This document shows, piece after piece, positions 1 through 64,000 of a stretch of DNA of 64,000 nucleotides (the first letter of the stretch is position 1; the number at the start of each line of letters is the position of its first letter). Source of the stretch: Pseudooceanicola marinus. Lineage in GTDB: Bacteria; Pseudomonadota; Alphaproteobacteria; Rhodobacterales; Rhodobacteraceae. The position numbers and the translations under genes are program-made. The notes under the pieces were generated by a model. The model saw only the letters and a program-made list of their open reading frames with translations, did not search any database and was not told the DNA's origin. The stretch covers positions 124,001 to 188,000 of the forward strand of contig NZ_PGTC01000017.1 of NCBI RefSeq assembly GCF_002786295.1, in the 5' to 3' direction.

Positions 1-821
1 GGCATCCTTTTTTGCAACGCTTCCAAAGACCAAGCGATACGCTCCCATAAGCGTTACCTCTCACCCTTTCAGCGGGGACCGCTGACTATCAACTTTGCAC
101 TGTCCCCCCTCTCGCACCTCTGCAGTTAGCACGGCCCTCTGTCCGTTCGCTCTGCGCGCGCTGCTTGGTGCCACTTAGCGCAGCCCCCCATGATTGGGGG
201 GCGCTGCGCAAGGGGGGTTGACCACTCCCCCCCCAAAGGGGCCTAACCTATGCGCAGCCTCCGGCTGGATCGCCAGCGGCAACGATGCGCAATACAACCC
301 TAGGGTGAGAAAATCCAAAAATTATGCAATTCAATTCGCTTGTCAGCGTTCCTATTTAGTTCACGCTCTATGTAGCCCTCGCCTTTTCCTCCGAAACAAC
401 ATTCGGTGCCGTCTTCAAAATCGGCTAAAAAAGGTCTTGACTACGCAATTTACTGATTATCGCCATTTCTGAGGCGGTGAAACCCGGAGTTCACGAGGCA
501 TGCGCGAGCGATCGTTCAACGTCTCCTCATGCCCCACCAATTGAGCTGAACCTGCCGATCGCTGGATAACGCATCGGGGTATCTTCCAGGATCGTTCGAC
601 GGGCAGCCGAAAACTTACCCCTGTTGCCACCAATGCCGTTCTTACGCATCCATCGGGAAACTGCGTTTGCGTCGGATCTGGTGCTTGCATTCCGTGTCAC
701 CATTCACAGCGCATCTGTTTGACCAGGGGCGCGCTGCGAGACGTTCCATCCGGCCGCCTGTCAAGAGCCGCTGAAGCTGGCGCCGCGCTCCCCGCCCCCG
801 GTGCCAGTCGATCCGAAAGCA
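1..821. other. Region without a recognisable gene
   Basis: No convincing coding sequence is seen on either strand. The open frames are short, have no family resemblance and lack credible ribosome binding sites. Bases about 300-480 are clearly more AT-rich than the rest of the window. The stretch contains a strong G/C hairpin near 178-209. It lies downstream of the phoB terminator and could be an old insertion site or intergenic DNA of a neighbouring locus outside the window. Confidence 0.6.
178..209. repeat. Strong GC-rich hairpin
   Basis: An inverted repeat pairs GCGCAGCCCCCCA with TGGGGGG...CTGCGC around a TGAT loop, with a two-base bulge on the right arm. No T-run follows on either strand, so I do not call it a terminator. 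The function is unknown. Confidence 0.5.
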
Positions 822-852
822 GAACCGCGCCACGGGGCCCGTGACGCGGTTC
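822..852 (-). terminator. Putative rho-independent terminator after phoB
   Basis: Two 14-base arms (822-835 and 839-852) pair with one mismatch around a 3-base loop, and on the minus strand the hairpin is followed by TCTGCTTTC. It lies about 30 bases beyond the phoB stop, at the end of the whole pst-pho gene run, where a terminator is expected. Confidence 0.7.
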
Positions 853-880
853 CGCCGTCCACCAGAGGCCGCAGCTCAGC

Positions 881-1573
881 TTAGCCAAGCGCGTAGCCGG
901 CCCCGCGCACGGTACGCAGCGGGTCGTCACCGCCATGGGCACAGAGCGCCTTGCGCAGCCGGCCGATATGGACGTCGACGGTCCGGGTGTCGACGTAGAT
1001 GTCACGCCCCCAAACCCGATCCAGAAGCTGTTCACGCGACCAGACGCGGCCCGGCTTTTCCATGAAGGTCGAGAGCAGTCGAAACTCTGTCGGCCCCAGC
1101 TTAAGCTCCTTGCCCGTCCGGGTCACCCGATGGGTTTCCGCATCCAGAACGATGTCTTCGTATTCCAGCCGTTCGCCCATCGACGCCGGGCGCGTCCGGC
1201 GCAGTTGTGCACGCACCCGGGCCATCAGCTCGATCACCGAATAGGGTTTCACCACGTAGTCGTCGGCGCCGGTTTCCAGGCCGCGAACACGGTCTACCTC
1301 CTCGGACCGGGCCGAGAGCATGATAATCGGCACGCCTCGCGTCTCGCTACGCATCTTCAGTTGGCGGCACACCTCGATCCCCGACAGGTTCGGCAGCATC
1401 CAGTCCAGCACGATGATGTCCGGCGCCACCTCATCCACCAGGAGGATGGCTTCCTCTCCGTTCTCGGCCCGGCTCACCCGGAAGCCCTCGGCCTCCAGGT
1501 TGTAGGCCAGAACCTCCCGCTGGGCCGGCTCGTCTTCGACAACCAGGACCGTCGGTTGCTGATCTGCGGCCAT
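881..1573 (-). CDS. phoB: Phosphate regulon response regulator PhoB
   Basis: OmpR/PhoB-type response regulator of 230 residues that, when phosphorylated by PhoR, binds Pho boxes and activates phosphate-starvation genes. The receiver domain (about 8-120) has the acidic pair VVEDE and the phosphoacceptor in VLDWMLPN (Asp57). The C-terminal winged helix (about 135-230) ends in VDVHIGRLRKAL and TVRGAGYAL, the classical PhoB DNA-binding signature. An in-frame start 27 bases upstream exists, but the ATG at 1573 lies one base after the phoU stop, giving tight translational coupling. It is the last gene of the pst-phoU-phoB run. Confidence 0.96.
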   Translation of the reverse strand: MAADQQPTVLVVEDEPAQREVLAYNLEAEGFRVSRAENGEEAILLVDEVAPDIIVLDWMLPNLSGIEVCRQLKMRSETRGVPIIMLSARSEEVDRVRGLETGADDYVVKPYSVIELMARVRAQLRRTRPASMGERLEYEDIVLDAETHRVTRTGKELKLGPTEFRLLSTFMEKPGRVWSREQLLDRVWGRDIYVDTRTVDVHIGRLRKALCAHGGDDPLRTVRGAGYALG

Positions 1574-1574
1574 G

Positions 1575-2315
1575 TCACGCATCTCCGCTGCGGGGCACAT
1601 CGGGCGCCACCGAGGGGTCGGTCGAGGTTTTGTCGCCCTTCACCCGCATTTCGTCCGGGGTCTCTCCGGTCACCAGGTAGACCACCTGCTCGGCAATCGA
1701 GGTCACGTGATCGCCCATCCGCTCGGTGTTCTTGGCGATGAAATGCAGGTGCATGCAGGCGGTGATGTTGCGCGGGTCTTCCATCATGAAGGTCAGGAAT
1801 TCGCGGAACAGCGCGTTGTACATCTGGTCGACATCGCGGTCGCGGGCGATGACATCCTTGGCCAGGGTCGCATCGCGCTGGATGTAGGCGTCCAGCGAGT
1901 CGCGCAGCATGCCCTCCACCTCGCGCGCCATGCGGCGCAGCGCGGTGTGGGCGCCGGAAATTGGCTGCATCTGAACCAGGACCGAGGTTCGCTTGGCCAT
2001 GTTCTTGGCGTAGTCGCCGATGCGTTCCAGGTTGCCGGCGATCTTCATGATCGACAGGACGATCCGCAAATCGCCCGCCGTCGGCGCCCGCAGCGCGATG
2101 ATCCGCGCGCATTCTTCTTGGATCAGCGCCTCCAGGTCATCGATGGCCAGGTCATCGCGGCGCACCTTCTCGGCCAGTTCCTCGTCGCGCGCCTCCAGCG
2201 CCTCCGAGGCCTCCAGGATCGCCTGTTCGACCAGGCCACCCATTTTCATGATCCGCGCCTGCACCGCTTCGAGATCGCGGTCGAATACGCTGGCAATATG
2301 CTGTTCTTCCATCAT
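1575..2315 (-). CDS. phoU: Phosphate signalling complex protein PhoU
   Basis: 246-residue all-helical protein with the two repeated PhoU domains (about 20-105 and 125-210), including GNLERIGDYAKNMAKR and KNTERMGDHVTSIAEQ, the two metal-binding E/D signature repeats of the family. PhoU links the PstSCAB transporter to PhoR and keeps the regulon off when phosphate is sufficient. It lies between pstB and phoB. Two adjacent ATG codons occur at the start, so the first residue could be one later. Confidence 0.96.
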   Translation of the reverse strand: MMEEQHIASVFDRDLEAVQARIMKMGGLVEQAILEASEALEARDEELAEKVRRDDLAIDDLEALIQEECARIIALRAPTAGDLRIVLSIMKIAGNLERIGDYAKNMAKRTSVLVQMQPISGAHTALRRMAREVEGMLRDSLDAYIQRDATLAKDVIARDRDVDQMYNALFREFLTFMMEDPRNITACMHLHFIAKNTERMGDHVTSIAEQVVYLVTGETPDEMRVKGDKTSTDPSVAPDVPRSGDA

Positions 2316-2343
2316 TTTCTGGGCTCCTCACCCTTACTCCGGA

Positions 2344-3141
2344 TCAACCGATCCGGCCCGTGATGTAGCTTTCGGTGCGGCTGTCGACCGGGTTCGTGAA
2401 GATCTGGCTGGTTTCGCCATATTCCACCAGGTTGCCCAGGTGGAAGAACGCCGTCTTCTGGCTGACGCGGGCGGCCTGCTGCATCGAGTGTGTCACGATG
2501 ACGACACTGTAGCTGTCGCGCAACTCGTCGATCAGCTCCTCGACCTGGCCGGTGGCGATCGGGTCGAGCGCCGAGCAGGGTTCGTCCATCAGCAGGACCT
2601 CGGGTTCGGTGGCCACGGCGCGGGCGATGCACAGACGCTGCTGCTGGCCGCCAGACAGGCCAGTGCCGGGCGCGTGCAGGCGGTCCTTGACCTCATCCCA
2701 GATGGCGCCGCGGCGCAGGGACTTCTCGACGATCTCGTCCAGGTCAGACTTGTTCTTGGCCAGGCCGTGGATGCGCGGCCCGTAGGCCACGTTGTCGTAG
2801 ATCGACTTCGGAAAGGGGTTCGGTTTCTGGAAGACCATACCGACCTTGGCGCGCAGCTGCACCGGATCCACGCGCTTGTCGTAGATGTCTTCGCTGTCCA
2901 GCAGGATGTCCCCCTCGACGCGGCAGATGTCGATGGTGTCGTTCATCCGGTTCAGGCAGCGCAGGAAGGTGGATTTGCCACAGCCCGAGGGGCCGATGAA
3001 GGCGGTCACGGTCTTGTCCTGGATCTCGACGTTCACGTCCTTGATGGCGTGGGTGTCGCCGTAGAAGACCTGGACGTTCCGGGCCGCGATCTTGATGTCT
3101 TTGTTGGTCACTTTGCTCTCCAGGGCGGGCTCGTCGTACAT
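2344..3141 (-). CDS. pstB: Phosphate ABC transporter ATPase PstB
   Basis: 265 residues, the normal length for PstB. It shows Walker [10 protein letters not shown] (about 52-60), the Q-loop [16 protein letters not shown] typical of PstB, the ABC signature [14 protein letters not shown], Walker [13 protein letters not shown] and the switch His in [12 protein letters not shown]. It powers high-affinity phosphate import with PstC and PstA and is needed for phosphate sensing. It follows pstA by 23 bases and precedes phoU. Confidence 0.97.
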
Positions 3142-3164
3142 GGATCTGTCCCCTATCCTATCTC

Positions 3165-4493
3165 TTACCAGCGGCGCTCGAAACGGCGGCGCAGAATGAC
3201 GGCGATGATGTTCATGGTCAGAAGGAAGACCAGCAGCACGATGATGCCCCCCCAGGCCTTTTCGTAGAAGATCTGGTCGGCGCGGGCGGCCCAGGTGTAG
3301 ATCTGCGCCGGCATGGCCGAGTTGCTGTCGAGGAAGCCGCTGGCGATCGTGTCCGGGTAGCGCAGGGCGACGAAGCCGACCATGCCGATCAGCAGCAGCG
3401 GCGCGGTTTCACCCAGGGCCTGCGCCAGGCCGATGATCGTGCCGGTCAGGATGCCCGGCAGGGCAAGCGGCAGCACGTGGTGGAAGACCGACTGCATCTT
3501 CGAGGCCCCTACCCCGAGCGCCGCATCGCGGATCGACGGCGGCACAGCGCGCAGCGAGGCGCGGGTCGAGATGATGATCGTCGGCAGGGTCATCAGCGTC
3601 AGCACCAGGCCACCGACCAGCGGCGCGGAGCGCGGCAGGCCGGCGAACTGGATGAAGAACGCGAGGCCCAGGATACCGAAGACGATCGAGGGCACCGCCG
3701 CCAGGTTCGAGATGTTCACCTCGATCAGGTCGGTGAAACGGTTCTTCGGCGCGAACTCCTCCAGGTAGATCGAGGCGGCGACACCGATGGGCAGCGACAG
3801 CGCCAGGACCACGAACATCATGTAGAGCGAGCCGACCACCGACACGCCGATCCCGGCCGCCACGGGGTTGTCGTCCGAGGCTTCGGCGCCGGTCAGGAAC
3901 TGCCAGTTGAACTCGCGCTTGATGATGCCTTCTTCCTGCATCCGGTCGGCCAGATCCAGGTCAGCCGGTGTCAGGAAGGTCGAATTGGCCTGACCTTCAC
4001 GGGTGATACGCCCCTTGAAGTAGCCGTCGACGCGGCTGGCGGTCGGCAGCTCGAACGCCACGGTGTCGCCGATGGCGTCGGGGTTGGCGGTGTAGAAGTT
4101 GCGCAGCATCGCGCCCGGGTTGCCGACGATCCGCTGGATGGCGTCGGGTTCCACGTCGCCCAGGACTTTGCCCAGTTCCGCGATCATCAGGTCGCGGTAG
4201 GCGCCGGTCTTCAGCAGGGTGCTTTCAGCCTCGTCGATCTGCGCTTGGGTCAGCGTCAGCTCGACCTCGGCCACCGTGCGGGTGAAGGCCGGCAGGCCCT
4301 TCGACAGGATCGAATAGACCAGGAAGCACAGGAACAGCAGACCCAGCAGGATCGCGGTGACGCCATAGGCCTTGAACCGGCGTTCGGAGGCATTGCGGCG
4401 ACGGGTGCGCGGGCTGACGGTAAAGAGCGAGGATTTCGCCGTCTCGCCGCCCTGCCCCGGCTGCGGCGTATGGGATGCGGTTGCGTCGGTCAT
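3165..4493 (-). CDS. pstA: Phosphate ABC transporter permease PstA
   Basis: 442-residue inner-membrane permease. A hydrophilic N-terminus (1-45) and one membrane segment (about 46-68) are followed by an extra-membrane insert of roughly 140 residues, then the five-helix MetI-like core with the EAA loop ([24 protein letters not shown]). The N-terminal extension makes it longer than the enterobacterial protein and is a feature of alphaproteobacterial PstA. The start overlaps the pstC stop by one base (TAATG), so the two permeases are probably made in equal amounts. Confidence 0.95.
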
Positions 4494-5953
4494 TAGTCGT
4501 ACTGCTCCCGGTATTTGCGCACGATGTAGAGCGCGAAGACGTTAAGCGCGAGGGTGATGACGAAGAGCGTCATGCCGAGCGCGAAGGCGACCAGCGCCTG
4601 GGCCGAGGTGAAATCCGCGTCGCCGGTCAGCTGGCTGACGATGCGGGTGGTGACGGTGGTCATCGCCTCGAAGGGGTTCATCGACAGCCGGGCCGCGGCC
4701 CCTGCCCCCAGCACAACGATCATCGTCTCGCCGATGGCCCGCGAGGCCGCCAGGAGTATGGCCCCGACGATGCCGGGCAGCGCGGCGGGCATGACCACCT
4801 GCTTGATGGTTTCCGACGGCGTGGCGCCCAGGCCGAGGGAGCCGTCGCGCATCGCCTGCGGCACCGCGTTGATGATGTCGTCCGACAGCGAGCTGACGAA
4901 GGGGATCAGCATGATGCCCATGACGACGCCCGCGGTTATGACGGCGGTGGCGCCCGACATCCAGTCGACCCCGAAGGTCCCGCCCGAGCCGAAGACCCGC
5001 AGCAGGAATGGCCCCACGGTCAGCAGGGCGAAGAGGCCGTAGACGATGGTCGGGATGCCGGCCAGGACCTCCAGCGCAGGTTTGGCAAAGCTGCGCACGG
5101 CCGGGCTGGCGTATTCGCTGAGGTAGATGGCCGCGAAGAGGCCGATCGGCACCGCGACGATCAGCGCGATCACCGAGATGTAGAGCGTGCCCCAGAGCAG
5201 CGGCAGCACGCCGAGCTGGCTGGTGCCGTTCCAGCGGGTGCCGAAGAAGAAGTCGGTCGCCGGATAGAGACGGAAGAATTCAACCGTGTTGACGATCATC
5301 GACAGGACGATGCCTACGGTGGTCAGGATGGCGATCGAGGCCGCCGCGATCAGCAGCGCCATCGTGACCCGCTCGACGGCGTTACGTGCCCGGAAGACGG
5401 CGGAGGTGCGCACGAAGGCAAAGGCCGTGCCCAGGACCGACAGCGCGATGACCAGCACCGTCTTCAACAGGTTGCCCGTCTGCGCCATGGCGACGAAACG
5501 CTGCGCCGCATCCAGGTCGCGTGGCGTCACGTCCGAGCCCACGGCGACGCCCATCTCCCCCAGAAGCGGGCGCACGTCGGTGACGTCGGCGCGCATGTCC
5601 ATCACCTGGTTCAGGTCCAACCGGCCGGTTTCGATGGCCAGTTCCAGACCCGTGGCGATCCGGCGCACATCGGTCATGGCCAGGCTCAACTGGCCGTCGC
5701 TCAACTCCTGGTCGGCCTCGATGATATGGGTGACCGAGGACTGGATCACCAGCGGCTGGAACGCGGTCCACAGGGCCAGGACCACCAGCGACGGGATCAG
5801 ACCGGCCAGCATCGCGTTCGTGCCGTAGAAACTGGGCAGGGAATGAAGGTTTCGGATGTCGCCCTGTCCGGACGAGAGCGCACGCTGGCGAGCTCCGACG
5901 AAGCCCATGACGGCGACGACGCCGATAATGATGAGGATCCAGAGATTTGGCAT
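4493..5953 (-). CDS. pstC: Phosphate ABC transporter permease PstC
   Basis: 486-residue inner-membrane permease, with an N-terminal membrane anchor (about 4-22), a second segment near 47-67, a periplasmic or cytosolic insert, and the permease core beginning near residue 245. The EAA-like loop reads SLGLGATPSETIKQVVMPAALPGI. It forms the membrane channel with PstA. Like PstA it carries an N-terminal extension relative to the enterobacterial protein. It is separated from pstS by a strong hairpin. Confidence 0.95.
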   Translation of the reverse strand: MPNLWILIIIGVVAVMGFVGARQRALSSGQGDIRNLHSLPSFYGTNAMLAGLIPSLVVLALWTAFQPLVIQSSVTHIIEADQELSDGQLSLAMTDVRRIATGLELAIETGRLDLNQVMDMRADVTDVRPLLGEMGVAVGSDVTPRDLDAAQRFVAMAQTGNLLKTVLVIALSVLGTAFAFVRTSAVFRARNAVERVTMALLIAAASIAILTTVGIVLSMIVNTVEFFRLYPATDFFFGTRWNGTSQLGVLPLLWGTLYISVIALIVAVPIGLFAAIYLSEYASPAVRSFAKPALEVLAGIPTIVYGLFALLTVGPFLLRVFGSGGTFGVDWMSGATAVITAGVVMGIMLIPFVSSLSDDIINAVPQAMRDGSLGLGATPSETIKQVVMPAALPGIVGAILLAASRAIGETMIVVLGAGAAARLSMNPFEAMTTVTTRIVSQLTGDADFTSAQALVAFALGMTLFVITLALNVFALYIVRKYREQYD

Positions 5954-6003
5954 GGAAGCTTTCGCGACTGTAGGGCGGAAAAGAAACGTCTCGGGAAGGA
6001 AAA

Positions 6004-6027
6004 CGGGTGGCGCCGTGGCGCCACCCG
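6004..6027 (-). terminator. Intercistronic hairpin between pstS and pstC
   Basis: A perfect 11-base stem (CGGGTGGCGCC / GGCGCCACCCG) with a 2-base loop is followed on the minus strand by TTTTCC. It lies 23 bases after the pstS stop. Such a partial terminator or RNA-stabilising hairpin would leave the pstS message in excess over pstCAB, as expected for a periplasmic binding protein. Confidence 0.75.
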
Positions 6028-6049
6028 CGCAGTCATGAAACCCTGGGGT

Positions 6050-7084
6050 TTACATGGTTTCTTCGTTCTCGATCATCGACTGGGTGGCGGCCAGCTCGGG
6101 GTCGGGCACCAGGCCGTAGTTGGCCAGCGGGCCGCCGGGGCCGGCGATCTCGTCAGCCATGAAGAACTGGGCGTATTCCTTGACGCCGGGGATCACGCCG
6201 ATGTGGGCCTTCTTGACGTAGAAGTACAGCGGACGCGACACCGGGTATTCGCCCGATGCGATGGTCTCGGTCGAGGGGGCAACGCCGCCCATGGTCGCGA
6301 CCTTCAGGGTGTCGGTGTTGTTCTCGTAGAAGGCCAGGCCGAAGACGCCGACACCGTTCGGGTTGGAGCTGATGCGCGCCAGGGTCTCGGTGTAGTCGCC
6401 GTCGATGTCGACGGAGACGCCATCGGTGCGGACGGCCATGCAGGCGTCTTCCGCGTCATCTTCGGACATGCCGTGCTCGACGAAGGCTTCCATCGCGCCG
6501 GTGGCTTCGCAGCCGGCGGCCAGGACGTTCTCTTCGAAGACTTCACGGGTGCCGTGACGGGTGCCCGGGATGAAGGTCAGGATCTCTGCTTCGGGCAGGT
6601 CCGGGTTCACTTCGTTCCAGGTGGTGTAGGGGTTGTCGACCACTTCGCCGTCGACGACGACCTGGGCGGCAATGGCCTTGAACCAGTCGGCCGGCTCGAA
6701 GGCGGTGAACTCGGGGCCGTCGATCTGGCTGGCGAAGACGATACCGTCATAGCCGATGCGGACCTGCATGATCTCGTCCACGCCGTTGGCGGCGCAGGTT
6801 TCGATCTCGCTGTCGCGGATGGCGCGCGAGGCGTTGGCGACGTCGATGGTGCCTTCGCCGACGCCTTCGCAGAAGCGGGCCAGGCCGGTCGAGGAGCCGC
6901 CGGATTCGACGACGGGGGTCGGGAAGTCGGTGTTCTCGCCGAACAGCTCGGCAACGATCGACGCGTAGGGCAGGACGGTCGAGGAACCGGCCACCTGCAC
7001 GGTGTCACGCGACTGGGCGGCGGCGCCGGTGGCGGAAACGGCTGCGACGGCCAGGGCCGAAGCGGTCAGTTTCATGAAGGACAT
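6050..7084 (-). CDS. pstS: Phosphate-binding periplasmic protein PstS
   Basis: 344 residues with a Sec signal peptide (about 1-23, ending AAAQS). The PBP-like phosphate binding fold shows VAGSSTVLPYASIVAE near the N-terminus, SGGSSTGLARFCEG (phosphate-contacting Ser/Thr/Arg loop) and GTRHGTREVFEENV. It captures inorganic phosphate and delivers it to PstCAB. It is the first gene downstream of the Pho box, so its transcription should rise on phosphate limitation. Confidence 0.96.
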   Translation of the reverse strand: MSFMKLTASALAVAAVSATGAAAQSRDTVQVAGSSTVLPYASIVAELFGENTDFPTPVVESGGSSTGLARFCEGVGEGTIDVANASRAIRDSEIETCAANGVDEIMQVRIGYDGIVFASQIDGPEFTAFEPADWFKAIAAQVVVDGEVVDNPYTTWNEVNPDLPEAEILTFIPGTRHGTREVFEENVLAAGCEATGAMEAFVEHGMSEDDAEDACMAVRTDGVSVDIDGDYTETLARISSNPNGVGVFGLAFYENNTDTLKVATMGGVAPSTETIASGEYPVSRPLYFYVKKAHIGVIPGVKEYAQFFMADEIAGPGGPLANYGLVPDPELAATQSMIENEETM

Positions 7085-7163
7085 GGAATGCTCCTGTTAT
7101 CTGAGAGACCGCCATCCCCCGGCGGCCTTGGCCCCCCTGCTAGAGACCGGGCACGATGCTTTT

Positions 7164-7192
7164 GCGACAATCTCGTAACAGTTTAATGACAG
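7164..7192 (-). promoter_or_regulatory. Pho box upstream of pstS
   Basis: On the minus strand the sequence reads CTGTCAT-TAAA-CTGTTAC (7192-7175), two 7-base half-sites separated by a 4-base AT-rich spacer, followed at the same spacing by a third half-site TTGTCGC (7170-7164). This matches the established PhoB-binding consensus of tandem CTGTCAT repeats on 11-base spacing. It is about 80-110 bases upstream of the pstS start. A further half-site-like CTGTTAC lies at 7298-7292. Confidence 0.88.
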
Positions 7193-7305
7193 TCATTGTC
7201 CTTGTGCGCAGGGACCTTAGCGCGACGGCGCCCGGCGATACCCACGAAAAGTAGACAACTCCCTGCGGTTGTTGGGAAATCGTTAGGAAAACGTAACAGC
7301 AAGGG

Positions 7306-8346
7306 TCAGTCGACCGGCAGCAGGATGCGGATCGAGGTCCCCTCGCCAAGGGTCGAGGAAATCCGCATGCGGCCCCGGTGCCGTGTCACAATGTGCTTCA
7401 CGATGGCCAGGCCCAGACCGGTGCCGCCCATTTCGCGCGATCGGTGACTGTCCACACGGTAGAATCGCTCGGTGAGTCGCGGGATGTGGATCTCATCGAT
7501 GCCGGGGCCGTAGTCGCGCACGACCAGCGCCACGCCCTGCCCCTGCAGTTCCGGCATCTCCTCCGGGGCGCTCAGCCCCAGGCTGACCCGTTTGCCGGAC
7601 CGGCCGTACTTGATGGCGTTCTCGACCAGGTTGGTCAACACTTGGCGCAGCTGGTCCGGGTCCCCCTGCACATGGATCTCCGGCACGGCGGTCTCGATCT
7701 CTATCTCGACCTCCGCATCCCGCGCCAGTGGGGCCAGGGCGCCCGCGACGGACCGCATCAGCCCGGCCAGTTCGACCCGTTCCGTGGGCCGCATCCGGGC
7801 CTCGCCCTCGACCTGGCTCAACGACAGCAGGTCCTTCACCAGCCGTTCCATCCGGCCCGCCTCGCGCGCCATGATCTCCAGGAACCGTTCCCGGGCATTG
7901 GCGTCGTCCTTGGCCGGGCCGCGCAGCGTCTCGATGAAGCCGATCAGCGCGGTCAGCGGCGTGCGCAATTCATGGCTGACATTGGCGACGAAATCGCGCC
8001 GCATCTGTTCGGCCTGGGTCAGCATGGTGACATCCTGGAACACCACCACCGCGCCCTGGCCAAGGGGGGTGTCGACATAGGAACAGGTCACCTCGAAGGT
8101 GCTGTCCTGTCCACGACGGGTCGACAGGTATTGCGTCTTGTGGACCTGCCGGTCGCCCAGGCAATGTTCCACCGCGTCCAGTACGTTGGGCTGGCGGATG
8201 ACGGTGATGAAATGCCGCCCCGTGACCGCAGGCCCGAACAGCGCGGTGGTCATCGGGTTGGCAGCGATGATGCGCTCACCCCGCCCCACCAGAAGGGCCG
8301 GCAGGGGAATGGCGCTCAGCAGCGCGGTGATCGAATGTTCGGTCAT
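7306..8346 (-). CDS. phoR: Phosphate regulon sensor histidine kinase PhoR
   Basis: 346-residue histidine kinase that phosphorylates PhoB under phosphate limitation. A PAS domain (about 5-110) leads straight into HisKA with VSHELRTPL (His125) and a HATPase_c domain with NLVENAIKYG, DYGPGI and GTGLGLAIVKHIV. No transmembrane segment is seen, unlike enterobacterial PhoR, so it is probably cytosolic or held by PstSCAB/PhoU. The ATG at 8346 was chosen because the PAS homology begins there; an upstream open extension of 60 codons is low complexity and Arg/Pro-rich. It lies upstream of the pstS promoter, so it can be transcribed separately from pst. Confidence 0.93.
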   Translation of the reverse strand: MTEHSITALLSAIPLPALLVGRGERIIAANPMTTALFGPAVTGRHFITVIRQPNVLDAVEHCLGDRQVHKTQYLSTRRGQDSTFEVTCSYVDTPLGQGAVVVFQDVTMLTQAEQMRRDFVANVSHELRTPLTALIGFIETLRGPAKDDANARERFLEIMAREAGRMERLVKDLLSLSQVEGEARMRPTERVELAGLMRSVAGALAPLARDAEVEIEIETAVPEIHVQGDPDQLRQVLTNLVENAIKYGRSGKRVSLGLSAPEEMPELQGQGVALVVRDYGPGIDEIHIPRLTERFYRVDSHRSREMGGTGLGLAIVKHIVTRHRGRMRISSTLGEGTSIRILLPVD

Positions 8347-8458
8347 GGGGGTGTCCGTGTCCCGTTCGGGCCCACGGTCTCTGGCTGGGACAGGAAACGC
8401 GTCCGCGACGGTCCGCGGGCGCGCGGTTCTCCGGGCCGCCCCGCAGGCGGCCGACAGG

Positions 8459-8980
8459 TTACAGGGCGCGCAGCCCGTCGCGGTAGCGCCGCGCGTTTTC
8501 CTGGTAGTGCAGGGCCGAGGCCGCAAGGCGCTGTTCCCACTCCGGGCCCAGTTCCTTCACCACCTTGCCGGGCGCGCCCAGCACCATGGAGTTGTCGGGG
8601 ATCTCCTTGCCTTCGGTCACCAGGGCCCCTGCCCCGATAAGGCAGTTCTTGCCGATCTTGGCGCCATTGAGCACCGTGGCGCCCATGCCGATCAGGCTGT
8701 TCTCACCAATGGTGCAGCCGTGCAGCATCGCCTTGTGGCCCACTGTCACATTGGCGCCGATCACCAGCGGGAACCCCATATCGGTGTGGCAGACCACGTT
8801 TTCCTGCACGTTGGCCCCTTCGCAGACGCGAATTTCCTCGTTGTCACCGCGCAGGGTGACGCCGAACCAGACGGAGCTGTCGACCTCCAGCACGCATTTT
8901 CCGATGACATTGGCGTCCGGCGCCACCCAGGCGCTTTCGGCGATCAGCGGCGCAACGCCATCCAGGGAATAAATCGTCAT
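8459..8980 (-). CDS. Gamma-type carbonic anhydrase family protein
   Basis: 173-residue left-handed beta-helix protein with hexapeptide repeats (for example [34 protein letters not shown]). It contains the metal-binding pattern of gamma carbonic anhydrases: a His near 65 (CHTD) and GHKAMLHGC (His82, His87). It may hydrate CO2 or act as a PaaY/YrdA-like thioesterase; the sequence alone does not decide. Its ATG overlaps the gmk stop (ATGA), so the two are coupled. Confidence 0.9.
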
Positions 8981-9624
8981 GTCTTGCCCTCCTCCTCGTA
9001 TTCCGCGTTCAGCCGGCGCACCACCTCGACGACGCCGGGCTGCTGGCTCAGCCGCAGCCGTTCGGCGCTGATGATCGTGCGCAGCCGGTCTTCGGTCTCG
9101 TCCAGGTTGTCGTTGACCAGGACGTAGTCGTATTCGGGCCAGTGGCTGATCTCGTCCCGGCTCTGCGCCATGCGCTTCGCGATCACATCGGGGGCGTCCT
9201 GGGCGCGGCTGACCAGGCGCCGTTCCAGTTCCTTCATCGAGGGCGGCAGGATGAAGATCGACAGCACGTGCTTGCCAAGGGCGGAGGCGCGGATCTGCTG
9301 GCCGCCCTGCCAGTCGATGTCGAACAGCAGGTCGCGCCCGGCATTGATCGCCTCTTCCACCGGGCCGCGGGGGCTGCCGTAGCTGTTGCCGAAGACAGTG
9401 GCATGTTCCAGCATCTGCCCCTCGTCCACCAGCCGCTGGAAATCCTCGTGGCTGTGGAAGAAGTAATGCAGCCCGTGTTCCTCGCCGGGACGCGGCGCGC
9501 GCGTGGTGGCGGAGACGGAGAAGCGGATGTTGCCGTCCCAGTCCAGCAGGCGCCGCGACAGGGTCGATTTGCCGGCCCCCGAGGGCGAGGAGATGATGAT
9601 CAGAAGGCCACGCCGCTGTGTCAT
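8977..9624 (-). CDS. gmk: Guanylate kinase
   Basis: 215 residues, normal length. The P-loop [10 protein letters not shown] (about 12-21) is followed by [16 protein letters not shown] (GMP-binding region), YYF-type Tyr residues and the lid. It converts GMP and ATP to GDP and ADP, an essential step in guanine nucleotide synthesis. It is preceded by yicC, an arrangement common across proteobacteria, and overlaps the carbonic-anhydrase-like gene by four bases. Confidence 0.97.
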
Positions 9625-9730
9625 GTCGGGATCTTTCCAGGTCGCAGGTCGGGTCGTTCAAGCGTTAAGCAGGTTTCGCCGCGCCGGGCAACCCGCGCGG
9701 CCCCGTCAAGGGCGGCCAGCCCCCTGCCCT

Positions 9731-10621
9731 TTATTCGATGTTCTGTACCTGCTCGCGCATCTGGTCGATCAGCGTCTTCAGTTCCAGGCCAATGGCCGTC
9801 AGATCCTTGTCCTGCGCCTTGGAACACAGGGTGTTGGCCTCGCGGTTGAACTCCTGGGCCAGGAAATCCAGCTTGCGGCCGACCGCACCGGGCTCATCCA
9901 GCAGGGCGCGGGCCGCGTCGACATGGGCGCGCAGACGGTCCAACTCCTCGGTGACGTCGGATTTTATGGCAATCAGCGCCAGTTCCTGCGCGATCCGGTC
10001 CGCATCCTGCCCCGGCGCGCCCTCCAGCACCCGGGCCATCGCGCTCCGCAGCGCCTCGGCCTGACGTGGGCTGCGCGCTGCGGCTGCGGCTTCGGCGCGG
10101 CTGACCAGCCCCGCGATCGCGTCCAACTGCCCGTTCAGGACCTCGGATACCGCGGCGCCTTCGCTGCCGCGCATCGCCAGGAAGTCCGCCAACAGCGGCT
10201 CGAAATCCACCAGCAGGGCCTCGCGCAGCACGTCGCCAGCCTCCTCGGGCTGCGCCGCCTCCAGGACACCGCGCATCGCCAGCACATCGGCCGCGCTCGG
10301 CACGGCGAGGGTGATCCCGCGTGCCTCCGCCGCCGTCTCGACCTCGGCCAGCGCCACCAGCATCGCGTCGAGCTGGCCAGGGTTCACCTGCATGGCGCCG
10401 CCCGCCTCTTCGCGCGTCAGCCGCAGGTTCAGCGTCACCGATCCGCGCGCCAGCGCGGCGCCGAGGCGCGCCCGCAGCGCCGCCTCCAGCCCCGGGACCC
10501 AGTCCGGCAGGCGCAACCGCAAGTCCAGCCCCTTGGCATTGACCGAGCGCAACTCCCAGCTCCAGCCATGGCCAAGTCTCTGGCCCCGCCGGGCCGCAAA
10601 TCCTGTCATCGAATATATCAT
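9731..10621 (-). CDS. yicC: YicC family endoribonuclease
   Basis: 296 residues beginning MIYSMTGFA, the invariant N-terminus of the YicC/YloC family, which fixes the start at 10621 although the frame is open 38 codons further upstream. The C-terminal part (DUF1732) contains DRIAQELALIAIKSDVTEELDRL and KLDFLAQEFNREANTLCSKAQD, both family hallmarks. E. coli YicC is known as a conserved endoribonuclease affecting small RNA stability. Upstream of gmk by about 107 bases. Confidence 0.93.
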   Translation of the reverse strand: MIYSMTGFAARRGQRLGHGWSWELRSVNAKGLDLRLRLPDWVPGLEAALRARLGAALARGSVTLNLRLTREEAGGAMQVNPGQLDAMLVALAEVETAAEARGITLAVPSAADVLAMRGVLEAAQPEEAGDVLREALLVDFEPLLADFLAMRGSEGAAVSEVLNGQLDAIAGLVSRAEAAAAARSPRQAEALRSAMARVLEGAPGQDADRIAQELALIAIKSDVTEELDRLRAHVDAARALLDEPGAVGRKLDFLAQEFNREANTLCSKAQDKDLTAIGLELKTLIDQMREQVQNIE

Positions 10622-10928
10622 CGCCCCGCCCCTTCGGTGTCGTCTGTCCCTGCCGTGCCCCGGCCAACCGACCCTGGGCGCACGCTGCGCTCGGCAGCGG
10701 TTAACCATTGCCTCAGAAAAAAGGGAAAATTGCAATCAACTGTGGCATATTAATGGATACGTAACCTCTGTGAAGATTGCTTTAACGAAGCCAGTTCAGC
10801 CCCGGGTCCGCCCGGGACCATCGCCCCGCGCAGGGGGCCTTCGGGGCTTCCTGCGCCGCGCGGTGCACCGGCTTTCGCGCTCCAACTCTGAAGGCGGAGG
10901 CTGCGATGACACAAGCTGGAGTTTTGAA

Positions 10929-11693
10929 ATGCCACAGGATGGGGACGGCAGCACCGTCATCACCATGGCGGGCTACGTAGATGCGGCCCGCTTCAACGCC
11001 GTGCAGGAGGTCGAGGCCTACTGGGAGGCTATTCGCGCCGGCCGCCTAGTGCCGCGCCGGTCCGACATTGACCCGCGCGGCATCGAACGGGCCCTGGAAT
11101 ACGCCTTTATCCTGGAACGGGTGGCGCCGGGTATTGCGCGGATGCGCATCGCCGGGTCGCACCTGTCCGATCTGATGGGCATGGAGGTGCGCGGGATGCC
11201 GCTTTCCGCCTTCATGACGCCCCAGGGGCGCAACGAGCTGGGCGAGATCCTGGAAGAGGTCTTCGACAGCCCGGCGAGGGCGGTGGTCGACCTGCACGCG
11301 GAACGCGGCATCGGCAAGCCCGAGATCGCCGCACGGCTGGTTCTGTTGCCGATGAAAAGCGACCTCGGGGACATTTCCCGCGTGCTGGGCTGCCTGGCCA
11401 CCAACGGCGAGATCGGGCGCGCCCCGCGCCGCTTCGACATCACCGCCAGCCAGGTGACGCCCCTTCTGGGCGACTTCATGCGCTCGCCCGAGGGCGACCC
11501 GCGCAAAGAGCGGACGCCCGAGACGACCGGGACGCGATCCGAACCCATGGCGAAGTACCCCGGCCTGCAGGAGCCTTCCGCGCGCTACATCCCGGCCCCG
11601 GCCAGCACGTCGGGACAGGGCGACCGGCCGCCACAGGCGCCGAAGATGAAACCCGGTCCACGCCCCTACCTGCGTGTCGTCCAGAACGACTGA
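10929..11693 (+). CDS. PAS-domain protein (PF07310-like)
   Basis: 254 residues. The first 170 resemble the short single-PAS proteins frequent in Rhodobacterales and Rhizobiales: YWEAIRAGRLVPRRSDIDPRGIERALEYAFILERVAPGIARMRIAG then GMEVRGMPLSAFMTPQGR. No output domain follows; the C-terminal 80 residues are Pro/Arg-rich and probably disordered. The ligand and partner are unknown; related proteins are thought to be sensory or flagella/cell-cycle accessory proteins. The frame is open far upstream, but PAS homology and codon use support the ATG at 10929; no strong ribosome binding site was seen. Confidence 0.75.
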   Translation: MPQDGDGSTVITMAGYVDAARFNAVQEVEAYWEAIRAGRLVPRRSDIDPRGIERALEYAFILERVAPGIARMRIAGSHLSDLMGMEVRGMPLSAFMTPQGRNELGEILEEVFDSPARAVVDLHAERGIGKPEIAARLVLLPMKSDLGDISRVLGCLATNGEIGRAPRRFDITASQVTPLLGDFMRSPEGDPRKERTPETTGTRSEPMAKYPGLQEPSARYIPAPASTSGQGDRPPQAPKMKPGPRPYLRVVQND

Positions 11694-11751
11694 CCGCGCC
11701 TTAGGCGACGGATCCTGCGCCAGCTTCCGGTGAACGCGGCGCCCCATGAGA

Positions 11752-11781
11752 AAAGCCGCCGAGGGATCCCCCGGCGGCTTT
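11752..11781. terminator. Bidirectional terminator between converging genes
   Basis: A 10-base perfect stem (AAAGCCGCCG / CGGCGGCTTT) encloses GGGATCCC-type bases. It is flanked by TCGTGTTTTC on the plus side and TTCTC on the minus side. It sits between the ends of the PAS gene (plus) and the DAHP synthase gene (minus), so it can stop transcription from both. Confidence 0.85.
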
Positions 11782-11818
11782 CGTGTTTTCGGTTGCGCAA
11801 CAGCGCGGCAGAATCGCC

Positions 11819-13186
11819 TCAGCCGTTGGCCGCCATGCGGGTTTCGCGCAGGCTGACCAGCTCTTCGGCCACCATGAAGGCCAGTTCCAGCGCTTGGGTC
11901 GCGTTCAGGCGCGGATCGCAGGCGGTGTGGTAGCGGTCGCTCAGGTTCTCTTCCGACACGGCGTAGACGCCACCGGTGCATTCGGTCACGTCGTTGCCCG
12001 TCATCTCGAAATGCACGCCGGCAGGGATGGTGCCGTGATCGCGATGGACCGCGAAGAACTCCTGCACCTCGGCCAGAACGGTGTGCACCTGGCGGGTCTT
12101 GTAGCCGGTGTTCGACTTGATCGTGTTGCCGTGCATCGGGTCGCAGACCCAGACCACGTTGGCGCCTTCGGCCTTCACCGTTTCGATCAGGCGCGGCAGA
12201 TGTTCCGCCACCTTGCCGGCCCCGAAGCGCGCGATCAGGGTCAGGCGTCCCATCTCGTTGTTCGGGTTCAGCTTGCGCATCAGCTCCTTCAGGTCCTCGG
12301 AGGTGGTCGAGGGGCCGCACTTCAGGCCGATCGGGTTCAGCACGCCGCGGCAGAATTCCACGTGGGCGCCATCCACCTGGCGGGTGCGGTCGCCGATCCA
12401 GATCATGTGACCGGAGCCTGCCAGCCATTTGCCGGACGTCGAGTCCATCCGGCACAGCGCCTCTTCATATTCCAGCAGCAGCGCCTCGTGGCTGGTGTAG
12501 AATTCCACCTGCCGCAGGGTGTGCGCACTTTCGGGGGTAACCCCGGCCGCCTTGATGAAGTCGAGCGTGTCGCCGATCCGGTTCGCCATGTCGCGGAATT
12601 TCTCCGCCTTGTCGGAGGCGGTGAAGCCCAGGGTCCACTGGTGGACCGAGTTCACGTCGGCATAGCCCCCGGTGGAGAAGGCGCGCAGCAGGTTCAACGT
12701 CGCGGCGGCCTGGGTGTAGGCCTGCAGCATCTTCTGCGGGTTCGGCACGCGGGCCTCGGCCGTGAAGGGCAGATCGTTGATGATGTCACCGCGGTAGCTG
12801 GGCAGTTCGACGCCGTCGATCGTCTCGGTCGCGGCCGAGCGGGGCTTGGCGAACTGACCGGCCATCCGGCCAACCTTCACCACCGGCACCTTGGCGCCGT
12901 AGGTCAGCACCATGGCCATCTGCAGCATCACCTTGAAGGTGTCGCGAATGCTGTCGGCGCTGAACTGGTCGAAGCTCTCGGCGCAGTCGCCGCCCTGCAA
13001 CAGGAAGGCCTCGCCGCGTCCGGCGGCGCCCAGCTCTTCGCGCAGGCGACGCGCCTCGCCCGCAAAGACGAGGGGCGGATACTTCGAAAGCTGGCCTTCG
13101 ACGGCATGCAGCGCTTCCTGATCCTGATAGTCAGGCATCTGCACCCGCGGCTTGTTGCGCCAATCGGACTTCTGCCAGGTCCCCAT
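11819..13186 (-). CDS. aroG: Class II 3-deoxy-7-phosphoheptulonate synthase
   Basis: 455 residues. It condenses phosphoenolpyruvate and erythrose-4-phosphate, the first step of aromatic amino acid biosynthesis. It is the plant-like class II enzyme: it has the QGGDCAESF motif near 90, VGRMAGQFAKPRS, and WVCDPMHGNT and HFEMTGNDVTECTGG in the C-terminal half, with the metal-binding Cys, His and Glu of the family. MGTWQKSDWR fixes the start at 13186; the frame is open further upstream but without family similarity. Confidence 0.96.
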   Translation of the reverse strand: MGTWQKSDWRNKPRVQMPDYQDQEALHAVEGQLSKYPPLVFAGEARRLREELGAAGRGEAFLLQGGDCAESFDQFSADSIRDTFKVMLQMAMVLTYGAKVPVVKVGRMAGQFAKPRSAATETIDGVELPSYRGDIINDLPFTAEARVPNPQKMLQAYTQAAATLNLLRAFSTGGYADVNSVHQWTLGFTASDKAEKFRDMANRIGDTLDFIKAAGVTPESAHTLRQVEFYTSHEALLLEYEEALCRMDSTSGKWLAGSGHMIWIGDRTRQVDGAHVEFCRGVLNPIGLKCGPSTTSEDLKELMRKLNPNNEMGRLTLIARFGAGKVAEHLPRLIETVKAEGANVVWVCDPMHGNTIKSNTGYKTRQVHTVLAEVQEFFAVHRDHGTIPAGVHFEMTGNDVTECTGGVYAVSEENLSDRYHTACDPRLNATQALELAFMVAEELVSLRETRMAANG

Positions 13187-13370
13187 CTTATCCTCCGGGT
13201 TTACAGCTTCTTGAGGGGTCAAGCCTATAGCGGCTTGGACCTCAAAGAGCCACAATTCTTTTGCGACGCTTGACGTCGCGCCCCGGCTCTGCGCTTCATT
13301 ATCCCCACTTCCGTGCGGCCCCTCACCGCCCGGATCGCCAAAGACCACGTCAGCCAAGTCAGGTTCGCCC

Positions 13371-14378
13371 ATGCCGGAGCCCCGCCCCCCGCTCTCTTCG
13401 GCCCCCACAGCCGCCCCGCGCCAACGTCGCTTCATCTTCGTCCTGCTGGACCAGTTCACCCTGTTGTCCTTCTCTTCGGCCCTGGAATGCCTGCGGATCG
13501 CCAACCGCATGTCGGGCCAGCCTCTTTATGCCTGGACCCTGCAAAGCGAGGAAGGCGAGCCCGTGACCTGTTCGGGCGGCGTCTCCTTCAACGTCGACGG
13601 CCCCCTGGGCGAGGTTGGCCGCGAGGATTTCGTGATGATCTGTGGCGGCATCGGGGTGAAGGAGAAGACCACCAAGAAGCTGATGAACTGGCTGCGCCGC
13701 GAATCCCGCAAGGGCGCGGCCATTGGCGGGCTCTGCACCGCGGCGCATGTGCTGGCCAAGGCCGGGCTGCTGGACGGCAAGCGCGCCACGACGCACTGGG
13801 AAAACCACGACGGCTTCGCCGAGGAGTTCCACGAGGTGACGCTGACCAAGTCGGTCTTCGTCATCGACGGCAATCGGATGACGACCGCCGGCGGCACCTC
13901 GTCGATTGACCTGATGCTGAAACTGATCGCGGACCAGCAGGGCGAGGATCTGGCCAATGCCGTGGCCGACCAGCTGATCTATTCCTCGATCCGCACAGAC
14001 CAGGACACGCAGCGGCTCTCTGTGCCCACGCGGATCGGTGTGCGCCATCCGAAGCTTAGCCAGGTGATCCAGATGATGGAGGCCAATATCGAGGAGCCGA
14101 TCAGCCCCGCGATCCTGGCCAAGGAGGTGGGCATGTCGACCCGCCAGCTGGAACGCCTGTTCCGGCGCTACCTGAACCGCTCGCCCAAGCGCTATTACAT
14201 GGAACTGCGCCTGTCCAAGGCGCGCAACCTGTTGATGCAGACGGATATGTCGGTGATCAACGTGGCGCTGTCCTGCGGCTTCGCCTCGCCGTCGCATTTC
14301 TCGAAATGCTACCGGACGCAGTACCAGACGACCCCTTACCGCGAACGCGGCACACAGGGCACGCGGCTGTCGACCTGA
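13371..14378 (+). CDS. GlxA-family AraC-type transcriptional regulator
   Basis: 335 residues. An N-terminal DJ-1/PfpI-like domain (about 18-190: FIFVLLDQFTLLSFSSALE, GGLCTAAHVLAKAGLLDG, RATTHWENHDGF) precedes a C-terminal AraC double helix-turn-helix (about 225-325: ISPAILAKEVGMSTRQLERLFRRYL, SVINVALSCGFASPSHFSKCYR). The layout and sequence resemble GbdR/CdhR regulators of glycine betaine and carnitine use in Pseudomonas, but the effector cannot be deduced. It is transcribed away from aroG, with 184 bases of shared upstream DNA. Confidence 0.88.
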   Translation: MPEPRPPLSSAPTAAPRQRRFIFVLLDQFTLLSFSSALECLRIANRMSGQPLYAWTLQSEEGEPVTCSGGVSFNVDGPLGEVGREDFVMICGGIGVKEKTTKKLMNWLRRESRKGAAIGGLCTAAHVLAKAGLLDGKRATTHWENHDGFAEEFHEVTLTKSVFVIDGNRMTTAGGTSSIDLMLKLIADQQGEDLANAVADQLIYSSIRTDQDTQRLSVPTRIGVRHPKLSQVIQMMEANIEEPISPAILAKEVGMSTRQLERLFRRYLNRSPKRYYMELRLSKARNLLMQTDMSVINVALSCGFASPSHFSKCYRTQYQTTPYRERGTQGTRLST

Positions 14379-14404
14379 CCCCGGTCGGTCCGCGACCGCG
14401 CGCC

Positions 14405-16027
14405 TCAGTCCACGGTCCCCTTCCGGTTCAGACGATAGTCCAGCTTGGCCCGCGTGAGGCCAAGCAGCCGGGCGGCGGAGGAGGTATTGCCTCCGGCCTC
14501 CTCCAGCGCGTGCCGCTCCAAGGCCGAGACAACCTGATCCAGCGTCAGACCGTCCTGCAAGAGCGGGCGCAGCACATCCCAGAGCGGCGCGACCCGGGCG
14601 GCGTTCTGGTCACCTGCCGTCGCCGCCTGTCCCGCGCCGCTCGGCGCCACGTCATCCGTGGCCGCGCGCAGGTTCGCCGCCGTGATCCGGCCCTGCGTCT
14701 GCGCCAGCAAGGCGGCGCGCAAGACCGTGCTCTCCAGCTGCGGCAGGTTGCCGGGCCATTGCCGCGCCTTCAGGGCCGCGCGGGCCTCCTCCTCGATGAC
14801 CGGGGCGGCAGCCGACCGGCGCTGCGCCCGCCGCGCCAGGAAGGCTTCGGCAAGGGGCACGACATCCTCGGGCCGGTCGGCCAGCGAACGCATGGCCACA
14901 TGGGCGACCGACAGGGCAAACAGCAACTCCGCCCGCAGCGCCCCCTGCCCCTGCAAACGTGACAGCGGTAGGGTGGACAGGCCGACCAGAAGGACCTTCT
15001 CCGGGCGCGCCCGGGCCGATTTCAGCAGGGCCAGAAGATCGACCTGAACCGCCTCCGGCAGCGCCTCCAGCGCGTCGATGACCAGGACCTGCCCCCCCGC
15101 CGTGCCCTTGGTCAGCGCCTGGGCGATCGCCTCCAGCACCCGGGGCAGCGTTGACGACGCACCATGGACCCGGTGCACCTCCGCCGTGCGAAACCGCTTT
15201 GCCGTCAGCCAGTTGGCCACCGCGAACCGGCCCGACCCGTCCGGCCCGGTGATCAGTGCATTCAGGCCTTGTTCCGCAATCCGCTCCAACGTCGGGCGCA
15301 GCGGGGCGACGATCAGGTCCTCGGCGCGCGCGGCGGGCCCGGGGGCATCGTCGGCCTCAATCCGCGGCTGGCTTTCGGCACGGGTGACAAGAACCTCCTC
15401 AAGGAACATCCGCACGAAGGGATCGTCGCGCCCCCAGTCGTCGACCGTCTTGCCCACCACCCGGCAGGACTTGTCGCCCATGGCCGCACAGCTGACCTCC
15501 TTGTAGAGGATCAGCTTGCGGAAGAAGACACTGGCATAGCCAGCTGCATAGCCCGTCTGGGCCCAGCACACGGGCTTCGTCGCCCGCCCGTGGCGACGCG
15601 AATATTCGCTCGCCTCCACCGAGTCATGCCACAGGAAATCCCCGGAAAACCGGTCGTTGCGAAAGTCGAAGTCGTTGTGCATCGTCTCCACCCGCACGGT
15701 GCCGGTGACCATGTGCAGTCGCGTCCCGGCAGTGAAGGCATCACCGATGTCCAGGTTCGGCCAGGCCCGGCGGACGAACTCCGCATCCTCCCGCCCGCTG
15801 CGGTAGCCCAGGCGCAGCAGCAGCACCATCGCCTCCCGCTCGCCGAAGCGACGGATCAGCTCGTCCTGAAGATCCGCCCCGAAGGTCGCCCGCGACAGCA
15901 CCATCCGCGCGCCGTTCAGCTCGATGCTGCCGCGCGTCGGGCTGAAGGTCATCCTGTCCAGCATGTCCGCCAGGGTCGGCCGTCCGCCCCGGTCCAGAAG
16001 GCTGAGTTCATCGCGTGAGATTCTCAT
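14405..16027 (-). CDS. XylR/DmpR-like sensor regulator with degenerate AAA+ domain
   Basis: 540 residues. The N-terminal XylR_N domain (about 10-115) and V4R domain (about 125-195) closely follow the phenol-sensing domain of DmpR/PoxR, including Cys154, Cys180 and Cys188, which match the spacing of that domain's zinc-binding cysteines. The central AAA+ domain (about 235-455) is degenerate: Walker A is reduced to ITGPDGSGRF, Walker B to VLVIDAL, and the GAFTGA loop that contacts sigma-54 is absent. A Fis-type helix-turn-helix closes the protein (ALEEAGGNTSSAARLLGLTRAKLDYRL). It probably senses an aromatic compound and controls the adjacent divergent cupin-SDR-transporter cluster, not through sigma-54 activation. 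Confidence 0.85.
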   Translation of the reverse strand: MRISRDELSLLDRGGRPTLADMLDRMTFSPTRGSIELNGARMVLSRATFGADLQDELIRRFGEREAMVLLLRLGYRSGREDAEFVRRAWPNLDIGDAFTAGTRLHMVTGTVRVETMHNDFDFRNDRFSGDFLWHDSVEASEYSRRHGRATKPVCWAQTGYAAGYASVFFRKLILYKEVSCAAMGDKSCRVVGKTVDDWGRDDPFVRMFLEEVLVTRAESQPRIEADDAPGPAARAEDLIVAPLRPTLERIAEQGLNALITGPDGSGRFAVANWLTAKRFRTAEVHRVHGASSTLPRVLEAIAQALTKGTAGGQVLVIDALEALPEAVQVDLLALLKSARARPEKVLLVGLSTLPLSRLQGQGALRAELLFALSVAHVAMRSLADRPEDVVPLAEAFLARRAQRRSAAAPVIEEEARAALKARQWPGNLPQLESTVLRAALLAQTQGRITAANLRAATDDVAPSGAGQAATAGDQNAARVAPLWDVLRPLLQDGLTLDQVVSALERHALEEAGGNTSSAARLLGLTRAKLDYRLNRKGTVD

Positions 16028-16038
16028 GGCCGTAGTTA

Positions 16039-16070
16039 ATCATATGATGCAGCCATTTCAGCAATTGATT
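16039..16070. promoter_or_regulatory. Candidate operator between the sensor regulator and the cupin operon
   Basis: Just upstream of the regulator start is a perfect 10-base palindrome ATCATATGAT (16039-16048), then CAATTGATT (16062-16070), which resembles the core of XylR/DmpR upstream activating sequences (TTGATCAATTGATCAA-like). Its position in the divergent promoter region suits a regulator site. The match is partial, so this is inference. Confidence 0.35.
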
Positions 16071-16269
16071 GAGCCGCGATGCAGAGAAAGTGACGCCCTG
16101 ACCGCACAGACACAGGACTTCTCAAGGAGAATTTCCCCGTTACGTAGCGGAAAAGAAGGCCCCGACCGGGCACGCTGCCACGCAGCATGAAAAAAAGATT
16201 TTGACGGGATACAGCTATTGGCGGCCTCCTTGGTGTCGCCCCTGAAACCGGGGGCAAAGGGAGGATCAC

Positions 16270-16785
16270 ATGACCAAGCAAGACCTGATTACCAAGCTGC
16301 CCGATGAGCCCCACGAAGCGATGATCAACCGCTTCGGCAAGGAGGGTGCCTTCATCCCCGGCGATGACAAGAACAACCCCTGGGTGCCCTTCGGCGAGGC
16401 GGCGGCGATCAAGCATCTGGCCTTCGACATCCGCCAGAACTCAGTCGCGAACATCCTTTGGGTGAAGGGCGGCGGGCGCATCGGCACGCATAAGCACCGG
16501 GGCGTCGTCTCCGCCGTGACGCTGGAAGGGTCCTGGGGCTACTACGAATACGACTGGGTCGCGCGCCCCGGCGATTTTGTCTACGAGCTGCCGGGCACGG
16601 CCCACACGCTGTATTCCGACGACCCGAACGGCATGAAGGCGCTGTTCTGGATCAACGGGGCGATCGAGTTCTTCGACGACGACGCCAACTACGACTTCAC
16701 CGCTGACGTGTTCTGGTTCATCGACCACTACGTCAGCTACTGCGAAGCCAACAACATCCCGATCAACAACGACATGTTCATGTGA
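16270..16785 (+). CDS. Cupin, 2,4'-dihydroxyacetophenone dioxygenase-like
   Basis: 171-residue single-domain cupin. The metal site is visible as GTHKHRG (His74, His76) and GTAHTLYSDD (His112), a three-His set as in 2,4'-dihydroxyacetophenone dioxygenase (DAD), which cleaves a C-C bond in a hydroxyketone side chain to give 4-hydroxybenzoate and formate. Length and motif order fit DAD-family proteins. GGGAGGATCAC immediately before the ATG is a strong ribosome binding site. It is the first gene of an operon with an SDR and an ABC importer, so its substrate is probably the imported compound or its oxidation product. Confidence 0.78.
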   Translation: MTKQDLITKLPDEPHEAMINRFGKEGAFIPGDDKNNPWVPFGEAAAIKHLAFDIRQNSVANILWVKGGGRIGTHKHRGVVSAVTLEGSWGYYEYDWVARPGDFVYELPGTAHTLYSDDPNGMKALFWINGAIEFFDDDANYDFTADVFWFIDHYVSYCEANNIPINNDMFM

Positions 16786-16815
16786 GCCGGACCGGGGCAC
16801 ATGAGGGAGGAGAGC

Positions 16816-17652
16816 ATGTCGCTAGACAGGATGTTCGACGTGACGGGCAAATCCGTCATCGTCACCGGCGCTGCCTATGGCCTGGGCCGCGCCTATGCGG
16901 AGATCATGGCCAGCCGGGGGGCCGATGTCACCCTGCTGGACATCAACGGCGATCAGCTGGACCGCACTGTCGACGAGATCCGCGATAGTGGCATCGCGGG
17001 CCAGGTTGCGGGCGCCGCCGTCGATGTGACCGACCGCACCGCGCTGGCCGAGGCCTTCGACGCGGTGGCGGCGCGCCAGGGCGGCATCGACGTGGTCTTT
17101 GCCAACGCCGGCGTCGATGCGGGCCCCGGCTTCCTGACCCCCGAGGGGCGGAGGAATCCGGATGGGCAGATCGACGCGCTGGATGACGCGCATTGGGACA
17201 AGGTGATCGGGGTGAACCTCACCTCGATTTACAACACCATGAAGCTGGCAGCGCGTCACATGAAGGCGCAGGGGCGCGGCGGGTCGATCATCGCCACCTC
17301 GTCCATCGCGGCCTTCTACGTCGATGGCATCGTCGGCACCCCCTACATGCCCGCCAAGGCCGGGGTCAGCCACCTGGTCAAGCAGCTGGCGATGGAGCTG
17401 GGCCGCTACCAGATCCGGGTCAACGCGATCTGCCCCGGCCCCTTCATCACCAATATCGCCGGCGGCCGCATGGCCAATGTCGAGGACCGACAGGCCTTCA
17501 TCCGCTGGTCCTGCCTGGGCCGCGTGGCCGAGACCGACGAGATCAAGCCGCTGGCGCTTTACCTGGCCTCGCAGGCCTCGGGCTATGTCACCGGATCGCA
17601 GATGGTGATCGACGGCGGCCTGATCCTGCGCCCCGCCCAGGAAATCGACTGA
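16816..17652 (+). CDS. Short-chain dehydrogenase/reductase
   Basis: 278-residue classical SDR. It has the cofactor motif TGAAYGLG (about 17-24) with Asp in LLDIN favouring NAD(H), NAG (FANAGVD), and the catalytic Ser (ATSSIAAF) and YMPAK (Tyr-x-x-x-Lys). It likely oxidises an alcohol intermediate of the pathway served by the neighbouring cupin. An ATG also occurs at 16801, but GAGGGAGGAGAGC directly before 16816 is an ideal ribosome binding site, so that start was chosen. Confidence 0.88.
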   Translation: MSLDRMFDVTGKSVIVTGAAYGLGRAYAEIMASRGADVTLLDINGDQLDRTVDEIRDSGIAGQVAGAAVDVTDRTALAEAFDAVAARQGGIDVVFANAGVDAGPGFLTPEGRRNPDGQIDALDDAHWDKVIGVNLTSIYNTMKLAARHMKAQGRGGSIIATSSIAAFYVDGIVGTPYMPAKAGVSHLVKQLAMELGRYQIRVNAICPGPFITNIAGGRMANVEDRQAFIRWSCLGRVAETDEIKPLALYLASQASGYVTGSQMVIDGGLILRPAQEID

Positions 17653-17745
17653 CAACCGCCCTGGCGGCACGCCGCCGCCAGTCGCGACCCGTCACGCCCC
17701 GGGCAGGAGGAGGCCCGCCGTGACGTCATCAGGGAGGAGAAGACC

Positions 17746-19044
17746 ATGACACTGACCATCAATCCAAAGGACCATCTCGACCGCCGGAGCCTGCTGAAGG
17801 GGCTGGGCGCGGTCACCGCGGCCACCATCGCCCTGCCCCATGCGGCCCGGGCCCAGGGGGCCAAGACCATCAAGATCGGCGTCATCAGCCCGATGACCGG
17901 CCCGCTGTCGCTGTTCGGGGAAACCGACGAATACACCACCTCGAAGATCATGGAGTTGGTCGCCGACGGCATCGAGGTGAATGGCGAGACCTACAATATC
18001 GAGATCCTGCTGCGCGACGCCCAGTCGAACCCGAACCGGGCGGCCGAACTGGCGGGCGACCTGATCCTGAACGACGAAGTGGCGCTGATGCTGCCCGCCT
18101 CGGCCACCGACATCAACAACCCGACCGCCGACCAGTGCGAGCTTTACGGCGTGCCCTGCATCTCGTCGAACTCTCCCTGGCAGGCCTTTGTCATGCCGCG
18201 CGGCGGCGCCGAGACCCCCTTCAACTGGACCTACCATTTCTTCTGGGGGCTGGAGGACGTGCTGGGCACCTTCACCGGCATGTGGAAGTCGATCGAGACC
18301 AACGGCAAGGTCGGCATGCTGTTTCCGCGCAACGCCGATGGCGAGACCTGGGGCAACGAAGAGTACGGCCTGCCCCCGGCGGTGCGCGAGGCCGGGTTCG
18401 AGGCCTTCGCGCCCTCGATGTTCGAGCCCCGCACCAACGATTTCTCCGCACAGATCTCCACCTTCAAGCAGAACGACTGCGAGATCGTCGGCGGCATCAC
18501 CTACGTGGCCGACCTGAAGACCTTCATCACCCAGTGCAAGCAGCAGAACTACACCCCCAAGGTGGTGACCGTCGCCGCGGCGCTGCTGTTCCCCTCGGGG
18601 ATCGAAGCCATGGGCGATCTGGGCGAGCGCATGTCGTCGGAAGTCTGGTGGACTCCCGCCTTCCCCTACGCCTCGTCCCTGACCGGCCAGACCAGCCAGG
18701 AGATCGCGGATGCCTGGGAAGAGGACACCGGCAAGCAGTGGACCCAACCGCTGGGCTATGCCCATGCCCTTTGGGAAGTGATCCTGGATACGCTGAAACG
18801 CTCCTCCGATCCGCTGGACCGCGAGGCAAACCGCGACGCGCTGGCGGCCACCAACCTGGACACGCTGGTCGGGCCGATCAGCTTTGGCGACGGGCCGCAT
18901 CCCAACGTCTGCAAGACGCCGATCTTCGGCGGCCAGTGGGTCGAGGGCGAAAAGTGGCCCTTCGATCTGAAGATCGTCGACAACTCGCTCTATCCGGACG
19001 TGCTTGAGCCGGATGCGCAGATGAAACCGCTCGATTGGTCATGA
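17746..19044 (+). CDS. ABC transporter substrate-binding protein (Liv/AmiC family), Tat-exported
   Basis: 432 residues. The N-terminus DRRSLLKGLGAVTAATIALPHAARA looks like a twin-arginine signal, unusual for this class where Sec signals are the rule. The mature part is a Peripla_BP_6 domain starting IKIGVISPMTGPLSLFGE. It should bind the substrate of the LivGFHM-type importer encoded just downstream. The ribosome binding site is GGGAGGAG at 17731-17738. The catabolic context suggests an aromatic or hydroxyketone ligand rather than a branched-chain amino acid. Confidence 0.88.
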   Translation: MTLTINPKDHLDRRSLLKGLGAVTAATIALPHAARAQGAKTIKIGVISPMTGPLSLFGETDEYTTSKIMELVADGIEVNGETYNIEILLRDAQSNPNRAAELAGDLILNDEVALMLPASATDINNPTADQCELYGVPCISSNSPWQAFVMPRGGAETPFNWTYHFFWGLEDVLGTFTGMWKSIETNGKVGMLFPRNADGETWGNEEYGLPPAVREAGFEAFAPSMFEPRTNDFSAQISTFKQNDCEIVGGITYVADLKTFITQCKQQNYTPKVVTVAAALLFPSGIEAMGDLGERMSSEVWWTPAFPYASSLTGQTSQEIADAWEEDTGKQWTQPLGYAHALWEVILDTLKRSSDPLDREANRDALAATNLDTLVGPISFGDGPHPNVCKTPIFGGQWVEGEKWPFDLKIVDNSLYPDVLEPDAQMKPLDWS

Positions 19045-19052
19045 GGGACAGC

Positions 19053-19781
19053 ATGACCGATCAGGTGCTTCTGTCGGCCCGCGGCCTGACCAAGCGTTTC
19101 GGCGCCGTCACCGTGGTGGACGACGTGACCTTCGATGTGGCGCGCGGAGAGGTCCTGGGGATCCTGGGGCCGAACGGTGCCGGCAAGACCACGCTGTTCA
19201 ACCTGATCAGCGGCGATCATGCTGCCAACGGTGGGGAGTTGTCGCTTGACGGCTCCCACCTTCAGGCCGAACCGCCGTTCAGGCGGTGCCAACGGGGCAT
19301 CGGGCGCACCTACCAGGTGCCTCAGCCCTTCGGCGAGATGACGGCCTTTGAAAACCTGATGGTCCCGGCGATGCTCAGCGCGAAGATGAAGGAGGCCGAG
19401 GCCTCTGACTACTGCGCCGAGATCCTGGCTGACTGCGGTCTGCTGCCGCGGGCGAACACCCTGGCGGGCGGGCTGACCCTGCTGGACCGCAAGCGTCTGG
19501 AACTGGCCCGGGCGCTAGCCGGGCGGCCCAAGCTGCTGTTGCTGGACGAGATCGCCGGCGGGCTGACCGACGCCGAGGGCGCCGAGCTGGTTGCGCTGAT
19601 CCGCCGGGTCCGCGACCGCGGTGTGACCATCATCTGGATTGAACACGTTCTGCACGCCCTCATGGCGGTGGCCGACCGCGTTCTGGTGCTGAACTTCGGT
19701 GTGAAAATCGCCGAGGGCAGCCCAGACACCGTCATGCAGGACCCCGAAGTGCAGCGCGTCTACATGGGGATAGAGGCATGA
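19053..19781 (+). CDS. ABC transporter ATPase, LivG-type
   Basis: 242 residues, with Walker [10 protein letters not shown], a Q-loop region [19 protein letters not shown] typical of LivG, and Walker [15 protein letters not shown] followed by the His switch [10 protein letters not shown]. The signature motif is weak ([19 protein letters not shown]), as often in LivG. The ATG at 19053, preceded by GAGGGACAGC, was chosen over an in-frame ATG that overlaps the previous gene. It pairs with the LivF-type ATPase that follows with a four-base overlap. Confidence 0.9.
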
Positions 19782-20512
19782 CCGGAACACCCATTCTGTC
19801 GACCCACGCCCTGAACGGGGGCTATGGCGATTTCCAGGCTCTCTTCGGGATCGACATGGAGCTTCACGAGGGAGAAGTCATCTCCCTGATCGGTGCCAAT
19901 GGCGCGGGCAAGTCGACCTTCCTGAAATCCGTCTTCGGCCTGCTGCCCGTGGCGCCCGAAATGGTGCGCTATGACGGTGAGGCCGTCGGCGGCACCCCGG
20001 CGCACCGGATGGTGCGGCGCGGCATCGCCATGGTGCCCGAGGGGCGGCGCCTGTTCGTCGGCATGACCGTCGAGGAAAACATGCGCGTGGCCATCGACAA
20101 CGCCCGCCTTCCCGAGGACGAGGGGCAATGGACCCGCGAGCGGCTGTTCGAGCTGTTCCCGATCCTGCGCGAGAAACGCCGACAGCCCATCGAGGACCTG
20201 TCGGGCGGGCAACAGCAGATGGTCGCGATCTCCCGCGCGCTGCTGTGCCAGCCCCGCGTTCTGCTCTGTGATGAGATCAGCCTCGGCCTGGCGCCGAAAG
20301 TCATCCGCGAGATCTACGCGATCCTGCCCGAGATCACCGCCGCCGGCACCTCCATCGTGCTGGTGGAGCAGGACGTGAGCCTAGCCCGCGAGGCGTCGAA
20401 CCGGCTCTATTGCATGCTCGAAGGGCGGATCACCCTGACCGGCGCCTCAAATGACATTTCCCGCGACGATATCGCCGCGGCCTATTTCGGAGCGTCAGAT
20501 GCAGTGGCTTGA
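19778..20512 (+). CDS. ABC transporter ATPase, LivF-type
   Basis: 244 residues. It has Walker A GANGAGKST, the LivF-type segment GIAMVPEGRRLFVGMTVEENM, signature LSGGQQQMVAISRAL, and Walker B LLCDEISLGLAP, with Cys where most have Leu or Met and Ile where most have Pro. It is the second nucleotide-binding subunit of this importer. Its ATG overlaps the LivG-type stop by four bases, and its own end overlaps the start of the permease gene by 14 bases. Confidence 0.9.
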   Translation: MTGTPILSTHALNGGYGDFQALFGIDMELHEGEVISLIGANGAGKSTFLKSVFGLLPVAPEMVRYDGEAVGGTPAHRMVRRGIAMVPEGRRLFVGMTVEENMRVAIDNARLPEDEGQWTRERLFELFPILREKRRQPIEDLSGGQQQMVAISRALLCQPRVLLCDEISLGLAPKVIREIYAILPEITAAGTSIVLVEQDVSLAREASNRLYCMLEGRITLTGASNDISRDDIAAAYFGASDAVA

Positions 20513-21359
20513 TGCAATTATACAGGGCGTCCTGCTGGGCGGCATGTACGCGCAATACGCGCTTGGCATGGCGCTGATGTTCGGCGTGATGCGGATCGTG
20601 AACATCGCCCATGGCGACGTGATGATCCTGCTGTCGCTGATCGCCGTGTCGCTGGCCGGCGTGCTGCCCGTGGGCAATATCGGACTGATCGTTGTGATCG
20701 TGCCGATCGCCGTCGCCATCGGCTGGGCCCTTCAGACCTTCATCCTGAACCGCGTGGTGGGCGCCGACCCCCTGCCCTCGCTGATCGCCACCTTCGGGCT
20801 GTCCATCGCCCTGCAGAACCTGATGCTGGAGGTCTGGTCGGCCGACACGCGCAGCCTGCCGAACTCCGGCATCGCCAGCGAGTCCTTCCAGATCGGGCCG
20901 ATCTACGTCGGGCTGCTGCCGGTGATCGTGCTGATCTGCGCCTTCGTGCTGACCGGCGGGCTGGACGCGGTGATGCGCTACACCCGCTTCGGGCGGGGCC
21001 TGCGCGCCGCCGCCGCCGATACCGAGGCCGCGGCGATGACCGGCGTCGATCCGAAACGCATCTATGCCACGGCCACCGCCATCGCGGTTGGCATCCTCGG
21101 GCTCGCCGCCGTCTTCGCCGCCCTGCGGGCGACCGTGTCGCCTTCCGACGGGTCAGCCCAGCTGATCTACGCCTTCGAGGCGGTAATCATCGGCGGCATG
21201 GGATCCATCTGGGGTGCCTTCCTCGGCTCCATGGTGCTGGGCGTGGCCCAGGCCATCGGGCTGCGGGTCGATCCCGGGCTGGGGATCCTCTTCGGCCACC
21301 TCGTCTTCCTTCTGGTCCTGGCGACGCGACCCGAAGGCATCATGGCACGCAAGAAATAG
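20499..21359 (+). CDS. ABC transporter permease, LivH-type
   Basis: 286-residue polytopic membrane protein beginning MQWLDAIIQGVLLGGMYAQYALGMALMFGVMRIVNIAHGD, the LivH hallmark at the first helix. The motif GRGLRAAAADTEAAAMTGVD near 165-190 is the ATPase-contacting cytoplasmic loop. An in-frame ATG 48 bases upstream lies inside the previous gene and is less likely. It forms the channel with the LivM-type protein that follows. Confidence 0.9.
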   Translation: MQWLDAIIQGVLLGGMYAQYALGMALMFGVMRIVNIAHGDVMILLSLIAVSLAGVLPVGNIGLIVVIVPIAVAIGWALQTFILNRVVGADPLPSLIATFGLSIALQNLMLEVWSADTRSLPNSGIASESFQIGPIYVGLLPVIVLICAFVLTGGLDAVMRYTRFGRGLRAAAADTEAAAMTGVDPKRIYATATAIAVGILGLAAVFAALRATVSPSDGSAQLIYAFEAVIIGGMGSIWGAFLGSMVLGVAQAIGLRVDPGLGILFGHLVFLLVLATRPEGIMARKK

Positions 21360-21368
21360 AGGCTGGAC

Positions 21369-22376
21369 ATGGAAACGATCAAACACATGCGCGTGGCCCG
21401 CGCCACGACCTCCAGCCGGATCGCGATGACCTTGGGGATCGTGGTGCTCGTCGCCCTTGTCGCCATGCCCTGGTGGGCCACCTCCGGCAATATCCGCTGG
21501 GCGATCGAGCTGTGCTGCTACATCGCCATCGCCCAGATGTGGAACCTGCTGGCGGGCTATGCCGGGCTGGTCTCGGTCGGGCAACAGGCCTTCATCGGGG
21601 TGGCGGGCTACATGCTCTTCGTGCTGGCGCAGAACTTCGGCGTGAACCCCTTCGTCGCCGTCTTCTTGTCGCTGATCGCGCCTGCCGTGCTGGCGGTGCC
21701 GACCTACCTGCTGCTGCGCCGCCTCGACGGGCCCTATTTCGCCATCGGCACCTGGGTCGTGGCCGAGGCGGTGCGCCTAGCGACCTCGAACATCGACTAC
21801 GTGAACGCGGGCGCCGGGATGACCCTGCGGGTGATGACCCAGTACAGCCAGCATGAACGCGAGGTGGCCTTCGTCATTCTCTGCGCGGTGCTGCTGCTGG
21901 CCACCATCGGCGGCAGCTACTGGCTCCTGCGCTCGCGCCACGGGCTGGCGCTGACCGCGATGCGCGACAACCCGGTCGCGGCGGCCAGCCAGGGGGTCAA
22001 CGTGGGCCGGCTGCGGTTCTGCATCTTCGTGGCGGCGGCCGTGGGGACCGGTCTGGCAGGGGCGATCTACTACATGGCGCAGCTGCGGATCACCCCCGGC
22101 GCGGGCTTTGACCCCTTCTGGGCCTCGATGGCGATCTTCATCGTCATGGTGGGCGGCATCGGCTCCATCGAAGGGGCGATCCTGGGCGCGCTGATCTACT
22201 TTTTCGCCGACCGGCTCTTCGGCGAGTTCGGCTCCGCTTACCTGATCGTCCTGGGCCTCTTGACGCTCGTCATCGCCCTTTACGCCCGCGGCGGGGTCTG
22301 GGGCCTGATGCAGAAACTGGGTGACCATCCCTGGTTCCCCGTGCGCCGCAAGCTGATCGTGGAGGAGAGAGCATGA
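21369..22376 (+). CDS. ABC transporter permease, LivM-type
   Basis: 335-residue membrane protein. It contains MWNLLAGYAGLVSVGQQAFIG, the conserved LivM N-terminal signature, the ATPase-contact loop SRHGLALTAMRDNPVAAASQGVNV, and IVMVGGIGSIEGAILGALI near the C-terminus. It completes the importer. Its stop overlaps the start of the zinc alcohol dehydrogenase (ATGA), which ties that enzyme to uptake. Confidence 0.9.
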   Translation: METIKHMRVARATTSSRIAMTLGIVVLVALVAMPWWATSGNIRWAIELCCYIAIAQMWNLLAGYAGLVSVGQQAFIGVAGYMLFVLAQNFGVNPFVAVFLSLIAPAVLAVPTYLLLRRLDGPYFAIGTWVVAEAVRLATSNIDYVNAGAGMTLRVMTQYSQHEREVAFVILCAVLLLATIGGSYWLLRSRHGLALTAMRDNPVAAASQGVNVGRLRFCIFVAAAVGTGLAGAIYYMAQLRITPGAGFDPFWASMAIFIVMVGGIGSIEGAILGALIYFFADRLFGEFGSAYLIVLGLLTLVIALYARGGVWGLMQKLGDHPWFPVRRKLIVEERA

Positions 22377-23389
22377 AAGCCGCCGTTTTCGACCGCCTGG
22401 GCCAGCCCCTGCGCGTGGCCGATGTGGACACGCCCGAGGCCGGCCCGGGCCAGGTTCTGCTGAAGGTCTGCCGCTGCGGTATCTGCGGATCCGACCTGCA
22501 CATGACCGAGGATGCCACCTTCGGCCTGCAGGGCGGAGAGGTCATCGGGCATGAGTTCTCGGGCGAGGTGATCGACGTGGGCCGCGGCGTGCAGCACCTC
22601 AAACCCGGCGATCACGTCTCAGCGGCGCCCCTGCGCGGCTGCGGCAGCTGCCCGGCCTGCCTGCGGGGCGAGCCCGCCTGGTGCAGCCGGTTCGAGCTGA
22701 TCGGCGGCGGCTACGCCGAATACGCCGCGCTGGACGAAATCCAGTGCCGCAAACTGCCCTGGGGGATCACCGCCACCGACGGCGCCCTGGCCGAGCCGCT
22801 GGCGGTGGCGTTGCATGGCATCCTGCGGGCGGGGCTGCGCCCCGGCGCCCGGGTGCTGATCGTGGGCGCCGGCGCCATCGGGCTGGCCGTCGCCTTCTGG
22901 GCCCGGCGCATGGGCGCGGCCCATGTGGAGGTCGCGGACCTGCACGACCACCAGCGCGACCGCGCCATGGACCTCGGCGCCACCGGCTTTGTCCTGTCGG
23001 GCGAGGACATGGGCGCCCGCGTGGCCGACGCCTGCGGCGGTGCGCCGCCCGAGATCGTCTTCGAATGCGTCGGCAAGCCGGGGCTGATCGACCACTGCAT
23101 CGACCTCGTCGCTCCGCGCGGCAAGGTCGTGGTGCTGGGCCTGTGCACCGCGCCCGATCACCTCGACAGCTTCCGCGCCATCTCGAAGGAGGTGGACATC
23201 GTTATGTCCGTCTTCTTCACCATGCCGGAGTTTGAAACCGCCATCCGGGCGCTGGACGGCGGGACCTATGCGCCGCAGCACCTCATCTCCTCGCAGGTGT
23301 CCCTGCAAGACATGCCCGGGGCCTTCGAGGCGCTGCGCAGTCGGACCACGCAGTGCAAGGTCCTGGTCGATCCCGGGGCGCTGGCCTGA
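22373..23389 (+). CDS. Zinc-dependent alcohol dehydrogenase (MDR family)
   Basis: 338 residues. Catalytic zinc ligands appear in CGICGSDLH (Cys37 region) and GHEFSGEV (His/Glu), and the structural zinc loop CGSCPACLRGEPAWC has all four cysteines. The Rossmann motif is VGAGAIGLA. It resembles the threonine/sorbitol dehydrogenase branch. As the last gene of the cluster it probably oxidises a secondary alcohol of the imported substrate; with the SDR, two alcohol oxidations are available in one operon. Confidence 0.88.
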   Translation: MKAAVFDRLGQPLRVADVDTPEAGPGQVLLKVCRCGICGSDLHMTEDATFGLQGGEVIGHEFSGEVIDVGRGVQHLKPGDHVSAAPLRGCGSCPACLRGEPAWCSRFELIGGGYAEYAALDEIQCRKLPWGITATDGALAEPLAVALHGILRAGLRPGARVLIVGAGAIGLAVAFWARRMGAAHVEVADLHDHQRDRAMDLGATGFVLSGEDMGARVADACGGAPPEIVFECVGKPGLIDHCIDLVAPRGKVVVLGLCTAPDHLDSFRAISKEVDIVMSVFFTMPEFETAIRALDGGTYAPQHLISSQVSLQDMPGAFEALRSRTTQCKVLVDPGALA

Positions 23390-23399
23390 GCAGCAAGGA

Positions 23400-23867
23400 T
23401 CACGCGGCCTGGCGCGTTTCCAAGTCCAGCAGCATCGTCGCCATACCCTGGCGCCGCGACAGCTCCTCGTAGCCGGCGGACAGATAGGCGTTATGCGCCG
23501 GTGCATTGTCGACCTCGACCTTCAGGGTCAGGGTCAGCGCGCCCAGGCCCCGGGCCGCCTGCTCCACCCGCGCTGTCAGCTCCGCCGCGGCGCCGCCGCG
23601 TGCCTCTTCGACGAGGTAGACATAGGTCAGGTGCCGTACCTCCGGCCCGACACCGACCCGCAAGGCGAAGAACCCCACGTCGCGCCCCGCCGCATCCTGC
23701 AGGTAGAAGGAGACGTCGTCCTGCTCTCCCAGCCATTTCAGGCGCCATTCCCGTTCATCGAAAGGCACCTTGGCATTGGGGTTGAGCAAGGGGATCTCGG
23801 CGTCCGGCAGCATCCCTGCCAGGGGCGCCAGGTCGACGTCGTAGTTGCGGCGGAGTGTTAGGGCCAT
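23400..23867 (-). CDS. GNAT-family N-acetyltransferase
   Basis: 155 residues with GNAT fold features: a beta bulge region DVGFFALRVGVGPEVRHLTYVYLVEEARGGAAAELTARVEQ (motif A, acetyl-CoA pyrophosphate loop in the form RGGAAA) and a C-terminal NAPAHNAYLSAGYEEL (motif B Asn and Tyr). The substrate is unknown. It converges with the preceding dehydrogenase gene, with ten bases between the stop codons. Confidence 0.82.
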   Translation of the reverse strand: MALTLRRNYDVDLAPLAGMLPDAEIPLLNPNAKVPFDEREWRLKWLGEQDDVSFYLQDAAGRDVGFFALRVGVGPEVRHLTYVYLVEEARGGAAAELTARVEQAARGLGALTLTLKVEVDNAPAHNAYLSAGYEELSRRQGMATMLLDLETRQAA

Positions 23868-24257
23868 GGGTCCTTCCTTCGGCTGGTCCCGGCGCCCGCG
23901 CGCCGGCGTGCATTTTGAACCCGCGCCCGTGCCATAGCCGCCCCCCGCGCGTCAACCGGACGCCTGCGTTCGGCCCGGCAGGTTCTGCTTCAGGCCGCGC
24001 GGCGCACAGTCTCCGGGAAGACCGCGCCGCATTCGCGCGCCCCGTTCTGGCGCCCCCGGGATGGCGACGGGGGAAAATGGCCCCCCGAAACGCGCGATGG
24101 ATTGCCCCCGGAGCCCAGGCGGGCACCACGGCCACAGTTTTGCGCGCGCTCATTACATGCACTTGCATATTAAATCCGACCAATTTAGTCGTCGACCTGC
24201 AAGCCACGCCCCGGATGGGCGCAGCCAACCATCCACAGACAGCATCCGGGGACATCC
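23868..24257. other. 390-base intergenic region upstream of the TonB receptor
   Basis: No gene is seen. The last 120 bases become AT-rich and hold the probable promoter of the TonB-dependent receptor gene, including the inverted repeat ATGCA-CT-TGCAT at 24157-24168 followed by TATTAAAT. The position, about 90-100 bases from the start codon of an iron receptor, suggests an iron-regulator site (Fur/Mur, Irr or RirA type), but the sequence does not match any consensus well enough to name one. Confidence 0.5.
24157..24168. promoter_or_regulatory. Inverted repeat, candidate iron-regulator site
   Basis: ATGCA-N2-TGCAT lies in the only AT-rich stretch upstream of the TonB-dependent receptor gene, followed by TATTAAAT that could serve as a -10 element. 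The regulator is unidentified; the assignment is by position only. Confidence 0.35.
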
Positions 24258-26216
24258 ATGACACCTTCCGCGCTTCGCCCGCGCCACCGCGCCTCCTGTA
24301 GCGTCATCGCGCTGCTGACCCTCTCGGCCCAGCCCTTGCTGGCCCAGGACACGACCACCGCATTCGCCCTGGATCCGATCGTGATCCAGAGCCAGGACGA
24401 CCTCGGAGCTGCCGCCGATCGCGCCACCTCGATGTATGTCTCCGAACGGGAGTTGGAGCAGGCGCGGTCCGGAGACCTGAAGGACGTCTTTTCCGGCATC
24501 GCCTCGGTCTCGGTCGGGGGCGCCCTGCCGCTGACGCAGAAGATCTTCGTGAACGGCGTCGACATGCTGAACCTCGGCGTGACCATGGACGGCACGCCGC
24601 AGAACAACCGCGCCTTTCACCATGTCTCGGCCAATGCCATCGACCCCGGCCTGCTGAAACAGGTGCGTGCCGACGCCACCGTCTCGCCCGCCGATGCGGG
24701 CCCGGGCGCGCTGGCCGGCTCCGTCGTCTTCGAAACGGTCGATGCCTCCGACATCCTCGACCCCGGCGATACCTTCGGTGGCAACCTGCGGCTGTCCTTC
24801 TCGGACAACGGCGAGACGCTGCAATCGGGGCTGACCCTCGCGGGCCAGGGCGGCGGGTTCGAATGGCTGCTCTACGGCAAGGTCGCGGATGGCTCGGACT
24901 ACGACTCCGGCGCGGGCGAGCGCATTCACGGGACCCGTGCCGACCTGCAAAGCTACCTGGCCAAGGCCGCCTACCAAGCCGGCGACCACCGGTTCGAGTT
25001 TTCGGCACAGCGCCTGGAAGACAGCGCGCTGCGCCAGGAACGGGCAAACTTCGGCGGCCGCGGCGGCGTCACCGATGCGCTGACCCTCTACGACACGACG
25101 CGCGAAAGCTACGCCTTCAGCTATGAAACCCCCGAGGCCACCGGCCTGTGGGACCCGCGTGTGCACCTCGGCTATTCGGAAAGCCAGATCGACAAGCCCG
25201 ACCCCTGGGACAGCAACGGCACCTCCGACACAGCCTCCGCGACCATCGAGAACACCTTCAACCTCAACGCCGAGGAGACGGTGACCGCCGGGATCGACTA
25301 CCAGCGCAGGTCGGGCCACTACGACAGCGAGGATGCCACCTACCCGGCCAATGACAGCGAGACCTCCCGCAACCTCGGCTTCTTCGCCCAGGCCCGCCTG
25401 CAGCCCACGGACCGGCTGAAGGTGTCCTTCGGCGCGCGCTACGACCGCCAGCGGTTCACCGGGGTCAACGGCGTGAAGGAGACCTTCGACGGGGCCTCGG
25501 GCAATGCCTCGCTGACCTATCAGCTGACCGAGGAGTTGGCTCTGCGCGGCGGCGTTTCCTCCGTCTTCGGCGGGCTGGTCATCGAGGACAATTACCTCTT
25601 CGAGGGGCTGCGCGGCGCCAATGCCTATGACGAGTTGAAGGCCGTGCGGGCCGACAACGCCACCCTGGGCTTCGACTGGACCAGGGGCGACCTGACGCTG
25701 TCGGGCGAGGTCTTCGTCACCGAGATGTCCAACGCCCGGTCCGGCACCTCTACCTTCGATTTCGAAAGCCGCGGCTTCAACCTGGGCGCCACCTACGGCT
25801 GGGCCAGCGGCTTTGCCCGGGCCACCCTGTCGCACAGCACGGTCGAGGTCGATGGCGAAAGCGCCGGCAGCTACGAGGCGCAGGACTTCGGCGCGCCCCT
25901 CGGCACCGTCATGGCCGTCGAGTTCGAGCAGCAGACCGGCGTCGAGGGGCTGACCGTCGGCGGCGGCCTGGACATCGCCCTGGACGAGGATGCCCCGGAT
26001 GACAGCCTGAACGACTACGAAGGCTACACCGTGGTCAATGCCTGGGCGGAATATGTCCCCGCGCGCCTGCCGACCCTGACGCTGCGCCTCGGGGTGAACA
26101 ACCTCTTCGATAAGGAATACGCCGACCGCGCGACCTACGGCGCCGAATACGGCTCGATTACCACGCTGAAGGAACCGGGGCGCACCGTGTCCCTCGTGGC
26201 GGTCTCGCGCTTCTGA
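24258..26216 (+). CDS. TonB-dependent outer-membrane receptor, siderophore or heme type
   Basis: 652 residues. A signal peptide (about 1-29, LLAQD) is followed by a TonB box-like LDPIVIQ, a plug domain (about 45-155; IFVNGVDMLNLGVTMDGTPQNN, GPGALAGSVVFETVDASD) and a 22-strand barrel ending NNLFDKEYADRATYG...GRTVSLVAVSRF with C-terminal Phe. It imports an iron chelate across the outer membrane with TonB energy. The neighbouring siderophore-binding protein supports a ferric siderophore ligand; the exact chelator is unknown. Confidence 0.9.
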   Translation: MTPSALRPRHRASCSVIALLTLSAQPLLAQDTTTAFALDPIVIQSQDDLGAAADRATSMYVSERELEQARSGDLKDVFSGIASVSVGGALPLTQKIFVNGVDMLNLGVTMDGTPQNNRAFHHVSANAIDPGLLKQVRADATVSPADAGPGALAGSVVFETVDASDILDPGDTFGGNLRLSFSDNGETLQSGLTLAGQGGGFEWLLYGKVADGSDYDSGAGERIHGTRADLQSYLAKAAYQAGDHRFEFSAQRLEDSALRQERANFGGRGGVTDALTLYDTTRESYAFSYETPEATGLWDPRVHLGYSESQIDKPDPWDSNGTSDTASATIENTFNLNAEETVTAGIDYQRRSGHYDSEDATYPANDSETSRNLGFFAQARLQPTDRLKVSFGARYDRQRFTGVNGVKETFDGASGNASLTYQLTEELALRGGVSSVFGGLVIEDNYLFEGLRGANAYDELKAVRADNATLGFDWTRGDLTLSGEVFVTEMSNARSGTSTFDFESRGFNLGATYGWASGFARATLSHSTVEVDGESAGSYEAQDFGAPLGTVMAVEFEQQTGVEGLTVGGGLDIALDEDAPDDSLNDYEGYTVVNAWAEYVPARLPTLTLRLGVNNLFDKEYADRATYGAEYGSITTLKEPGRTVSLVAVSRF

Positions 26217-26287
26217 TGCGGGCCGGGCCGGCCCATGGCCCCACCCGACGCCGCCGGTCCCCCGGGGTCGACGGCGTCACCGGCGCG

Positions 26288-26767
26288 TCACGGGTAAAGG
26301 CGGATCAGATGACGCGCCAGCGCATAGGCCTCTTCCGTGCTCATCCGCGCGCCCAACTCCTCCGCGATGACCTCGCTGTAGACCTCCCAGATGCGGTCGT
26401 GCATGCCCAGCCCCGCATCGGTCAGCACAAGCCGCTTGCTGCGCCCCGGCCCCGGCGAGGCCTCGCTGCGGATCCAGCCCTGGGCCTCGATCCGCGCCGC
26501 GTGGCGCGACAGGGCATACTGCCGGGTGAACAGCCTGCGCTCCAGGTCCGCCATCACCATGCCCGCCGGCCCGGCGCGTTCCAGTTCCAGCAGGATCTCG
26601 TACCAGATCGGGTCGCCGATCCCTTCGGCGCGCAGCCGGCTGGCGATCCGCGCCCCGACACTGCGCTGCACACGCAGCAGGTTGAACCAGACCCGGTTCG
26701 CCCCCATGCGCGGATCGTCATCCCCCGCAAAGGGATCCGGCTCTGCGTCCTGACTGTCAGCTGCCAT
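26288..26767 (-). CDS. MarR-family transcriptional regulator
   Basis: 159 residues with a winged helix-turn-helix (about 50-130): WYEILLELERAGPAGMVMADLERRLFTRQYALSRHAARIEAQGWI then the wing SEASPGPGRSKRLVLTDAG. It probably binds a phenolic or oxidant signal, as is common in the family. It is transcribed divergently from the siderophore-binding protein gene (71 bases between starts) and convergently to the receptor, so it may control the siderophore genes. Confidence 0.88.
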   Translation of the reverse strand: MAADSQDAEPDPFAGDDDPRMGANRVWFNLLRVQRSVGARIASRLRAEGIGDPIWYEILLELERAGPAGMVMADLERRLFTRQYALSRHAARIEAQGWIRSEASPGPGRSKRLVLTDAGLGMHDRIWEVYSEVIAEELGARMSTEEAYALARHLIRLYP

Positions 26768-26838
26768 GGCGGGTCGCCCATTCCTCGTTCCGCACCGTAC
26801 CTACCCCGACCACGGCCCCAACACCATAGGAGCACCAC

Positions 26839-27738
26839 ATGACACGCATCGCCCTGCTTGCCCTTTCCACCTGCCTCGCCCTGGCTACCGCCGCACAGGC
26901 CGAGACCGTGACCATCCAGACTTTTCCGGGCTCCGCAGAAGTCGAGACGCAGCCCGAGACGACCTTCGTCTACGACATGGCGGCGCTGGACACCCTGGAC
27001 GCGCTCGGCGTGCCCGGCCTGACCGCGATCAGCGACACCTACCTGGCCTACCTTTCGGACTACGCCGGAGATATCGGCACCCTCTTCGAGCCCGACTTCG
27101 AGGCGATCAACGCAGCCCAGCCGGACCTGGTGATCCTAGGGGGCCGGTCGCAGCCGCACCTGGAGGACGTGCAGCGCATCGTGCCATCCATCGACATGAC
27201 CATCTGGGGCGACGACATCATCGGCCAGGGTCTGGACCGGCTGGAGGCCTACGGCCGGATCTGGGGCCTGGAGGATGAGGCTGCCGCCCTGCGCCAGAAG
27301 GTCGATAATGCCGTCGCCGCCACGACACGGGCCGCCGAAGGCAAGGGCGACGCCCTGATCGTTCTGACCAACGGGCCCAAGGTGTCGGTCTACGGGCGCG
27401 GGTCGCGCTTTGGCTGGCTGCATGACCTAAGCGGGCTGGAAGAGGCCGCCGGCGATCTGACCGCCGAAACCCATGGTGAGGCCGTGTCCTTCGAGTACCT
27501 GCGCGAGATCGACCCGGACTGGCTTCTGGTCATCGACCGGATGGCGGCGATCGGCGGTGACGGCCCGAGTGCCCGCGCCACGCTGGACAACGCGTTGATG
27601 CGAGAAACCAAGGCCTGGCAGGCGGATCAGGTGATCTACCTCGACGCCGGGCCGCTCTACATCGCCGGGGGTGGCGTCCAGTCGACCCTGCAGACCCTGG
27701 AGACGCTACGCAGCGCCCTCGCCGCCGGCGAAGACTGA
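26839..27738 (+). CDS. Siderophore ABC transporter periplasmic binding protein
   Basis: 299 residues with a Sec signal (about 1-21, AQAET) and a Peripla_BP_2 domain. It resembles the FatB/CeuE/YclQ group: ETVTIQTFPGSAEVETQPETTFVYDMAALDTLDALGV at the start, then QPDLVILGGRSQPHLEDVQRI, and YLREIDPDWLLVIDRMAAIG. That group binds catecholate or petrobactin-like ferric siderophores. No permease gene follows; the FecCDE-type genes at the right end of the window are the nearest candidates. Confidence 0.88.
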   Translation: MTRIALLALSTCLALATAAQAETVTIQTFPGSAEVETQPETTFVYDMAALDTLDALGVPGLTAISDTYLAYLSDYAGDIGTLFEPDFEAINAAQPDLVILGGRSQPHLEDVQRIVPSIDMTIWGDDIIGQGLDRLEAYGRIWGLEDEAAALRQKVDNAVAATTRAAEGKGDALIVLTNGPKVSVYGRGSRFGWLHDLSGLEEAAGDLTAETHGEAVSFEYLREIDPDWLLVIDRMAAIGGDGPSARATLDNALMRETKAWQADQVIYLDAGPLYIAGGGVQSTLQTLETLRSALAAGED

Positions 27739-27826
27739 AGGGACGGCCGGCGCCACGTCGTGCGCCGACCTGTCGCCCCTCACCCTGCCCTGCTATAGCC
27801 AGATCGACACCATCGCCCGAGGCCAG

Positions 27827-29530
27827 ATGCTCCGCCAATTCTTCGACTACTATCGCCCGTGGAAGCGTCTGTTCTTCCTCGACTTCGGCTGTGCCGTGCT
27901 CTCCGGCCTCTTGGAGCTGGCGTTTCCGCTGGCCGTGCAGGCCTTCATCGACCGGCTGCTGCCCTCGGGCAATATCTCCCTCACGGTGCTTGCGGCCCTG
28001 GGTCTGATGGCGATCTACCTGCTGAACGCCGGGCTGATGGCGGTGGTGATCTACTGGGGTCACATGCTGGGCATCAACATCGAGACGGAGATGCGGCGCC
28101 GGGCCTTCGATCACCAGCAGAAACTGTCGTTTTCCTATTTCGACCGGGTTCGCACGGGCAAGCTGGTGGCGCGGGTGACCCGTGACCTGGAGGAGATCGG
28201 CGAGGTCGCCCACCACGGGCCGGAGGATCTGTTCATCGCCGTGATGACCTTCGTCGGGGCCTTCCTGCTGATGCTGACGATCAACCTGGAGCTGGCGCTG
28301 ATCACCGCCGCCGTCGTGCCCGCCTGCGTGGCCATCGTCGCGGTCTACGGCGGACGCATGACCCGCACCTGGCGCGACATCTATTCCCGCGTCGCGGCCT
28401 TCAACGTGCGGCTGGAAGAAAACGTCGGGGGTATGCGCGTCGTCCAGGCCTTCGCCAACGAAGAGCATGAAAGCGCGCTCTTCGCCCGCGACAACGCCGC
28501 CTACCGCGACACCAAGCTGTCGGCCTACAAGGTGATGGCCGCCTCCAGCTCTCTCAACTACATGGGCATGCGCCTGATCCAGGTGATCGTCATGGTGGCC
28601 GGGGCGATCTTCGTGCTGAACGGCTCGCTCTCCACCGGCGGTTTCGTCGCCTTCCTGCTGCTGGTCGGGGTCTTCTTCCGCCCGCTGGACAAGATCGCGG
28701 CGGTGATCGAGGTCTATCCGCGCGGCATCGCCGGGTTCCGCCGTTACCTCGACCTGATGGGCACGCAGCCCGAGGTGGCCAATGCCCCCGACGCGCGGCC
28801 CGCCGCGCCTTTCCGGGGCGAGGTGTGCTTCGAGCAGGTCCACTTCGACTACGGCGACGACCGGCCCGTGATCCGCGACATTTCCCTGACGGTGCCGGCC
28901 GGCCAGACGGTGGCCTTCGTCGGCCCTTCCGGCGCGGGCAAGACCACCCTTCTGTCCCTGCTGCCGCGGTTCTACGACGCGACCGAGGGGCGGATCCTGA
29001 TCGACGGCACCGACATCCGCGACGTCACCCTGTCCTCGCTGCGCCGCCAGATCGGGCTGGTCAGCCAGGATGTCTTCCTTTTCGGCGGCACCCTGATGGA
29101 AAACATCGCCTATGGCCGCCTGGACGCAAGCGAGGGGGAGATCCGGGAAGCCGCCGAGCGCGCCCAGCTGGGAGCGATGATCGACGCCATGCCCGAAGGA
29201 CTGCACACGGTCGTCGGGGAACGCGGCGTGATGCTGTCGGGCGGGCAGAAGCAACGGGTGGCGATTGCGCGGGCCTTCCTGAAGAACCCGCCGATCCTGG
29301 TGCTGGACGAGGCGACCTCGGCGCTGGATACCGAGACGGAGCGCCAGATCCAGGCCGCCCTGACCGAGCTGGCGCGGCATCGCACGACCCTGGTCATCGC
29401 GCACCGCCTCGACACGATCCGCGAGGCCGACCGGATTGTCGTCATGGATCACGGCCGGATCGTCGAGATGGGCACCGATGCCGAACTGCGCGCCCGCGCC
29501 GGGCGCTACGCCAGCCTGAACGGCGTCTGA
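27827..29530 (+). CDS. ABC half-transporter (membrane domain fused to ATPase)
   Basis: 567 residues. A type I exporter-fold membrane domain with six helices (about 15-310) is followed by an ATPase with Walker A GPSGAGKTT (about 365), signature LSGGQKQR (about 470), Walker B ILVLDEATSALDTE and H-loop VIAHRLDT. It must dimerise. It lies 88 bases after the siderophore-binding-protein gene, so it may export a siderophore or, like IrtAB/YbtPQ, import or process ferric chelates at the inner membrane. No strong ribosome binding site was seen before the ATG at 27827, chosen from family length. Confidence 0.85.
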   Translation: MLRQFFDYYRPWKRLFFLDFGCAVLSGLLELAFPLAVQAFIDRLLPSGNISLTVLAALGLMAIYLLNAGLMAVVIYWGHMLGINIETEMRRRAFDHQQKLSFSYFDRVRTGKLVARVTRDLEEIGEVAHHGPEDLFIAVMTFVGAFLLMLTINLELALITAAVVPACVAIVAVYGGRMTRTWRDIYSRVAAFNVRLEENVGGMRVVQAFANEEHESALFARDNAAYRDTKLSAYKVMAASSSLNYMGMRLIQVIVMVAGAIFVLNGSLSTGGFVAFLLLVGVFFRPLDKIAAVIEVYPRGIAGFRRYLDLMGTQPEVANAPDARPAAPFRGEVCFEQVHFDYGDDRPVIRDISLTVPAGQTVAFVGPSGAGKTTLLSLLPRFYDATEGRILIDGTDIRDVTLSSLRRQIGLVSQDVFLFGGTLMENIAYGRLDASEGEIREAAERAQLGAMIDAMPEGLHTVVGERGVMLSGGQKQRVAIARAFLKNPPILVLDEATSALDTETERQIQAALTELARHRTTLVIAHRLDTIREADRIVVMDHGRIVEMGTDAELRARAGRYASLNGV

Positions 29531-29549
29531 GGCACCGGCGGCGACGGCG

Positions 29550-29763
29550 CGCTGGCGAGGAGGGTGAGTTCGGTTCCCGGCTGGTCGGCGCTGCAGGCCT
29601 CCATCGCCGGCGCGGTCGCGGCGCTGCGCAGACCATCGTCAACGTGTTGATGGCGCGCGACTGTGCGCACCTGCCGGTGGTGCAGACGCCGATCGCGCCG
29701 GCCATGACAGTCCGTCTTGCCCGCGCCGATTGCTTTCTGAAGGAGGTGCTGGCCGAAGGTTGA
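29550..29763 (+). pseudogene. Probable remnant of a LysR-type regulator C-terminus
   Basis: Two reading frames together spell pieces that look like the end of a LysR substrate-binding domain: SVPGWSALQASIAGAVAAL in one frame, then after a shift near 29625 DCAHLPVVQTPIAPAMTVRLARADCFL in another. No start and no DNA-binding domain are present. It is likely a decayed fragment; the identification rests on short motifs. Confidence 0.35.
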
Positions 29764-29790
29764 TCCCGGCGCAGTTCATTGCGCCGGGAT
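29763..29790 (-). terminator. Putative terminator hairpin of the amidohydrolase operon
   Basis: A perfect 11-base inverted repeat (ATCCCGGCGCA / TGCGCCGGGAT) with a 6-base loop lies 9 bases beyond the amidohydrolase stop. The T-run is weak (TCAACCTTC), so termination may be incomplete or rho-assisted. Confidence 0.55.
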
Positions 29791-29798
29791 AGCTTCAC

Positions 29799-30866
29799 TC
29801 AGATCTTGAAGACCTTTCGCGCCACGTCCTCGTAGAAGGCCTTTTTCGCGGCCTCGGGCACATCCATGTGGTCGAAGACGCCGACCTCTTCCGGCACGTA
29901 CTGCCAAGGGTAATCCATGGCGTACATCATCCGGTCGACCCCGATCACCTCCTGCACGAACTTCACCGGCGGCGCCCAGCCGACACCCGAGGAGGTGTAG
30001 TAGAAGTTGTCGATCAGGTAGTCCCAGGCGCGCCGCTTCAGCGGCTGCACGTTGGGATGGCGCCCTGTCTTCGAGATATGCCCGTGCATGTAGTCGATCC
30101 GGTAAAGCCAGTAGGGCAGCGCCTCGCCACAGTGACCGAGGATGATGTTCAGCTTCGGGAAGCGGTCGAAAAGGCCCGACACAACGAGGCGCAGGGCATG
30201 CAGCCCGGTCTCGCAGGCAAAGCCGTAGACGGCGGCATCCAGGCAACGCGGCAGGAAGGGGTCGATCATGTCGGCCGGCGGCGTGTTGGGGTGCAGGTAG
30301 ATCGGCACGTCCAGCGCCTCGGCCGCCTCGAAGAGGCCCCAGTATTTCTCGTCATCCAGATAGACGCCCAGGGTGTGCGAGTTCAGGATCCCGCCGCGCA
30401 GTCCCAGCTTGGTCACGCCGCGCTCCAGCTCCTTTTCGGCCTCGCCGATGTCCAGCGGAGAGAAAGCCGCCAGCCCCAGGAAGCGGTCGGGATGGGCGGC
30501 AACGCCCTCGGCCAGCATATCGTTGGCCATCCGCGCCAGCGCAGTGCCCTGCGCGGGCTCGAAGACCTGCACACCGGGGCTGGAGAGCGCCAGCACCGCC
30601 ATGTCGATGCCCGCTGCGTCCATGTCCGCCAGCCGCTCCTCCCCCAGAGAGGTGATGCGACGGTTGTGCGCCTGGGCCTTCTCGGTCTTCGATTTGCCGA
30701 AGAAACCCCATAGGCTCTGGAACCCCGGATCGCTGATGGAACCGTCGTCGAGGCCCTTGATGTAGAGATCCTTGATCTCCTGCGGCAGCCAGGCCTCCTC
30801 GGTCGCGATCCGCTTGTAGGGCGGATTGGGGTTGCGCGGAGGCATTTCGGGATAGCGCACACTCAT
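29799..30866 (-). CDS. Amidohydrolase family 2 protein, decarboxylase-like
   Basis: 355 residues of the ACMSD/gamma-resorcylate decarboxylase group. The N-terminal metal motif is RIATEEAW (Glu-x-Ala form, as in LigW-type 5-carboxyvanillate decarboxylase, rather than His-x-His), with metal/catalytic His in YLHPNTP and ILGHCGEALPYW, and Asp in MYAMDYPWQY. It probably decarboxylates or hydrolyses a hydroxylated aromatic acid. The four-base overlap with the TRAP permease gene indicates that the substrate is brought in by that transporter. Confidence 0.82.
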   Translation of the reverse strand: MSVRYPEMPPRNPNPPYKRIATEEAWLPQEIKDLYIKGLDDGSISDPGFQSLWGFFGKSKTEKAQAHNRRITSLGEERLADMDAAGIDMAVLALSSPGVQVFEPAQGTALARMANDMLAEGVAAHPDRFLGLAAFSPLDIGEAEKELERGVTKLGLRGGILNSHTLGVYLDDEKYWGLFEAAEALDVPIYLHPNTPPADMIDPFLPRCLDAAVYGFACETGLHALRLVVSGLFDRFPKLNIILGHCGEALPYWLYRIDYMHGHISKTGRHPNVQPLKRRAWDYLIDNFYYTSSGVGWAPPVKFVQEVIGVDRMMYAMDYPWQYVPEEVGVFDHMDVPEAAKKAFYEDVARKVFKI

Positions 30867-32770
30867 GTCGTTCGTCCTTCTTCAAGTGTCTTGGGATCAG
30901 TTTTGCGGGGAAAATCGCCCCGCCCGCCGCCTGCGAAACGGGTCAGCAGCCAGGCGATCGGTAGAGAGGCCAGCGCGCCGATCAGCGCGAGCAGGCTTGC
31001 AGGGGGCAGCACGGCGGTCAGCGCGCCGATGCCAAGGGCCAATATTCCGACCGCCAGGCGCCACGGTCCGCCGCCATAGGCGCGACGGTTGGCCAGCACC
31101 TCGGCCAGCAGGAAGCCAGCGACGGCGATGGTGATGACCGAGACCGCGATCTCTTCCCATGTGCCGTGCCAGACCAGTGCCGGGTTCAGCGCGAAGACGA
31201 AGGGCAGCAGGTAGGCGGTCACCGCCAGCTTCACCCCCGTGACACCGGTCTGCCACATGTCCGCGCCGGCGATGGAGGCGGCCGAATAGCTGGCGATGGC
31301 GACGGGGGGCGTCAGCATCGACAGCAGGCCGAAGTAGAAGATGAAGAGATGCGCGCTCATCTGTTCGACGCCCGCCTTGACCAGAGCAGGCGCCAGCAGG
31401 ACCGAGATCACCACGTAGACGCCGGTCGTCGGCATCCCGACCCCCAGGATCACGGCCAGGGCGGCGGTGGCAGCCAAGAGCGACAGCAGCCCGCCCGCGG
31501 CGGCGATCTTGCCAAGTGCCAGGGTCAGCGCGAAGCCCAGGCCGGTGACATTGATCGTGCCGATCACGATACCCGCCACGGCGCTGACCAGGATCACAGG
31601 CACCAAGGTCTGGCCCGAGATCGCCAGGATCCGGCCGAGGAACCGCGGCGACAGCGTCTCGCGCGGGGCGCGGACCAGATTCAGCGCCAGCGCGGCCAGG
31701 GCCGAATAGAGCGCGGCCTTGCCCGGCCCATATCCCAGCACGAACAGGAACCAGATCAGCACGCCAAGCGGGGCCAGCAGCGGCCAGGCCCCCAGAAGGG
31801 CGGCGCCGGGTTTCGGCAGGCTGTCGCGCGCCTCGCCCTCGATGCCGTGGGCGACGGCAAAGCGATCCACCTGGCGGTACAGCAGGTAGTAGTAGAAGAA
31901 CGCGGGCAAAAAGGCCGCGATCACCACGTCACCGTATCCCACCTGAAGAAACTCGGCGATGACGAAGGCCGTGGCGCCCATCACCGGGGGCGCGATCTGC
32001 CCGCCGTTGGAGGCCACCGCCTCGATCGCGGCGGCATAGCGCGACGGGAACCCCGCCTTTTTCATCATCGGGATGGTGACCACACCGGTCGACATGACAT
32101 TGGCCACGGTCGAGCCCGACAACGTGCCGAAGAGAGACGAAGCCAGGATCGCCACCTTGGCCGGCCCGCCCCGGCGGTGCCCCATCAGCGACAGCGCCAG
32201 CCGGGTCATGGCGTCCGATCCACCCACGGCAGTCAGCACCACGCCGAACAGGATGAACCCCATGATCTGATTGGCCGCCACGTTCAGCACCAGCCCGGGC
32301 ACGCCGTTGCTGTCGTTGTAGACATAGAGCAGGTAACGCGCCGGCTTCAGGTAGGCCCCTTCAAAGAGCCCCGGTGCCAGCCAGCCCCAGAAGCCATAGG
32401 CCATGAACACCACGCCCAGCACCGCGAGGACCATGCCGCAATGGCGCCGCGTGGCCTCCAGCATCCCGGCAATGGCAAAGACTGCGGGGACCCATTTCTC
32501 CGGCCCCCGCAGATGGGCCGTCAGCAGCCAGTCCTCATAGTTCCAGGCCAGCCAGAGCCAGCCGCCCATGGCGGCAAGGGCAAAGGCCAGGTCGGGCCAG
32601 CGCCAGCCCCCGGCAAGAGGCTTGGCCACCAGGCCCGCCAGCACCGCCAGCCCCAGCACGACGGCCAGGTATTGCTCGGTGATGACCACGGCGCCCAGGC
32701 GCCCGGGCAGATCGAGGATCCAGGCGATCCCCAGCACCGGCAGAAGCGCGGTGGCGATCCGTCTGCTCAT
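30863..32770 (-). CDS. TRAP transporter fused permease (DctQM, TAXI type)
   Basis: 635 residues with about 15-17 hydrophobic segments. The small-subunit-like part is N-terminal (1-150), and the large TRAP permease core follows with GSDAMTRLALSLMGHRRGGPAKVAILASSLFGTLSGSTVANVMSTG, SNGGQIAPPVMGATAFV and GVGMPTTGVYVV, the signatures of the fused 4TM/12TM family. It uses an ion gradient with the TAXI binding protein encoded upstream to import an organic acid. It lies between that gene and the amidohydrolase gene. Confidence 0.93.
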   Translation of the reverse strand: MSRRIATALLPVLGIAWILDLPGRLGAVVITEQYLAVVLGLAVLAGLVAKPLAGGWRWPDLAFALAAMGGWLWLAWNYEDWLLTAHLRGPEKWVPAVFAIAGMLEATRRHCGMVLAVLGVVFMAYGFWGWLAPGLFEGAYLKPARYLLYVYNDSNGVPGLVLNVAANQIMGFILFGVVLTAVGGSDAMTRLALSLMGHRRGGPAKVAILASSLFGTLSGSTVANVMSTGVVTIPMMKKAGFPSRYAAAIEAVASNGGQIAPPVMGATAFVIAEFLQVGYGDVVIAAFLPAFFYYYLLYRQVDRFAVAHGIEGEARDSLPKPGAALLGAWPLLAPLGVLIWFLFVLGYGPGKAALYSALAALALNLVRAPRETLSPRFLGRILAISGQTLVPVILVSAVAGIVIGTINVTGLGFALTLALGKIAAAGGLLSLLAATAALAVILGVGMPTTGVYVVISVLLAPALVKAGVEQMSAHLFIFYFGLLSMLTPPVAIASYSAASIAGADMWQTGVTGVKLAVTAYLLPFVFALNPALVWHGTWEEIAVSVITIAVAGFLLAEVLANRRAYGGGPWRLAVGILALGIGALTAVLPPASLLALIGALASLPIAWLLTRFAGGGRGDFPRKTDPKTLEEGRTT

Positions 32771-32791
32771 GACAGGACTCCTTCGCCGCGC

Positions 32792-33787
32792 TTACTGCAG
32801 GGCAGCGTCGCGGGCGGCGTTTTCCTCGGACCAGATCCCCTTCTCGGTGAAGAAGGCGACGGCGGCCGGGTGGTAGGGTACCGTGTTGGTCGGCGCGGCC
32901 ATCAGCTCCTGCGCGGCGGCGGCCAGCGGCGGGTAGTCGGCCTTGAGCCCCGGCAACCCGTCGTAAAGCGCGCTCAGGATCGCCGTCGCATCCTCATCCG
33001 ATAGATCGGCAGAGGCGGTCAGGTAGACGTCATAGGCCGAAACGGTGACCGGATCCGTGATCTCGGGCATCCGGGGATTGGGCGCGACCTCCATCAGGTA
33101 GACCCCGTTGAACAGGTCGTTGATCGCCTCGCTTGTGGCGCCCTCGCCGGTGATGGACAGATAGCGGATGCCGCCCGGGATCGTCGCGTGGGCCTGCTGA
33201 GTCAGCGGAATGCCGACCGCCACGCCAGTCGCATCCACCGCCCCCTCGGTCAAAGCCTCCATCCCCTGGCTCAGGCCGGCGACGGTCACGCCCTCGACCT
33301 GATCCAGCGACAGGCCGCCAGCCTGCAGGATGGCCGTGTTCACACGCCCCGTAGCCGCCTGGGCCGACAGTTCGGTGATGACCTTCTTGCCCGCCAGATC
33401 CGAGACCTCGGTCATGCCGCTTTCCGCACGCACGACCAGCGCCTGGCGCAGCGGCCAGAGACGGGCCAGAACGCGGATGTCGGTGTAGGGGTCATTGCCG
33501 TATTCGCCCCGGTACCACGCGCCCACATCGATCGAGGAATTCAGCCCAAGCGTCACCTCGCCCGCGTCAATCAGCGGGATGTAGACCGAGGATCCGGTGA
33601 ACGGCTGGACCGTCACCTGCCTTTGCAGGTTCTCTTGCAACGAGGCGGCAATACCGCCGCCGATGGTGTAGTAGAGCGTGCCCTGCGGGTTGGTGCCCAG
33701 CGTGATGCGCCCCTGGGCCTGGGCCGGTGCGGCCACACCGATGGTAGCGGCCACCGCGCAAGCAGCGGCCAGAAAACGTCCGATCAT
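32792..33787 (-). CDS. TAXI-family TRAP solute-binding protein
   Basis: 331 residues with a Sec signal peptide (about 1-24, AQAQG). The TAXI hallmark begins RITLGTNPQGTLYYTIGGGIAASL, followed by SSVYIPLIDAGEVTLGLNSSIDV. It delivers the substrate to the fused TRAP permease. First gene of the TRAP-amidohydrolase operon, divergent from a LysR gene 109 bases away. Confidence 0.92.
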   Translation of the reverse strand: MIGRFLAAACAVAATIGVAAPAQAQGRITLGTNPQGTLYYTIGGGIAASLQENLQRQVTVQPFTGSSVYIPLIDAGEVTLGLNSSIDVGAWYRGEYGNDPYTDIRVLARLWPLRQALVVRAESGMTEVSDLAGKKVITELSAQAATGRVNTAILQAGGLSLDQVEGVTVAGLSQGMEALTEGAVDATGVAVGIPLTQQAHATIPGGIRYLSITGEGATSEAINDLFNGVYLMEVAPNPRMPEITDPVTVSAYDVYLTASADLSDEDATAILSALYDGLPGLKADYPPLAAAAQELMAAPTNTVPYHPAAVAFFTEKGIWSEENAARDAALQ

Positions 33788-33896
33788 TATATCCTCCCTT
33801 GCCGGCAGCTCCTCTTCCGCCGGGAGGTCAGATTAACATTGTTCGATTGTCCCTTTTGATGAATGTTACAGAGATATTCATGCAGGAACTTTATGA

Positions 33897-34793
33897 ATGA
33901 TCGTCTCCCACCTGACCCTTCGGCAATTGCAGGCGATCCGCGCGATCTATGACGCAGGCCAGATCTCGGCCGCAGCGGAGGCGCTGGCAGTCAGCCAGTC
34001 GGCAGCCAGCGTCCTGCTAAGCCAGGCCGAGGCGACCCTGGGCACACGCCTTTTCGACCGGACGACCCGCCGGGTCACCCCGACCGAGGCGGTGGAGCAG
34101 ATCATCGGCATCGTGAACCGCATCCTGTCGGACGTGGCCTCGATCGACGCGGTGATGACTGACCTGAAGGAACTGGAGCGCGGGGTGGTGCGCGTCGCCG
34201 CGACACCCGCCACCGGCATCGCCCTGCTGCCACGCACCGTCGAACGCTTTCTCTCTGCGCATCCACGCGTTCACCTTGAGATGAACGACTGCGCGCCCGA
34301 CCAGTTCTTCAGCCTGATCCGCGAAGAGAAGGTGGATTTCGGCATCGGCATACCACCCGCCGACCGCGCCGATTTCGACTATCGGGTTCTGCACCATGAC
34401 CCCGTGCATCTGGTCTGCCACCGAACCCATCCGCTGGCCCGTCGTCCCCACGTGGCCTGGCGCGCGCTGGACGGTGAACCGCTGATCCTGGCACGGCGCA
34501 ACTACGGGGTCCGCGAACAGGTCGAGGCGACGATCCGCGCCGCGGGCGGCACCCCGAATGTCGTCAGCGAAATCGGTTTTCTCTATTCAGCGGAATGGAT
34601 GGTGGCCAGCGGCATGGGCATGGCCGCCTTCCCTGCCCGGCTGGCCCAGGCCATCCGCAATCCAGAGGTGGTGGTGGTGCCGCTGGTCGATCCGGTGATC
34701 ACCCGCACCATGGCCGTCATCAGCCGCCGAGGACGCAGCCTGTCGCCCCCGGCACAACGTTTCGTCGAGTTGCTGGCCGCGGATCTGAGGTAG
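33897..34793 (+). CDS. LysR-family transcriptional regulator of the TRAP operon
   Basis: 298 residues. An N-terminal winged helix-turn-helix (1-60: LTLRQLQAIRAIYDAGQISAAAEALAVSQSAASVLLSQAEATLGTRLFDR) precedes a LysR_substrate domain (about 90-295). It is transcribed divergently from the TAXI-TRAP-amidohydrolase operon with a 109-base shared promoter region, the classical arrangement for a LysR activator and its target. The inducer is probably the imported acid. Confidence 0.93.
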   Translation: MIVSHLTLRQLQAIRAIYDAGQISAAAEALAVSQSAASVLLSQAEATLGTRLFDRTTRRVTPTEAVEQIIGIVNRILSDVASIDAVMTDLKELERGVVRVAATPATGIALLPRTVERFLSAHPRVHLEMNDCAPDQFFSLIREEKVDFGIGIPPADRADFDYRVLHHDPVHLVCHRTHPLARRPHVAWRALDGEPLILARRNYGVREQVEATIRAAGGTPNVVSEIGFLYSAEWMVASGMGMAAFPARLAQAIRNPEVVVVPLVDPVITRTMAVISRRGRSLSPPAQRFVELLAADLR

Positions 34794-34851
34794 CCAATGC
34801 GCGACAAACTAGCGGCGAGTTGTGACCCGTAGGTCCATATTTGATCCTGGC

Positions 34852-36852
34852 TTATAGTCGATCAGCAGCCCAGCTCTGTGTCGCTTGCTCTTTAACGGCA
34901 CCTATCTCGGCAGTCGAAAGGATCTGCGCCGTCTTGCTGTCGCGCAGAGGTTCGTCATGAAACAGATAGACTCGGGACAGGAAGTGCCCAAACTCGAGCG
35001 AGCCCTCACCGCTGCGCTCACCGTTTCCGCTTGTCGAAACGACAACGCCGCCGCCCCAATCCTGCCCGCTGTCGTTGTTCGGATTGTAGAAATAGACCCG
35101 CATTGTGCCAGACTGATCTTCGGCGACGCGTAAGATGGCGATGGCATGCCAGCCGATGAACTGTTGGTTCGGATCGGTGACCGCGATGCCTGCAGGCTGC
35201 GGGTGGCTAACTGGGCGATCGCCGTTGTAGTGCGGGTGATAGGCGGCAAAAAAGCGACGCAGGAAATTGTCGTAATCCGAAAGCTTGCCGGTAGCGACAT
35301 CCACTGCCACGGCACAGTCTCGCGACACCCACCAGCCGTGAAACTCCGGGTTGATCCAGCGATGAGGATCACCTTCGCGTCCGATGCAGAGCTGCCCCAT
35401 CTTGGCGTAGATCTTGTCCAAATGCGCCACCAGCAGGACCGACACCGGATCTGCGTCGATCGGACCAAAACCCGCCAGACCGACGGGCAGATGCGCCGAA
35501 TTGATGTCGGTGCCTTCGAAACGCATCAAGATCGCATCGTATTCCGATGCTTGGTAGATGATATGAAGCAGGTAATCGGGCGCGACTTGGGACCACATGG
35601 AGATCGCGCGCGCCGACTGGCAGGTCGGGTTCGCCCCCTGGCCCACACCCAGCGGCTGGCCGATGATCTGCAGCACACCCGCCAGAACATGCGTTTCGGG
35701 GGACACGAGGTCGCCAAAGCCCATGCAGATACGGTCGCGGGCGGCGCCACGCACCTTTTGCTGCAGCTGCCGTTCCAAGGCCGGGACCATCGGCGCATGG
35801 TGCAGCACACCGCGTTCCAGCATCAATGTCAGGCCATAGATCGCCTGCGGGGTCGACAGCGTGACACCGGCACGGATCAAGTCCTCGATCAGGCGACGAT
35901 AGTGGCGCCAGCAGTCCAGACCGGTCGTCCCGAGGCCCAGCGTTTCAGGCACAAGGGCGCGATCACTGTAGTCCAGCACGTAGAGCAGAAATGTCACGTG
36001 GTAGTCCGAGACGAGACCGGTATCGTGCATGGCCCGTGCGAATCCCATCGCCTCGCGCGACAGGGCGGCCTCGTCGAAATGCGCGATCCGTTCAAGGTAG
36101 GCGTCCACACCCGGATCGTCCAGCGACGCGACCGTGGGGCCAAACAGGGCACTGACGAGCCGCTCCGCCCCCAAACGCTCGCTACCCGGTTCGGTCCCGT
36201 TCTCGTTCAGGGCGATGGCGATCTGCACGATCATGTCCTTGACCACGCCGACCTGAATGGAGCGCTGCTCCAGAAGTCGCCAGATTTCCGTCACCAGCAC
36301 GCCCAGGACATCCGTGAGACCGATGTGCTCTGAGATGAACCGCAGAATGGCTTGCTTTTGCTCCTGGCGCGCGCCCAGAGCCCGCGTCGCCTCGTCCGAC
36401 TGTCCGAATATATCGCGGACATTGAGGGCCAGCACCTGCGTCAGGAAATGTCTCGCGTGGTCTTGGTGCAGGTTGCGGTGCCGCATGCCGCCCGTAGCGA
36501 CCGCGAGAAAGCGAAACAGGCTTACGACTTCGAGGGCCACAAGGTCGGGGTCTTCGGCAAGCAGCGTATTGCCTGAGATTTGCGGGCGCAGCGCCTCCGG
36601 CGCATCCCAGTCCGACCCGACGAACAGCCCGGCAAGGTCCATTGCCGCGGCACGGGCAAAGATCACATCGACCCCGCCGTCTGCCTGCAACAGCTGCCCG
36701 ACCACCGCCAGAACGGCCTGTTGATGGGCCAGCTTGGCCTCCGGCTCTGCCGTCTTGAGCTGGTCGATCGCGAGGTCCAAATCATGAGACAACCCGGCGT
36801 CCTGGGCCCGGTTGTCGACAGCATGATGCTGCTCTTCGTCGGAGGTGTTCAT
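34852..36852 (-). CDS. Unknown protein with papain-like Cys/His/Asn C-terminal domain
   Basis: 666 residues, not recognised as a named family. The first ~395 look all-helical with no signal or membrane segment. The C-terminal 260 contain QGANPTCQSARAISMW (Cys about 411), FIGWHAIAIL (His about 569) and FYNPNNDSGQDWGGG (Asn about 590), in the order and spacing of a papain-fold cysteine peptidase or transglutaminase-like enzyme. This is pattern recognition, not a database hit. The ATG at 36852 overlaps the stop of the ATP-grasp gene (TGATG); a GTG lies one codon earlier. Coupling implies a joint function, perhaps ligation and cleavage or transfer of the same amide bond. Confidence 0.7.
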   Translation of the reverse strand: MNTSDEEQHHAVDNRAQDAGLSHDLDLAIDQLKTAEPEAKLAHQQAVLAVVGQLLQADGGVDVIFARAAAMDLAGLFVGSDWDAPEALRPQISGNTLLAEDPDLVALEVVSLFRFLAVATGGMRHRNLHQDHARHFLTQVLALNVRDIFGQSDEATRALGARQEQKQAILRFISEHIGLTDVLGVLVTEIWRLLEQRSIQVGVVKDMIVQIAIALNENGTEPGSERLGAERLVSALFGPTVASLDDPGVDAYLERIAHFDEAALSREAMGFARAMHDTGLVSDYHVTFLLYVLDYSDRALVPETLGLGTTGLDCWRHYRRLIEDLIRAGVTLSTPQAIYGLTLMLERGVLHHAPMVPALERQLQQKVRGAARDRICMGFGDLVSPETHVLAGVLQIIGQPLGVGQGANPTCQSARAISMWSQVAPDYLLHIIYQASEYDAILMRFEGTDINSAHLPVGLAGFGPIDADPVSVLLVAHLDKIYAKMGQLCIGREGDPHRWINPEFHGWWVSRDCAVAVDVATGKLSDYDNFLRRFFAAYHPHYNGDRPVSHPQPAGIAVTDPNQQFIGWHAIAILRVAEDQSGTMRVYFYNPNNDSGQDWGGGVVVSTSGNGERSGEGSLEFGHFLSRVYLFHDEPLRDSKTAQILSTAEIGAVKEQATQSWAADRL

Positions 36853-38159
36853 CACACGTAAAAATCCAATTCTTCCTGCGCCTTAAGCAGGTCACGCAGT
36901 TTTATCGGATCGTCCCCTGCAAAGAAGACCAGCCCCCAATGCGTGCCGAAGGCGGACCGGTCCGGGACCGTTTCCTCTGTCGGTGCGACCAGTTCATGCG
37001 ACTCGAAATAAGGATGCTCTGTGGTTTCCTTGGGCATCTCGAGTTTACTGACGACACGGCGGCGCGGATAGACCCCGAAACAGCCCGCGTAGCACTTGGC
37101 ATCCTCGACAGCACGCGGGAAGAAGGCGTCGACCTCCTCCTTGGTGCTTTTGGGGTCGAAAACCAGTATGGACGCTTGATAGGCATTAAAGCCATAGGCG
37201 CGCTCGATCAGCTCGAACGCCTTGAAGCCCGGCGGGCGATAGGCAACCTCACCGAAATACATCTCCCCGTCAGAGGTGACGAAATACTCAGGGTGGATCT
37301 GGCCGAACTGGATATCGAATGTCTTGATCAGCTTTTCGATCTGTTTGGTGATCGCGTCCCGCCAGCTTTCAAGTTCGTGGGTGGCTGGCACGAAGACGGA
37401 GTAGCCCAGCGTCACGTATTCGGAGATGTTGAGAAACTTGATCTCGCCGTCATGAATCCAGGCCTCGACCGCGAATTCCCAGCCATCCAGATGGCTTTCC
37501 ATCAGCAGCGGGTACTCTTCTTCGGGAATCTTGTCGATGTCCTCGATGTCGCGGATCATGCGGTGACCCAGACAACCAGCCTTGTCGAAGGCCTTGACGT
37601 GAATCGGATCGTCCGGGTCGCCGTCGAGCTTGAGAAGCGTCTGGTTGACCCGCTTCATGAAGCGGATGATGTCGTCCTTCTCGTAGGCCTCCTCGAAGAT
37701 CCCGACACGGATGCCGCCCAGTTGGGCGCGTCTTTTCATCAGGGCTTTGTCGCGGAACAGGATGGATTGCCCGTACATGCGCGGCCGGTCCATGAGCACG
37801 GCGTTGATCGCACCCGACCACTCGACGGTCTCCTCGAACAGCGGGATCGCTACATCGACACCATCGTCCTTGAGCCGCTGTGCGATTTCCACGGACCGGT
37901 CGTTGAGCCGTGCGAAGTCCCACGGAATGAAAGGAATGTTGTTGGCCTCGCAGAAATCCGCAGCCCATTCCGGCGCGACCACGACGTAGCGACGGTCGAA
38001 TTTCTGGGCGGCCTTGATCGCGTTCACACTCCAACCGAGCAGAGCGACATAGCCTTTGTTCGGATCCTTGGGTGTTTCAGTTCCGCGCACGGAATCCAGC
38101 GTCGGATCGGTCCAGCCCGAAAGAACCTCAGCTGTCGGTGTTTCAGTTTTCTTAGACAT
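36852..38159 (-). CDS. ATP-grasp domain ligase
   Basis: 435 residues. An N-terminal pre-ATP-grasp Rossmann-like part (about 35-120) leads into the ATP-grasp fold: ATP-binding Lys in HVKAFDKAG (about 189), the hinge acid region LLMESHLDGWEFAVEAWI (about 218-235), and the metal-binding segment YFGEVAYRPPG (Glu304, Arg308). It resembles carboxylate-amine ligases that form an acyl phosphate and couple it to an amine. The substrate is unknown. GGAGGCCTACTA before the ATG at 38159 is a good ribosome binding site and fixes the start. It is the first gene of a two-gene unit with the papain-like protein and lies beside mobile-element debris. Confidence 0.82.
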   Translation of the reverse strand: MSKKTETPTAEVLSGWTDPTLDSVRGTETPKDPNKGYVALLGWSVNAIKAAQKFDRRYVVVAPEWAADFCEANNIPFIPWDFARLNDRSVEIAQRLKDDGVDVAIPLFEETVEWSGAINAVLMDRPRMYGQSILFRDKALMKRRAQLGGIRVGIFEEAYEKDDIIRFMKRVNQTLLKLDGDPDDPIHVKAFDKAGCLGHRMIRDIEDIDKIPEEEYPLLMESHLDGWEFAVEAWIHDGEIKFLNISEYVTLGYSVFVPATHELESWRDAITKQIEKLIKTFDIQFGQIHPEYFVTSDGEMYFGEVAYRPPGFKAFELIERAYGFNAYQASILVFDPKSTKEEVDAFFPRAVEDAKCYAGCFGVYPRRRVVSKLEMPKETTEHPYFESHELVAPTEETVPDRSAFGTHWGLVFFAGDDPIKLRDLLKAQEELDFYV

Positions 38160-38328
38160 TAGTAGGCCTCCATAACGGTTGCGCACTAAACTGACGCCCT
38201 GATCGGCAGCAGAGCAGTCTACATGCAGATGTTGACTGACACCTAACGTCCCAAGCGCCTTTTTCCAGTCGCGCCGCCTTGGTGGCGGACGAGCCACGCC
38301 ACAAACGGAGAGGGTTCGGGACCGCTTA

Positions 38329-38489
38329 TCAAACGAATCTTGGCCCCGGAAGGCGCACAGAAGCGCGGCCGAAATTTAGCTTGGCGCCACCACGCAGCGC
38401 GCGCATGGCGGGCATCACGGCGCGGGTCATGGCCACGGTGCCCCGCATGTTGGTTTGAAGCAGTTCACCGGCCCGGGCGATGTCAGCAC
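38329..38489 (-). pseudogene. Fragment of a short-chain dehydrogenase
   Basis: The minus strand encodes ADIARAGELLQTNMRGTVAMTRAVMPAMRAL (as two overlapping pieces), which is the helix alphaE region of a classical SDR just before the catalytic serine strand. The cofactor motif and catalytic Tyr/Lys are absent. It is fused directly to the IS110 remnant upstream, so both are products of deletion. Confidence 0.6.
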
Positions 38490-38669
38490 CTTCCAGTACG
38501 TTGATGCGCAGGCTTTGATGCCGATGAGGCAGGGCGAAAGTCACTCGAAGAACGTCAGCACCTGCGCCCGGCGCAAAGGCCGATTGAGGGCAACGTCTCC
38601 GGCCTATGTAACTCCTTGGACATGGAAGAGGCTCTTGGCCAGGTCGAGGCCGCCAGTGGCAGCTTGCAT
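38490..38669 (-). pseudogene. Remnant of an IS110-family transposase (N-terminus)
   Basis: From the ATG at 38669 one frame reads ATGGLDLAKSLFHVQGVT, stop (TAG), AGDVALNRPLRRAQVLTFFE, stop (TGA), LSPCLIGIKACASTYW. This is the start of the DEDD/RuvC-like domain of IS110-family transposases (usual form: G-x-DLAK-x-x-FQVHGV ... RRAQVL-x-FF ... IGMEAC). Two in-frame stops, loss of the Glu in the second motif and truncation show it is dead. Confidence 0.8.
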
Positions 38670-38781
38670 GCGGTGGCTCCTCTCAATTGCAAAAGTCTGA
38701 CACCTGCACTGTGGCGCATCGCGACGCCAGGAGCGCGAGCCATCCACCCCGTCGGCATTGGACCGCCGGGAGAGGTAGCCC

Positions 38782-39258
38782 TCAGATTGCTCCACGTAAA
38801 ACCGGCAGCCTACCCGAGGATTTCATCTCCCGCAGCGACAGGTTCGAACGAATGCTGGTCACCCCGGGCAGCCTGCGCAAGGTGGTCTCCACGAAGGCAC
38901 TGTAGTCGTCGAGGTCCCGCGCGACGGCGATGAGCAGGAAGTCGTCGGCTCCGGTCGTATTGTGGCAGGCCAGGATATTTGGCGAGGTCTCGATGATGCG
39001 CTGGAACTCGGCCGTGGCGGCGGCGTCGTGCTCGGAGCAGCGCAGCTGCACAAAGGCCATGACCCCAAGCCCGATCTTCCGGCGGTTCAGCCGCGCCTGG
39101 TAGCCCTCGATGATGCCACTCTCTTCCAGCCGCTTCAGGCGCCGCCAGCAGGGTGTCTCGCTCATCGACAAATGCTCAGCCAGCTTGGCGTTGGTCATGC
39201 GCCCGTCGTCCTGAAGCAGATCCAGTATCTCGGCGTTGACAGCATCGATCTTTGTCAT
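38782..39258 (-). CDS. Lrp/AsnC-family transcriptional regulator
   Basis: 158 residues. The N-terminal helix-turn-helix is MTKIDAVNAEILDLLQDDGRMTNAKLAEHLSMSETPCWRRLKRLEESGII, and the C-terminal RAM/AsnC effector domain includes VQLRCSEHDAAATAEFQRIIETSPNILACHNTTGADDFLL. It is divergent from a zinc alcohol dehydrogenase gene (142 bases between starts) and probably controls it in response to an amino acid or related ligand. Confidence 0.93.
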   Translation of the reverse strand: MTKIDAVNAEILDLLQDDGRMTNAKLAEHLSMSETPCWRRLKRLEESGIIEGYQARLNRRKIGLGVMAFVQLRCSEHDAAATAEFQRIIETSPNILACHNTTGADDFLLIAVARDLDDYSAFVETTLRRLPGVTSIRSNLSLREMKSSGRLPVLRGAI

Positions 39259-39400
39259 GGGGCAGACTGTCCTTCATAATCGAGCAGAATGAGCAGGGTC
39301 TTCCCGAAATATCTCGAAAAGCGGCGAAATTGGCAAAGTTCTTTTCCCAGACATCGGTAGGATGCGCCAACCGTACCTGCCCCCGCGAGGAGATGAAGCC

Positions 39401-40438
39401 ATGAAGGCCGTGCTATTCGAGAAGTTCCAGGAGCCCCCCAAGCTCGTCACCGTTCCCGACGCGACGCCCGAGCCGCATGGCGTCGTCCTCAAGGTAGAAG
39501 CGACCGGCGTATGCCGCAGCGACTGGCACGGCTGGATGGGTCACGACAGCGACATCGAGCTGCCGCATGTCCCGGGCCACGAGCTGGCCGGGGTGGTCGA
39601 GGCCGTGGGCAAGGACGTGACCAACTGGAAGGTGGGCGACAAGGTCACCGTGCCGTTCATCTGCGGCTGCGGCAGCTGTTCCGAGTGCCACGCCGGACAG
39701 CAGCAGGTCTGCCTGCATCAGGAGCAGCCAGGCTTCACTCATTGGGGGTCCTTCGCCGAATACGTCGCCATCCATCAGGCCGATCTGAACCTCGTGGGCT
39801 TGCCCGAGAGCATGGACTTCGCGACCGCAGCCAGTCTCGGATGCCGGTTCGCGACCTCCTTCCGGGCTGTCATCGACCAGGGCAAGGTCAGTGCGGGTCA
39901 ATGGGTGGCGGTTCATGGCTGTGGCGGTGTCGGACTGTCCGCTGTGATGATCGCGGCGGCTGCGGGCGCGAATGTCATCGGCGTGGATCTCGACCCCGCG
40001 AAGCTGGACTTGGCCCGGGCCCTCGGCGCGGTGGCGGTGATCAACGGCCGGGAGGCCGATGTGCCCGCGGCGATCAGGGACACCACGCGGGGCGGTGCGC
40101 ATGTCTCCCTCGATGCGCTCGGGCACACCGTGACCATGACCAACTCGATTCTCTGTCTGCGGCCACGGGGCAAGCACATCCAGGTGGGCCTGATGCTCGG
40201 CGAGCACGCGGATCCCGCCGTGCCGATGCCCAAGATCGTTGGTCAGGAGATCGAACTGCTCGGCTCACACGGCATGCAGGCGCACCGCTATGGCGCAATG
40301 CTTGACATGGTGGCCAGCGGGAAGCTTGATCCGGCGCGCCTGGTGGGGGATCGGATCAGCCTTGCAGATGCGCCCGAAGCTCTGATGAATATGGACAAGT
40401 TCCAGTCCGTCGGCGCCACGGTCATCACCCGGTTCTAA
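39401..40438 (+). CDS. Zinc-dependent alcohol dehydrogenase
   Basis: 345 residues. It has catalytic zinc ligands in [11 protein letters not shown] and PGHELAG, a structural zinc loop [17 protein letters not shown], and an NAD-binding motif [25 protein letters not shown] with Asp favouring NAD. It resembles alcohol/aldehyde dehydrogenases of the AdhP-like group. CGAGGAGATGAAGCC precedes the ATG at 39401, supporting this start over an upstream ATG. It is divergent from the Lrp regulator. Confidence 0.92.
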
Positions 40439-40953
40439 GGCGATCCGAGGTCGGAAAAGCAAGACCTTCGGATTGGGAGGCTCTGGCGAAGGGCAAGGTC
40501 GGGCACAGGGCCGAAGCAGCCGCTCGCCACTTGAAGCATCGAGGGCGGCTGTGGCCCGTTCGCGTCGTTGGGCCTCCTGCCCTGACCAGATGCGCAACCT
40601 GCGCAAAGCGGTCACCCAAGCGCCCCGCTCGAACGGCAGCAAACTGTGCTGCCTAAGCCGACGGTCGCGCCTGGCGCAGCGAAGGTAGGGACCCAGCCCT
40701 TCCACGACACTCGCGCCAAGCACAGCATGCAGTCAACCACCGACACTACGGGCGGGGAACCGACATTCGCTTCACCAACGAGCCGATTAGGACCGAGTCT
40801 GGAAAGCGGACTTGGCAGTCGTGGCGGTGACTGGAAAATTTGATGGGGCGAAAGGTCTGGTCCGTCCACAGCAACTCCCGCCGGACATGGCAGACGAACC
40901 CGCTCTCGATACGCTCGATCTCTGTATCGGATGCTGTTCGTTTCGAGTGGCGC
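40439..40953. other. 515-base region without an identifiable gene
   Basis: Short open frames on both strands have irregular codon use and no family resemblance. It lies between the alcohol dehydrogenase and a LysR gene that ends at 40954 on the minus strand. It may be decayed coding DNA, but I cannot identify a parent gene. Confidence 0.5.
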
Positions 40954-41859
40954 TCAGCTTTTATCGTGATCCCGGCACACCTCGATGAAGGCGCGCAGGG
41001 GCCGCGGGGTGTGCCGGCTCGGGTAGTAGAGACGCGGCCCGCTGCGGGAGGGCCAGCTTTCCGGGAGGACCGAGATCAGCGTGCCGGCCGCGAAATCCTC
41101 CTCCAGCCAGTTGCGGAAGGTGGCGACGATATCGATGCCGGCACGTGCGAAGCCCAGACCCGTGTCGATCGCGTTGACGCCTAGGATCAGGCGCGGGATC
41201 GGCTCGACCGTGATCGTCCGGCCATCCTCCACCAACTGCCAGGGCAGAAGCGGGCCGTCCGGCAGGCGGTAGCGTATCGCCTGGTGTTCCGTCAGATCGC
41301 GCGGGGTTGCCGGCATGCCCTGCGCCCGAAGGTAATCCGGCGCGGCGGCAAGGGCGATCTGCTGCACCCGAGGGCCTACGGGCACCGAGACCATGTCCTG
41401 GGCGAGAATGTCCTCGTAGCGGATACCGGCGTCGCAACCGGCGGCCACGATGTCGACGATGCCATTCTCGACCACGATCTCCACCTCCACCTCCGGGTGG
41501 CGAGCGTGAAACGCGGCGAAAAGCGGCGGAAGCATGTCGGGCATGACGGCCCCCGGCACGTTCAGCTTGAGCCGCCCCGTCACGCGCTCTGCCCCCTCCG
41601 CCGCCTCGACGCGCGCGGCATCGAGCCCGGCGAGAAGCGGACCGATCCGGTCGGCCAGGGTGCGCCCGGCGTCGGTGGTGGAAACACTTCGCGTCGTGCG
41701 CCGCAGGAGCGGCACGCCCAGAGTCGCCTCCATCCGCGCGACCGTGGTGCTGATTTTCGAGGGCGCGAGGCCGAGCCGCCGCGAGGCGGCGCGAAAGCCC
41801 CCCTCGCGGACGACGGTGTGAAAGATGGCGAGGTCGTCGAGTGACCCATTGTTCTGCAT
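40954..41859 (-). CDS. LysR-family transcriptional regulator
   Basis: 301 residues with an N-terminal helix-turn-helix (LDDLAIFHTVVREGGFRAASRRLGLAPSKISTTVARMEATLGVPLLRRTTR) and a LysR substrate-binding domain of the CrgA/PecT-like group (RLKLNVPGAVMPDMLPPLFAAFHARHPEVEVEI). The start at MQNNGSLDD (41859) is set by family length; an ATG 12 codons upstream is possible. It is divergent from an NmrA-like gene 114 bases away, which is its probable target. Confidence 0.9.
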   Translation of the reverse strand: MQNNGSLDDLAIFHTVVREGGFRAASRRLGLAPSKISTTVARMEATLGVPLLRRTTRSVSTTDAGRTLADRIGPLLAGLDAARVEAAEGAERVTGRLKLNVPGAVMPDMLPPLFAAFHARHPEVEVEIVVENGIVDIVAAGCDAGIRYEDILAQDMVSVPVGPRVQQIALAAAPDYLRAQGMPATPRDLTEHQAIRYRLPDGPLLPWQLVEDGRTITVEPIPRLILGVNAIDTGLGFARAGIDIVATFRNWLEEDFAAGTLISVLPESWPSRSGPRLYYPSRHTPRPLRAFIEVCRDHDKS

Positions 41860-41973
41860 GGAGAACACCGTATTCGAAAACAGACACGTAGTCACCGGCC
41901 CAAAGAACAGCCAGATTTCTCTCGTGGCGGCGCCGGATTGTCCGGCCCCGCCGGCCGATCAAGGGAGACCGAC

Positions 41974-42837
41974 ATGCTCATCGTCACAGGCGCGACCGGA
42001 CAGCTCGGCCGCAGGGTCGTGGATCATCTCGGCACACTGGTGCCTGCCGGCCGGATCGGGATCAGCACCCGCGATCCCGCGCAGGCGGCCGATCTCGCCA
42101 GGGCTGGCATTCGCGTACGGCGCGGCGACTACGACGACCGCGACAGCCTGTACCATGCCTGGGAGGGTGCGGAACGCGTCTTGCTGGTGTCCTCGAACGC
42201 CGCCGCCCGCGGGGGCGATCCGCTTGCACAGCATCGCGTGGCGATTGATGTGGCACGCGAGCTCGGCGTCGCGCACCTGCTCTACACGAGCCAGATCTCG
42301 GCCTCGCCGGACTCGCATTTTCCGCCCGGACGCGATCACGCGGCGACCGAGGCCATGCTGGCCGGGTCAGGTCTGCCCTGGACCGCGCTCCGCCATGGGT
42401 TCTACGCGGCGAGCGCGTTGGGCATGAACACTCAAGGTTTCGCGCAGGGAACACTCGCCGGCCCCGAAGACGGCCGCGTCGCCTGGACCACGCATGACGA
42501 CCTCGCCGAGGCCGATGCCCGGTTGCTCGCGGGTCAGGAGGTGATCGACGGCGCCACGCCCCCGCTCACCGGAGGCGAGGCCCTCGACCTTGCGGATCTC
42601 GCCCGGCTCGCCTCGGAGGTGACGGGTCGCGACATCGCGCGGGAGGTGGTGTCGGAAGAGGAGATGGCGCGTCGCGCCCGGCAGAGCGGCGTCCCCGACG
42701 GCGCGATCGCCCTTCTGACGGGCTATTTCCGCGCGGCGCGCGCGGGCGAATTCGACCGCCCGGACCCGACCCTTGCCCGCCTTCTCGGCCGTGACCCGAT
42801 GCCGATGCGGGACGTCCTGGCCCAGGCGTCGATCTGA
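41974..42837 (+). CDS. NmrA-like NAD(P)-binding protein (QOR2/azoreductase-like)
   Basis: 287-residue atypical SDR. It has the nucleotide motif VTGATGQLGRRVV at the extreme N-terminus, ISTRDPAQAADLARAGIRVRRGDYDDRDSL in the NADP-binding region, and no Tyr-x-x-x-Lys pair in the classical position. Relatives include quinone oxidoreductase 2 and NAD(P)H-dependent sensors. GGGAGACCGAC before 41974 is the ribosome binding site. It is controlled presumably by the divergent LysR regulator. Confidence 0.88.
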   Translation: MLIVTGATGQLGRRVVDHLGTLVPAGRIGISTRDPAQAADLARAGIRVRRGDYDDRDSLYHAWEGAERVLLVSSNAAARGGDPLAQHRVAIDVARELGVAHLLYTSQISASPDSHFPPGRDHAATEAMLAGSGLPWTALRHGFYAASALGMNTQGFAQGTLAGPEDGRVAWTTHDDLAEADARLLAGQEVIDGATPPLTGGEALDLADLARLASEVTGRDIAREVVSEEEMARRARQSGVPDGAIALLTGYFRAARAGEFDRPDPTLARLLGRDPMPMRDVLAQASI

Positions 42838-42980
42838 GGCGCAAACCGGCGCCGCGTTTCGCGATTGGGCCGGAGTCCGCGATGACACCAGCCGGAACGG
42901 CAATCGCGCTCGACCCGGTCCGGGGCCCGAAGAGCGATCATCCATCGACCGACAAACTCAGCAACTCGGAAACCAAAGAT

Positions 42981-43400
42981 ATGACACAGACCATCGCCCT
43001 CTGCGGCCTTCACCATGTCGGTGCTACAGTCAGCGACCTCGATGCAAGCATCGCCTGGTATCGCGAGACGTTCGGTTTCGAGCTGCTCTCCACATACGGC
43101 TGGCCCGACGTGCGCGCGGCCTTCATCGGGCGCGACGACATCCGGATCGAGCTTTTCCAGAACGATGCGGCGGCGCCGATGAGCGACGACAGACGCCGGC
43201 CCGACACGAACCTGCGCATCGGCGGGATCGGGCATCTGGCGCTCGGCGTGGCCGATCTCGACGCGGCACTGGCCGATCTGCGAGGCCGACAGGTGGAGAT
43301 CGTCGCCCCGCCCCGCGAGGTGCCCGACGGCAGCGGATCGCGCTTTGCCTTCATCCACGACAACGAGGGCATGCTGGTTGAGGTGTTCGAACCGGGATGA
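42981..43400 (+). CDS. VOC/glyoxalase-family protein
   Basis: 139 residues with the paired beta-alpha-beta-beta-beta modules of the vicinal oxygen chelate fold: LHHVGATVSDLDASIAWYRETFGFEL in module one and IGHLALGVADLDAALADLRGRQVEI then AFIHDNEGMLVEVFEPG in module two. Candidate metal ligands are His14-15, Glu in RIELFQ, His in GHLAL and Glu in LVEVFE. The substrate is unknown. It follows the NmrA-like gene and may be in the same unit. Confidence 0.85.
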   Translation: MTQTIALCGLHHVGATVSDLDASIAWYRETFGFELLSTYGWPDVRAAFIGRDDIRIELFQNDAAAPMSDDRRRPDTNLRIGGIGHLALGVADLDAALADLRGRQVEIVAPPREVPDGSGSRFAFIHDNEGMLVEVFEPG

Positions 43401-43419
43401 GCGCGGAACGCTTCACGCG

Positions 43420-43575
43420 CTGATCTTGATGGGGTCGAGGCGGATCCGCTGTTCCGTGGCTGTCTTGCTCAGAAGTGTCGGGCTGTGGCTGAGCTTGGCG
43501 GCGTGCGGCAGACGCTTGGCCGTGCCCGCGCCGAGGCCGCACCCGTGATAATGACGACCTTGTTTTCAAAACGTT
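43420..43575 (-). pseudogene. Frameshifted SDR N-terminal fragment
   Basis: The minus strand reads FENKVVIITGA (cofactor-binding start of an SDR), then in a shifted frame CGLGAGTAKRLPHAAKL, which continues the TGxxxGxG motif, to a stop at the low end. No catalytic residues follow. It is a broken SDR remnant. Confidence 0.5.
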
Positions 43576-44002
43576 GCAAAGGACAGAGATCCTTGATCTG
43601 CGCATTACGACTAATATGAGTTGATGCTTACCAAACACATGCGAAGGAACAAGCGTGCGCACGGCCAGGCGCTCTCTGAAAGGTGAATGGGATCAGCCGG
43701 TTGAGCGGAATTCTGGTCGGGGGCCAATTCTCTTGCGTGAGCAATCCGGTTTCAATCCAGCCAGGCCGAGATTGCCCGATAGAGGGGTAAATCAACTGAA
43801 CCATCGTTCTGCGCCCTCGAACCCGTTTTCTCTCATCATGCAATCATACCCTGAGATACGGCGCCCTGTCTCAACCGCCCCTTTGCGGTCTGAAAATCGG
43901 CGCCACGCGATATGGGATTGGCCGGTTGCAGACGGTCCGCCGACCCGTAAGTCGGAACCGACACATTGACACCGCCACAGGTCGTCTGCACGGTGACGGT
44001 CG
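43576..44002. other. Non-coding region before the TPP riboswitch
   Basis: No convincing gene on either strand; short frames lack family resemblance. The promoter for the riboswitch-controlled transcript should lie within the last 150 bases. Base composition is lower in GC than the flanking genes. Confidence 0.5.
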
Positions 44003-44094
44003 TAACCAGGGGTGCTCCGAAACGGGGGCTGAGATGCGCGGCGCCGCGCGGACCCTTTCAAAGCTGATCCGGATAATGCCGGCGGAGCGAGGTC
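44003..44094 (+). ncRNA. TPP riboswitch (THI element)
   Basis: The conserved core is unmistakable: GGGGTGC (44009-44015), GGGCTGAGAT (44026-44035), a GC-rich P3a hairpin, ACCC (44052-44055), CTGATCCGGATAATGCCGG (44064-44082) and CGGAGCGA before the P1 closing strand. These match the established thiamine pyrophosphate aptamer, in which GCTGAGA and CTGATC...GGATAATGCC form the pyrimidine and pyrophosphate pockets. The aptamer ends just 3-5 bases before the ATG at 44097, so GAGG in its 3' strand is the only Shine-Dalgarno candidate. This predicts control of translation: TPP binding would hide the ribosome binding site. Confidence 0.95.
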
Positions 44095-44096
44095 CC

Positions 44097-44252
44097 ATGT
44101 TCCACGACACAGTGTTGTCGCATCCTGTCATGCTGTCAGACGCACCGAACGCCCCGGAGTTGGTCGCCGTCCCCCTGCCCCCGCGACCGGCGACGCGCCA
44201 AACCACCCAGACGCTAGGACAGGCCCTCGTTCCCGACGAGGTGGCACAATGA
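44097..44252 (+). CDS. 51-residue ORF under the TPP riboswitch
   Basis: Begins immediately after the riboswitch (MFHDTVLSHPV...) and ends in an ATGA overlap with the flavin monooxygenase gene (QALVPDEVAQ then stop). No family is recognised. It may be a small real protein or a leader whose translation is needed to open the monooxygenase start. The middle is rich in Pro and Ala. Its placement is the main support. Confidence 0.5.
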   Translation: MFHDTVLSHPVMLSDAPNAPELVAVPLPPRPATRQTTQTLGQALVPDEVAQ

Positions 44253-45469
44253 TCCTCAACGCGGTGGTCTTCGGTTTCGGCAGCCATGAAGCTGCCTGGC
44301 GCCATGCCGACGTGGATCCGACAGCGCCTCTGACGCTGGCCCATTGGATCCAATGCGCCCAGCAGGCCGAGGCAGCCGGGTTCGACGGGCTCTTCCTCGG
44401 GGACATCCTCTGCCTGCAGGACTGGCCCGAGGAGCACCCCTCGGAAACGCTCGACCCCTTCATGGTTCTGGCCGCGGTCGCCGGCGCAACCAGCCGGCTG
44501 AGGCTGACCTGCACCGCGTCGACCAGCTTCAACCATCCCTGGCACCTGGCCCGGCGCATCCTGTCCCTGCACCATCTGAGCGCAGGCCGGGCGGGTTGGA
44601 ACATCGTCACATCCTCCTATCCGCAGGAGGCGGAGAACTTCGGCTGGCCCGAGATGCCCGGCACCGAAGAACGTTATGCCCGGGCCGAGGAGGTGGTGGC
44701 GGCCGTCCGCGCCCTCTGGAGCGGCTGGGACGGGATCACCCGGCTTGCCGACCAGGCGGCGGGGCGCTGGCTGGACGCGACACCGCCCCGGGTGGACGCC
44801 ATGGGGCGGTTCGGCGCGATCCACGGGGCCTTGAACCTCTCCCCCGCCCCCTGGGACCGGCCGCTGCTGGCGCAGGCCGGGTCCTCGCCCACCGGACTTG
44901 CCTTCGCGGCACGCCACGCCGACCAGGTGTTTACCGTGCAATCCGACATGACCGAGGCCAGGGCGTTCCGGCATCGCGCACGGGCGCTGGCCGCAGCCTC
45001 GGACAGAAACCCCGACGAGATCGCGGTGCTGCCCGGCCTCATTCCCTTCGTGGCCGAGACGGCGGAGGCCGCCGAGGCGGAGCTGGCAACGCTTACGCAG
45101 CGCCTGAACCTCGACCATGCCAGAACCAAGCTGGAGCGCTTCCTGGGTCTGTCCCTGGCCGGCCTTTCCCTCGACGCGCCGGTGCCCTTCGGCCCGGCGG
45201 ATCTGGCGCCCAATGCCTTCAGCAACTCCCGCGCCCACGTCCTGCTTGGCGAGGCACAGCAGAAGGCCCTGACCTTGCGCCAGTTGCTTGCCCGTTTCGC
45301 CGCCGGGCGCGGTCACCTCCTTCTGGTCGGGACGGGCGATCACGTGGCCGGCGTCATGCGGGAGTGGGTCGAGGCCGGCGCGGCCGACGGTTTCAACGTG
45401 ATGCCACCCCTTCTGCCCTCAGGGATCGAGAGGTTTGGACAATTGGTTCCGACCGGTCGCCGGATCTGA
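44249..45469 (+). CDS. NtaA/SnaA/DszA-family FMN-dependent monooxygenase, C-terminally truncated
   Basis: 406 residues of the bacterial luciferase-like fold. Family signatures include AGFDGLFLGDILCLQDWPEEHPSETLDPF, TASTSFNHPWHLARRILSLHHLSAGRAGWNIVTSSYPQEAENFG (flavin/substrate region) and LLAQAGSSPTGLAFAARHADQVFT. Usual members are about 440 residues and end in LVPELQRRGLFR...LREHLGL; here the protein stops soon after GQLVP, so roughly 35 residues are missing. It would use reduced FMN and O2 to oxidise a C-N or C-S bond. The TPP riboswitch links it to thiamin metabolism, for example salvage or use of a thiamin-related compound; this is inference. Confidence 0.82.
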   Translation: MILNAVVFGFGSHEAAWRHADVDPTAPLTLAHWIQCAQQAEAAGFDGLFLGDILCLQDWPEEHPSETLDPFMVLAAVAGATSRLRLTCTASTSFNHPWHLARRILSLHHLSAGRAGWNIVTSSYPQEAENFGWPEMPGTEERYARAEEVVAAVRALWSGWDGITRLADQAAGRWLDATPPRVDAMGRFGAIHGALNLSPAPWDRPLLAQAGSSPTGLAFAARHADQVFTVQSDMTEARAFRHRARALAAASDRNPDEIAVLPGLIPFVAETAEAAEAELATLTQRLNLDHARTKLERFLGLSLAGLSLDAPVPFGPADLAPNAFSNSRAHVLLGEAQQKALTLRQLLARFAAGRGHLLLVGTGDHVAGVMREWVEAGAADGFNVMPPLLPSGIERFGQLVPTGRRI

Positions 45470-45710
45470 TCGCGGGCGCGGATCAAAACGCCTGCGCCTG
45501 CCGCATGGACTGAGAGCTGTGCATGGCTTGTTCAGGCATACCCACTTTTGTGGCACAAGATTTCCGAGATCGAGATCGACGTTTCATTAGATTTGTGAAG
45601 AGGCCACGCTGGTTCCTAGGTACAGTCCGAGGCACCACCGGATCCACAGCCCTTCAACCGAGTAGGACCCTCCCATCCGCTTCTCCGTCGCCATTGCCCT
45701 CACCCTGGTC

Positions 45711-47117
45711 ATGTCCGCCGTCGGCCTGACCTATGAGATCGCCGCCGGGCGCGTCCTGGCCCCCTTTTTCGGCACGTCCCTGCTGACCTGGACCACGGTG
45801 ATCGCCACCGTTCTGGGCGGGTTTTCCCTGGGCAGCGCCCTGGGCGGGATGGTGGCGGAACGGCCTCGGGATGAGGCACTGCGCCGGGTGCGCGGCGCGC
45901 TGATCACGACGGCGGTCCTGATGACCGTCTCTCCGGCGGTACTGAGCGTGCTGCATTCCTGGGGCGCGCGGGGCACCGGCGGCATGGTCCTTTGCGTGAT
46001 CGTCGTCTTCTTCCCCGCCTCGGTCTTCATCACCCTGCCCTCGCCGCTCCTGGCCAAACTCGCGATCGAGGCCCGCCCCGGCCACGAAGGATCCTCCCTC
46101 GGGTTCGTCATGGCGGCGGGCTCGATCGGGGCGATTTTCGGTTCGATCCTGTCGGGCTTCGTCGCATTGCCGCTGATCGGGGCCACGGCCACCTTCGCCG
46201 CCTGCGGCATGCTGGCGCTGCTGTGCCTGCCCTTCCTGCGCGGCGGCGCGGCCAACAGCCGCGGCGTGACCATCGCCGCCGCCGGTTTCGTCGCCTTCGC
46301 CGGGCTGGCGGGCACCCCGGCCTGCGAGTTCGAATCCGGGCAATCCTGCCTCGACGTGGATCAGCGGGGGGCCCAGGTCCGGCTGTTCTCCGACGGGGTG
46401 CTGCAGGCCGCAGAGCTCAAGACGGCTGCCGCGGAGGGCACAGGCGACCTGGCACTGTCCTACACCAGCTGGCTGTGGTCGCGCCTCGACACGGACCTGG
46501 GCCCGGCGCCCGAGGTTCTCTTCGTCGGCGGCGGCGGCTACACCCTGCCCACGCAGCTTTTGGCGTCACGCCCCGAGGCACGGGCCATCGCGGTGGAAAT
46601 CGACCCGCTGGTCACCGACGTCGTGCGGGCGCACCTGCCGCGCGCGGCGGCGATGATCGCCCGGACGGGGTATGACGCGGCCGCTCCGTCGGACGCGACC
46701 GAGGGGCGCCTGGGCATCGTTCATGCCGATGGCCGCACCTACCTCAACGCAACCGAGGCGCGCTTCGACGCGGCGGTGATGGATGCTTTTTCCTCCGGGT
46801 CGGTCCCGGCGCATCTGGTCACGCTCGAAACCTTCGAGCGACTGCGCCAGATCGTTGACGGGCCCGTCTATGTGAACCTGATCGACGGTCCCGACGGCCC
46901 TCTGGCGCGGGGCGTGCACGCAATCCTTACGGAGCTTTACCCGGAGGTGCAGGTCGTCCTCGGCTCTCTCGGGGCCTCCGGTCGGGGCAACATCCTGCTG
47001 GCCGCGTCAGAGGCGCCTCTGCCCCGGCTGCAGTCGCTGCCCGAAGGCTACGGCCCGACACAGATCTCCGAGGCGCGCGCCTTCACGGACGACCGGGGCT
47101 GGGTCGGGCACCGCTAG
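45711..47117 (+). CDS. Membrane-fused spermidine-synthase-like protein
   Basis: 468 residues. The N-terminal ~200 form about six hydrophobic segments (TWTTVIATVLGGFSLGSALGG, VMAAGSIGAIFGSILSGFVALPLIG), and the rest is a spermidine synthase-like methyltransferase fold (LFVGGGGYTLPTQLL, AVEIDPLVTDVVRAHL, HADGRTYL, DAVMDAF). It lacks the full set of polyamine-binding residues, so its reaction is unclear. The coding similarity begins upstream of the first ATG: RFSVAIALTLV precedes it in frame from 45675, where the codon is ATC. Either a non-standard start is used or the N-terminus is shortened by mutation. Confidence 0.8.
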   Translation: MSAVGLTYEIAAGRVLAPFFGTSLLTWTTVIATVLGGFSLGSALGGMVAERPRDEALRRVRGALITTAVLMTVSPAVLSVLHSWGARGTGGMVLCVIVVFFPASVFITLPSPLLAKLAIEARPGHEGSSLGFVMAAGSIGAIFGSILSGFVALPLIGATATFAACGMLALLCLPFLRGGAANSRGVTIAAAGFVAFAGLAGTPACEFESGQSCLDVDQRGAQVRLFSDGVLQAAELKTAAAEGTGDLALSYTSWLWSRLDTDLGPAPEVLFVGGGGYTLPTQLLASRPEARAIAVEIDPLVTDVVRAHLPRAAAMIARTGYDAAAPSDATEGRLGIVHADGRTYLNATEARFDAAVMDAFSSGSVPAHLVTLETFERLRQIVDGPVYVNLIDGPDGPLARGVHAILTELYPEVQVVLGSLGASGRGNILLAASEAPLPRLQSLPEGYGPTQISEARAFTDDRGWVGHR

Positions 47118-48754
47118 CTCCCCGCATCATCGGCCCCGGATCTTGCGAAGCTGTCCAGCTCGGGGCGCGTCCCGACGTTCACGTGGTCGATGTCTTCCTG
47201 CGCGAAGCCCCGGATCAGCGAGGGGATCATCATGCTGCACAGGATGAAGATCGGCAGGCCGACCACGGTGATCACTTGTTGCAGGGCGGTCAACCCGGCC
47301 TCTCCGGCCAGGACGATCAGCATTGCCGCCACCAGCCCTTCGGCCGCCCCCCAGAAGACGCGCTGATGGGTTGGGCCGGGGTTGGGTGTGCCGGTGCAGA
47401 GCATGTCGACCACAAGCGAGGCCGAGTCCGACGACGTGGCGAAGAAGATCGCGACGATCACCACCGCAAGCCCCTGGACGACCGGGGTGAAGGGGAAGTG
47501 CTCGAAGAAGGCGAACATGGCCAGCGGGATGCTGTCGGCCACCGCGGCGCTGATCTGGCCCGCGCTGTCGCCCAGGGCCTCGCGCGCGGCCAGGCCGATA
47601 CCGTCGAACTCCATCGCCTGCCAGCCGAAGATGGCGAACCAGACCAGGGTGAACAGGGATGGCGCGCCAAGCACACCGAAGACGAACTCCCGGATGGTGC
47701 GCCCGCGCGAGATGCGCGCAACGAAGAGCCCGATGAAGGGCGACCAGGTCACCGTCCAGGCCCAGTAAAAGACCGTCCAGCTGCCCTGCCAGCCCCAGTC
47801 GTCGTTGCCCGGGTTTTCATTGGCCAGCATGTCGTTCCAGAAGGCCAGCCGCGGCAGGTTCTCGAAGTAGAGGCCGAAGGTTTCGACCAGCCCGCGCAGC
47901 AGGAACAGCGTGGAGCCGGTGACCAGCACGAAGACCATCAGCGCCACCGCCATGCCGATATTGAGGTTCGACAGCAGCTTCACCCCCTTGTCGAGGCCCG
48001 CGACGATGGATCCGATGGCGACAAGGGTCAGCACCGTGAGGATCGCAACCTGCACCACGGTCCCGTCCCCGGTCCCGAAAAGCGCGTCGAGGCCCGCCGC
48101 GATCTGGCTGGAGCCGAGGCCAAGCGACACCGCGACGCCGAAAAGCGTGCCGAGGATCGCGACGATGTCGATGGCCTTGCCGACCGGGCCATGGATGCCC
48201 TCCCGCAGCAGCGGGTAGAAGACCGAGCTGACGCGGACCGGCAGATCATAGCGGTTGATGAAATAGGCAAAGGCCAGCCCCGGCAGCGTGAAGATCGCCC
48301 AGGTGTGCAGCCCGAGGTGGTAGATTGCGATGGAGATCGCATCGCGCGCCGCCTCTTCCGTGTAGGCCTCCACCCCCGGCAGCGGCGGGCTGGAGAAATG
48401 GCTGATGGGTTCCGCCACGCCCCAGAACATCAGGACCGTGCCGATGCCCCCGGCAAACAGCATGGTGAACCAGGAGAGGTTGGAATACTCCGGCCGTTCG
48501 CCCTTGGGCCCCAGCCGGATATGCCCGTGTCGCGACACCGCCGCCCAGATCAGGAAGCCCAGCCAGACGTTGACCCCGAGGATGAAGAACCAGCCCAGGT
48601 TGGTCACGATCCAGGATCGCCCGGCGGCGAAGGCGTCTCCGATCCCCTCGGGGAACAGGACCAGCGCAATCACGAAGACGATCGTGACCCCCGCTGAGAC
48701 GAAAAAAATGGTGGGGTCCGTGCGAAGGCCGAGGCGGCGGGCCAAGTGTTCCAA
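47114..48754 (-). CDS. BCCT-family betaine/choline/carnitine transporter
   Basis: 546 residues with 12 membrane segments. Family motifs are AGGIGTVLMFWGVAEP in helix 3 and FYWAWTVTWSPFIGLFVARISRGRTIREFV in helix 8 with the aromatic box Trp residues; one Trp of the usual WAWWxSW pattern is Thr. It takes up a quaternary ammonium or sulfonium solute (glycine betaine, choline, carnitine or DMSP). The start is TTG at 48754, supported by AGGAGCC eight bases before it and by similarity beginning at EHLARRLGL; upstream open codons are out of family. Confidence 0.9.
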   Translation of the reverse strand: MEHLARRLGLRTDPTIFFVSAGVTIVFVIALVLFPEGIGDAFAAGRSWIVTNLGWFFILGVNVWLGFLIWAAVSRHGHIRLGPKGERPEYSNLSWFTMLFAGGIGTVLMFWGVAEPISHFSSPPLPGVEAYTEEAARDAISIAIYHLGLHTWAIFTLPGLAFAYFINRYDLPVRVSSVFYPLLREGIHGPVGKAIDIVAILGTLFGVAVSLGLGSSQIAAGLDALFGTGDGTVVQVAILTVLTLVAIGSIVAGLDKGVKLLSNLNIGMAVALMVFVLVTGSTLFLLRGLVETFGLYFENLPRLAFWNDMLANENPGNDDWGWQGSWTVFYWAWTVTWSPFIGLFVARISRGRTIREFVFGVLGAPSLFTLVWFAIFGWQAMEFDGIGLAAREALGDSAGQISAAVADSIPLAMFAFFEHFPFTPVVQGLAVVIVAIFFATSSDSASLVVDMLCTGTPNPGPTHQRVFWGAAEGLVAAMLIVLAGEAGLTALQQVITVVGLPIFILCSMMIPSLIRGFAQEDIDHVNVGTRPELDSFARSGADDAGS

Positions 48755-49120
48755 TGGACAGGCTCCTGAGCGTGGGTCACTGTCACTCAACTGTGAACGG
48801 GGCGCGATGTTCCATCGGAGCGCGTTTCTCTTTGCAGAACATCCCCGCCCCGCCGCGAAACAGGGGCTGCGTCCATGCAATGACTGGACCGTCATCGCGA
48901 CATGGCCGGCCCAGACCCGCAACGGAGCTTGTGTGCAGTTTGCAGGCCAGTGCGATTGCGAATGAGTCAGTGGGTGAGTGATGCGGAACAGAATAAAGGT
49001 CGCCGTGCGTCAGAAAAGACGCACGGCGACCGGGGACGAAAAGTCGTACATTCTGAAAAAATGTTTCTCCACTCAGGTAATGAGCATAGGGTAACGCAAT
49101 GCCGATCCCCTGCGCCTCCC
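48755..49120. other. Intergenic region between the BCCT and response-regulator genes
   Basis: No gene is seen. It contains the BCCT promoter side and the terminator hairpin of the two-component operon at 48998-49031. Lower GC than the flanks near 48950-49090. Confidence 0.6.
48998..49031 (-). terminator. Rho-independent terminator of the two-component operon
   Basis: A perfect 14-base stem (GGTCGCCGTGCGTC / GACGCACGGCGACC) with an AGAAAA loop is followed on the minus strand by TTTATTCTGTT. It is about 90 bases beyond the response-regulator stop. Confidence 0.88.
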
Positions 49121-50143
49121 CTATTCGGAGGAGGGAATGGCGGAAAGTGCCAGCAGCAATGCCACAAGATCGGTTTGACGGTGGGTTTCCGTCTTGGCGA
49201 AAACGCTTTTGAGGTGGCTGGCCACGGTGGTCGGCGACACGCCCAGGGTCTCGGCGATGGCATCGCTGCGCAACCCGCTGGCCAGCAGGCCGGAGATGCG
49301 CGCCTCGGTGGGCGTCAGGCCAAGGGCCCGGCGCAGCAGATCGGGGTCGGGCACCGCGCGGCGGGCAGGATCGACGATCAGCACCATCACCGCAGCCCCC
49401 TGCCCTGTGCTGCTGTCCAGCCGCGACAGCAGCAGGATCGGCCCCTGGCCGCGATCGGGCCGGACCAGCGGCACCGGCGCCACGGCGGTCGACGTCCCAC
49501 CCGACAGCGCCTCCGTCAGCCCCTCGCGCAACTTCGTGGGCTCGACCTCAGCGCGCAGCGTCTCGTCCAGACGCAGACCGGACCCTGGCTGGCACAGCGC
49601 GCGGGCGACGGCGTTGGCGTGCAGCACCTGGCCCGCCGGGTCGAGCAGGACGATCCCCTGCGACAGCCGGTCGAGCGCGGCCCAGGCCCCGGCCTCGGCC
49701 TCGGCCAGCGCCGTTCGTGCCGCCTCCACCGCCCCCTCTGTCGGCCGCGCCGAGGCCACCCGCCGGACCTGGCGCAGATGGGCCGCGATGGTGGCCAGCA
49801 GCACCTCGTAGTCCACCGGCTTGACGATGTAGTCGTCCGCACCACGCATCTTGCCGTCGATGATGTCCGCCCGGTCTCCGAAGGCCGTGAGGAACAGGAA
49901 GGGCACCGCATCAAGCGCGCTGTGCTCCGCCCGCAGGGCCTGCAACAGGGCCCGGCCATCCATGCGCGGCATGGCGATGTCGCACAGGATCAGGTCGGGT
50001 TGCGTGTCCTTCAACATCTCCAGCGCCTGCAGCCCGTCCCCGGCACAGAGCGCGCGATAGCCTGCCTCGGTCAACTCCTCGCAGATATCGTTGCGCAGGT
50101 GGCGTTCATCTTCGCAAACCATGATCGTCGCGGGTTCGGTCAT
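49121..50143 (-). CDS. Response regulator: REC, PAS-like and LuxR-type DNA-binding domains
   Basis: 340 residues. The receiver domain (1-120) has the acidic pair VCEDE, phosphoacceptor DLILCDIAMPRMDG and Lys in YIVKPVDYEVL. A middle PAS-like segment (about 150-255) contains LDRLSQGIVLLDPAGQVLHANAVARAL. The C-terminal LuxR/GerE helix-turn-helix is LTPTEARISGLLASGLRSDAIAETLGVSPTTVASHLKSVFAKTETHRQTDL. REC-PAS-LuxR is an uncommon order. It overlaps the kinase stop by four bases (ATGA). Confidence 0.9.
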   Translation of the reverse strand: MTEPATIMVCEDERHLRNDICEELTEAGYRALCAGDGLQALEMLKDTQPDLILCDIAMPRMDGRALLQALRAEHSALDAVPFLFLTAFGDRADIIDGKMRGADDYIVKPVDYEVLLATIAAHLRQVRRVASARPTEGAVEAARTALAEAEAGAWAALDRLSQGIVLLDPAGQVLHANAVARALCQPGSGLRLDETLRAEVEPTKLREGLTEALSGGTSTAVAPVPLVRPDRGQGPILLLSRLDSSTGQGAAVMVLIVDPARRAVPDPDLLRRALGLTPTEARISGLLASGLRSDAIAETLGVSPTTVASHLKSVFAKTETHRQTDLVALLLALSAIPSSE

Positions 50144-51492
50144 GACACGGCCTCCTCCTTGTCGGAGGGTGTTTCCGGCATCCACAGGGTGAAGAGCGTC
50201 CCGCCGCCGGTCCGCGGCTGCACGGTGATCCGCCCCTGCAGCAGCAGCGCCAGCCGCTGCGCCAGCCACAACCCGATCCCGGTGCCCGCCGCCGGCGCAT
50301 CCTCGCCGCGCTGGAACCGGGCGAAGAGCCTTTCGGCCTCGGCATCGCTGAGGCCGGGACCTCGGTCCGCGACGGCACAGGCCACCTGCCCGTCCTGCCG
50401 GAAAAGGGTGAGGTCGACCGGCGTGTCGGGGGGCGAGTATTTGACCGCGTTGTCGATCAGGTTCATCAGCGCGTGCTGCACCAGCTTGGCATCGCACCAG
50501 GCGCACAGTTCCGGCTCGGCGACCGTCAGCGAGATCCGTCGCCCCGGATGCCGCCGGCGCATCTCCTCCACGATGCTGCGCACCGGCGGGACCAGATCGA
50601 CGATCACCTGCTGGGGGCGCACGATCTGGTGGTCGATCCGGCCGATCAGCAGCGCCGCATCCACCAGCCGGTCGAGCGAGCCGACCATTTCGCGGATCGT
50701 GGCCTGCTTGGCTTCCAGAACCTCCGGCGCGGCGGGCTGGCCACGGCGGTACATGCGCTGTGCCGCGCTATCGATCACCGCCAGCGGCGTGCGGAACTGG
50801 TGCGAAACCACGGCGGCAAAGTCGCGCCAATGGGCGACGGTGGCGCGTTCGCGGTCCAGATCCTCCTCCAGCCGCTGCGAGCGTTCGCGCAGGATCTCGG
50901 CATCCAGCCGCGCGCGCCGGTCCGCCAGGATGCGCCAGCCCAGATAGATGGCCAGCAACACGCCGATGCCCAGCGAATAGGCCACCTGCGCCACCGCCGT
51001 CCGATAGCTGCCCAGTCGGTTCGACAGGACCCGCCATTCGCTGACCATTGCCCGGTTCGCCGCCCGGTTCAGCTCCCGCACCAGTACGCCCATCTGTCGG
51101 CTCAACTCCTGCTCCTCGTAGGGCGCCAACTGCCGCACCGCCGGGTCGAGACGCTGCGCGGCGCGGGCCGCGGCGAGCACAGGGCCGGCGAACCCCAGCC
51201 GGTCCAGGAACCGTAGCTGCGGGCCCTGGGTCAGCATGTCGATGCGGCTGCGAAAGAGATCGTACTGCGGCCCGATCCGCCCAGCCTCCCCGGGGCTTTT
51301 GGCCAGGACCACCTGCAACTCCAGCGCCTCCACCTGGGTCTGGCTGATCACCCAGACCATGTTGGTGGCATCGTCCAGCCGCATGGAATCCTCGATCGCC
51401 CGCAGGCGCAGGAAGCCATAGACCAGAAGGCCCACACAAAGCATCAGCAGCAGGACGGGCACCATGGTGCGCCAGAAGGTGGCCCGGCTCAT
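50140..51492 (-). CDS. Membrane sensor histidine kinase
   Basis: 450 residues. There are two membrane segments (about 10-28 and 165-187) enclosing a periplasmic domain of roughly 135 residues, a coiled-coil linker, HisKA with AVVSHQFRTPLAVIDSAAQRM (phospho-His), and a HATPase_c domain with NLIDNAVKYS, DRGPGLS and GTGIGLWLAQRLA. Its cognate regulator overlaps downstream and a SUOX-fold exported protein overlaps upstream, so the periplasmic domain may read that protein. Confidence 0.93.
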   Translation of the reverse strand: MSRATFWRTMVPVLLLMLCVGLLVYGFLRLRAIEDSMRLDDATNMVWVISQTQVEALELQVVLAKSPGEAGRIGPQYDLFRSRIDMLTQGPQLRFLDRLGFAGPVLAAARAAQRLDPAVRQLAPYEEQELSRQMGVLVRELNRAANRAMVSEWRVLSNRLGSYRTAVAQVAYSLGIGVLLAIYLGWRILADRRARLDAEILRERSQRLEEDLDRERATVAHWRDFAAVVSHQFRTPLAVIDSAAQRMYRRGQPAAPEVLEAKQATIREMVGSLDRLVDAALLIGRIDHQIVRPQQVIVDLVPPVRSIVEEMRRRHPGRRISLTVAEPELCAWCDAKLVQHALMNLIDNAVKYSPPDTPVDLTLFRQDGQVACAVADRGPGLSDAEAERLFARFQRGEDAPAAGTGIGLWLAQRLALLLQGRITVQPRTGGGTLFTLWMPETPSDKEEAVS

Positions 51493-51962
51493 CGGGCTTC
51501 GAGGCGCGTCAGTTGCCAGACCCAGCGGTAGTCGAAATTGATGTCCTGCAACTCGCGGTGCGCGTCGCGCGGATAGACGATCCAGATCGGGCCCTTGTCG
51601 CGCGGGCTCATGGCCTCGCCGTTCCTGGTCAGCGCGGCGATCACGTCATAGCGGGTGAAATCCTCCACCGGCAGATCGATCTCGTAATCGTTCAGCGCCA
51701 GGGCCATCACCCTGTCGGAGGTGACCCCCGCATCCGCCAGCAGGTCGCGCATCAGCGGCCCGGTGAAATGCTGCGGCCCGTCGGTGACGGTGGTGTGGGT
51801 CGTCAGTTCGACCTGCGGCAGCGCCTCCAACCGGGCGCGGTCATAGGTTTCGATGCCATGCCCCGTTTCGATCGTCAGCAGAACGTCCTCTGCCCGGGCG
51901 AAGCTTGCGGAAAGAAAGAGAAGCGCGGCGATCAGAAAAATGCGCCTTGAGAACGAGATCAT
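51489..51962 (-). CDS. Small exported SUOX/YedY-fold protein without molybdenum-binding Cys
   Basis: 157 residues with a signal peptide (about 1-24, ARAED). The rest matches the oxidoreductase molybdopterin-binding fold (LEALPQVELTTHT, HFTGPLMRDLLADAGV, VMALALNDYEIDLPVEDF, PIWIVYPRD). The cysteine that ligates Mo in sulfite oxidase and YedY is absent; the mature protein has no Cys. It is therefore probably a ligand-binding or sensory relic rather than an enzyme. Its stop overlaps the kinase start (ATGA), so it is likely the periplasmic sensor partner. Confidence 0.82.
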   Translation of the reverse strand: MISFSRRIFLIAALLFLSASFARAEDVLLTIETGHGIETYDRARLEALPQVELTTHTTVTDGPQHFTGPLMRDLLADAGVTSDRVMALALNDYEIDLPVEDFTRYDVIAALTRNGEAMSPRDKGPIWIVYPRDAHRELQDINFDYRWVWQLTRLEAR

Positions 51963-52147
51963 GACAAAAAAGCCCCCGATGGTGGCCGCAGGATAATCCG
52001 CGGCCACGCCTTGATGCAATTGTCCGCCACCGAATCGTCCCTCCCGACACAGCACTGGCGCAGGAAACGCCAGGGAATTGCCCTTGCCCGGGATCGCCCC
52101 GACCGCGACAATGCGAAGCTGTCCCGACAGCCGCCCCGCAAAGGAAA

Positions 52148-52182
52148 AGGCGCCCGCCGGTCGCAATGACCCGCGGGCGCCT
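52148..52182 (-). terminator. Terminator of the proXWV operon
   Basis: A 10-base perfect stem (AGGCGCCCGC / GCGGGCGCCT) with a 15-base loop is followed on the minus strand by TTTTCCTTT, 27 bases after the proV stop. Confidence 0.88.
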
Positions 52183-52208
52183 CCGGTCTTCACACCTGGT
52201 GCCCGGGC

Positions 52209-53252
52209 TCAGGCAGCGGCGCCGGTCTCACGCGGCACGAGGGCGCGCATGATCTCTGCCAGGTCGACATAGCCCAGCGTTTCGCCATTGCGCACGACCC
52301 GGTAGGCCCGGTCCATCGCGCCGCCCGCCCGGGCGATCACGCTTTCCAGGTTGTCCGCCGGATCCACATCGCCCGCGATCTCGCCGGCAGGCGCGGCCTC
52401 GGTCATAATGGACCGAACCCGCAGGACGCGGGCGCGGTTGATGTCGGCCACGAAGTCTTCGATGTAGGGATCCGCCGGGTTCAGCAGGATCTTCTGCGGC
52501 TCACCCTGCTGCACCACCGCGCCATCCTTCAGGATCACCAGATGATCGGCCAGCTTCAGCGCCTCATCCAGATCGTGGGTGATGAAGATGATGGTCTTGT
52601 GAAGCTCCTCCTGCAACTCCAGCAGCAGGTCCTGCATATCGGTGCGGATCAGCGGGTCGAGGGCGGAAAACGCCTCGTCCATCAGCATGATGTCCGAGTT
52701 CGACGCCAGCGCCCGGGCAATACCAACACGCTGCTGCATACCGCCCGACAGCTGGTGCGGATACTGGTCGTCCTGACCTTCCAGCCCGACACGTTCCAGC
52801 CACTTGCGCGCCTCGCCCTCGAATTCGGCCCGCTTCTTGCCGCGGGTGGCCAGCGCCATGCCGGCGTTTTCCAGGACGGTCCGGTGCGGCAACAGCGCGA
52901 ACTTCTGGAACACCATCGACATCTTCTCACGCCGCAGGGTGCGCATCTGGCTGTCGTTCCAGGACAGGATGTCCTCACCGTTCACCAGAACCTCGCCCGC
53001 CGTCGGCTCGATCAGGCGGTTGAGGTGGCGGATCAGCGTCGACTTCCCGGACCCGGACAGGCCCATGATGACGGTGATCTCACCCTCCTTCATGTCGACG
53101 TTGATGTCCTGCAGGCCCAGGACGTGACCCGTCTGGTCCAGAAGGTCGGTCTTGGACATGCCCGCCTTCACCTTCTCCAGCGCCGCCGGAGGGTTGGCGC
53201 CGAAGATCTTGTAAAGGTGGCGGATGGAGACTTTCACGTTCTTCTCGGTCAT
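52209..53252 (-). CDS. proV: Glycine betaine/proline ABC transporter ATPase ProV
   Basis: 347 residues. It begins with the ProV-type leader VSIRHLYKIFG and shows Walker A GLSGSGKST, the Q-loop VFQKFALLPHRTVLENAG, signature LSGGMQQRVGIARA, Walker B IMLMDEAFSALDP and H-loop ITHDLDEALKLAD. The C-terminal 70 residues form a single partial CBS-like regulatory region (IMTEAAPAG...DRAYRVVRNGETLGYVDL), the osmosensory part in OpuA/ProV. It is preceded by proW by 13 bases. Confidence 0.95.
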   Translation of the reverse strand: MTEKNVKVSIRHLYKIFGANPPAALEKVKAGMSKTDLLDQTGHVLGLQDINVDMKEGEITVIMGLSGSGKSTLIRHLNRLIEPTAGEVLVNGEDILSWNDSQMRTLRREKMSMVFQKFALLPHRTVLENAGMALATRGKKRAEFEGEARKWLERVGLEGQDDQYPHQLSGGMQQRVGIARALASNSDIMLMDEAFSALDPLIRTDMQDLLLELQEELHKTIIFITHDLDEALKLADHLVILKDGAVVQQGEPQKILLNPADPYIEDFVADINRARVLRVRSIMTEAAPAGEIAGDVDPADNLESVIARAGGAMDRAYRVVRNGETLGYVDLAEIMRALVPRETGAAA

Positions 53253-53265
53253 TCTCTCATCCTCC

Positions 53266-54309
53266 TCAGCGCGATGCCTGGCTGGCGTCGATCCGGGCCA
53301 GCGAGGCCTTGGTCACGCGGTCCAGCGCGATGGCCAGGACCACGATACCCAGACCGGCCACAAGACCCACGCCCAGTTCCAGGTTACGGATGCCGCGCAG
53401 CACCAGGATGCCGAGACCGGGCGCCGAAACCATGGAAGCGATGACAACCATCGCCAGTGACATCATGATCGTCTGGTTCACGCCCGCCATGATGTTGGGC
53501 AGCGCCAGCGGGATCTGCACACCGAACAGCTTCTGGCTCTTGGTCATGCCGAAGGCATCGGCGGCCTCGATCACGTCGGGATCAACCAGACGGATGCCGA
53601 GGTTGGTCAGCCGGACCACGGGTACGATGGCATAAAGGATCACCGCAATCCCGTAGAGCTTCGGCTCGGTCACCGAAAACAGGAAGATCAGCGGAATCAG
53701 GTAGACGAAGGGTGGCAGCGTCTGCAGCATGTCCAGCACCGGCGTCAGAACGCCCTGCAGGCGGTCGCTGCGCGACATGGCAATGCCTATGGGCACCCCG
53801 ATCAGCACACATATGAAGGCGCAGACAAAGATGATCGCGAGGGTCTGCATCGCCACCTCGTAGTGATCGACAAAGGCCAGCCCCGCGACCACCAGGGCGA
53901 CGAAGCCCACGACCTTCCACGAACGCGCCACAGCCCAGGTGATCAGCAGCAGGATCGGCATCATCGCCCACCAGGGCGTTTCCGTCATCAGCCACAGCAT
54001 GTTTTCCAGGGCCCAGCTCAGCGGCTGGGTCAACGGGTCGACCACGAAGCGAAGTGCGTCTCGAATGCCGAGGAAGCCGGTCTCCAGCCCCGAGGTCAGG
54101 TCCCGCGACTGCGGGATCGCAGCGCAGGCGTCGTTCAGGGCGTCAAGAGAGGGGAAAGGAAGATCATGCAGCGGAGTTCCCGCCGAGTCACCGTTGTCGC
54201 CTGCGGTCTTCGCCAGAAGGTCGGCCATAGACATCGGCCCGTCGGAGGCCTCTGCGTCGCACCAGTCCCTCAGGCCAAGACTGTCGAAAAGACCGTCATA
54301 GATTGCCAT
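53266..54309 (-). CDS. proW: Glycine betaine/proline ABC transporter permease ProW
   Basis: 347 residues. A hydrophilic N-terminal extension (~95 residues) as in E. coli ProW is followed by six or more membrane segments and the ATPase-contact loop AADAFGMTKSQKLFGVQIPLALPNIMAGVNQTIM. VLDMLQTLPPFVYLIPLIFLF is the family's signature segment. It is separated from proX by a strong hairpin. Confidence 0.95.
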   Translation of the reverse strand: MAIYDGLFDSLGLRDWCDAEASDGPMSMADLLAKTAGDNGDSAGTPLHDLPFPSLDALNDACAAIPQSRDLTSGLETGFLGIRDALRFVVDPLTQPLSWALENMLWLMTETPWWAMMPILLLITWAVARSWKVVGFVALVVAGLAFVDHYEVAMQTLAIIFVCAFICVLIGVPIGIAMSRSDRLQGVLTPVLDMLQTLPPFVYLIPLIFLFSVTEPKLYGIAVILYAIVPVVRLTNLGIRLVDPDVIEAADAFGMTKSQKLFGVQIPLALPNIMAGVNQTIMMSLAMVVIASMVSAPGLGILVLRGIRNLELGVGLVAGLGIVVLAIALDRVTKASLARIDASQASR

Positions 54310-54356
54310 GTGTCTGTCGGGCCATCACCAGCCCACCCTTGTTGTAAAACCAAGAA

Positions 54357-54380
54357 ACGGGGCCGGCGTACCGGCCCCGT
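54357..54380 (-). terminator. Intercistronic hairpin between proX and proW
   Basis: A perfect 10-base stem (ACGGGGCCGG / CCGGCCCCGT) with a CGTA loop is followed on the minus strand by TTCTTGGTTTT. It lies 37 bases after proX and before proW. Partial termination or 3' protection would leave more proX than proWV message. Confidence 0.8.
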
Positions 54381-54417
54381 CGAATATCCTGATGCCCCGA
54401 CACGGGGCCATGGCTGA

Positions 54418-55404
54418 TTATTCCACCAGCGCGGAGAGTTTCTCGCGCGCGGCGTCGTTCACCCAACCGGTCCAGGTGTCCGTTGCGCTGGACAGGAAGT
54501 AGACCGCGACTTCCTCGTTGGAAGCGTTGTTCTCATCCTTCCAGGCCAGCAGGCTGGACATCTGGTCGGTGGAGAAGGTCATGTTGGTGAAGAACTCGGT
54601 GACCGCCGGATTTTCCTCCGAGAAGGTGGAGGTGACCGACGTCAGGATCGGCGCCGCCGGGAAGTCGGAGACCTGCGGGTCCGGTGTGTCGGGGTTCTGC
54701 AACGGGGTGAAGGTCGCTTCGTCGTAACCGCCCAGGTCGACACGGGTCATGTCGTACTTGCCCAGGGGGACCGTCGGGCCCCAGTAGTAGCCGAACCAGG
54801 GTTCACCGTTGGTGACGGCCGCCCCCATCGAGGTCGCCAGCGTCTCACCGGAGCCGTGGTTGAAGACCTCGATGTCGTGGCCTTCGAGGTCCAGTGCGCG
54901 CGACAGGTTGTCGGACACGACACGGCAGCCCCAGCCGTCCGGGCAGTTATTGAAGCGGTTGCCGACCAGTTCCGGGTTCTCAAGGATCCCCTCGATGGTC
55001 GTCAGTTCGGGGTGTTCCTCAGCCAGGTAGGAGGGAATCCACCAGCCTTCGACACCGCCCGGTTCCAGAACGGAGGTCAGACGCTTGATGCTGCCGCCCT
55101 CTTCCAGCTTGGTATAGGCGTCACCGGCCGAGTTCAGCCACAGGTTGGTCACCACGTCCGGCTCACCGTTCTCGGCAACCGAGGTGATGGCGGGGATGGT
55201 GTCCGACTGCACCAGCGACACGTCGCAGCCGTAGCCCTGTTCCAGCAGGAATTTGGCGATGTTGGTGGTCACCTCGGCGGCGGCCCAGCCCATCTGGGCG
55301 ATCGAGACTTCGCCGCACTGGCCCGCCTCATCCTGGGCCTGGGCGGCCATGGGCAGGGAAAGCGTGGCAACAAGTGCCGTGGACGCAAGCGCAATGGAAC
55401 GCAT
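54418..55404 (-). CDS. proX: Glycine betaine/proline-binding protein ProX
   Basis: 328 residues with a Sec signal (about 1-23, AQAQD). The OpuAC domain contains several Trp in positions typical of a quaternary-ammonium box: MGWAAAEVT, VTNLWLNSAG, GVEGWWIPSYL, NGEPWFGYYWGP. It is the first gene of the operon, and its high expected expression fits the hairpin that follows. The ligand could be glycine betaine, proline betaine or choline. Confidence 0.92.
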   Translation of the reverse strand: MRSIALASTALVATLSLPMAAQAQDEAGQCGEVSIAQMGWAAAEVTTNIAKFLLEQGYGCDVSLVQSDTIPAITSVAENGEPDVVTNLWLNSAGDAYTKLEEGGSIKRLTSVLEPGGVEGWWIPSYLAEEHPELTTIEGILENPELVGNRFNNCPDGWGCRVVSDNLSRALDLEGHDIEVFNHGSGETLATSMGAAVTNGEPWFGYYWGPTVPLGKYDMTRVDLGGYDEATFTPLQNPDTPDPQVSDFPAAPILTSVTSTFSEENPAVTEFFTNMTFSTDQMSSLLAWKDENNASNEEVAVYFLSSATDTWTGWVNDAAREKLSALVE

Positions 55405-55849
55405 AAAGTTCTCCTTCGAATTGTGAAGTAAACAGTTGATGAAAGCAAACCTAGGCCAGAAATGGCCAATGTAAAATCAAAGCTCTACTGGAGGCTTCAG
55501 GATGCATTTTGCTTTCGACATCGAAGGGATTGGTAGCAAGAATGATCCGGGAACGCAAACGACCTTTTGATGACAGTTCACGACATGCCCCAGGGGCAAG
55601 CCCGCAAGGGCGATGGTGCTGACCGCGGGCGAAAGGACCCCGCCCCCCGGGGCGCCGCCTTCCCTGGCGACCGCACTAAGGTCCATTACCACGCGAAATG
55701 CGGGACAGGATTCCGCAAAAACAACGCTTGAGCCTCTTGACCTTCGCGCGCCGATCCGCCCCATTCGTGAATAGACGGGAGCCCGCCTCCCTGTCGGAAC
55801 GAACAAATAGCCGGGACCGGAAAAACCGGATCCCTGGAGGGAGATCGCA
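55405..55849. other. Divergent promoter region of proX and the second Liv operon
   Basis: 445 bases without a recognisable gene. The 100 bases next to proX are AT-rich and probably hold the proX promoter; the right part, GC-rich, ends with a strong ribosome binding site TGGAGGGAGA before the binding-protein gene at 55850. A small hairpin GGGACCGG-AAAAA-CCGGATCCC precedes it. Confidence 0.55.
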
Positions 55850-57034
55850 ATGAAGAAAATCCTCATGACCACCGCCGCCCTCGCGCTTGGCGCCTCGGCC
55901 GCCAGCGCCGAAGAGATCAAGATGGGCGTCCTGCTGGGCTTCACCGGCCCGCTGGAATCCCTCGCCGGGCCGATGGCCCAGGGCGCCGAGATGGCGATGA
56001 AGGAAGTCTCCGACAGCGGCATGCTGCTGGAAGGCGACACCGTGACGGCCGTGCGCAGCGACAGCACCTGCATCGATTCCGCCGCCGCCACCGCCGCCGC
56101 CGAAACCCTTGTCACCTCCGACGGGGTGAAGGGGATCATGGGCGCCATGTGCTCTGGCGCGACGACCGCCGTGCTGCAGAACGTCGGCATGCCGAACGGC
56201 GTGGTGATGATCTCGCCCTCCGCGACCTCGCCCGCGCTGTCGGACATGGAAGACGGCGGGTTCTTCTTCCGCACCGCCCCCTCCGACGCCCGCCAGGGCG
56301 AGGTGATGGCGCAGGAGATCCTGGACAAAGACATCTCATCGGTCGCCGTGACCTACACCAACAACGACTACGGCAAGGGCCTGGCCGACAGCTTCCAGTC
56401 CGCCTTCGAAGAGGCCGGCGGCACGGTGACCATCTCCGCCGCCCATGAGGACGGCAAGGGCGACTACTCTGCCGAGGTCGGCGCGCTGGCCTCCGCGGGC
56501 GGTGACGCGCTGGTGCTGATCGGCTATGTCGACCAGGGCGGCTCGGGCGTGCTGCGCGGCGCGCTGGACACCGGCGCCTTCTACACCTTCGTCTTCCCCG
56601 ACGGCATGGTCAGCCAGGCGCTGGAAGACAACTTCGGCGCGGAACTCGAAGGCTCCTTCGGCCAGCTGCCCGACTCCGAAGGGGAAGGCATGTCCACCTA
56701 CCTCGCCATGGCCGAAGAGGCCGGCTTCGACGGTTCCTCCGCCTACTCGGGCGGCGCCTACGACAGTGCCGCGCTGATGCTGCTGGCCATGCAGGCCGCG
56801 GGCTCCACCGATCCCAAGGTCTACAAGGACATGATCATGGAGGTCGCCAACGGCCCCGGCGAGAAGATCTACCCCGGTGAACTGGCCAAGGGCCTGGAAC
56901 TGCTGAAGGCGGGTGAGGCCATCGACTACGACGGCGCCACCGCGGTCGAGCTGATCGGTGAAGGCGAAGCCGCCGGCACCTTCCGCGAGATCCTCTTCGA
57001 GGACGGCAAGATCACCACGGTCGGCTACCGCTGA
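55850..57034 (+). CDS. Branched-chain amino acid-type ABC binding protein (LivK-like)
   Basis: 394 residues with a Sec signal (about 1-20, ASAEE) and a Peripla_BP_6 domain: IKMGVLLGFTGPLESLAGPMAQGAEMAMKEV at the start, VRSDSTCIDSAAATAAAETLV, YTNNDYGKGLADSFQSAFEEAGGTV. It is the usual Sec-exported form, unlike the Tat-exported paralogue in the first Liv cluster. The likely ligand class is an amino acid or amide; the specific ligand is unknown. Confidence 0.92.
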   Translation: MKKILMTTAALALGASAASAEEIKMGVLLGFTGPLESLAGPMAQGAEMAMKEVSDSGMLLEGDTVTAVRSDSTCIDSAAATAAAETLVTSDGVKGIMGAMCSGATTAVLQNVGMPNGVVMISPSATSPALSDMEDGGFFFRTAPSDARQGEVMAQEILDKDISSVAVTYTNNDYGKGLADSFQSAFEEAGGTVTISAAHEDGKGDYSAEVGALASAGGDALVLIGYVDQGGSGVLRGALDTGAFYTFVFPDGMVSQALEDNFGAELEGSFGQLPDSEGEGMSTYLAMAEEAGFDGSSAYSGGAYDSAALMLLAMQAAGSTDPKVYKDMIMEVANGPGEKIYPGELAKGLELLKAGEAIDYDGATAVELIGEGEAAGTFREILFEDGKITTVGYR

Positions 57035-57056
57035 TCTCGCGTCACGGCGAAGGGTC

Positions 57057-57081
57057 GGCCCGGGACGCATCGTCCCGGGCC
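57057..57081 (+). terminator. Intercistronic hairpin after the LivK-like gene
   Basis: A perfect 11-base stem (GGCCCGGGACG / CGTCCCGGGCC) with a 3-base loop is followed by GTCTTTC. It lies 22 bases after the binding-protein stop and before the LivG-type gene, and resembles the hairpins after pstS and proX. Confidence 0.8.
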
Positions 57082-57140
57082 GTCTTTCATGTCGGAACGA
57101 CACCTGCCGGCCCGCGCGGCCGGCCCAGTCGGGGAACTCC

Positions 57141-58001
57141 ATGATCCGGGTCGAGAACCTAGTCAAATCCTTCGGCGGCTTCCTGGCCGTCGACCATGCC
57201 AGCATCGAAATCGCCACGGGATCCATCACCGGTCTCGTCGGGCCGAACGGCGCCGGCAAATCCACCCTTTTCAACGTCATCGCCGGCGTCCACGCGCCCA
57301 CCTCGGGCCGGGTCACCATGGACGGCGAGGACATCACCGGGCTGACGCCGCACCAGCTGTTCCACAAGGGTCTGCTGCGCACCTTCCAGATCGCCCATGA
57401 GTTCCCCACCCTGTCGGTGCGCGAGAACCTGATGATGGTGCCCGAAGGGCAGTCGGGCGAAACGCTGTGGAATACCTGGTTCGCCCGTGGCCGCATCCGC
57501 GCCGAAGAGGCGGCCCTGCGCGCCAAGGCCGACGACGTGCTGGACTTCCTCACCATCAGCCACCTGGCCGAGGAAAAGGCCGGCAACCTCTCCGGCGGAC
57601 AGAAGAAGCTGCTGGAGCTGGGCCGCACGATGATGGTCGAGGCCAAGATCGTCTTCCTCGACGAGGTCGGCGCCGGCGTGAACCGCACCCTGCTGAACAC
57701 CATCGGCGATGCCATCGTGCGGCTGAACAAGGAACGTGGCTATACCTTCTGCGTCATCGAACATGACATGGATTTCATCGCCCGCCTCTGCGACCCGGTC
57801 ATCGTCATGGCCGAGGGAAAAGTCCTGGCCGAAGGCCCCGCCGATCATATCATGGAGAACGAAGCCGTGATCGAGGCCTACCTGGGCACCGGACTGAAGA
57901 ACAAGGTCGTGGCGGAGGACGCCGCCGAGGCCGCCGCCGGCGAGGATCTGGGCGCGCAGCCCGGCCTGGGCGACCACGCCGGCAAGGGAGACGCGACATG
58001 A
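57141..58001 (+). CDS. ABC transporter ATPase, LivG-type (second system)
   Basis: 286 residues. It has Walker A GPNGAGKST, the LivG segment RTFQIAHEFPTLSVRENLMM, signature LSGGQKKLLELGRTM, Walker B IVFLDEVGAGVN (Val where most have Pro) and H-loop VIEHDMDFI. The C-terminal 35 residues are an Ala/Gly-rich extension. The start is set at MIRVENLVKSFGG; an upstream open stretch has no family likeness. It overlaps the next ATPase gene by four bases. Confidence 0.92.
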   Translation: MIRVENLVKSFGGFLAVDHASIEIATGSITGLVGPNGAGKSTLFNVIAGVHAPTSGRVTMDGEDITGLTPHQLFHKGLLRTFQIAHEFPTLSVRENLMMVPEGQSGETLWNTWFARGRIRAEEAALRAKADDVLDFLTISHLAEEKAGNLSGGQKKLLELGRTMMVEAKIVFLDEVGAGVNRTLLNTIGDAIVRLNKERGYTFCVIEHDMDFIARLCDPVIVMAEGKVLAEGPADHIMENEAVIEAYLGTGLKNKVVAEDAAEAAAGEDLGAQPGLGDHAGKGDAT

Positions 58002-58702
58002 GCTATCTCGACGCCTCGAACATGACCGGCGGTTACGGCCGCGCGGACATCCTGCATGGCTGCACCCTGACCGTCGAAAGGGGACAGATCGCCGTGATCG
58101 TCGGCCCCAATGGCGCGGGCAAGTCCACCGCCATGAAGGCCGTCTTCGGCATGCTGCCCCTGCGCGGCGGATCTGTCATGCTGGACGGCACCGACATCAC
58201 CGCCATGTCGCCCCAGGACCGGGTGAAGAAGGGCATGGGCTTCGTGCCGCAGGTCAACAATGTCTTCCCCACCATGTCGGTGGAAGAAAACCTGGAGATG
58301 GGCGCCTTCATCCGCGACGACGATTTCCACGACACGATGGAGCAGGTCTACACCCTCTTCCCGATCCTGAAGGACAAGCGCCACCAGAACGCGGGCGAAC
58401 TGTCCGGCGGGCAGCGTCAGCAGGTGGCCGTGGGCCGCGCACTGATGACCCAGCCGAAGCTCCTGATGCTGGACGAACCCACGGCGGGTGTCTCGCCCAT
58501 CGTGATGGATGAGCTGTTCGACCGCATCATCGAGGTGGCCCGCACCGGGATCTCGATCCTGATGGTCGAACAAAACGCCCGCCAGGCGCTGGAGATCGCC
58601 GACCGCGGCTATGTCCTGGTGCAGGGCACCAACCGCTACACCGACACCGGCAAGGCCCTTCTGGCCGACCCGGAGGTCCGCCGCACCTTCCTGGGGGGCT
58701 GA
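57998..58702 (+). CDS. ABC transporter ATPase, LivF-type (second system)
   Basis: 234 residues, the normal LivF length. It has Walker A GPNGAGKST, GFVPQVNNVFPTMSVEENLEMG, signature LSGGQRQQVAVGRAL, Walker B LLMLDEPTAGVSP and H-loop MVEQNARQALEIADRGYVL. It forms the heterodimeric ATPase with the LivG-type protein. Confidence 0.93.
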   Translation: MSYLDASNMTGGYGRADILHGCTLTVERGQIAVIVGPNGAGKSTAMKAVFGMLPLRGGSVMLDGTDITAMSPQDRVKKGMGFVPQVNNVFPTMSVEENLEMGAFIRDDDFHDTMEQVYTLFPILKDKRHQNAGELSGGQRQQVAVGRALMTQPKLLMLDEPTAGVSPIVMDELFDRIIEVARTGISILMVEQNARQALEIADRGYVLVQGTNRYTDTGKALLADPEVRRTFLGG

Positions 58703-58708
58703 GAACAG

Positions 58709-59716
58709 ATGGAAGTCATCAACGCATTGGTCGCGCTGACCAATTACGTCATCATCCCGGCCACGGCCTACGGGGCACAGCTGGCGCTCGGGGCGCTCGG
58801 GGTGACGCTGATCTACTCGATCCTGCGCTTTTCAAACTTCGCCCATGGCGACACCATGGCCTTCGGCACTGCGGTGGTGATCCTGATCACCTGGGGCCTT
58901 CAGGCCATGGGCATCACCTTTGGCCCGCTGCCGACGGCGCTGATCGCCCTGCCCTTCGGCATCGCGGTGACGGCGCTGATGATGCTGGGCACCGACCGGG
59001 TGGTCTATCGCTACTACCGTCGCATCCGCGCTCAGCCGGTGGTGCTGGTCATGGTTTCGGTCGGCGTGATGTTCGTGATGAACGCGCTGACCCGCTTCCT
59101 GATCGGCGTCGACCAGATCAACTTCGCAGATGGCGAACGCTTCATCATCTCCGCCCGGACCTGGAACCAGATGACGGGCATGCGCGAGCCGCTGACCCTG
59201 CGCACCACCCAGGCGATCACGGTCGTCACGGCGGCGATCACCGTGGCCGCGCTGTTCTGGTTCCTGGGCCGTACCCGCACGGGCAAGTCGATGCGGGCGT
59301 TTTCCGACAACGAGGATCTGGCCCTGCTGTCGGGCATCGACCCCGACCGGGTGGTCAAGGTGACCTGGGTGCTGACGGCAGCCCTGGCAACGATCGCCGG
59401 CACGCTCTACGGGCTCGACAAGTCGTTCAAGGCCTTCACCTACTTCCAGATCGTCCTGCCGATCTTCGCCTCCGCCATCGTCGGCGGCATCGGCAACCCG
59501 GTGGGCGCCATCGTGGGCGGCTTCATCATCTCCTTCTCGGAGGTCGGGCTGACCTACGCCTGGAAGAAGGTGGCGGGTTACCTGGTCCCCGCGTGGGAGC
59601 CTGACGGCCTCGTCCAGCTCCTGTCGACCGACTACAAGTTCGCGGTCAGCTTCGTGATCCTCATCCTCGTGCTGATCTTCCGTCCCACCGGTATCTTCAG
59701 GGGGAAAGTGGTATGA
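58709..59716 (+). CDS. ABC transporter permease, LivH-type (second system)
   Basis: 335-residue membrane protein with LALGALGVTLIYSILRFSNFAHGDTMAFG, the LivH signature, the cytoplasmic coupling loop RTRTGKSMRAFSDNEDLALLSGIDP, and SAIVGGIGNPVGAIVGGFII near the C-terminus. It lies six bases after the LivF-type gene and overlaps the LivM-type gene by four bases. Confidence 0.93.
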   Translation: MEVINALVALTNYVIIPATAYGAQLALGALGVTLIYSILRFSNFAHGDTMAFGTAVVILITWGLQAMGITFGPLPTALIALPFGIAVTALMMLGTDRVVYRYYRRIRAQPVVLVMVSVGVMFVMNALTRFLIGVDQINFADGERFIISARTWNQMTGMREPLTLRTTQAITVVTAAITVAALFWFLGRTRTGKSMRAFSDNEDLALLSGIDPDRVVKVTWVLTAALATIAGTLYGLDKSFKAFTYFQIVLPIFASAIVGGIGNPVGAIVGGFIISFSEVGLTYAWKKVAGYLVPAWEPDGLVQLLSTDYKFAVSFVILILVLIFRPTGIFRGKVV

Positions 59717-61044
59717 GCCCAACTCGTCAACCAGGCGACCCCAGCCCGCTGCGCGCACCGCTGTTCTTCGCCATCCTCGCCCTGCTGATCCTGCTGGAGG
59801 GGCTGACCACGGGCTGGAATTCGGCCCTGGGTATCCTCAACATGGGGCTGATCTCGGCCATCATGGCGCTTGGGATCAACCTGCAATGGGGTACTGCCGG
59901 GTTGTTCAACGCCGGCGCCATGGGCTTCCTGGCGCTTGGCGGCCTGGCGCCCGTGCTGATCTCGATGCCGCCAACGCCCGGGGCCTTTGCGGCGGGCGGC
60001 ATGGGCATCCTGACCGCCTTCGTCGTGGCGACCATCGCCCTCGTGCTGTCGGTCGTCACCTGGCGCCGCATGCCGAAGGGACGCGCACGGGGCCTGGCGG
60101 TCACGGCGATCCTGCTGGTCGGCTTCTTCGTCTATCGCGCCCTCTTCGACCCGGCCGTCACGGCGATCGAGGCGATCAACCCGTCCGCCGCCGGCAACCT
60201 GGGCGGGCTGGGCCTGCCCACCCTGATCTCCTGGCCCGTCGGCGCCCTGCTGGCCGCCGGAGCGGCCTGGCTCGTGGGTAAGACGGCCCTCGGCCTGCGC
60301 TCGGATTATCTGGCCATCGCGACCCTGGGCATCGCCGAGATCATCGTGGCCGTGCTGAAGAACGAGCAATGGCTGGACCGGGGCGTGCTGAACGTCAACG
60401 GCATCCCCCGCCCCTGGCCGGTGCCTTACGAGATCGACCTTCAGGCGCGCCCGGGCTTCGCCGAGAAGGCCCAGGCCTGGGGGCTGGATCCGACGCTGGC
60501 CTCGACCCTGCTGGTGAAGCTCGCCTTCCTGGCGCTTTTCATCGTGGTCATCCTGCTGCTGATCTGGGCCTCGGAAATGGCGTTGAAATCGCCCTGGGGC
60601 CGGATGATGCACGCCATCCGCGACAATGAGACCTCGGCGGCGGCCATGGGCAAGAACATCACCCGCCGTCACCTTCAGATCTTCGTGCTGGGCTCGGCGG
60701 TGATCGGGCTGGCAGGCGCGATGATGATCTCGCTCGACGGGCAGATGACGCCCTCCTCCTACAACCCGCTGCGCTACACCTTCCTGATCCTCGTCATGGT
60801 CGTGGTCGGTGGCTCGGGCAGCAACTGGGGCTCGGTGCTGGGTGGCGTGCTGATCTGGTATCTCTGGGTCAAGGCCGGCGACTGGGGCCCGGAGATCATG
60901 CAGGCGGTCATGGGCCCGTTGCCCGAGGGCGACTTCAAGACCCACATGATCAACTCCGCGGCCCATATGCGGATGTTGCTGATGGGGATCCTGCTGCTGG
61001 TCGTGCTGCGCTTCAGCCCACGCGGGCTGCTGCCCGAGAAGTGA
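59713..61044 (+). CDS. ABC transporter permease, LivM-type (second system)
   Basis: 443 residues, longer than the first-system LivM (335), with extra hydrophobic segments in the N-terminal half. Signatures are ALGINLQWGTAGLFNAGAMGFLALGG, GLRSDYLAIATLGIAEI, the coupling loop SPWGRMMHAIRDNETSAAAMGKNI and ILVMVVVGGSGSNWGSVLGG. It closes the operon before a bidirectional terminator. Confidence 0.93.
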   Translation: MSPTRQPGDPSPLRAPLFFAILALLILLEGLTTGWNSALGILNMGLISAIMALGINLQWGTAGLFNAGAMGFLALGGLAPVLISMPPTPGAFAAGGMGILTAFVVATIALVLSVVTWRRMPKGRARGLAVTAILLVGFFVYRALFDPAVTAIEAINPSAAGNLGGLGLPTLISWPVGALLAAGAAWLVGKTALGLRSDYLAIATLGIAEIIVAVLKNEQWLDRGVLNVNGIPRPWPVPYEIDLQARPGFAEKAQAWGLDPTLASTLLVKLAFLALFIVVILLLIWASEMALKSPWGRMMHAIRDNETSAAAMGKNITRRHLQIFVLGSAVIGLAGAMMISLDGQMTPSSYNPLRYTFLILVMVVVGGSGSNWGSVLGGVLIWYLWVKAGDWGPEIMQAVMGPLPEGDFKTHMINSAAHMRMLLMGILLLVVLRFSPRGLLPEK

Positions 61045-61064
61045 GCCGCGCCAGTGCTTGAACA

Positions 61065-61099
61065 AAAAAGGGGCCTGCCGGATCGGCGGGCCCCTTTTT
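61065..61099. terminator. Bidirectional terminator
   Basis: A 15-base stem with one mismatch or wobble (AAAAAGGGGCCTGCC / GGCGGGCCCCTTTTT) has A-runs and T-runs on both sides. It separates the convergent LivM-type (plus) and siderophore-interacting-protein (minus) genes. Confidence 0.93.
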
Positions 61100-61121
61100 C
61101 TCCTCTACGCCATGGCGTCCG

Positions 61122-62117
61122 TTACCAATAGGCGGCGGCATAGACCTCGCGCTTGCCCAGCCCGACCTCGGCCAGCCCCTCACGCAGCCTGCCAATGGCC
61201 GCCCGGGGACCGGCGGCGAAAACGAAACGATCCTCTGCCGGCATCTCTGCCCCGGCCAGGGTCGTGGCGAAATCCGGCGTGTCCCCCACGACCCACTGGA
61301 CCTCCACCCCCGCCGGATGATCCAGCGGCTGACGGTCGTCCGCGTCGGGCACGAACAGCACCGCACGCCCCCGCGTCTCCTCGGGCAGCAGTGCCAACAG
61401 CCGCGCGATGACCGGCACGGCTGTGGCATCCCCCATGAAGAGCTGCCAGCCCTCTGCCCGCCGGCCCTGATCGCCGCCAGGGCCGGCCAGGATCACCTCG
61501 GATCCGGGCGCCAGCTGCGCCGACCACTCCGTCACCGTGCCGCCCTCGTGCAGCACAATATCGAAATCGAGATGCGGCACGCCGCCTTCGGTCCACAGTT
61601 TCCGAACCGTGTAGACCGGACGATGCCAGGCCGCGGCACCCCCGGGCCAGACCGTCACGCCGATGTCGTCGACCCCGGGCCAGCCAGCGCCCTCGGGGCC
61701 GAACAGCAGGCGAAAGTGGAACCCCTGTGCCTCGTCGAAGCGCGCCAGTTCGTGCCCCGCCAGCGTCACCCGCCGGAAGGAGGGCGAGATCCGAGCGACT
61801 CGCGCAACCCGCGCCAGAGACTGGTTGGCCGGGCGCGTCTGTGGCCGCTCCCCTTCCCATTGAGGCCTCAGCCCGCGCTCCACCAGTTCGCCGGTCAGGT
61901 AGTCGCGCAGCGCCTGCAGGTCGGAGGCGGTATCCGACTCCACCCGCATCCGCGCCGCACGCCCCTGGCCGCTGACGCTGAGGACACCGCCGATCATCTG
62001 CACCCGCAGCCAGTCCTCCGTCTCGGTGAAGGCCATGTCCCACTCCTGCGCCTGGGCGCGGATCACCTTGCGCAACGCCTGCGCCGGCACCTTCAGGTCG
62101 GTTTCCACATGGATCAT
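61122..62117 (-). CDS. Siderophore-interacting FAD reductase with N-terminal DUF2218-like domain
   Basis: 331 residues. The first ~95 resemble DUF2218 (VETDLKVPAQALRKVIRAQAQEWDMAF). This is followed by the SIP FAD-binding domain (FRRVTLAGHELARF, HFRLLFGPEG, RPVYTVRKLW in place of RxYT) and the C-terminal SIP reductase domain (LFMGDATAVPVIARLLALL, FAAGPRAAIGRLR, EVYAAAYW). Members reduce ferric siderophores in the cytosol with NAD(P)H to release iron. Its start overlaps the FecE-type stop (TGATG), so reduction is coupled to uptake. Confidence 0.93.
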   Translation of the reverse strand: MIHVETDLKVPAQALRKVIRAQAQEWDMAFTETEDWLRVQMIGGVLSVSGQGRAARMRVESDTASDLQALRDYLTGELVERGLRPQWEGERPQTRPANQSLARVARVARISPSFRRVTLAGHELARFDEAQGFHFRLLFGPEGAGWPGVDDIGVTVWPGGAAAWHRPVYTVRKLWTEGGVPHLDFDIVLHEGGTVTEWSAQLAPGSEVILAGPGGDQGRRAEGWQLFMGDATAVPVIARLLALLPEETRGRAVLFVPDADDRQPLDHPAGVEVQWVVGDTPDFATTLAGAEMPAEDRFVFAAGPRAAIGRLREGLAEVGLGKREVYAAAYW

Positions 62118-62938
62118 CAGCCTGCCTCCTCTTGCTGGCGCGCGCGCAGACCATGGCGGCCCACCGGGATCATCATCGGGCGCCCGCTGACCGGATCGTC
62201 CATCACCCGCGCCTCCAGGTCGAAGACAGCGCGCAGCATCGCCTCGGTCAGGACATCCCCGGGCGCGCCCTCGGAATGGATCTCCCCCATTCGCATCGCC
62301 ACCAGCCGGTCGGCGTAGCGGGCGGCCAGGTTCAGCTCGTGCAGGACCATGACGATGGTCGTGCCGCGACGGCGGTTGAGGTCGGTCAGAAGGTCCAGCA
62401 CCTCGACCTGGTGGTTGACGTCCAGGTAGGTCGTCGGCTCATCCAGCAGCAGCACCTCGGTCTGCTGGGCCAGGGCCATGGCGATCCAGACCCGCTGGCG
62501 TTGGCCGCCTGACAGGGCCGCGACCTCGCGTTCCGCCAGGGCATCGGTGCCCGTCAGCTCCAGCGCCTCGGCCACGGCGGCCTCGTCCTCGGCCGACCAG
62601 CCGCCGAAGAGACCCTGGTGCGGGTGGCGGCCCCGGCTGACCAGATCCAGCACGGTGATCGCCTCCGGCGCCTGGGGCGCCTGGGGCAGCAGGCCAAGGC
62701 GGCGGGCCAGCGCGCGGGGCGGCGTGGCATGGACGGATGTCCCGTCCAGCAGCACCTCGCCCGCCTCCGGCGACAGCAGCCGCGACATGGCGCGCAAGAG
62801 CGTGGACTTGCCGCAGGCATTGGCGCCGACGATGGCGGTGATCTGGCCCGGCGCGATTTCCAGGTCGATCCCCTTGAGGATGCGCGCGCCGCCATAGCCT
62901 GCGGCCAGGGCGCGGATGGACAGGCTCTGGACGCTCAC
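62117..62938 (-). CDS. Ferric siderophore ABC transporter ATPase (FecE/FepC-type)
   Basis: 273 residues. It has Walker A GANACGKST (Cys in place of Gly/Ala, common in this group), signature LSGGQRQRVWIAMAL, Walker B LLLDEPTTYLDVNHQVEVLDLL and H-loop VLHELNLAARYADRL. The start is GTG at 62938, overlapping the FecD-type stop (GTGA). It drives import by the two FecCD permeases. Confidence 0.94.
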   Translation of the reverse strand: MSVQSLSIRALAAGYGGARILKGIDLEIAPGQITAIVGANACGKSTLLRAMSRLLSPEAGEVLLDGTSVHATPPRALARRLGLLPQAPQAPEAITVLDLVSRGRHPHQGLFGGWSAEDEAAVAEALELTGTDALAEREVAALSGGQRQRVWIAMALAQQTEVLLLDEPTTYLDVNHQVEVLDLLTDLNRRRGTTIVMVLHELNLAARYADRLVAMRMGEIHSEGAPGDVLTEAMLRAVFDLEARVMDDPVSGRPMMIPVGRHGLRARQQEEAG

Positions 62939-63963
62939 AGGCCACCTCCGGTTCGATTGCTGCGGATGATGAGGAAAAGCAGGTAGGGCGCGCCCAGCAC
63001 GCCGGTGACGATGCCGACGGGATACCGCGCGGGCAACCAGAACTGCCCAGCGTAATCCGCCGTCAGCACCAGCACCGCCCCGACCAGCGCGGCAGGCAGC
63101 AGCAGCGAGCCGTCCCGCCCCGTCATCCGCGCCGCGATCGGCCCCGACAGGAAGGCGACGAAGGCCACCGGCCCGACCATGGCCGTCGCCACGGCCACCA
63201 GCCCCACGGCGGCCACCACCACGGCGGCGCGGATCAAGCCGGTGCGCACGCCCAGCCCCGCGGCCGTTTCGTCGCCCATACGCATGACCTCCAGCGCCGG
63301 CGCGGCGATCAGCAGCACGCCGCCGCAGATCGCCAGGGCCGCCAGCAAGGGCAACGCCTGCTCCAGCTGGACACCGTTCAGGCTGCCGGTCATCCAGCGC
63401 ATGGCGGCCTGCAGGGTCCAGCTTTCGGCCTGGGACAGCATGTAGGCGGTCAGGCTTTGCATCATGCCCGACAGCCCGATCCCCACCAGGATCAGCCGCG
63501 CGCCCGCCACGCCCTGGCGCCAGGACAGCAGGTAGATCAGCAGGGCGATGCCCAGACCGGCGGTCACTGCGACCACGGCCACGGGCAGCTCCGCAAGGCC
63601 CAGCACGGTGATGGCAAAGACCGCCGCAGCGGAGGCGCCGGCGCTGATGCCGATGATGTCGGGGCTGGCCAGCGGGTTGCGCAGCAGGGTCTGGAAGGCC
63701 GCGCCCCCCATGCCGAAACTCAGCCCCGCCAATGCCCCCACCACGGCCCGCGGCAGGCGCAACTGCAGGACGGTGAAGCCCGCACCGGGCACCGCCTCGC
63801 CGCCCAGCACCCGCAGGACCGTGGCGGGCGGGGTGAAGCTTTGCCCAAGCGACAGGATCAGTGCGCAGAGACCGAGAACCAGCAGCGCGCAAAGCCCGAG
63901 GAACCGCAGGCGCCGCGTCAGCCGCGCGCGGCGCTGCCGCTGGAGTCCCGCCACCTCGCTCAC
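62935..63963 (-). CDS. Ferric siderophore ABC transporter permease (FecD-type)
   Basis: 342 residues with about 9-10 membrane helices. The FecCD family is shown by LRLPRAVVGALAGLSFGMGGAAFQTLLRNPLASPDIIGISAGASAAAV and by the coupling-loop GDETAAGLGV, followed by GPVAFVAFLSGPIAARM. The start is GTG at 63963, overlapping the previous gene (GTGA). It pairs with the FecC-type permease cut by the window end. Confidence 0.93.
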   Translation of the reverse strand: MSEVAGLQRQRRARLTRRLRFLGLCALLVLGLCALILSLGQSFTPPATVLRVLGGEAVPGAGFTVLQLRLPRAVVGALAGLSFGMGGAAFQTLLRNPLASPDIIGISAGASAAAVFAITVLGLAELPVAVVAVTAGLGIALLIYLLSWRQGVAGARLILVGIGLSGMMQSLTAYMLSQAESWTLQAAMRWMTGSLNGVQLEQALPLLAALAICGGVLLIAAPALEVMRMGDETAAGLGVRTGLIRAAVVVAAVGLVAVATAMVGPVAFVAFLSGPIAARMTGRDGSLLLPAALVGAVLVLTADYAGQFWLPARYPVGIVTGVLGAPYLLFLIIRSNRTGGGL

Positions 63964-64000
63964 AGCGCCGCCACACGGCCGCGCCGCACGATCCAGATGA
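63960..64000 (-). CDS. C-terminal end of a FecC-type permease (partial)
   Basis: Only the last 12 codons (IWIVRRGRVAAL) and the stop are inside the window. The Arg-rich tail, and the GTGA overlap with the FecD-type gene, match the end of a FecCD-family permease. The rest, and probably a binding protein, lie outside. Confidence 0.7.
   Translation of the reverse strand, partial: IWIVRRGRVAAL

Follow-up and report, generated by a model that had tools for sequence, protein, structure and literature searches.

Several described systems pair a ligase with a papain-type enzyme. In glutathionylspermidine synthetase/amidase, as in trypanothione synthetase, one protein combines a ligase with an amidase of papain fold; the two act on the same amide of a polyamine conjugate and belong to domain families other than those considered here. 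In butirosin biosynthesis, the ATP-grasp enzyme BtrJ and the papain-type acyltransferase BtrH together handle one amide. The L-amino acid ligases RizA, BL00235, and BacD/YwfE, which use ATP to join free amino acids, are ATP-grasp enzymes, a group in which acidic metal ligands and an arginine are found near the domain end (E...E...R). Staphopain (C47) carries glutamine, cysteine, histidine, and asparagine in the order seen in papain, where Q19 is spaced six residues ahead of C25.

Here, we analyzed a window of 64,000 nucleotides from Pseudooceanicola marinus, in which two neighboring genes, A and B, resemble BtrJ/BtrH in combining an ATP-grasp enzyme with a candidate papain-type enzyme (Table 1). 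Glutathionylspermidine synthetase/amidase is a further parallel as a ligase with a papain-fold partner, and a polyamine-type transporter lies beside some copies of the pair; the synthetase domain and the CHAP amidase of that system were found in neither A nor B at E ≤ 1. The coordinates, strand, frames, and TGATG overlap that an earlier note on this DNA had described were verified in the window, and the overlap suggests that A and B are translated together.

Table 1. Coordinates of the A-B pair and of the candidate active-site codons of B within the window
Feature	Position	Strand	Remarks
Gene A	36852..38159	minus	435 aa; predicted ATP-grasp ligase, modelled fold nearest to L-amino acid (dipeptide) ligases
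Gene B	34852..36852	minus	666 aa; without family in any library searched
TGATG, one-base overlap of A stop and B ATG	36852..36852	minus	A stop TGA at 36854-36852; first base of B ATG at 36852
B Gln405 codon	35638..35640	minus	188/188 distinct B sequences; candidate oxyanion-hole Gln
B Cys411 codon	35620..35622	minus	188/188; starts model helix 411-423; candidate nucleophile
B His569 codon	35146..35148	minus	188/188; within model strand 565-578
B Asn590 codon	35083..35085	minus	188/188; immediately after model strand 584-589

Relatives of B were encoded in 568 stretches of the genome collection, and the best 80 of these were examined as loci. They came from Alpha- and Gammaproteobacteria and from Actinobacteria (Hoyosella, Lolliginicoccus), as well as from draft genomes labelled Desulfobacteraceae and Helicobacteraceae. 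Full-length A adjoined B in 73 of the 80. Elsewhere, A was cut by a contig end (L006, L049), reduced to a piece (L022), or not seen near B (L042, L054, L066, L071); B in L071 starts 276 bases from a contig end, and full-length A was present in the genomes of L042, L066, and L071, the three that were searched. Among the 74 of these 80 loci with measurable order, 73 had A 5′ of B on the same strand, and L057 had the reversed order, B then A. An overlap of exactly one base was shared by 17 of the 80, which were the closer relatives of the window. Scans for promoters and terminators yielded no more than shuffled sequence, and no Rfam match was found.

The earlier note had staked its proposal of a coupled system on the two genes co-occurring in other genomes, and they do so near-perfectly. 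Both were present in the identical 11 of 398 genomes of the phylum sample, and in family f55 A was found in 67 of 68 genomes with B, the single exception having B fragments only. No genome with A and without B was seen in either sample. Full-length A was also recovered from 14 of 15 chosen genomes (G499 has only a piece), and the pair occurred in 6 of the 129 genomes of the window's family and, within a single genus, in dozens of genomes. The divergence of A was correlated with that of B (Mantel r 0.82, 0/999 permutations, 65 loci). The association of A with B is far beyond what chance would give. Some genomes also hold additional copies of either gene that stand apart from the other, which counts against the reading preferred below. 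The claim that an ATP-grasp protein and a papain-order protein form an undescribed pair apparently holds; a literature search, most of it tied to the term ATP-grasp and covering no preprints and few subscription papers, showed no such ATP-grasp/thiol-enzyme pair in the titles and abstract openings of the papers listed.

Structure searches with the predicted model place A as an ATP-grasp enzyme nearest to dipeptide ligases. Foldseek returned 417 matches in the PDB at E ≤ 0.001, the best at 1.1e-22, with RizA, BL00235, and BacD/YwfE at ranks 1, 3-6, and 9 (1.1e-22 to 8.6e-17) and a phosphoribosylglycinamide-synthetase-like protein at rank 2. RizA and BL00235 were also weak matches to A in sequence, and the score against Pfam ATP-grasp_4 (25.8 bits) fell slightly under the 27-bit cut-off. 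Although they have this fold in common with A, the L-amino acid ligases share only 13-17% identity with it, and A was always accompanied by B in the two samples searched. Residues K138, K189, E221, E228, E291, E304, and R308 were kept in all 158 distinct A sequences; by analogy with other ATP-grasp enzymes, E291 and E304 are candidate metal ligands and R308 the candidate arginine near the domain end.

B is a large, strongly conserved, and apparently undescribed protein family. In the AlphaFold model (mean pLDDT 83.6; residues 406-409 below 50), residues ~12-398 are helical, in agreement with the ~395-residue helical region described in the earlier note, and a papain-order thiol enzyme domain is predicted at residues ~400-640. 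The positions and papain order claimed for Cys411, His569, and Asn590 were correct and invariant in 188 distinct B sequences, a set made up of matches spanning more than 600 residues, with shorter ones left out. Moreover, Gln405 is six residues ahead of Cys411, so that all 188 sequences have the residue order of clan CA (Gln, Cys at +6, His, Asn), and the topology of that clan, with cysteine at a helix start, histidine in a strand, and asparagine past the next strand, is found in the B model. These invariant residues and the model topology are the grounds on which we assign B to the papain type.

No family match to B was obtained in Pfam, NCBIfam, or PADLOC, none of the papain-type Pfam families matched in 61 B sequences, and the B sequence had no match in the PDB at E ≤ 10. 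The B model had no match at E ≤ 0.001 among PDB and viral structures; its solenoid matches were put down to the helices, and the papain-type solved structures in the best 50 of 310 Foldseek matches were of staphopain (ranks 25 and 46), at E ~1 and a TM-score of ~0.3 by target length. Unlike the staphopain type, B has the long helical region and seems to be a cytosolic protein, since inspection by eye showed no signal peptide. In hhalign comparisons with the C-terminal part of B, five single bacterial C1 peptidases ranked 2, 6, 10, 25, and 38 of 65, with scores not clearly above those of the 60 random ORFs in the same ranking. Hence, of the papain fold that had been put forward, the modelled placement of Q-C-H-N as in papain stood, while a significant structural match was not obtained. 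Given the Foldseek result and the closeness of the C1 scores to those of random ORFs, we go no further than to call a structural Cys-His-Asn triad in B probable.

The strongest lead to the function of the pair was the near-universal presence of ectoine synthase (EctC) in genomes that carry it. In the phylum sample, all 11 A/B genomes had ectoine synthase, compared with 60 of the 398 genomes as a whole (p 4e-10); counted by genus, the figures were 7 of 7 and 35 of 213 (p 2e-6). In the window's family, it was present in 6 of 6 A/B genomes and in 38 of all 129 (p 5e-4). Shared ancestry was ignored in all three tests. Among other A/B genomes, 35 of 36 had it, and EctA scored above its curated cut-off in all 16 A/B genomes tested. 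The pair thus travels through scattered bacteria that are nearly all ectoine makers, which suggests a small-molecule pathway of salt adaptation, and the link may also mirror halophily in general. In seven A/B genomes, the sole whole ectC found stands away from ectAB. A passage of one review describes the role of solitary EctC as unresolved (PMC5924519).

Neighboring genes in relatives offered further, more local links, which concern few of many loci and lie partly within one genus. An M17 aminopeptidase adjoined A or stood one gene off in six loci; in L153 it overlaps B by 4 bases, and in L105 pieces of it lie 5′ of B. In six loci, Peptidase_Mx lies no more than 4 kb from one of the two genes, and L220 has a remnant of it. 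The EctC gene, or a remnant of it, adjoins A in L004, L221, and L044. A polyamine-type ABC operon lies ~0.25 kb 5′ of A-B in L078 and 5′ of solo B in L103, L157, and L169, where an in-frame TTG follows three bases past the permease stop. Some neighbors of the pair in relatives therefore deal in amide bonds and amines, a transporter included. Most of the best 80 loci had no conserved third gene, so that A and B could function alone.

Other neighbors were not accepted as partners. These were, in the best 80 loci, the synteny of Halomonas, a small gene (~90 aa) that precedes A at eight loci and of which one copy narrowly passes the DUF3892 cut-off and another has no match, and a TctA-type gene recognized by eye in six loci. 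Glutamate-cysteine-ligase-like and aspartoacylase-like genes, seen by eye near the solo B of L099, recur in other loci, where they are not adjacent, and were assigned to shared synteny, as was malate:quinone oxidoreductase near some solo copies of A; a retropepsin-like gene (by eye), again near some solo copies of A, was seen only in genus g122.

With the pairing, the conserved candidate residues, the predicted fold of A, and the ectoine tie computed, we infer the substrate class, the direction of B, and the role of the pair as follows. A would make an amide metabolite and B would transfer or hydrolyse the same bond, in the salt adaptation of ectoine producers, a reading to which we give a probability of roughly 45%. 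Using ATP, A would activate a small carboxylate as an acyl phosphate and couple it with an amine, so that a compound of dipeptide-like or aminoacyl-amine type results. B, as a cytosolic papain-fold thiol enzyme, would act on this bond through an acyl-thioester on Cys411 and would either pass the acyl group on to its final acceptor or hydrolyse the product, so that the pool could be both made and recycled. The product would most likely be a minor amide-type osmolyte, or a diamine or polyamine conjugate.

A closer involvement with ectoine is possible but unlikely. Here, ectoine metabolism itself would be the target of A and B. They might, for instance, couple diaminobutyrate, acetyl-diaminobutyrate, or ectoine with an amino acid and later reopen the bond, and would thereby store, tune, or salvage the solute. 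The ectoine synthase counts (11/11, 6/6, 35/36) and those of EctA (16/16) are in keeping with this, as are L004 and L221, in which the EctC gene adjoins A, and L044, in which a 3′ remnant of EctC lies just 5′ of A. However, these were the only three places with ectC or a remnant near the pair among 251 scanned loci (some overlapping), and A/B was lacking in 49 of the 60 genomes with ectC in the phylum sample. No ectABC cluster stood beside A/B in the 251 loci, nor was the pair within the ectABC gene set; although their genomes carry ectC, A and B belong to no ect family and had no match to ectoine enzyme families. In L012, an aminotransferase was a distant match to EctB (26% identity). Transposase-like genes were seen by eye near L004 and L221; such genes can shuffle others together. 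We are more doubtful still of a second, undescribed solute pathway of ectoine producers, in which A would make the amide of an amino acid with a diamine or diamino acid and B would remodel it, after which an EctC-type cyclase may close a cyclic amidine. This would yield an ectoine-like peptide solute and give some detached EctC proteins a purpose.

Reversible protein tagging, which had been raised in the earlier note, is unproven, and we likewise think it improbable. In the manner of RimK-type modification, A would tag a protein with an amino acid or peptide, which B would take off again. The ligase and thiol enzyme do share a single operon, the large helical N-terminal region of B could bind a protein, and family f55 genomes hold up to five full-length copies of B and one to three of A, as if B chose the targets. 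Against this, the nearest fold relatives of A are ligases that act on small substrates, free amino acids among them, with no RimK-type entry among the best 50 of its Foldseek matches. The genes beside the pair in relatives encode two kinds of peptidase (an aminopeptidase and a metallopeptidase), a transporter, and EctC, and no recurrent target gene was noticed in the best 80 loci.

We find it harder to credit a natural-product pathway in which A would form a peptide bond and B would serve as an acyltransferase or release enzyme, as BtrJ/BtrH do for butirosin. A resembles RizA and BacD by fold, and these two make peptide antibiotics. Papain-type enzymes do occur in such clusters; butirosin biosynthesis protein H is mentioned in a passage of PMC10318531. 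Neither A nor B matched the Pfam families of BtrJ and BtrH, no BtrH-type Pfam match was obtained in 61 B sequences, and no carrier-protein, antibiotic, tailoring, or export genes were noticed by eye to recur beside the pair, while the mean column identity of A (77%) argues for a constrained core function, not for a diversifying product. Lastly, an anti-phage or conflict module, which the patchy spread of the pair (11/398 phylum genomes, 6/129 family genomes) might recall, was also raised in the earlier note but is unsupported and very unlikely: no PADLOC model matched A or B at E ≤ 1, no phage record and only one plasmid record matched, the pair is carried by dozens of genomes within a single genus, and its tie to ectoine genes is strong.

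B is a strongly conserved protein without a family, spread over Alpha- and Gammaproteobacteria and Actinobacteria together with one ligase partner. The tie to ectoine producers leads to a testable claim, namely that ectoine is accompanied in some halophiles by another amide metabolite. Should our preferred reading of an amide made by A and processed by B be true, the known compatible solutes or polyamine conjugates would gain a new member, which could bear on what detached or solitary EctC proteins do, a question raised in a passage of PMC5924519.

The two genes, A (an ATP-grasp ligase of 435 aa) and B (666 aa), overlap by one base (TGATG), and the coordinates, minus-strand placement and overlap described in the earlier note hold. 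The surrounding genome (4.50 Mb in 30 contigs, 99.66% complete) has B as a single copy. A LysR-type regulator adjoins the pair, and three further genes with transporter and amidohydrolase labels are consecutive on the minus strand.

Genes A and B and adjoining features of the window
Feature	Position	Strand	Basis
Gene A	38159 to 36852	minus	reading frame
Gene B	36852 to 34852	minus	reading frame
LysR-type regulator	33897-34793	plus	label by eye
Amidohydrolase-like gene, TRAP-type fused permease, TAXI-type binding protein	29799-33787	minus	labels by eye

For A, the Pfam match to ATP-grasp_4 was slightly below cut-off, and the AlphaFold model (51 sequences, mean pLDDT 79.3) found its best Foldseek match in the L-amino acid ligase RizA (1.1e-22), followed by a phosphoribosylglycinamide-synthetase-like protein and then BL00235 and BacD/YwfE. 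Sequence searches weakly recovered RizA, BL00235 and the phosphoribosylglycinamide-synthetase-like protein. The 51-row alignment, which takes in Rhodobacteraceae, Halomonas, Hoyosella, Lolliginicoccus, and Desulfobacteraceae and Helicobacteraceae drafts, had a mean column identity of 77%. All 158 distinct sequences kept K138, K189, E221, E228, E291, E304, and R308, candidates for metal and nucleotide contacts; K177 was kept in 154.

B had no above-chance match in Pfam, NCBIfam or PADLOC, Pfam scans of all 61 aligned B sequences gave scattered chance matches only, and its profile matched no PDB sequence at E <= 10. Its AlphaFold model (61 sequences, mean pLDDT 83.6) is helical to about residue 398 and a mixed domain thereafter, in which helix 411-423 begins at Cys411, strand 565-578 holds His569, and strand 584-589 is followed by Asn590. 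The Cys, His and Asn in papain order behind a long helical region, as reported earlier, were borne out, and Gln405, Cys411, His569, and Asn590 were kept in 188/188 distinct sequences (hits spanning >600 residues, shorter ones dropped), including copies ~42% identical to the window's B. The corresponding papain residues are Q19, C25, H159, and N175, with which spacing and order agree. Of the papain-fold check proposed in the earlier note, the placement of the residues in the model stood, and a fold match at E <= 0.001 did not: Foldseek returned none against PDB (310 matches at E <= 10) or viral proteins (191 at E <= 10). Among the best 50 of each, the papain-type PDB rows were staphopains (ranks 25 and 46), and in the viral search two giant-virus papain-like proteins ranked second and ninth. 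Compared by hhalign with the C-terminal part of B alongside 60 random ORFs, five bacterial C1 peptidases took ranks 2, 6, 10, 25 and 38 of 65, which does not set them clearly above the ORFs. B is a probable papain-type enzyme.

Relatives of B were encoded in 568 stretches of the genome collection, and the pairing counts that follow rest on the best 80. Full-length A adjoined B in 73/80; A was truncated by the contig end in L006 and L049, was a mere piece ahead of a shortened B in L022, and was not seen near B in L042, L054, L066, and L071. The genomes of L042, L066, and L071 had A elsewhere. Full-length A was present in 14/15 chosen genomes, with a piece only in G499, the genome of L022. In this Roseovarius lutimaris locus (5669-7545), the piece of A is next to a B that lacks its first quarter, an arrangement such as an internal deletion would leave. 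A preceded B on the same strand in 73/74 measurable loci, the order being reversed in L057. The B start lay before the A stop in 25/74 (by exactly one base in 17; three long overlaps depend on the start codon chosen), the gap was within 50 bases in 39 and 57-94 bases in four, and the B start was not placeable by script in five A-first loci.

The co-occurrence of A and B homologues, proposed earlier as a check, was also found: they occupied the identical 11/398 genomes of the phylum sample (A at E <= 1e-60), and in family f55 (101 genomes, three of which, G070, G138, and G174, are also in the phylum sample) B was in 68 and A in 67. The sole f55 genome with B and without A, G398, had two B fragments only, one with a stop. 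Distances of A and B correlated (r 0.82, 65 loci), to which species history contributes.

Several Rhodobacteraceae loci (L005, L012, L016, L017) had a conserved gene of ~86-90 aa within ~250 bases ahead of A; the L012 copy was slightly over the DUF3892 cut-off and the L005 copy had no match. A TctA-type transporter gene (by eye) was near A-B in several genera (L007, L008, L016, L024, L027, L077).

Genomes of genus g122 (within f55) often had two to five full-length B copies. Extra copies included B without nearby A, B with divergent A, and A without B. Copies of A outside the main operon (29 loci; A not picked by script in three) shared 84-90% identity with the window's A (78% in L234). They are nearer to it than the A of most other Rhodobacteraceae (~69-75%), which points to movement between classes. 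In L099 (5219-7255), a solo B (one without nearby partner) lies downstream of two genes resembling the radical-SAM and Memo-like parts of AmmeMemoRadiSam.

Peptidase and transporter genes lay close to A or B in a minority of loci. Six loci (L004, L036, L049, L075, L221, and L239) had Peptidase_Mx (PF15887) in the vicinity of A or B, and L220 had a remnant; the gene was on the same strand within ~200 bases after B in L036 and ahead of A in L221, and 3-4 kb away in L049 and L239. An M17 aminopeptidase adjoined A in L212, L213, L214, and L223, was separated from it by Peptidase_Mx or its remnant in L220 and L221, shared four bases with B in L153, and lay in pieces ahead of B in L105. An operon for an ABC transporter with a binding protein, an ATPase and two permeases (Pfam: solute-binding protein, ABC permease), presumably polyamine-type by similarity of its parts, preceded A-B by ~0.25 kb in L078. 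In L103, L157, and L169, an in-frame TTG of solo B lay three bases past the final permease gene of this operon, and B was 0.2 kb (L168) and 1.1 kb (L166) from that gene. A scan for ect genes (L001-L251, some overlapping each other) found the ectoine synthase gene, ectC, beside and divergent from A in L004, the two separated by a short ORF that by eye resembles a transposase, and ~110 bases after A on the same strand in L221. In L044, a Desulfobacteraceae draft with a whole ectC elsewhere, the 3' end of an ectC, 27 codons plus the stop (4582-4665), lies by itself ~60 bases ahead of the A start.

Across the phylum sample, ectoine synthase (PF06339) was in 60/398 genomes and 11/11 A/B genomes (p 4e-10); by genus, it was in 7/7 with A/B versus 35/213 (p 2e-6). 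In the window's-family sample, where each genome is another genus, B was in 6/129 and ectC in 6/6 of these versus 38/129 overall (p 5e-4). All three values ignore shared ancestry, and the window's genome counts in both samples. Ectoine synthase was in 0/14 control genomes, and 49/60 ectoine-synthase genomes of the phylum sample were without A/B. Among 36 genomes from 37 A/B loci picked from the 80 to span genera, 35 had ectC, and a 1.2-Mb Helicobacteraceae draft was the one without. Judged by contig number and ectC position, at least two of the 36 (G637, G638) also appear in the family sample, as G549 and G563. The 45 ectC surroundings in A/B genomes comprised 34 with ectA and ectB, one with ectA only, and ten with ectC alone, three of these being second copies. 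Seven A/B genomes had a detached ectC as the only whole copy found, all with EctA elsewhere, and EctA was over cut-off in 16/16 tested A/B genomes and 0/14 controls. Since ectC and EctA are present, A/B genomes look like ectoine producers. In three g122 genomes (L253, L258, L260), the only ectC found was not with ectAB but next to an MFS transporter, with an ornithine/arginine-type decarboxylase nearby (the Pfam test covers L253).

Among the matches listed in literature searches, most of which required ATP-grasp, titles and abstract beginnings held no description of an A-B pair. The closest known way of working is presumably that of glutathionylspermidine synthetase/amidase, a likeness in mode of action and not in kinship. 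A small-molecule ligase, a thiol enzyme, an aminopeptidase, a metallopeptidase and an amine-type transporter are consistent with an amide metabolite that is synthesised, transported and degraded; which compound this would be, in which direction B acts and what EctC would contribute are what we infer. The regular occurrence of ectoine genes in A/B genomes fits salt adaptation.
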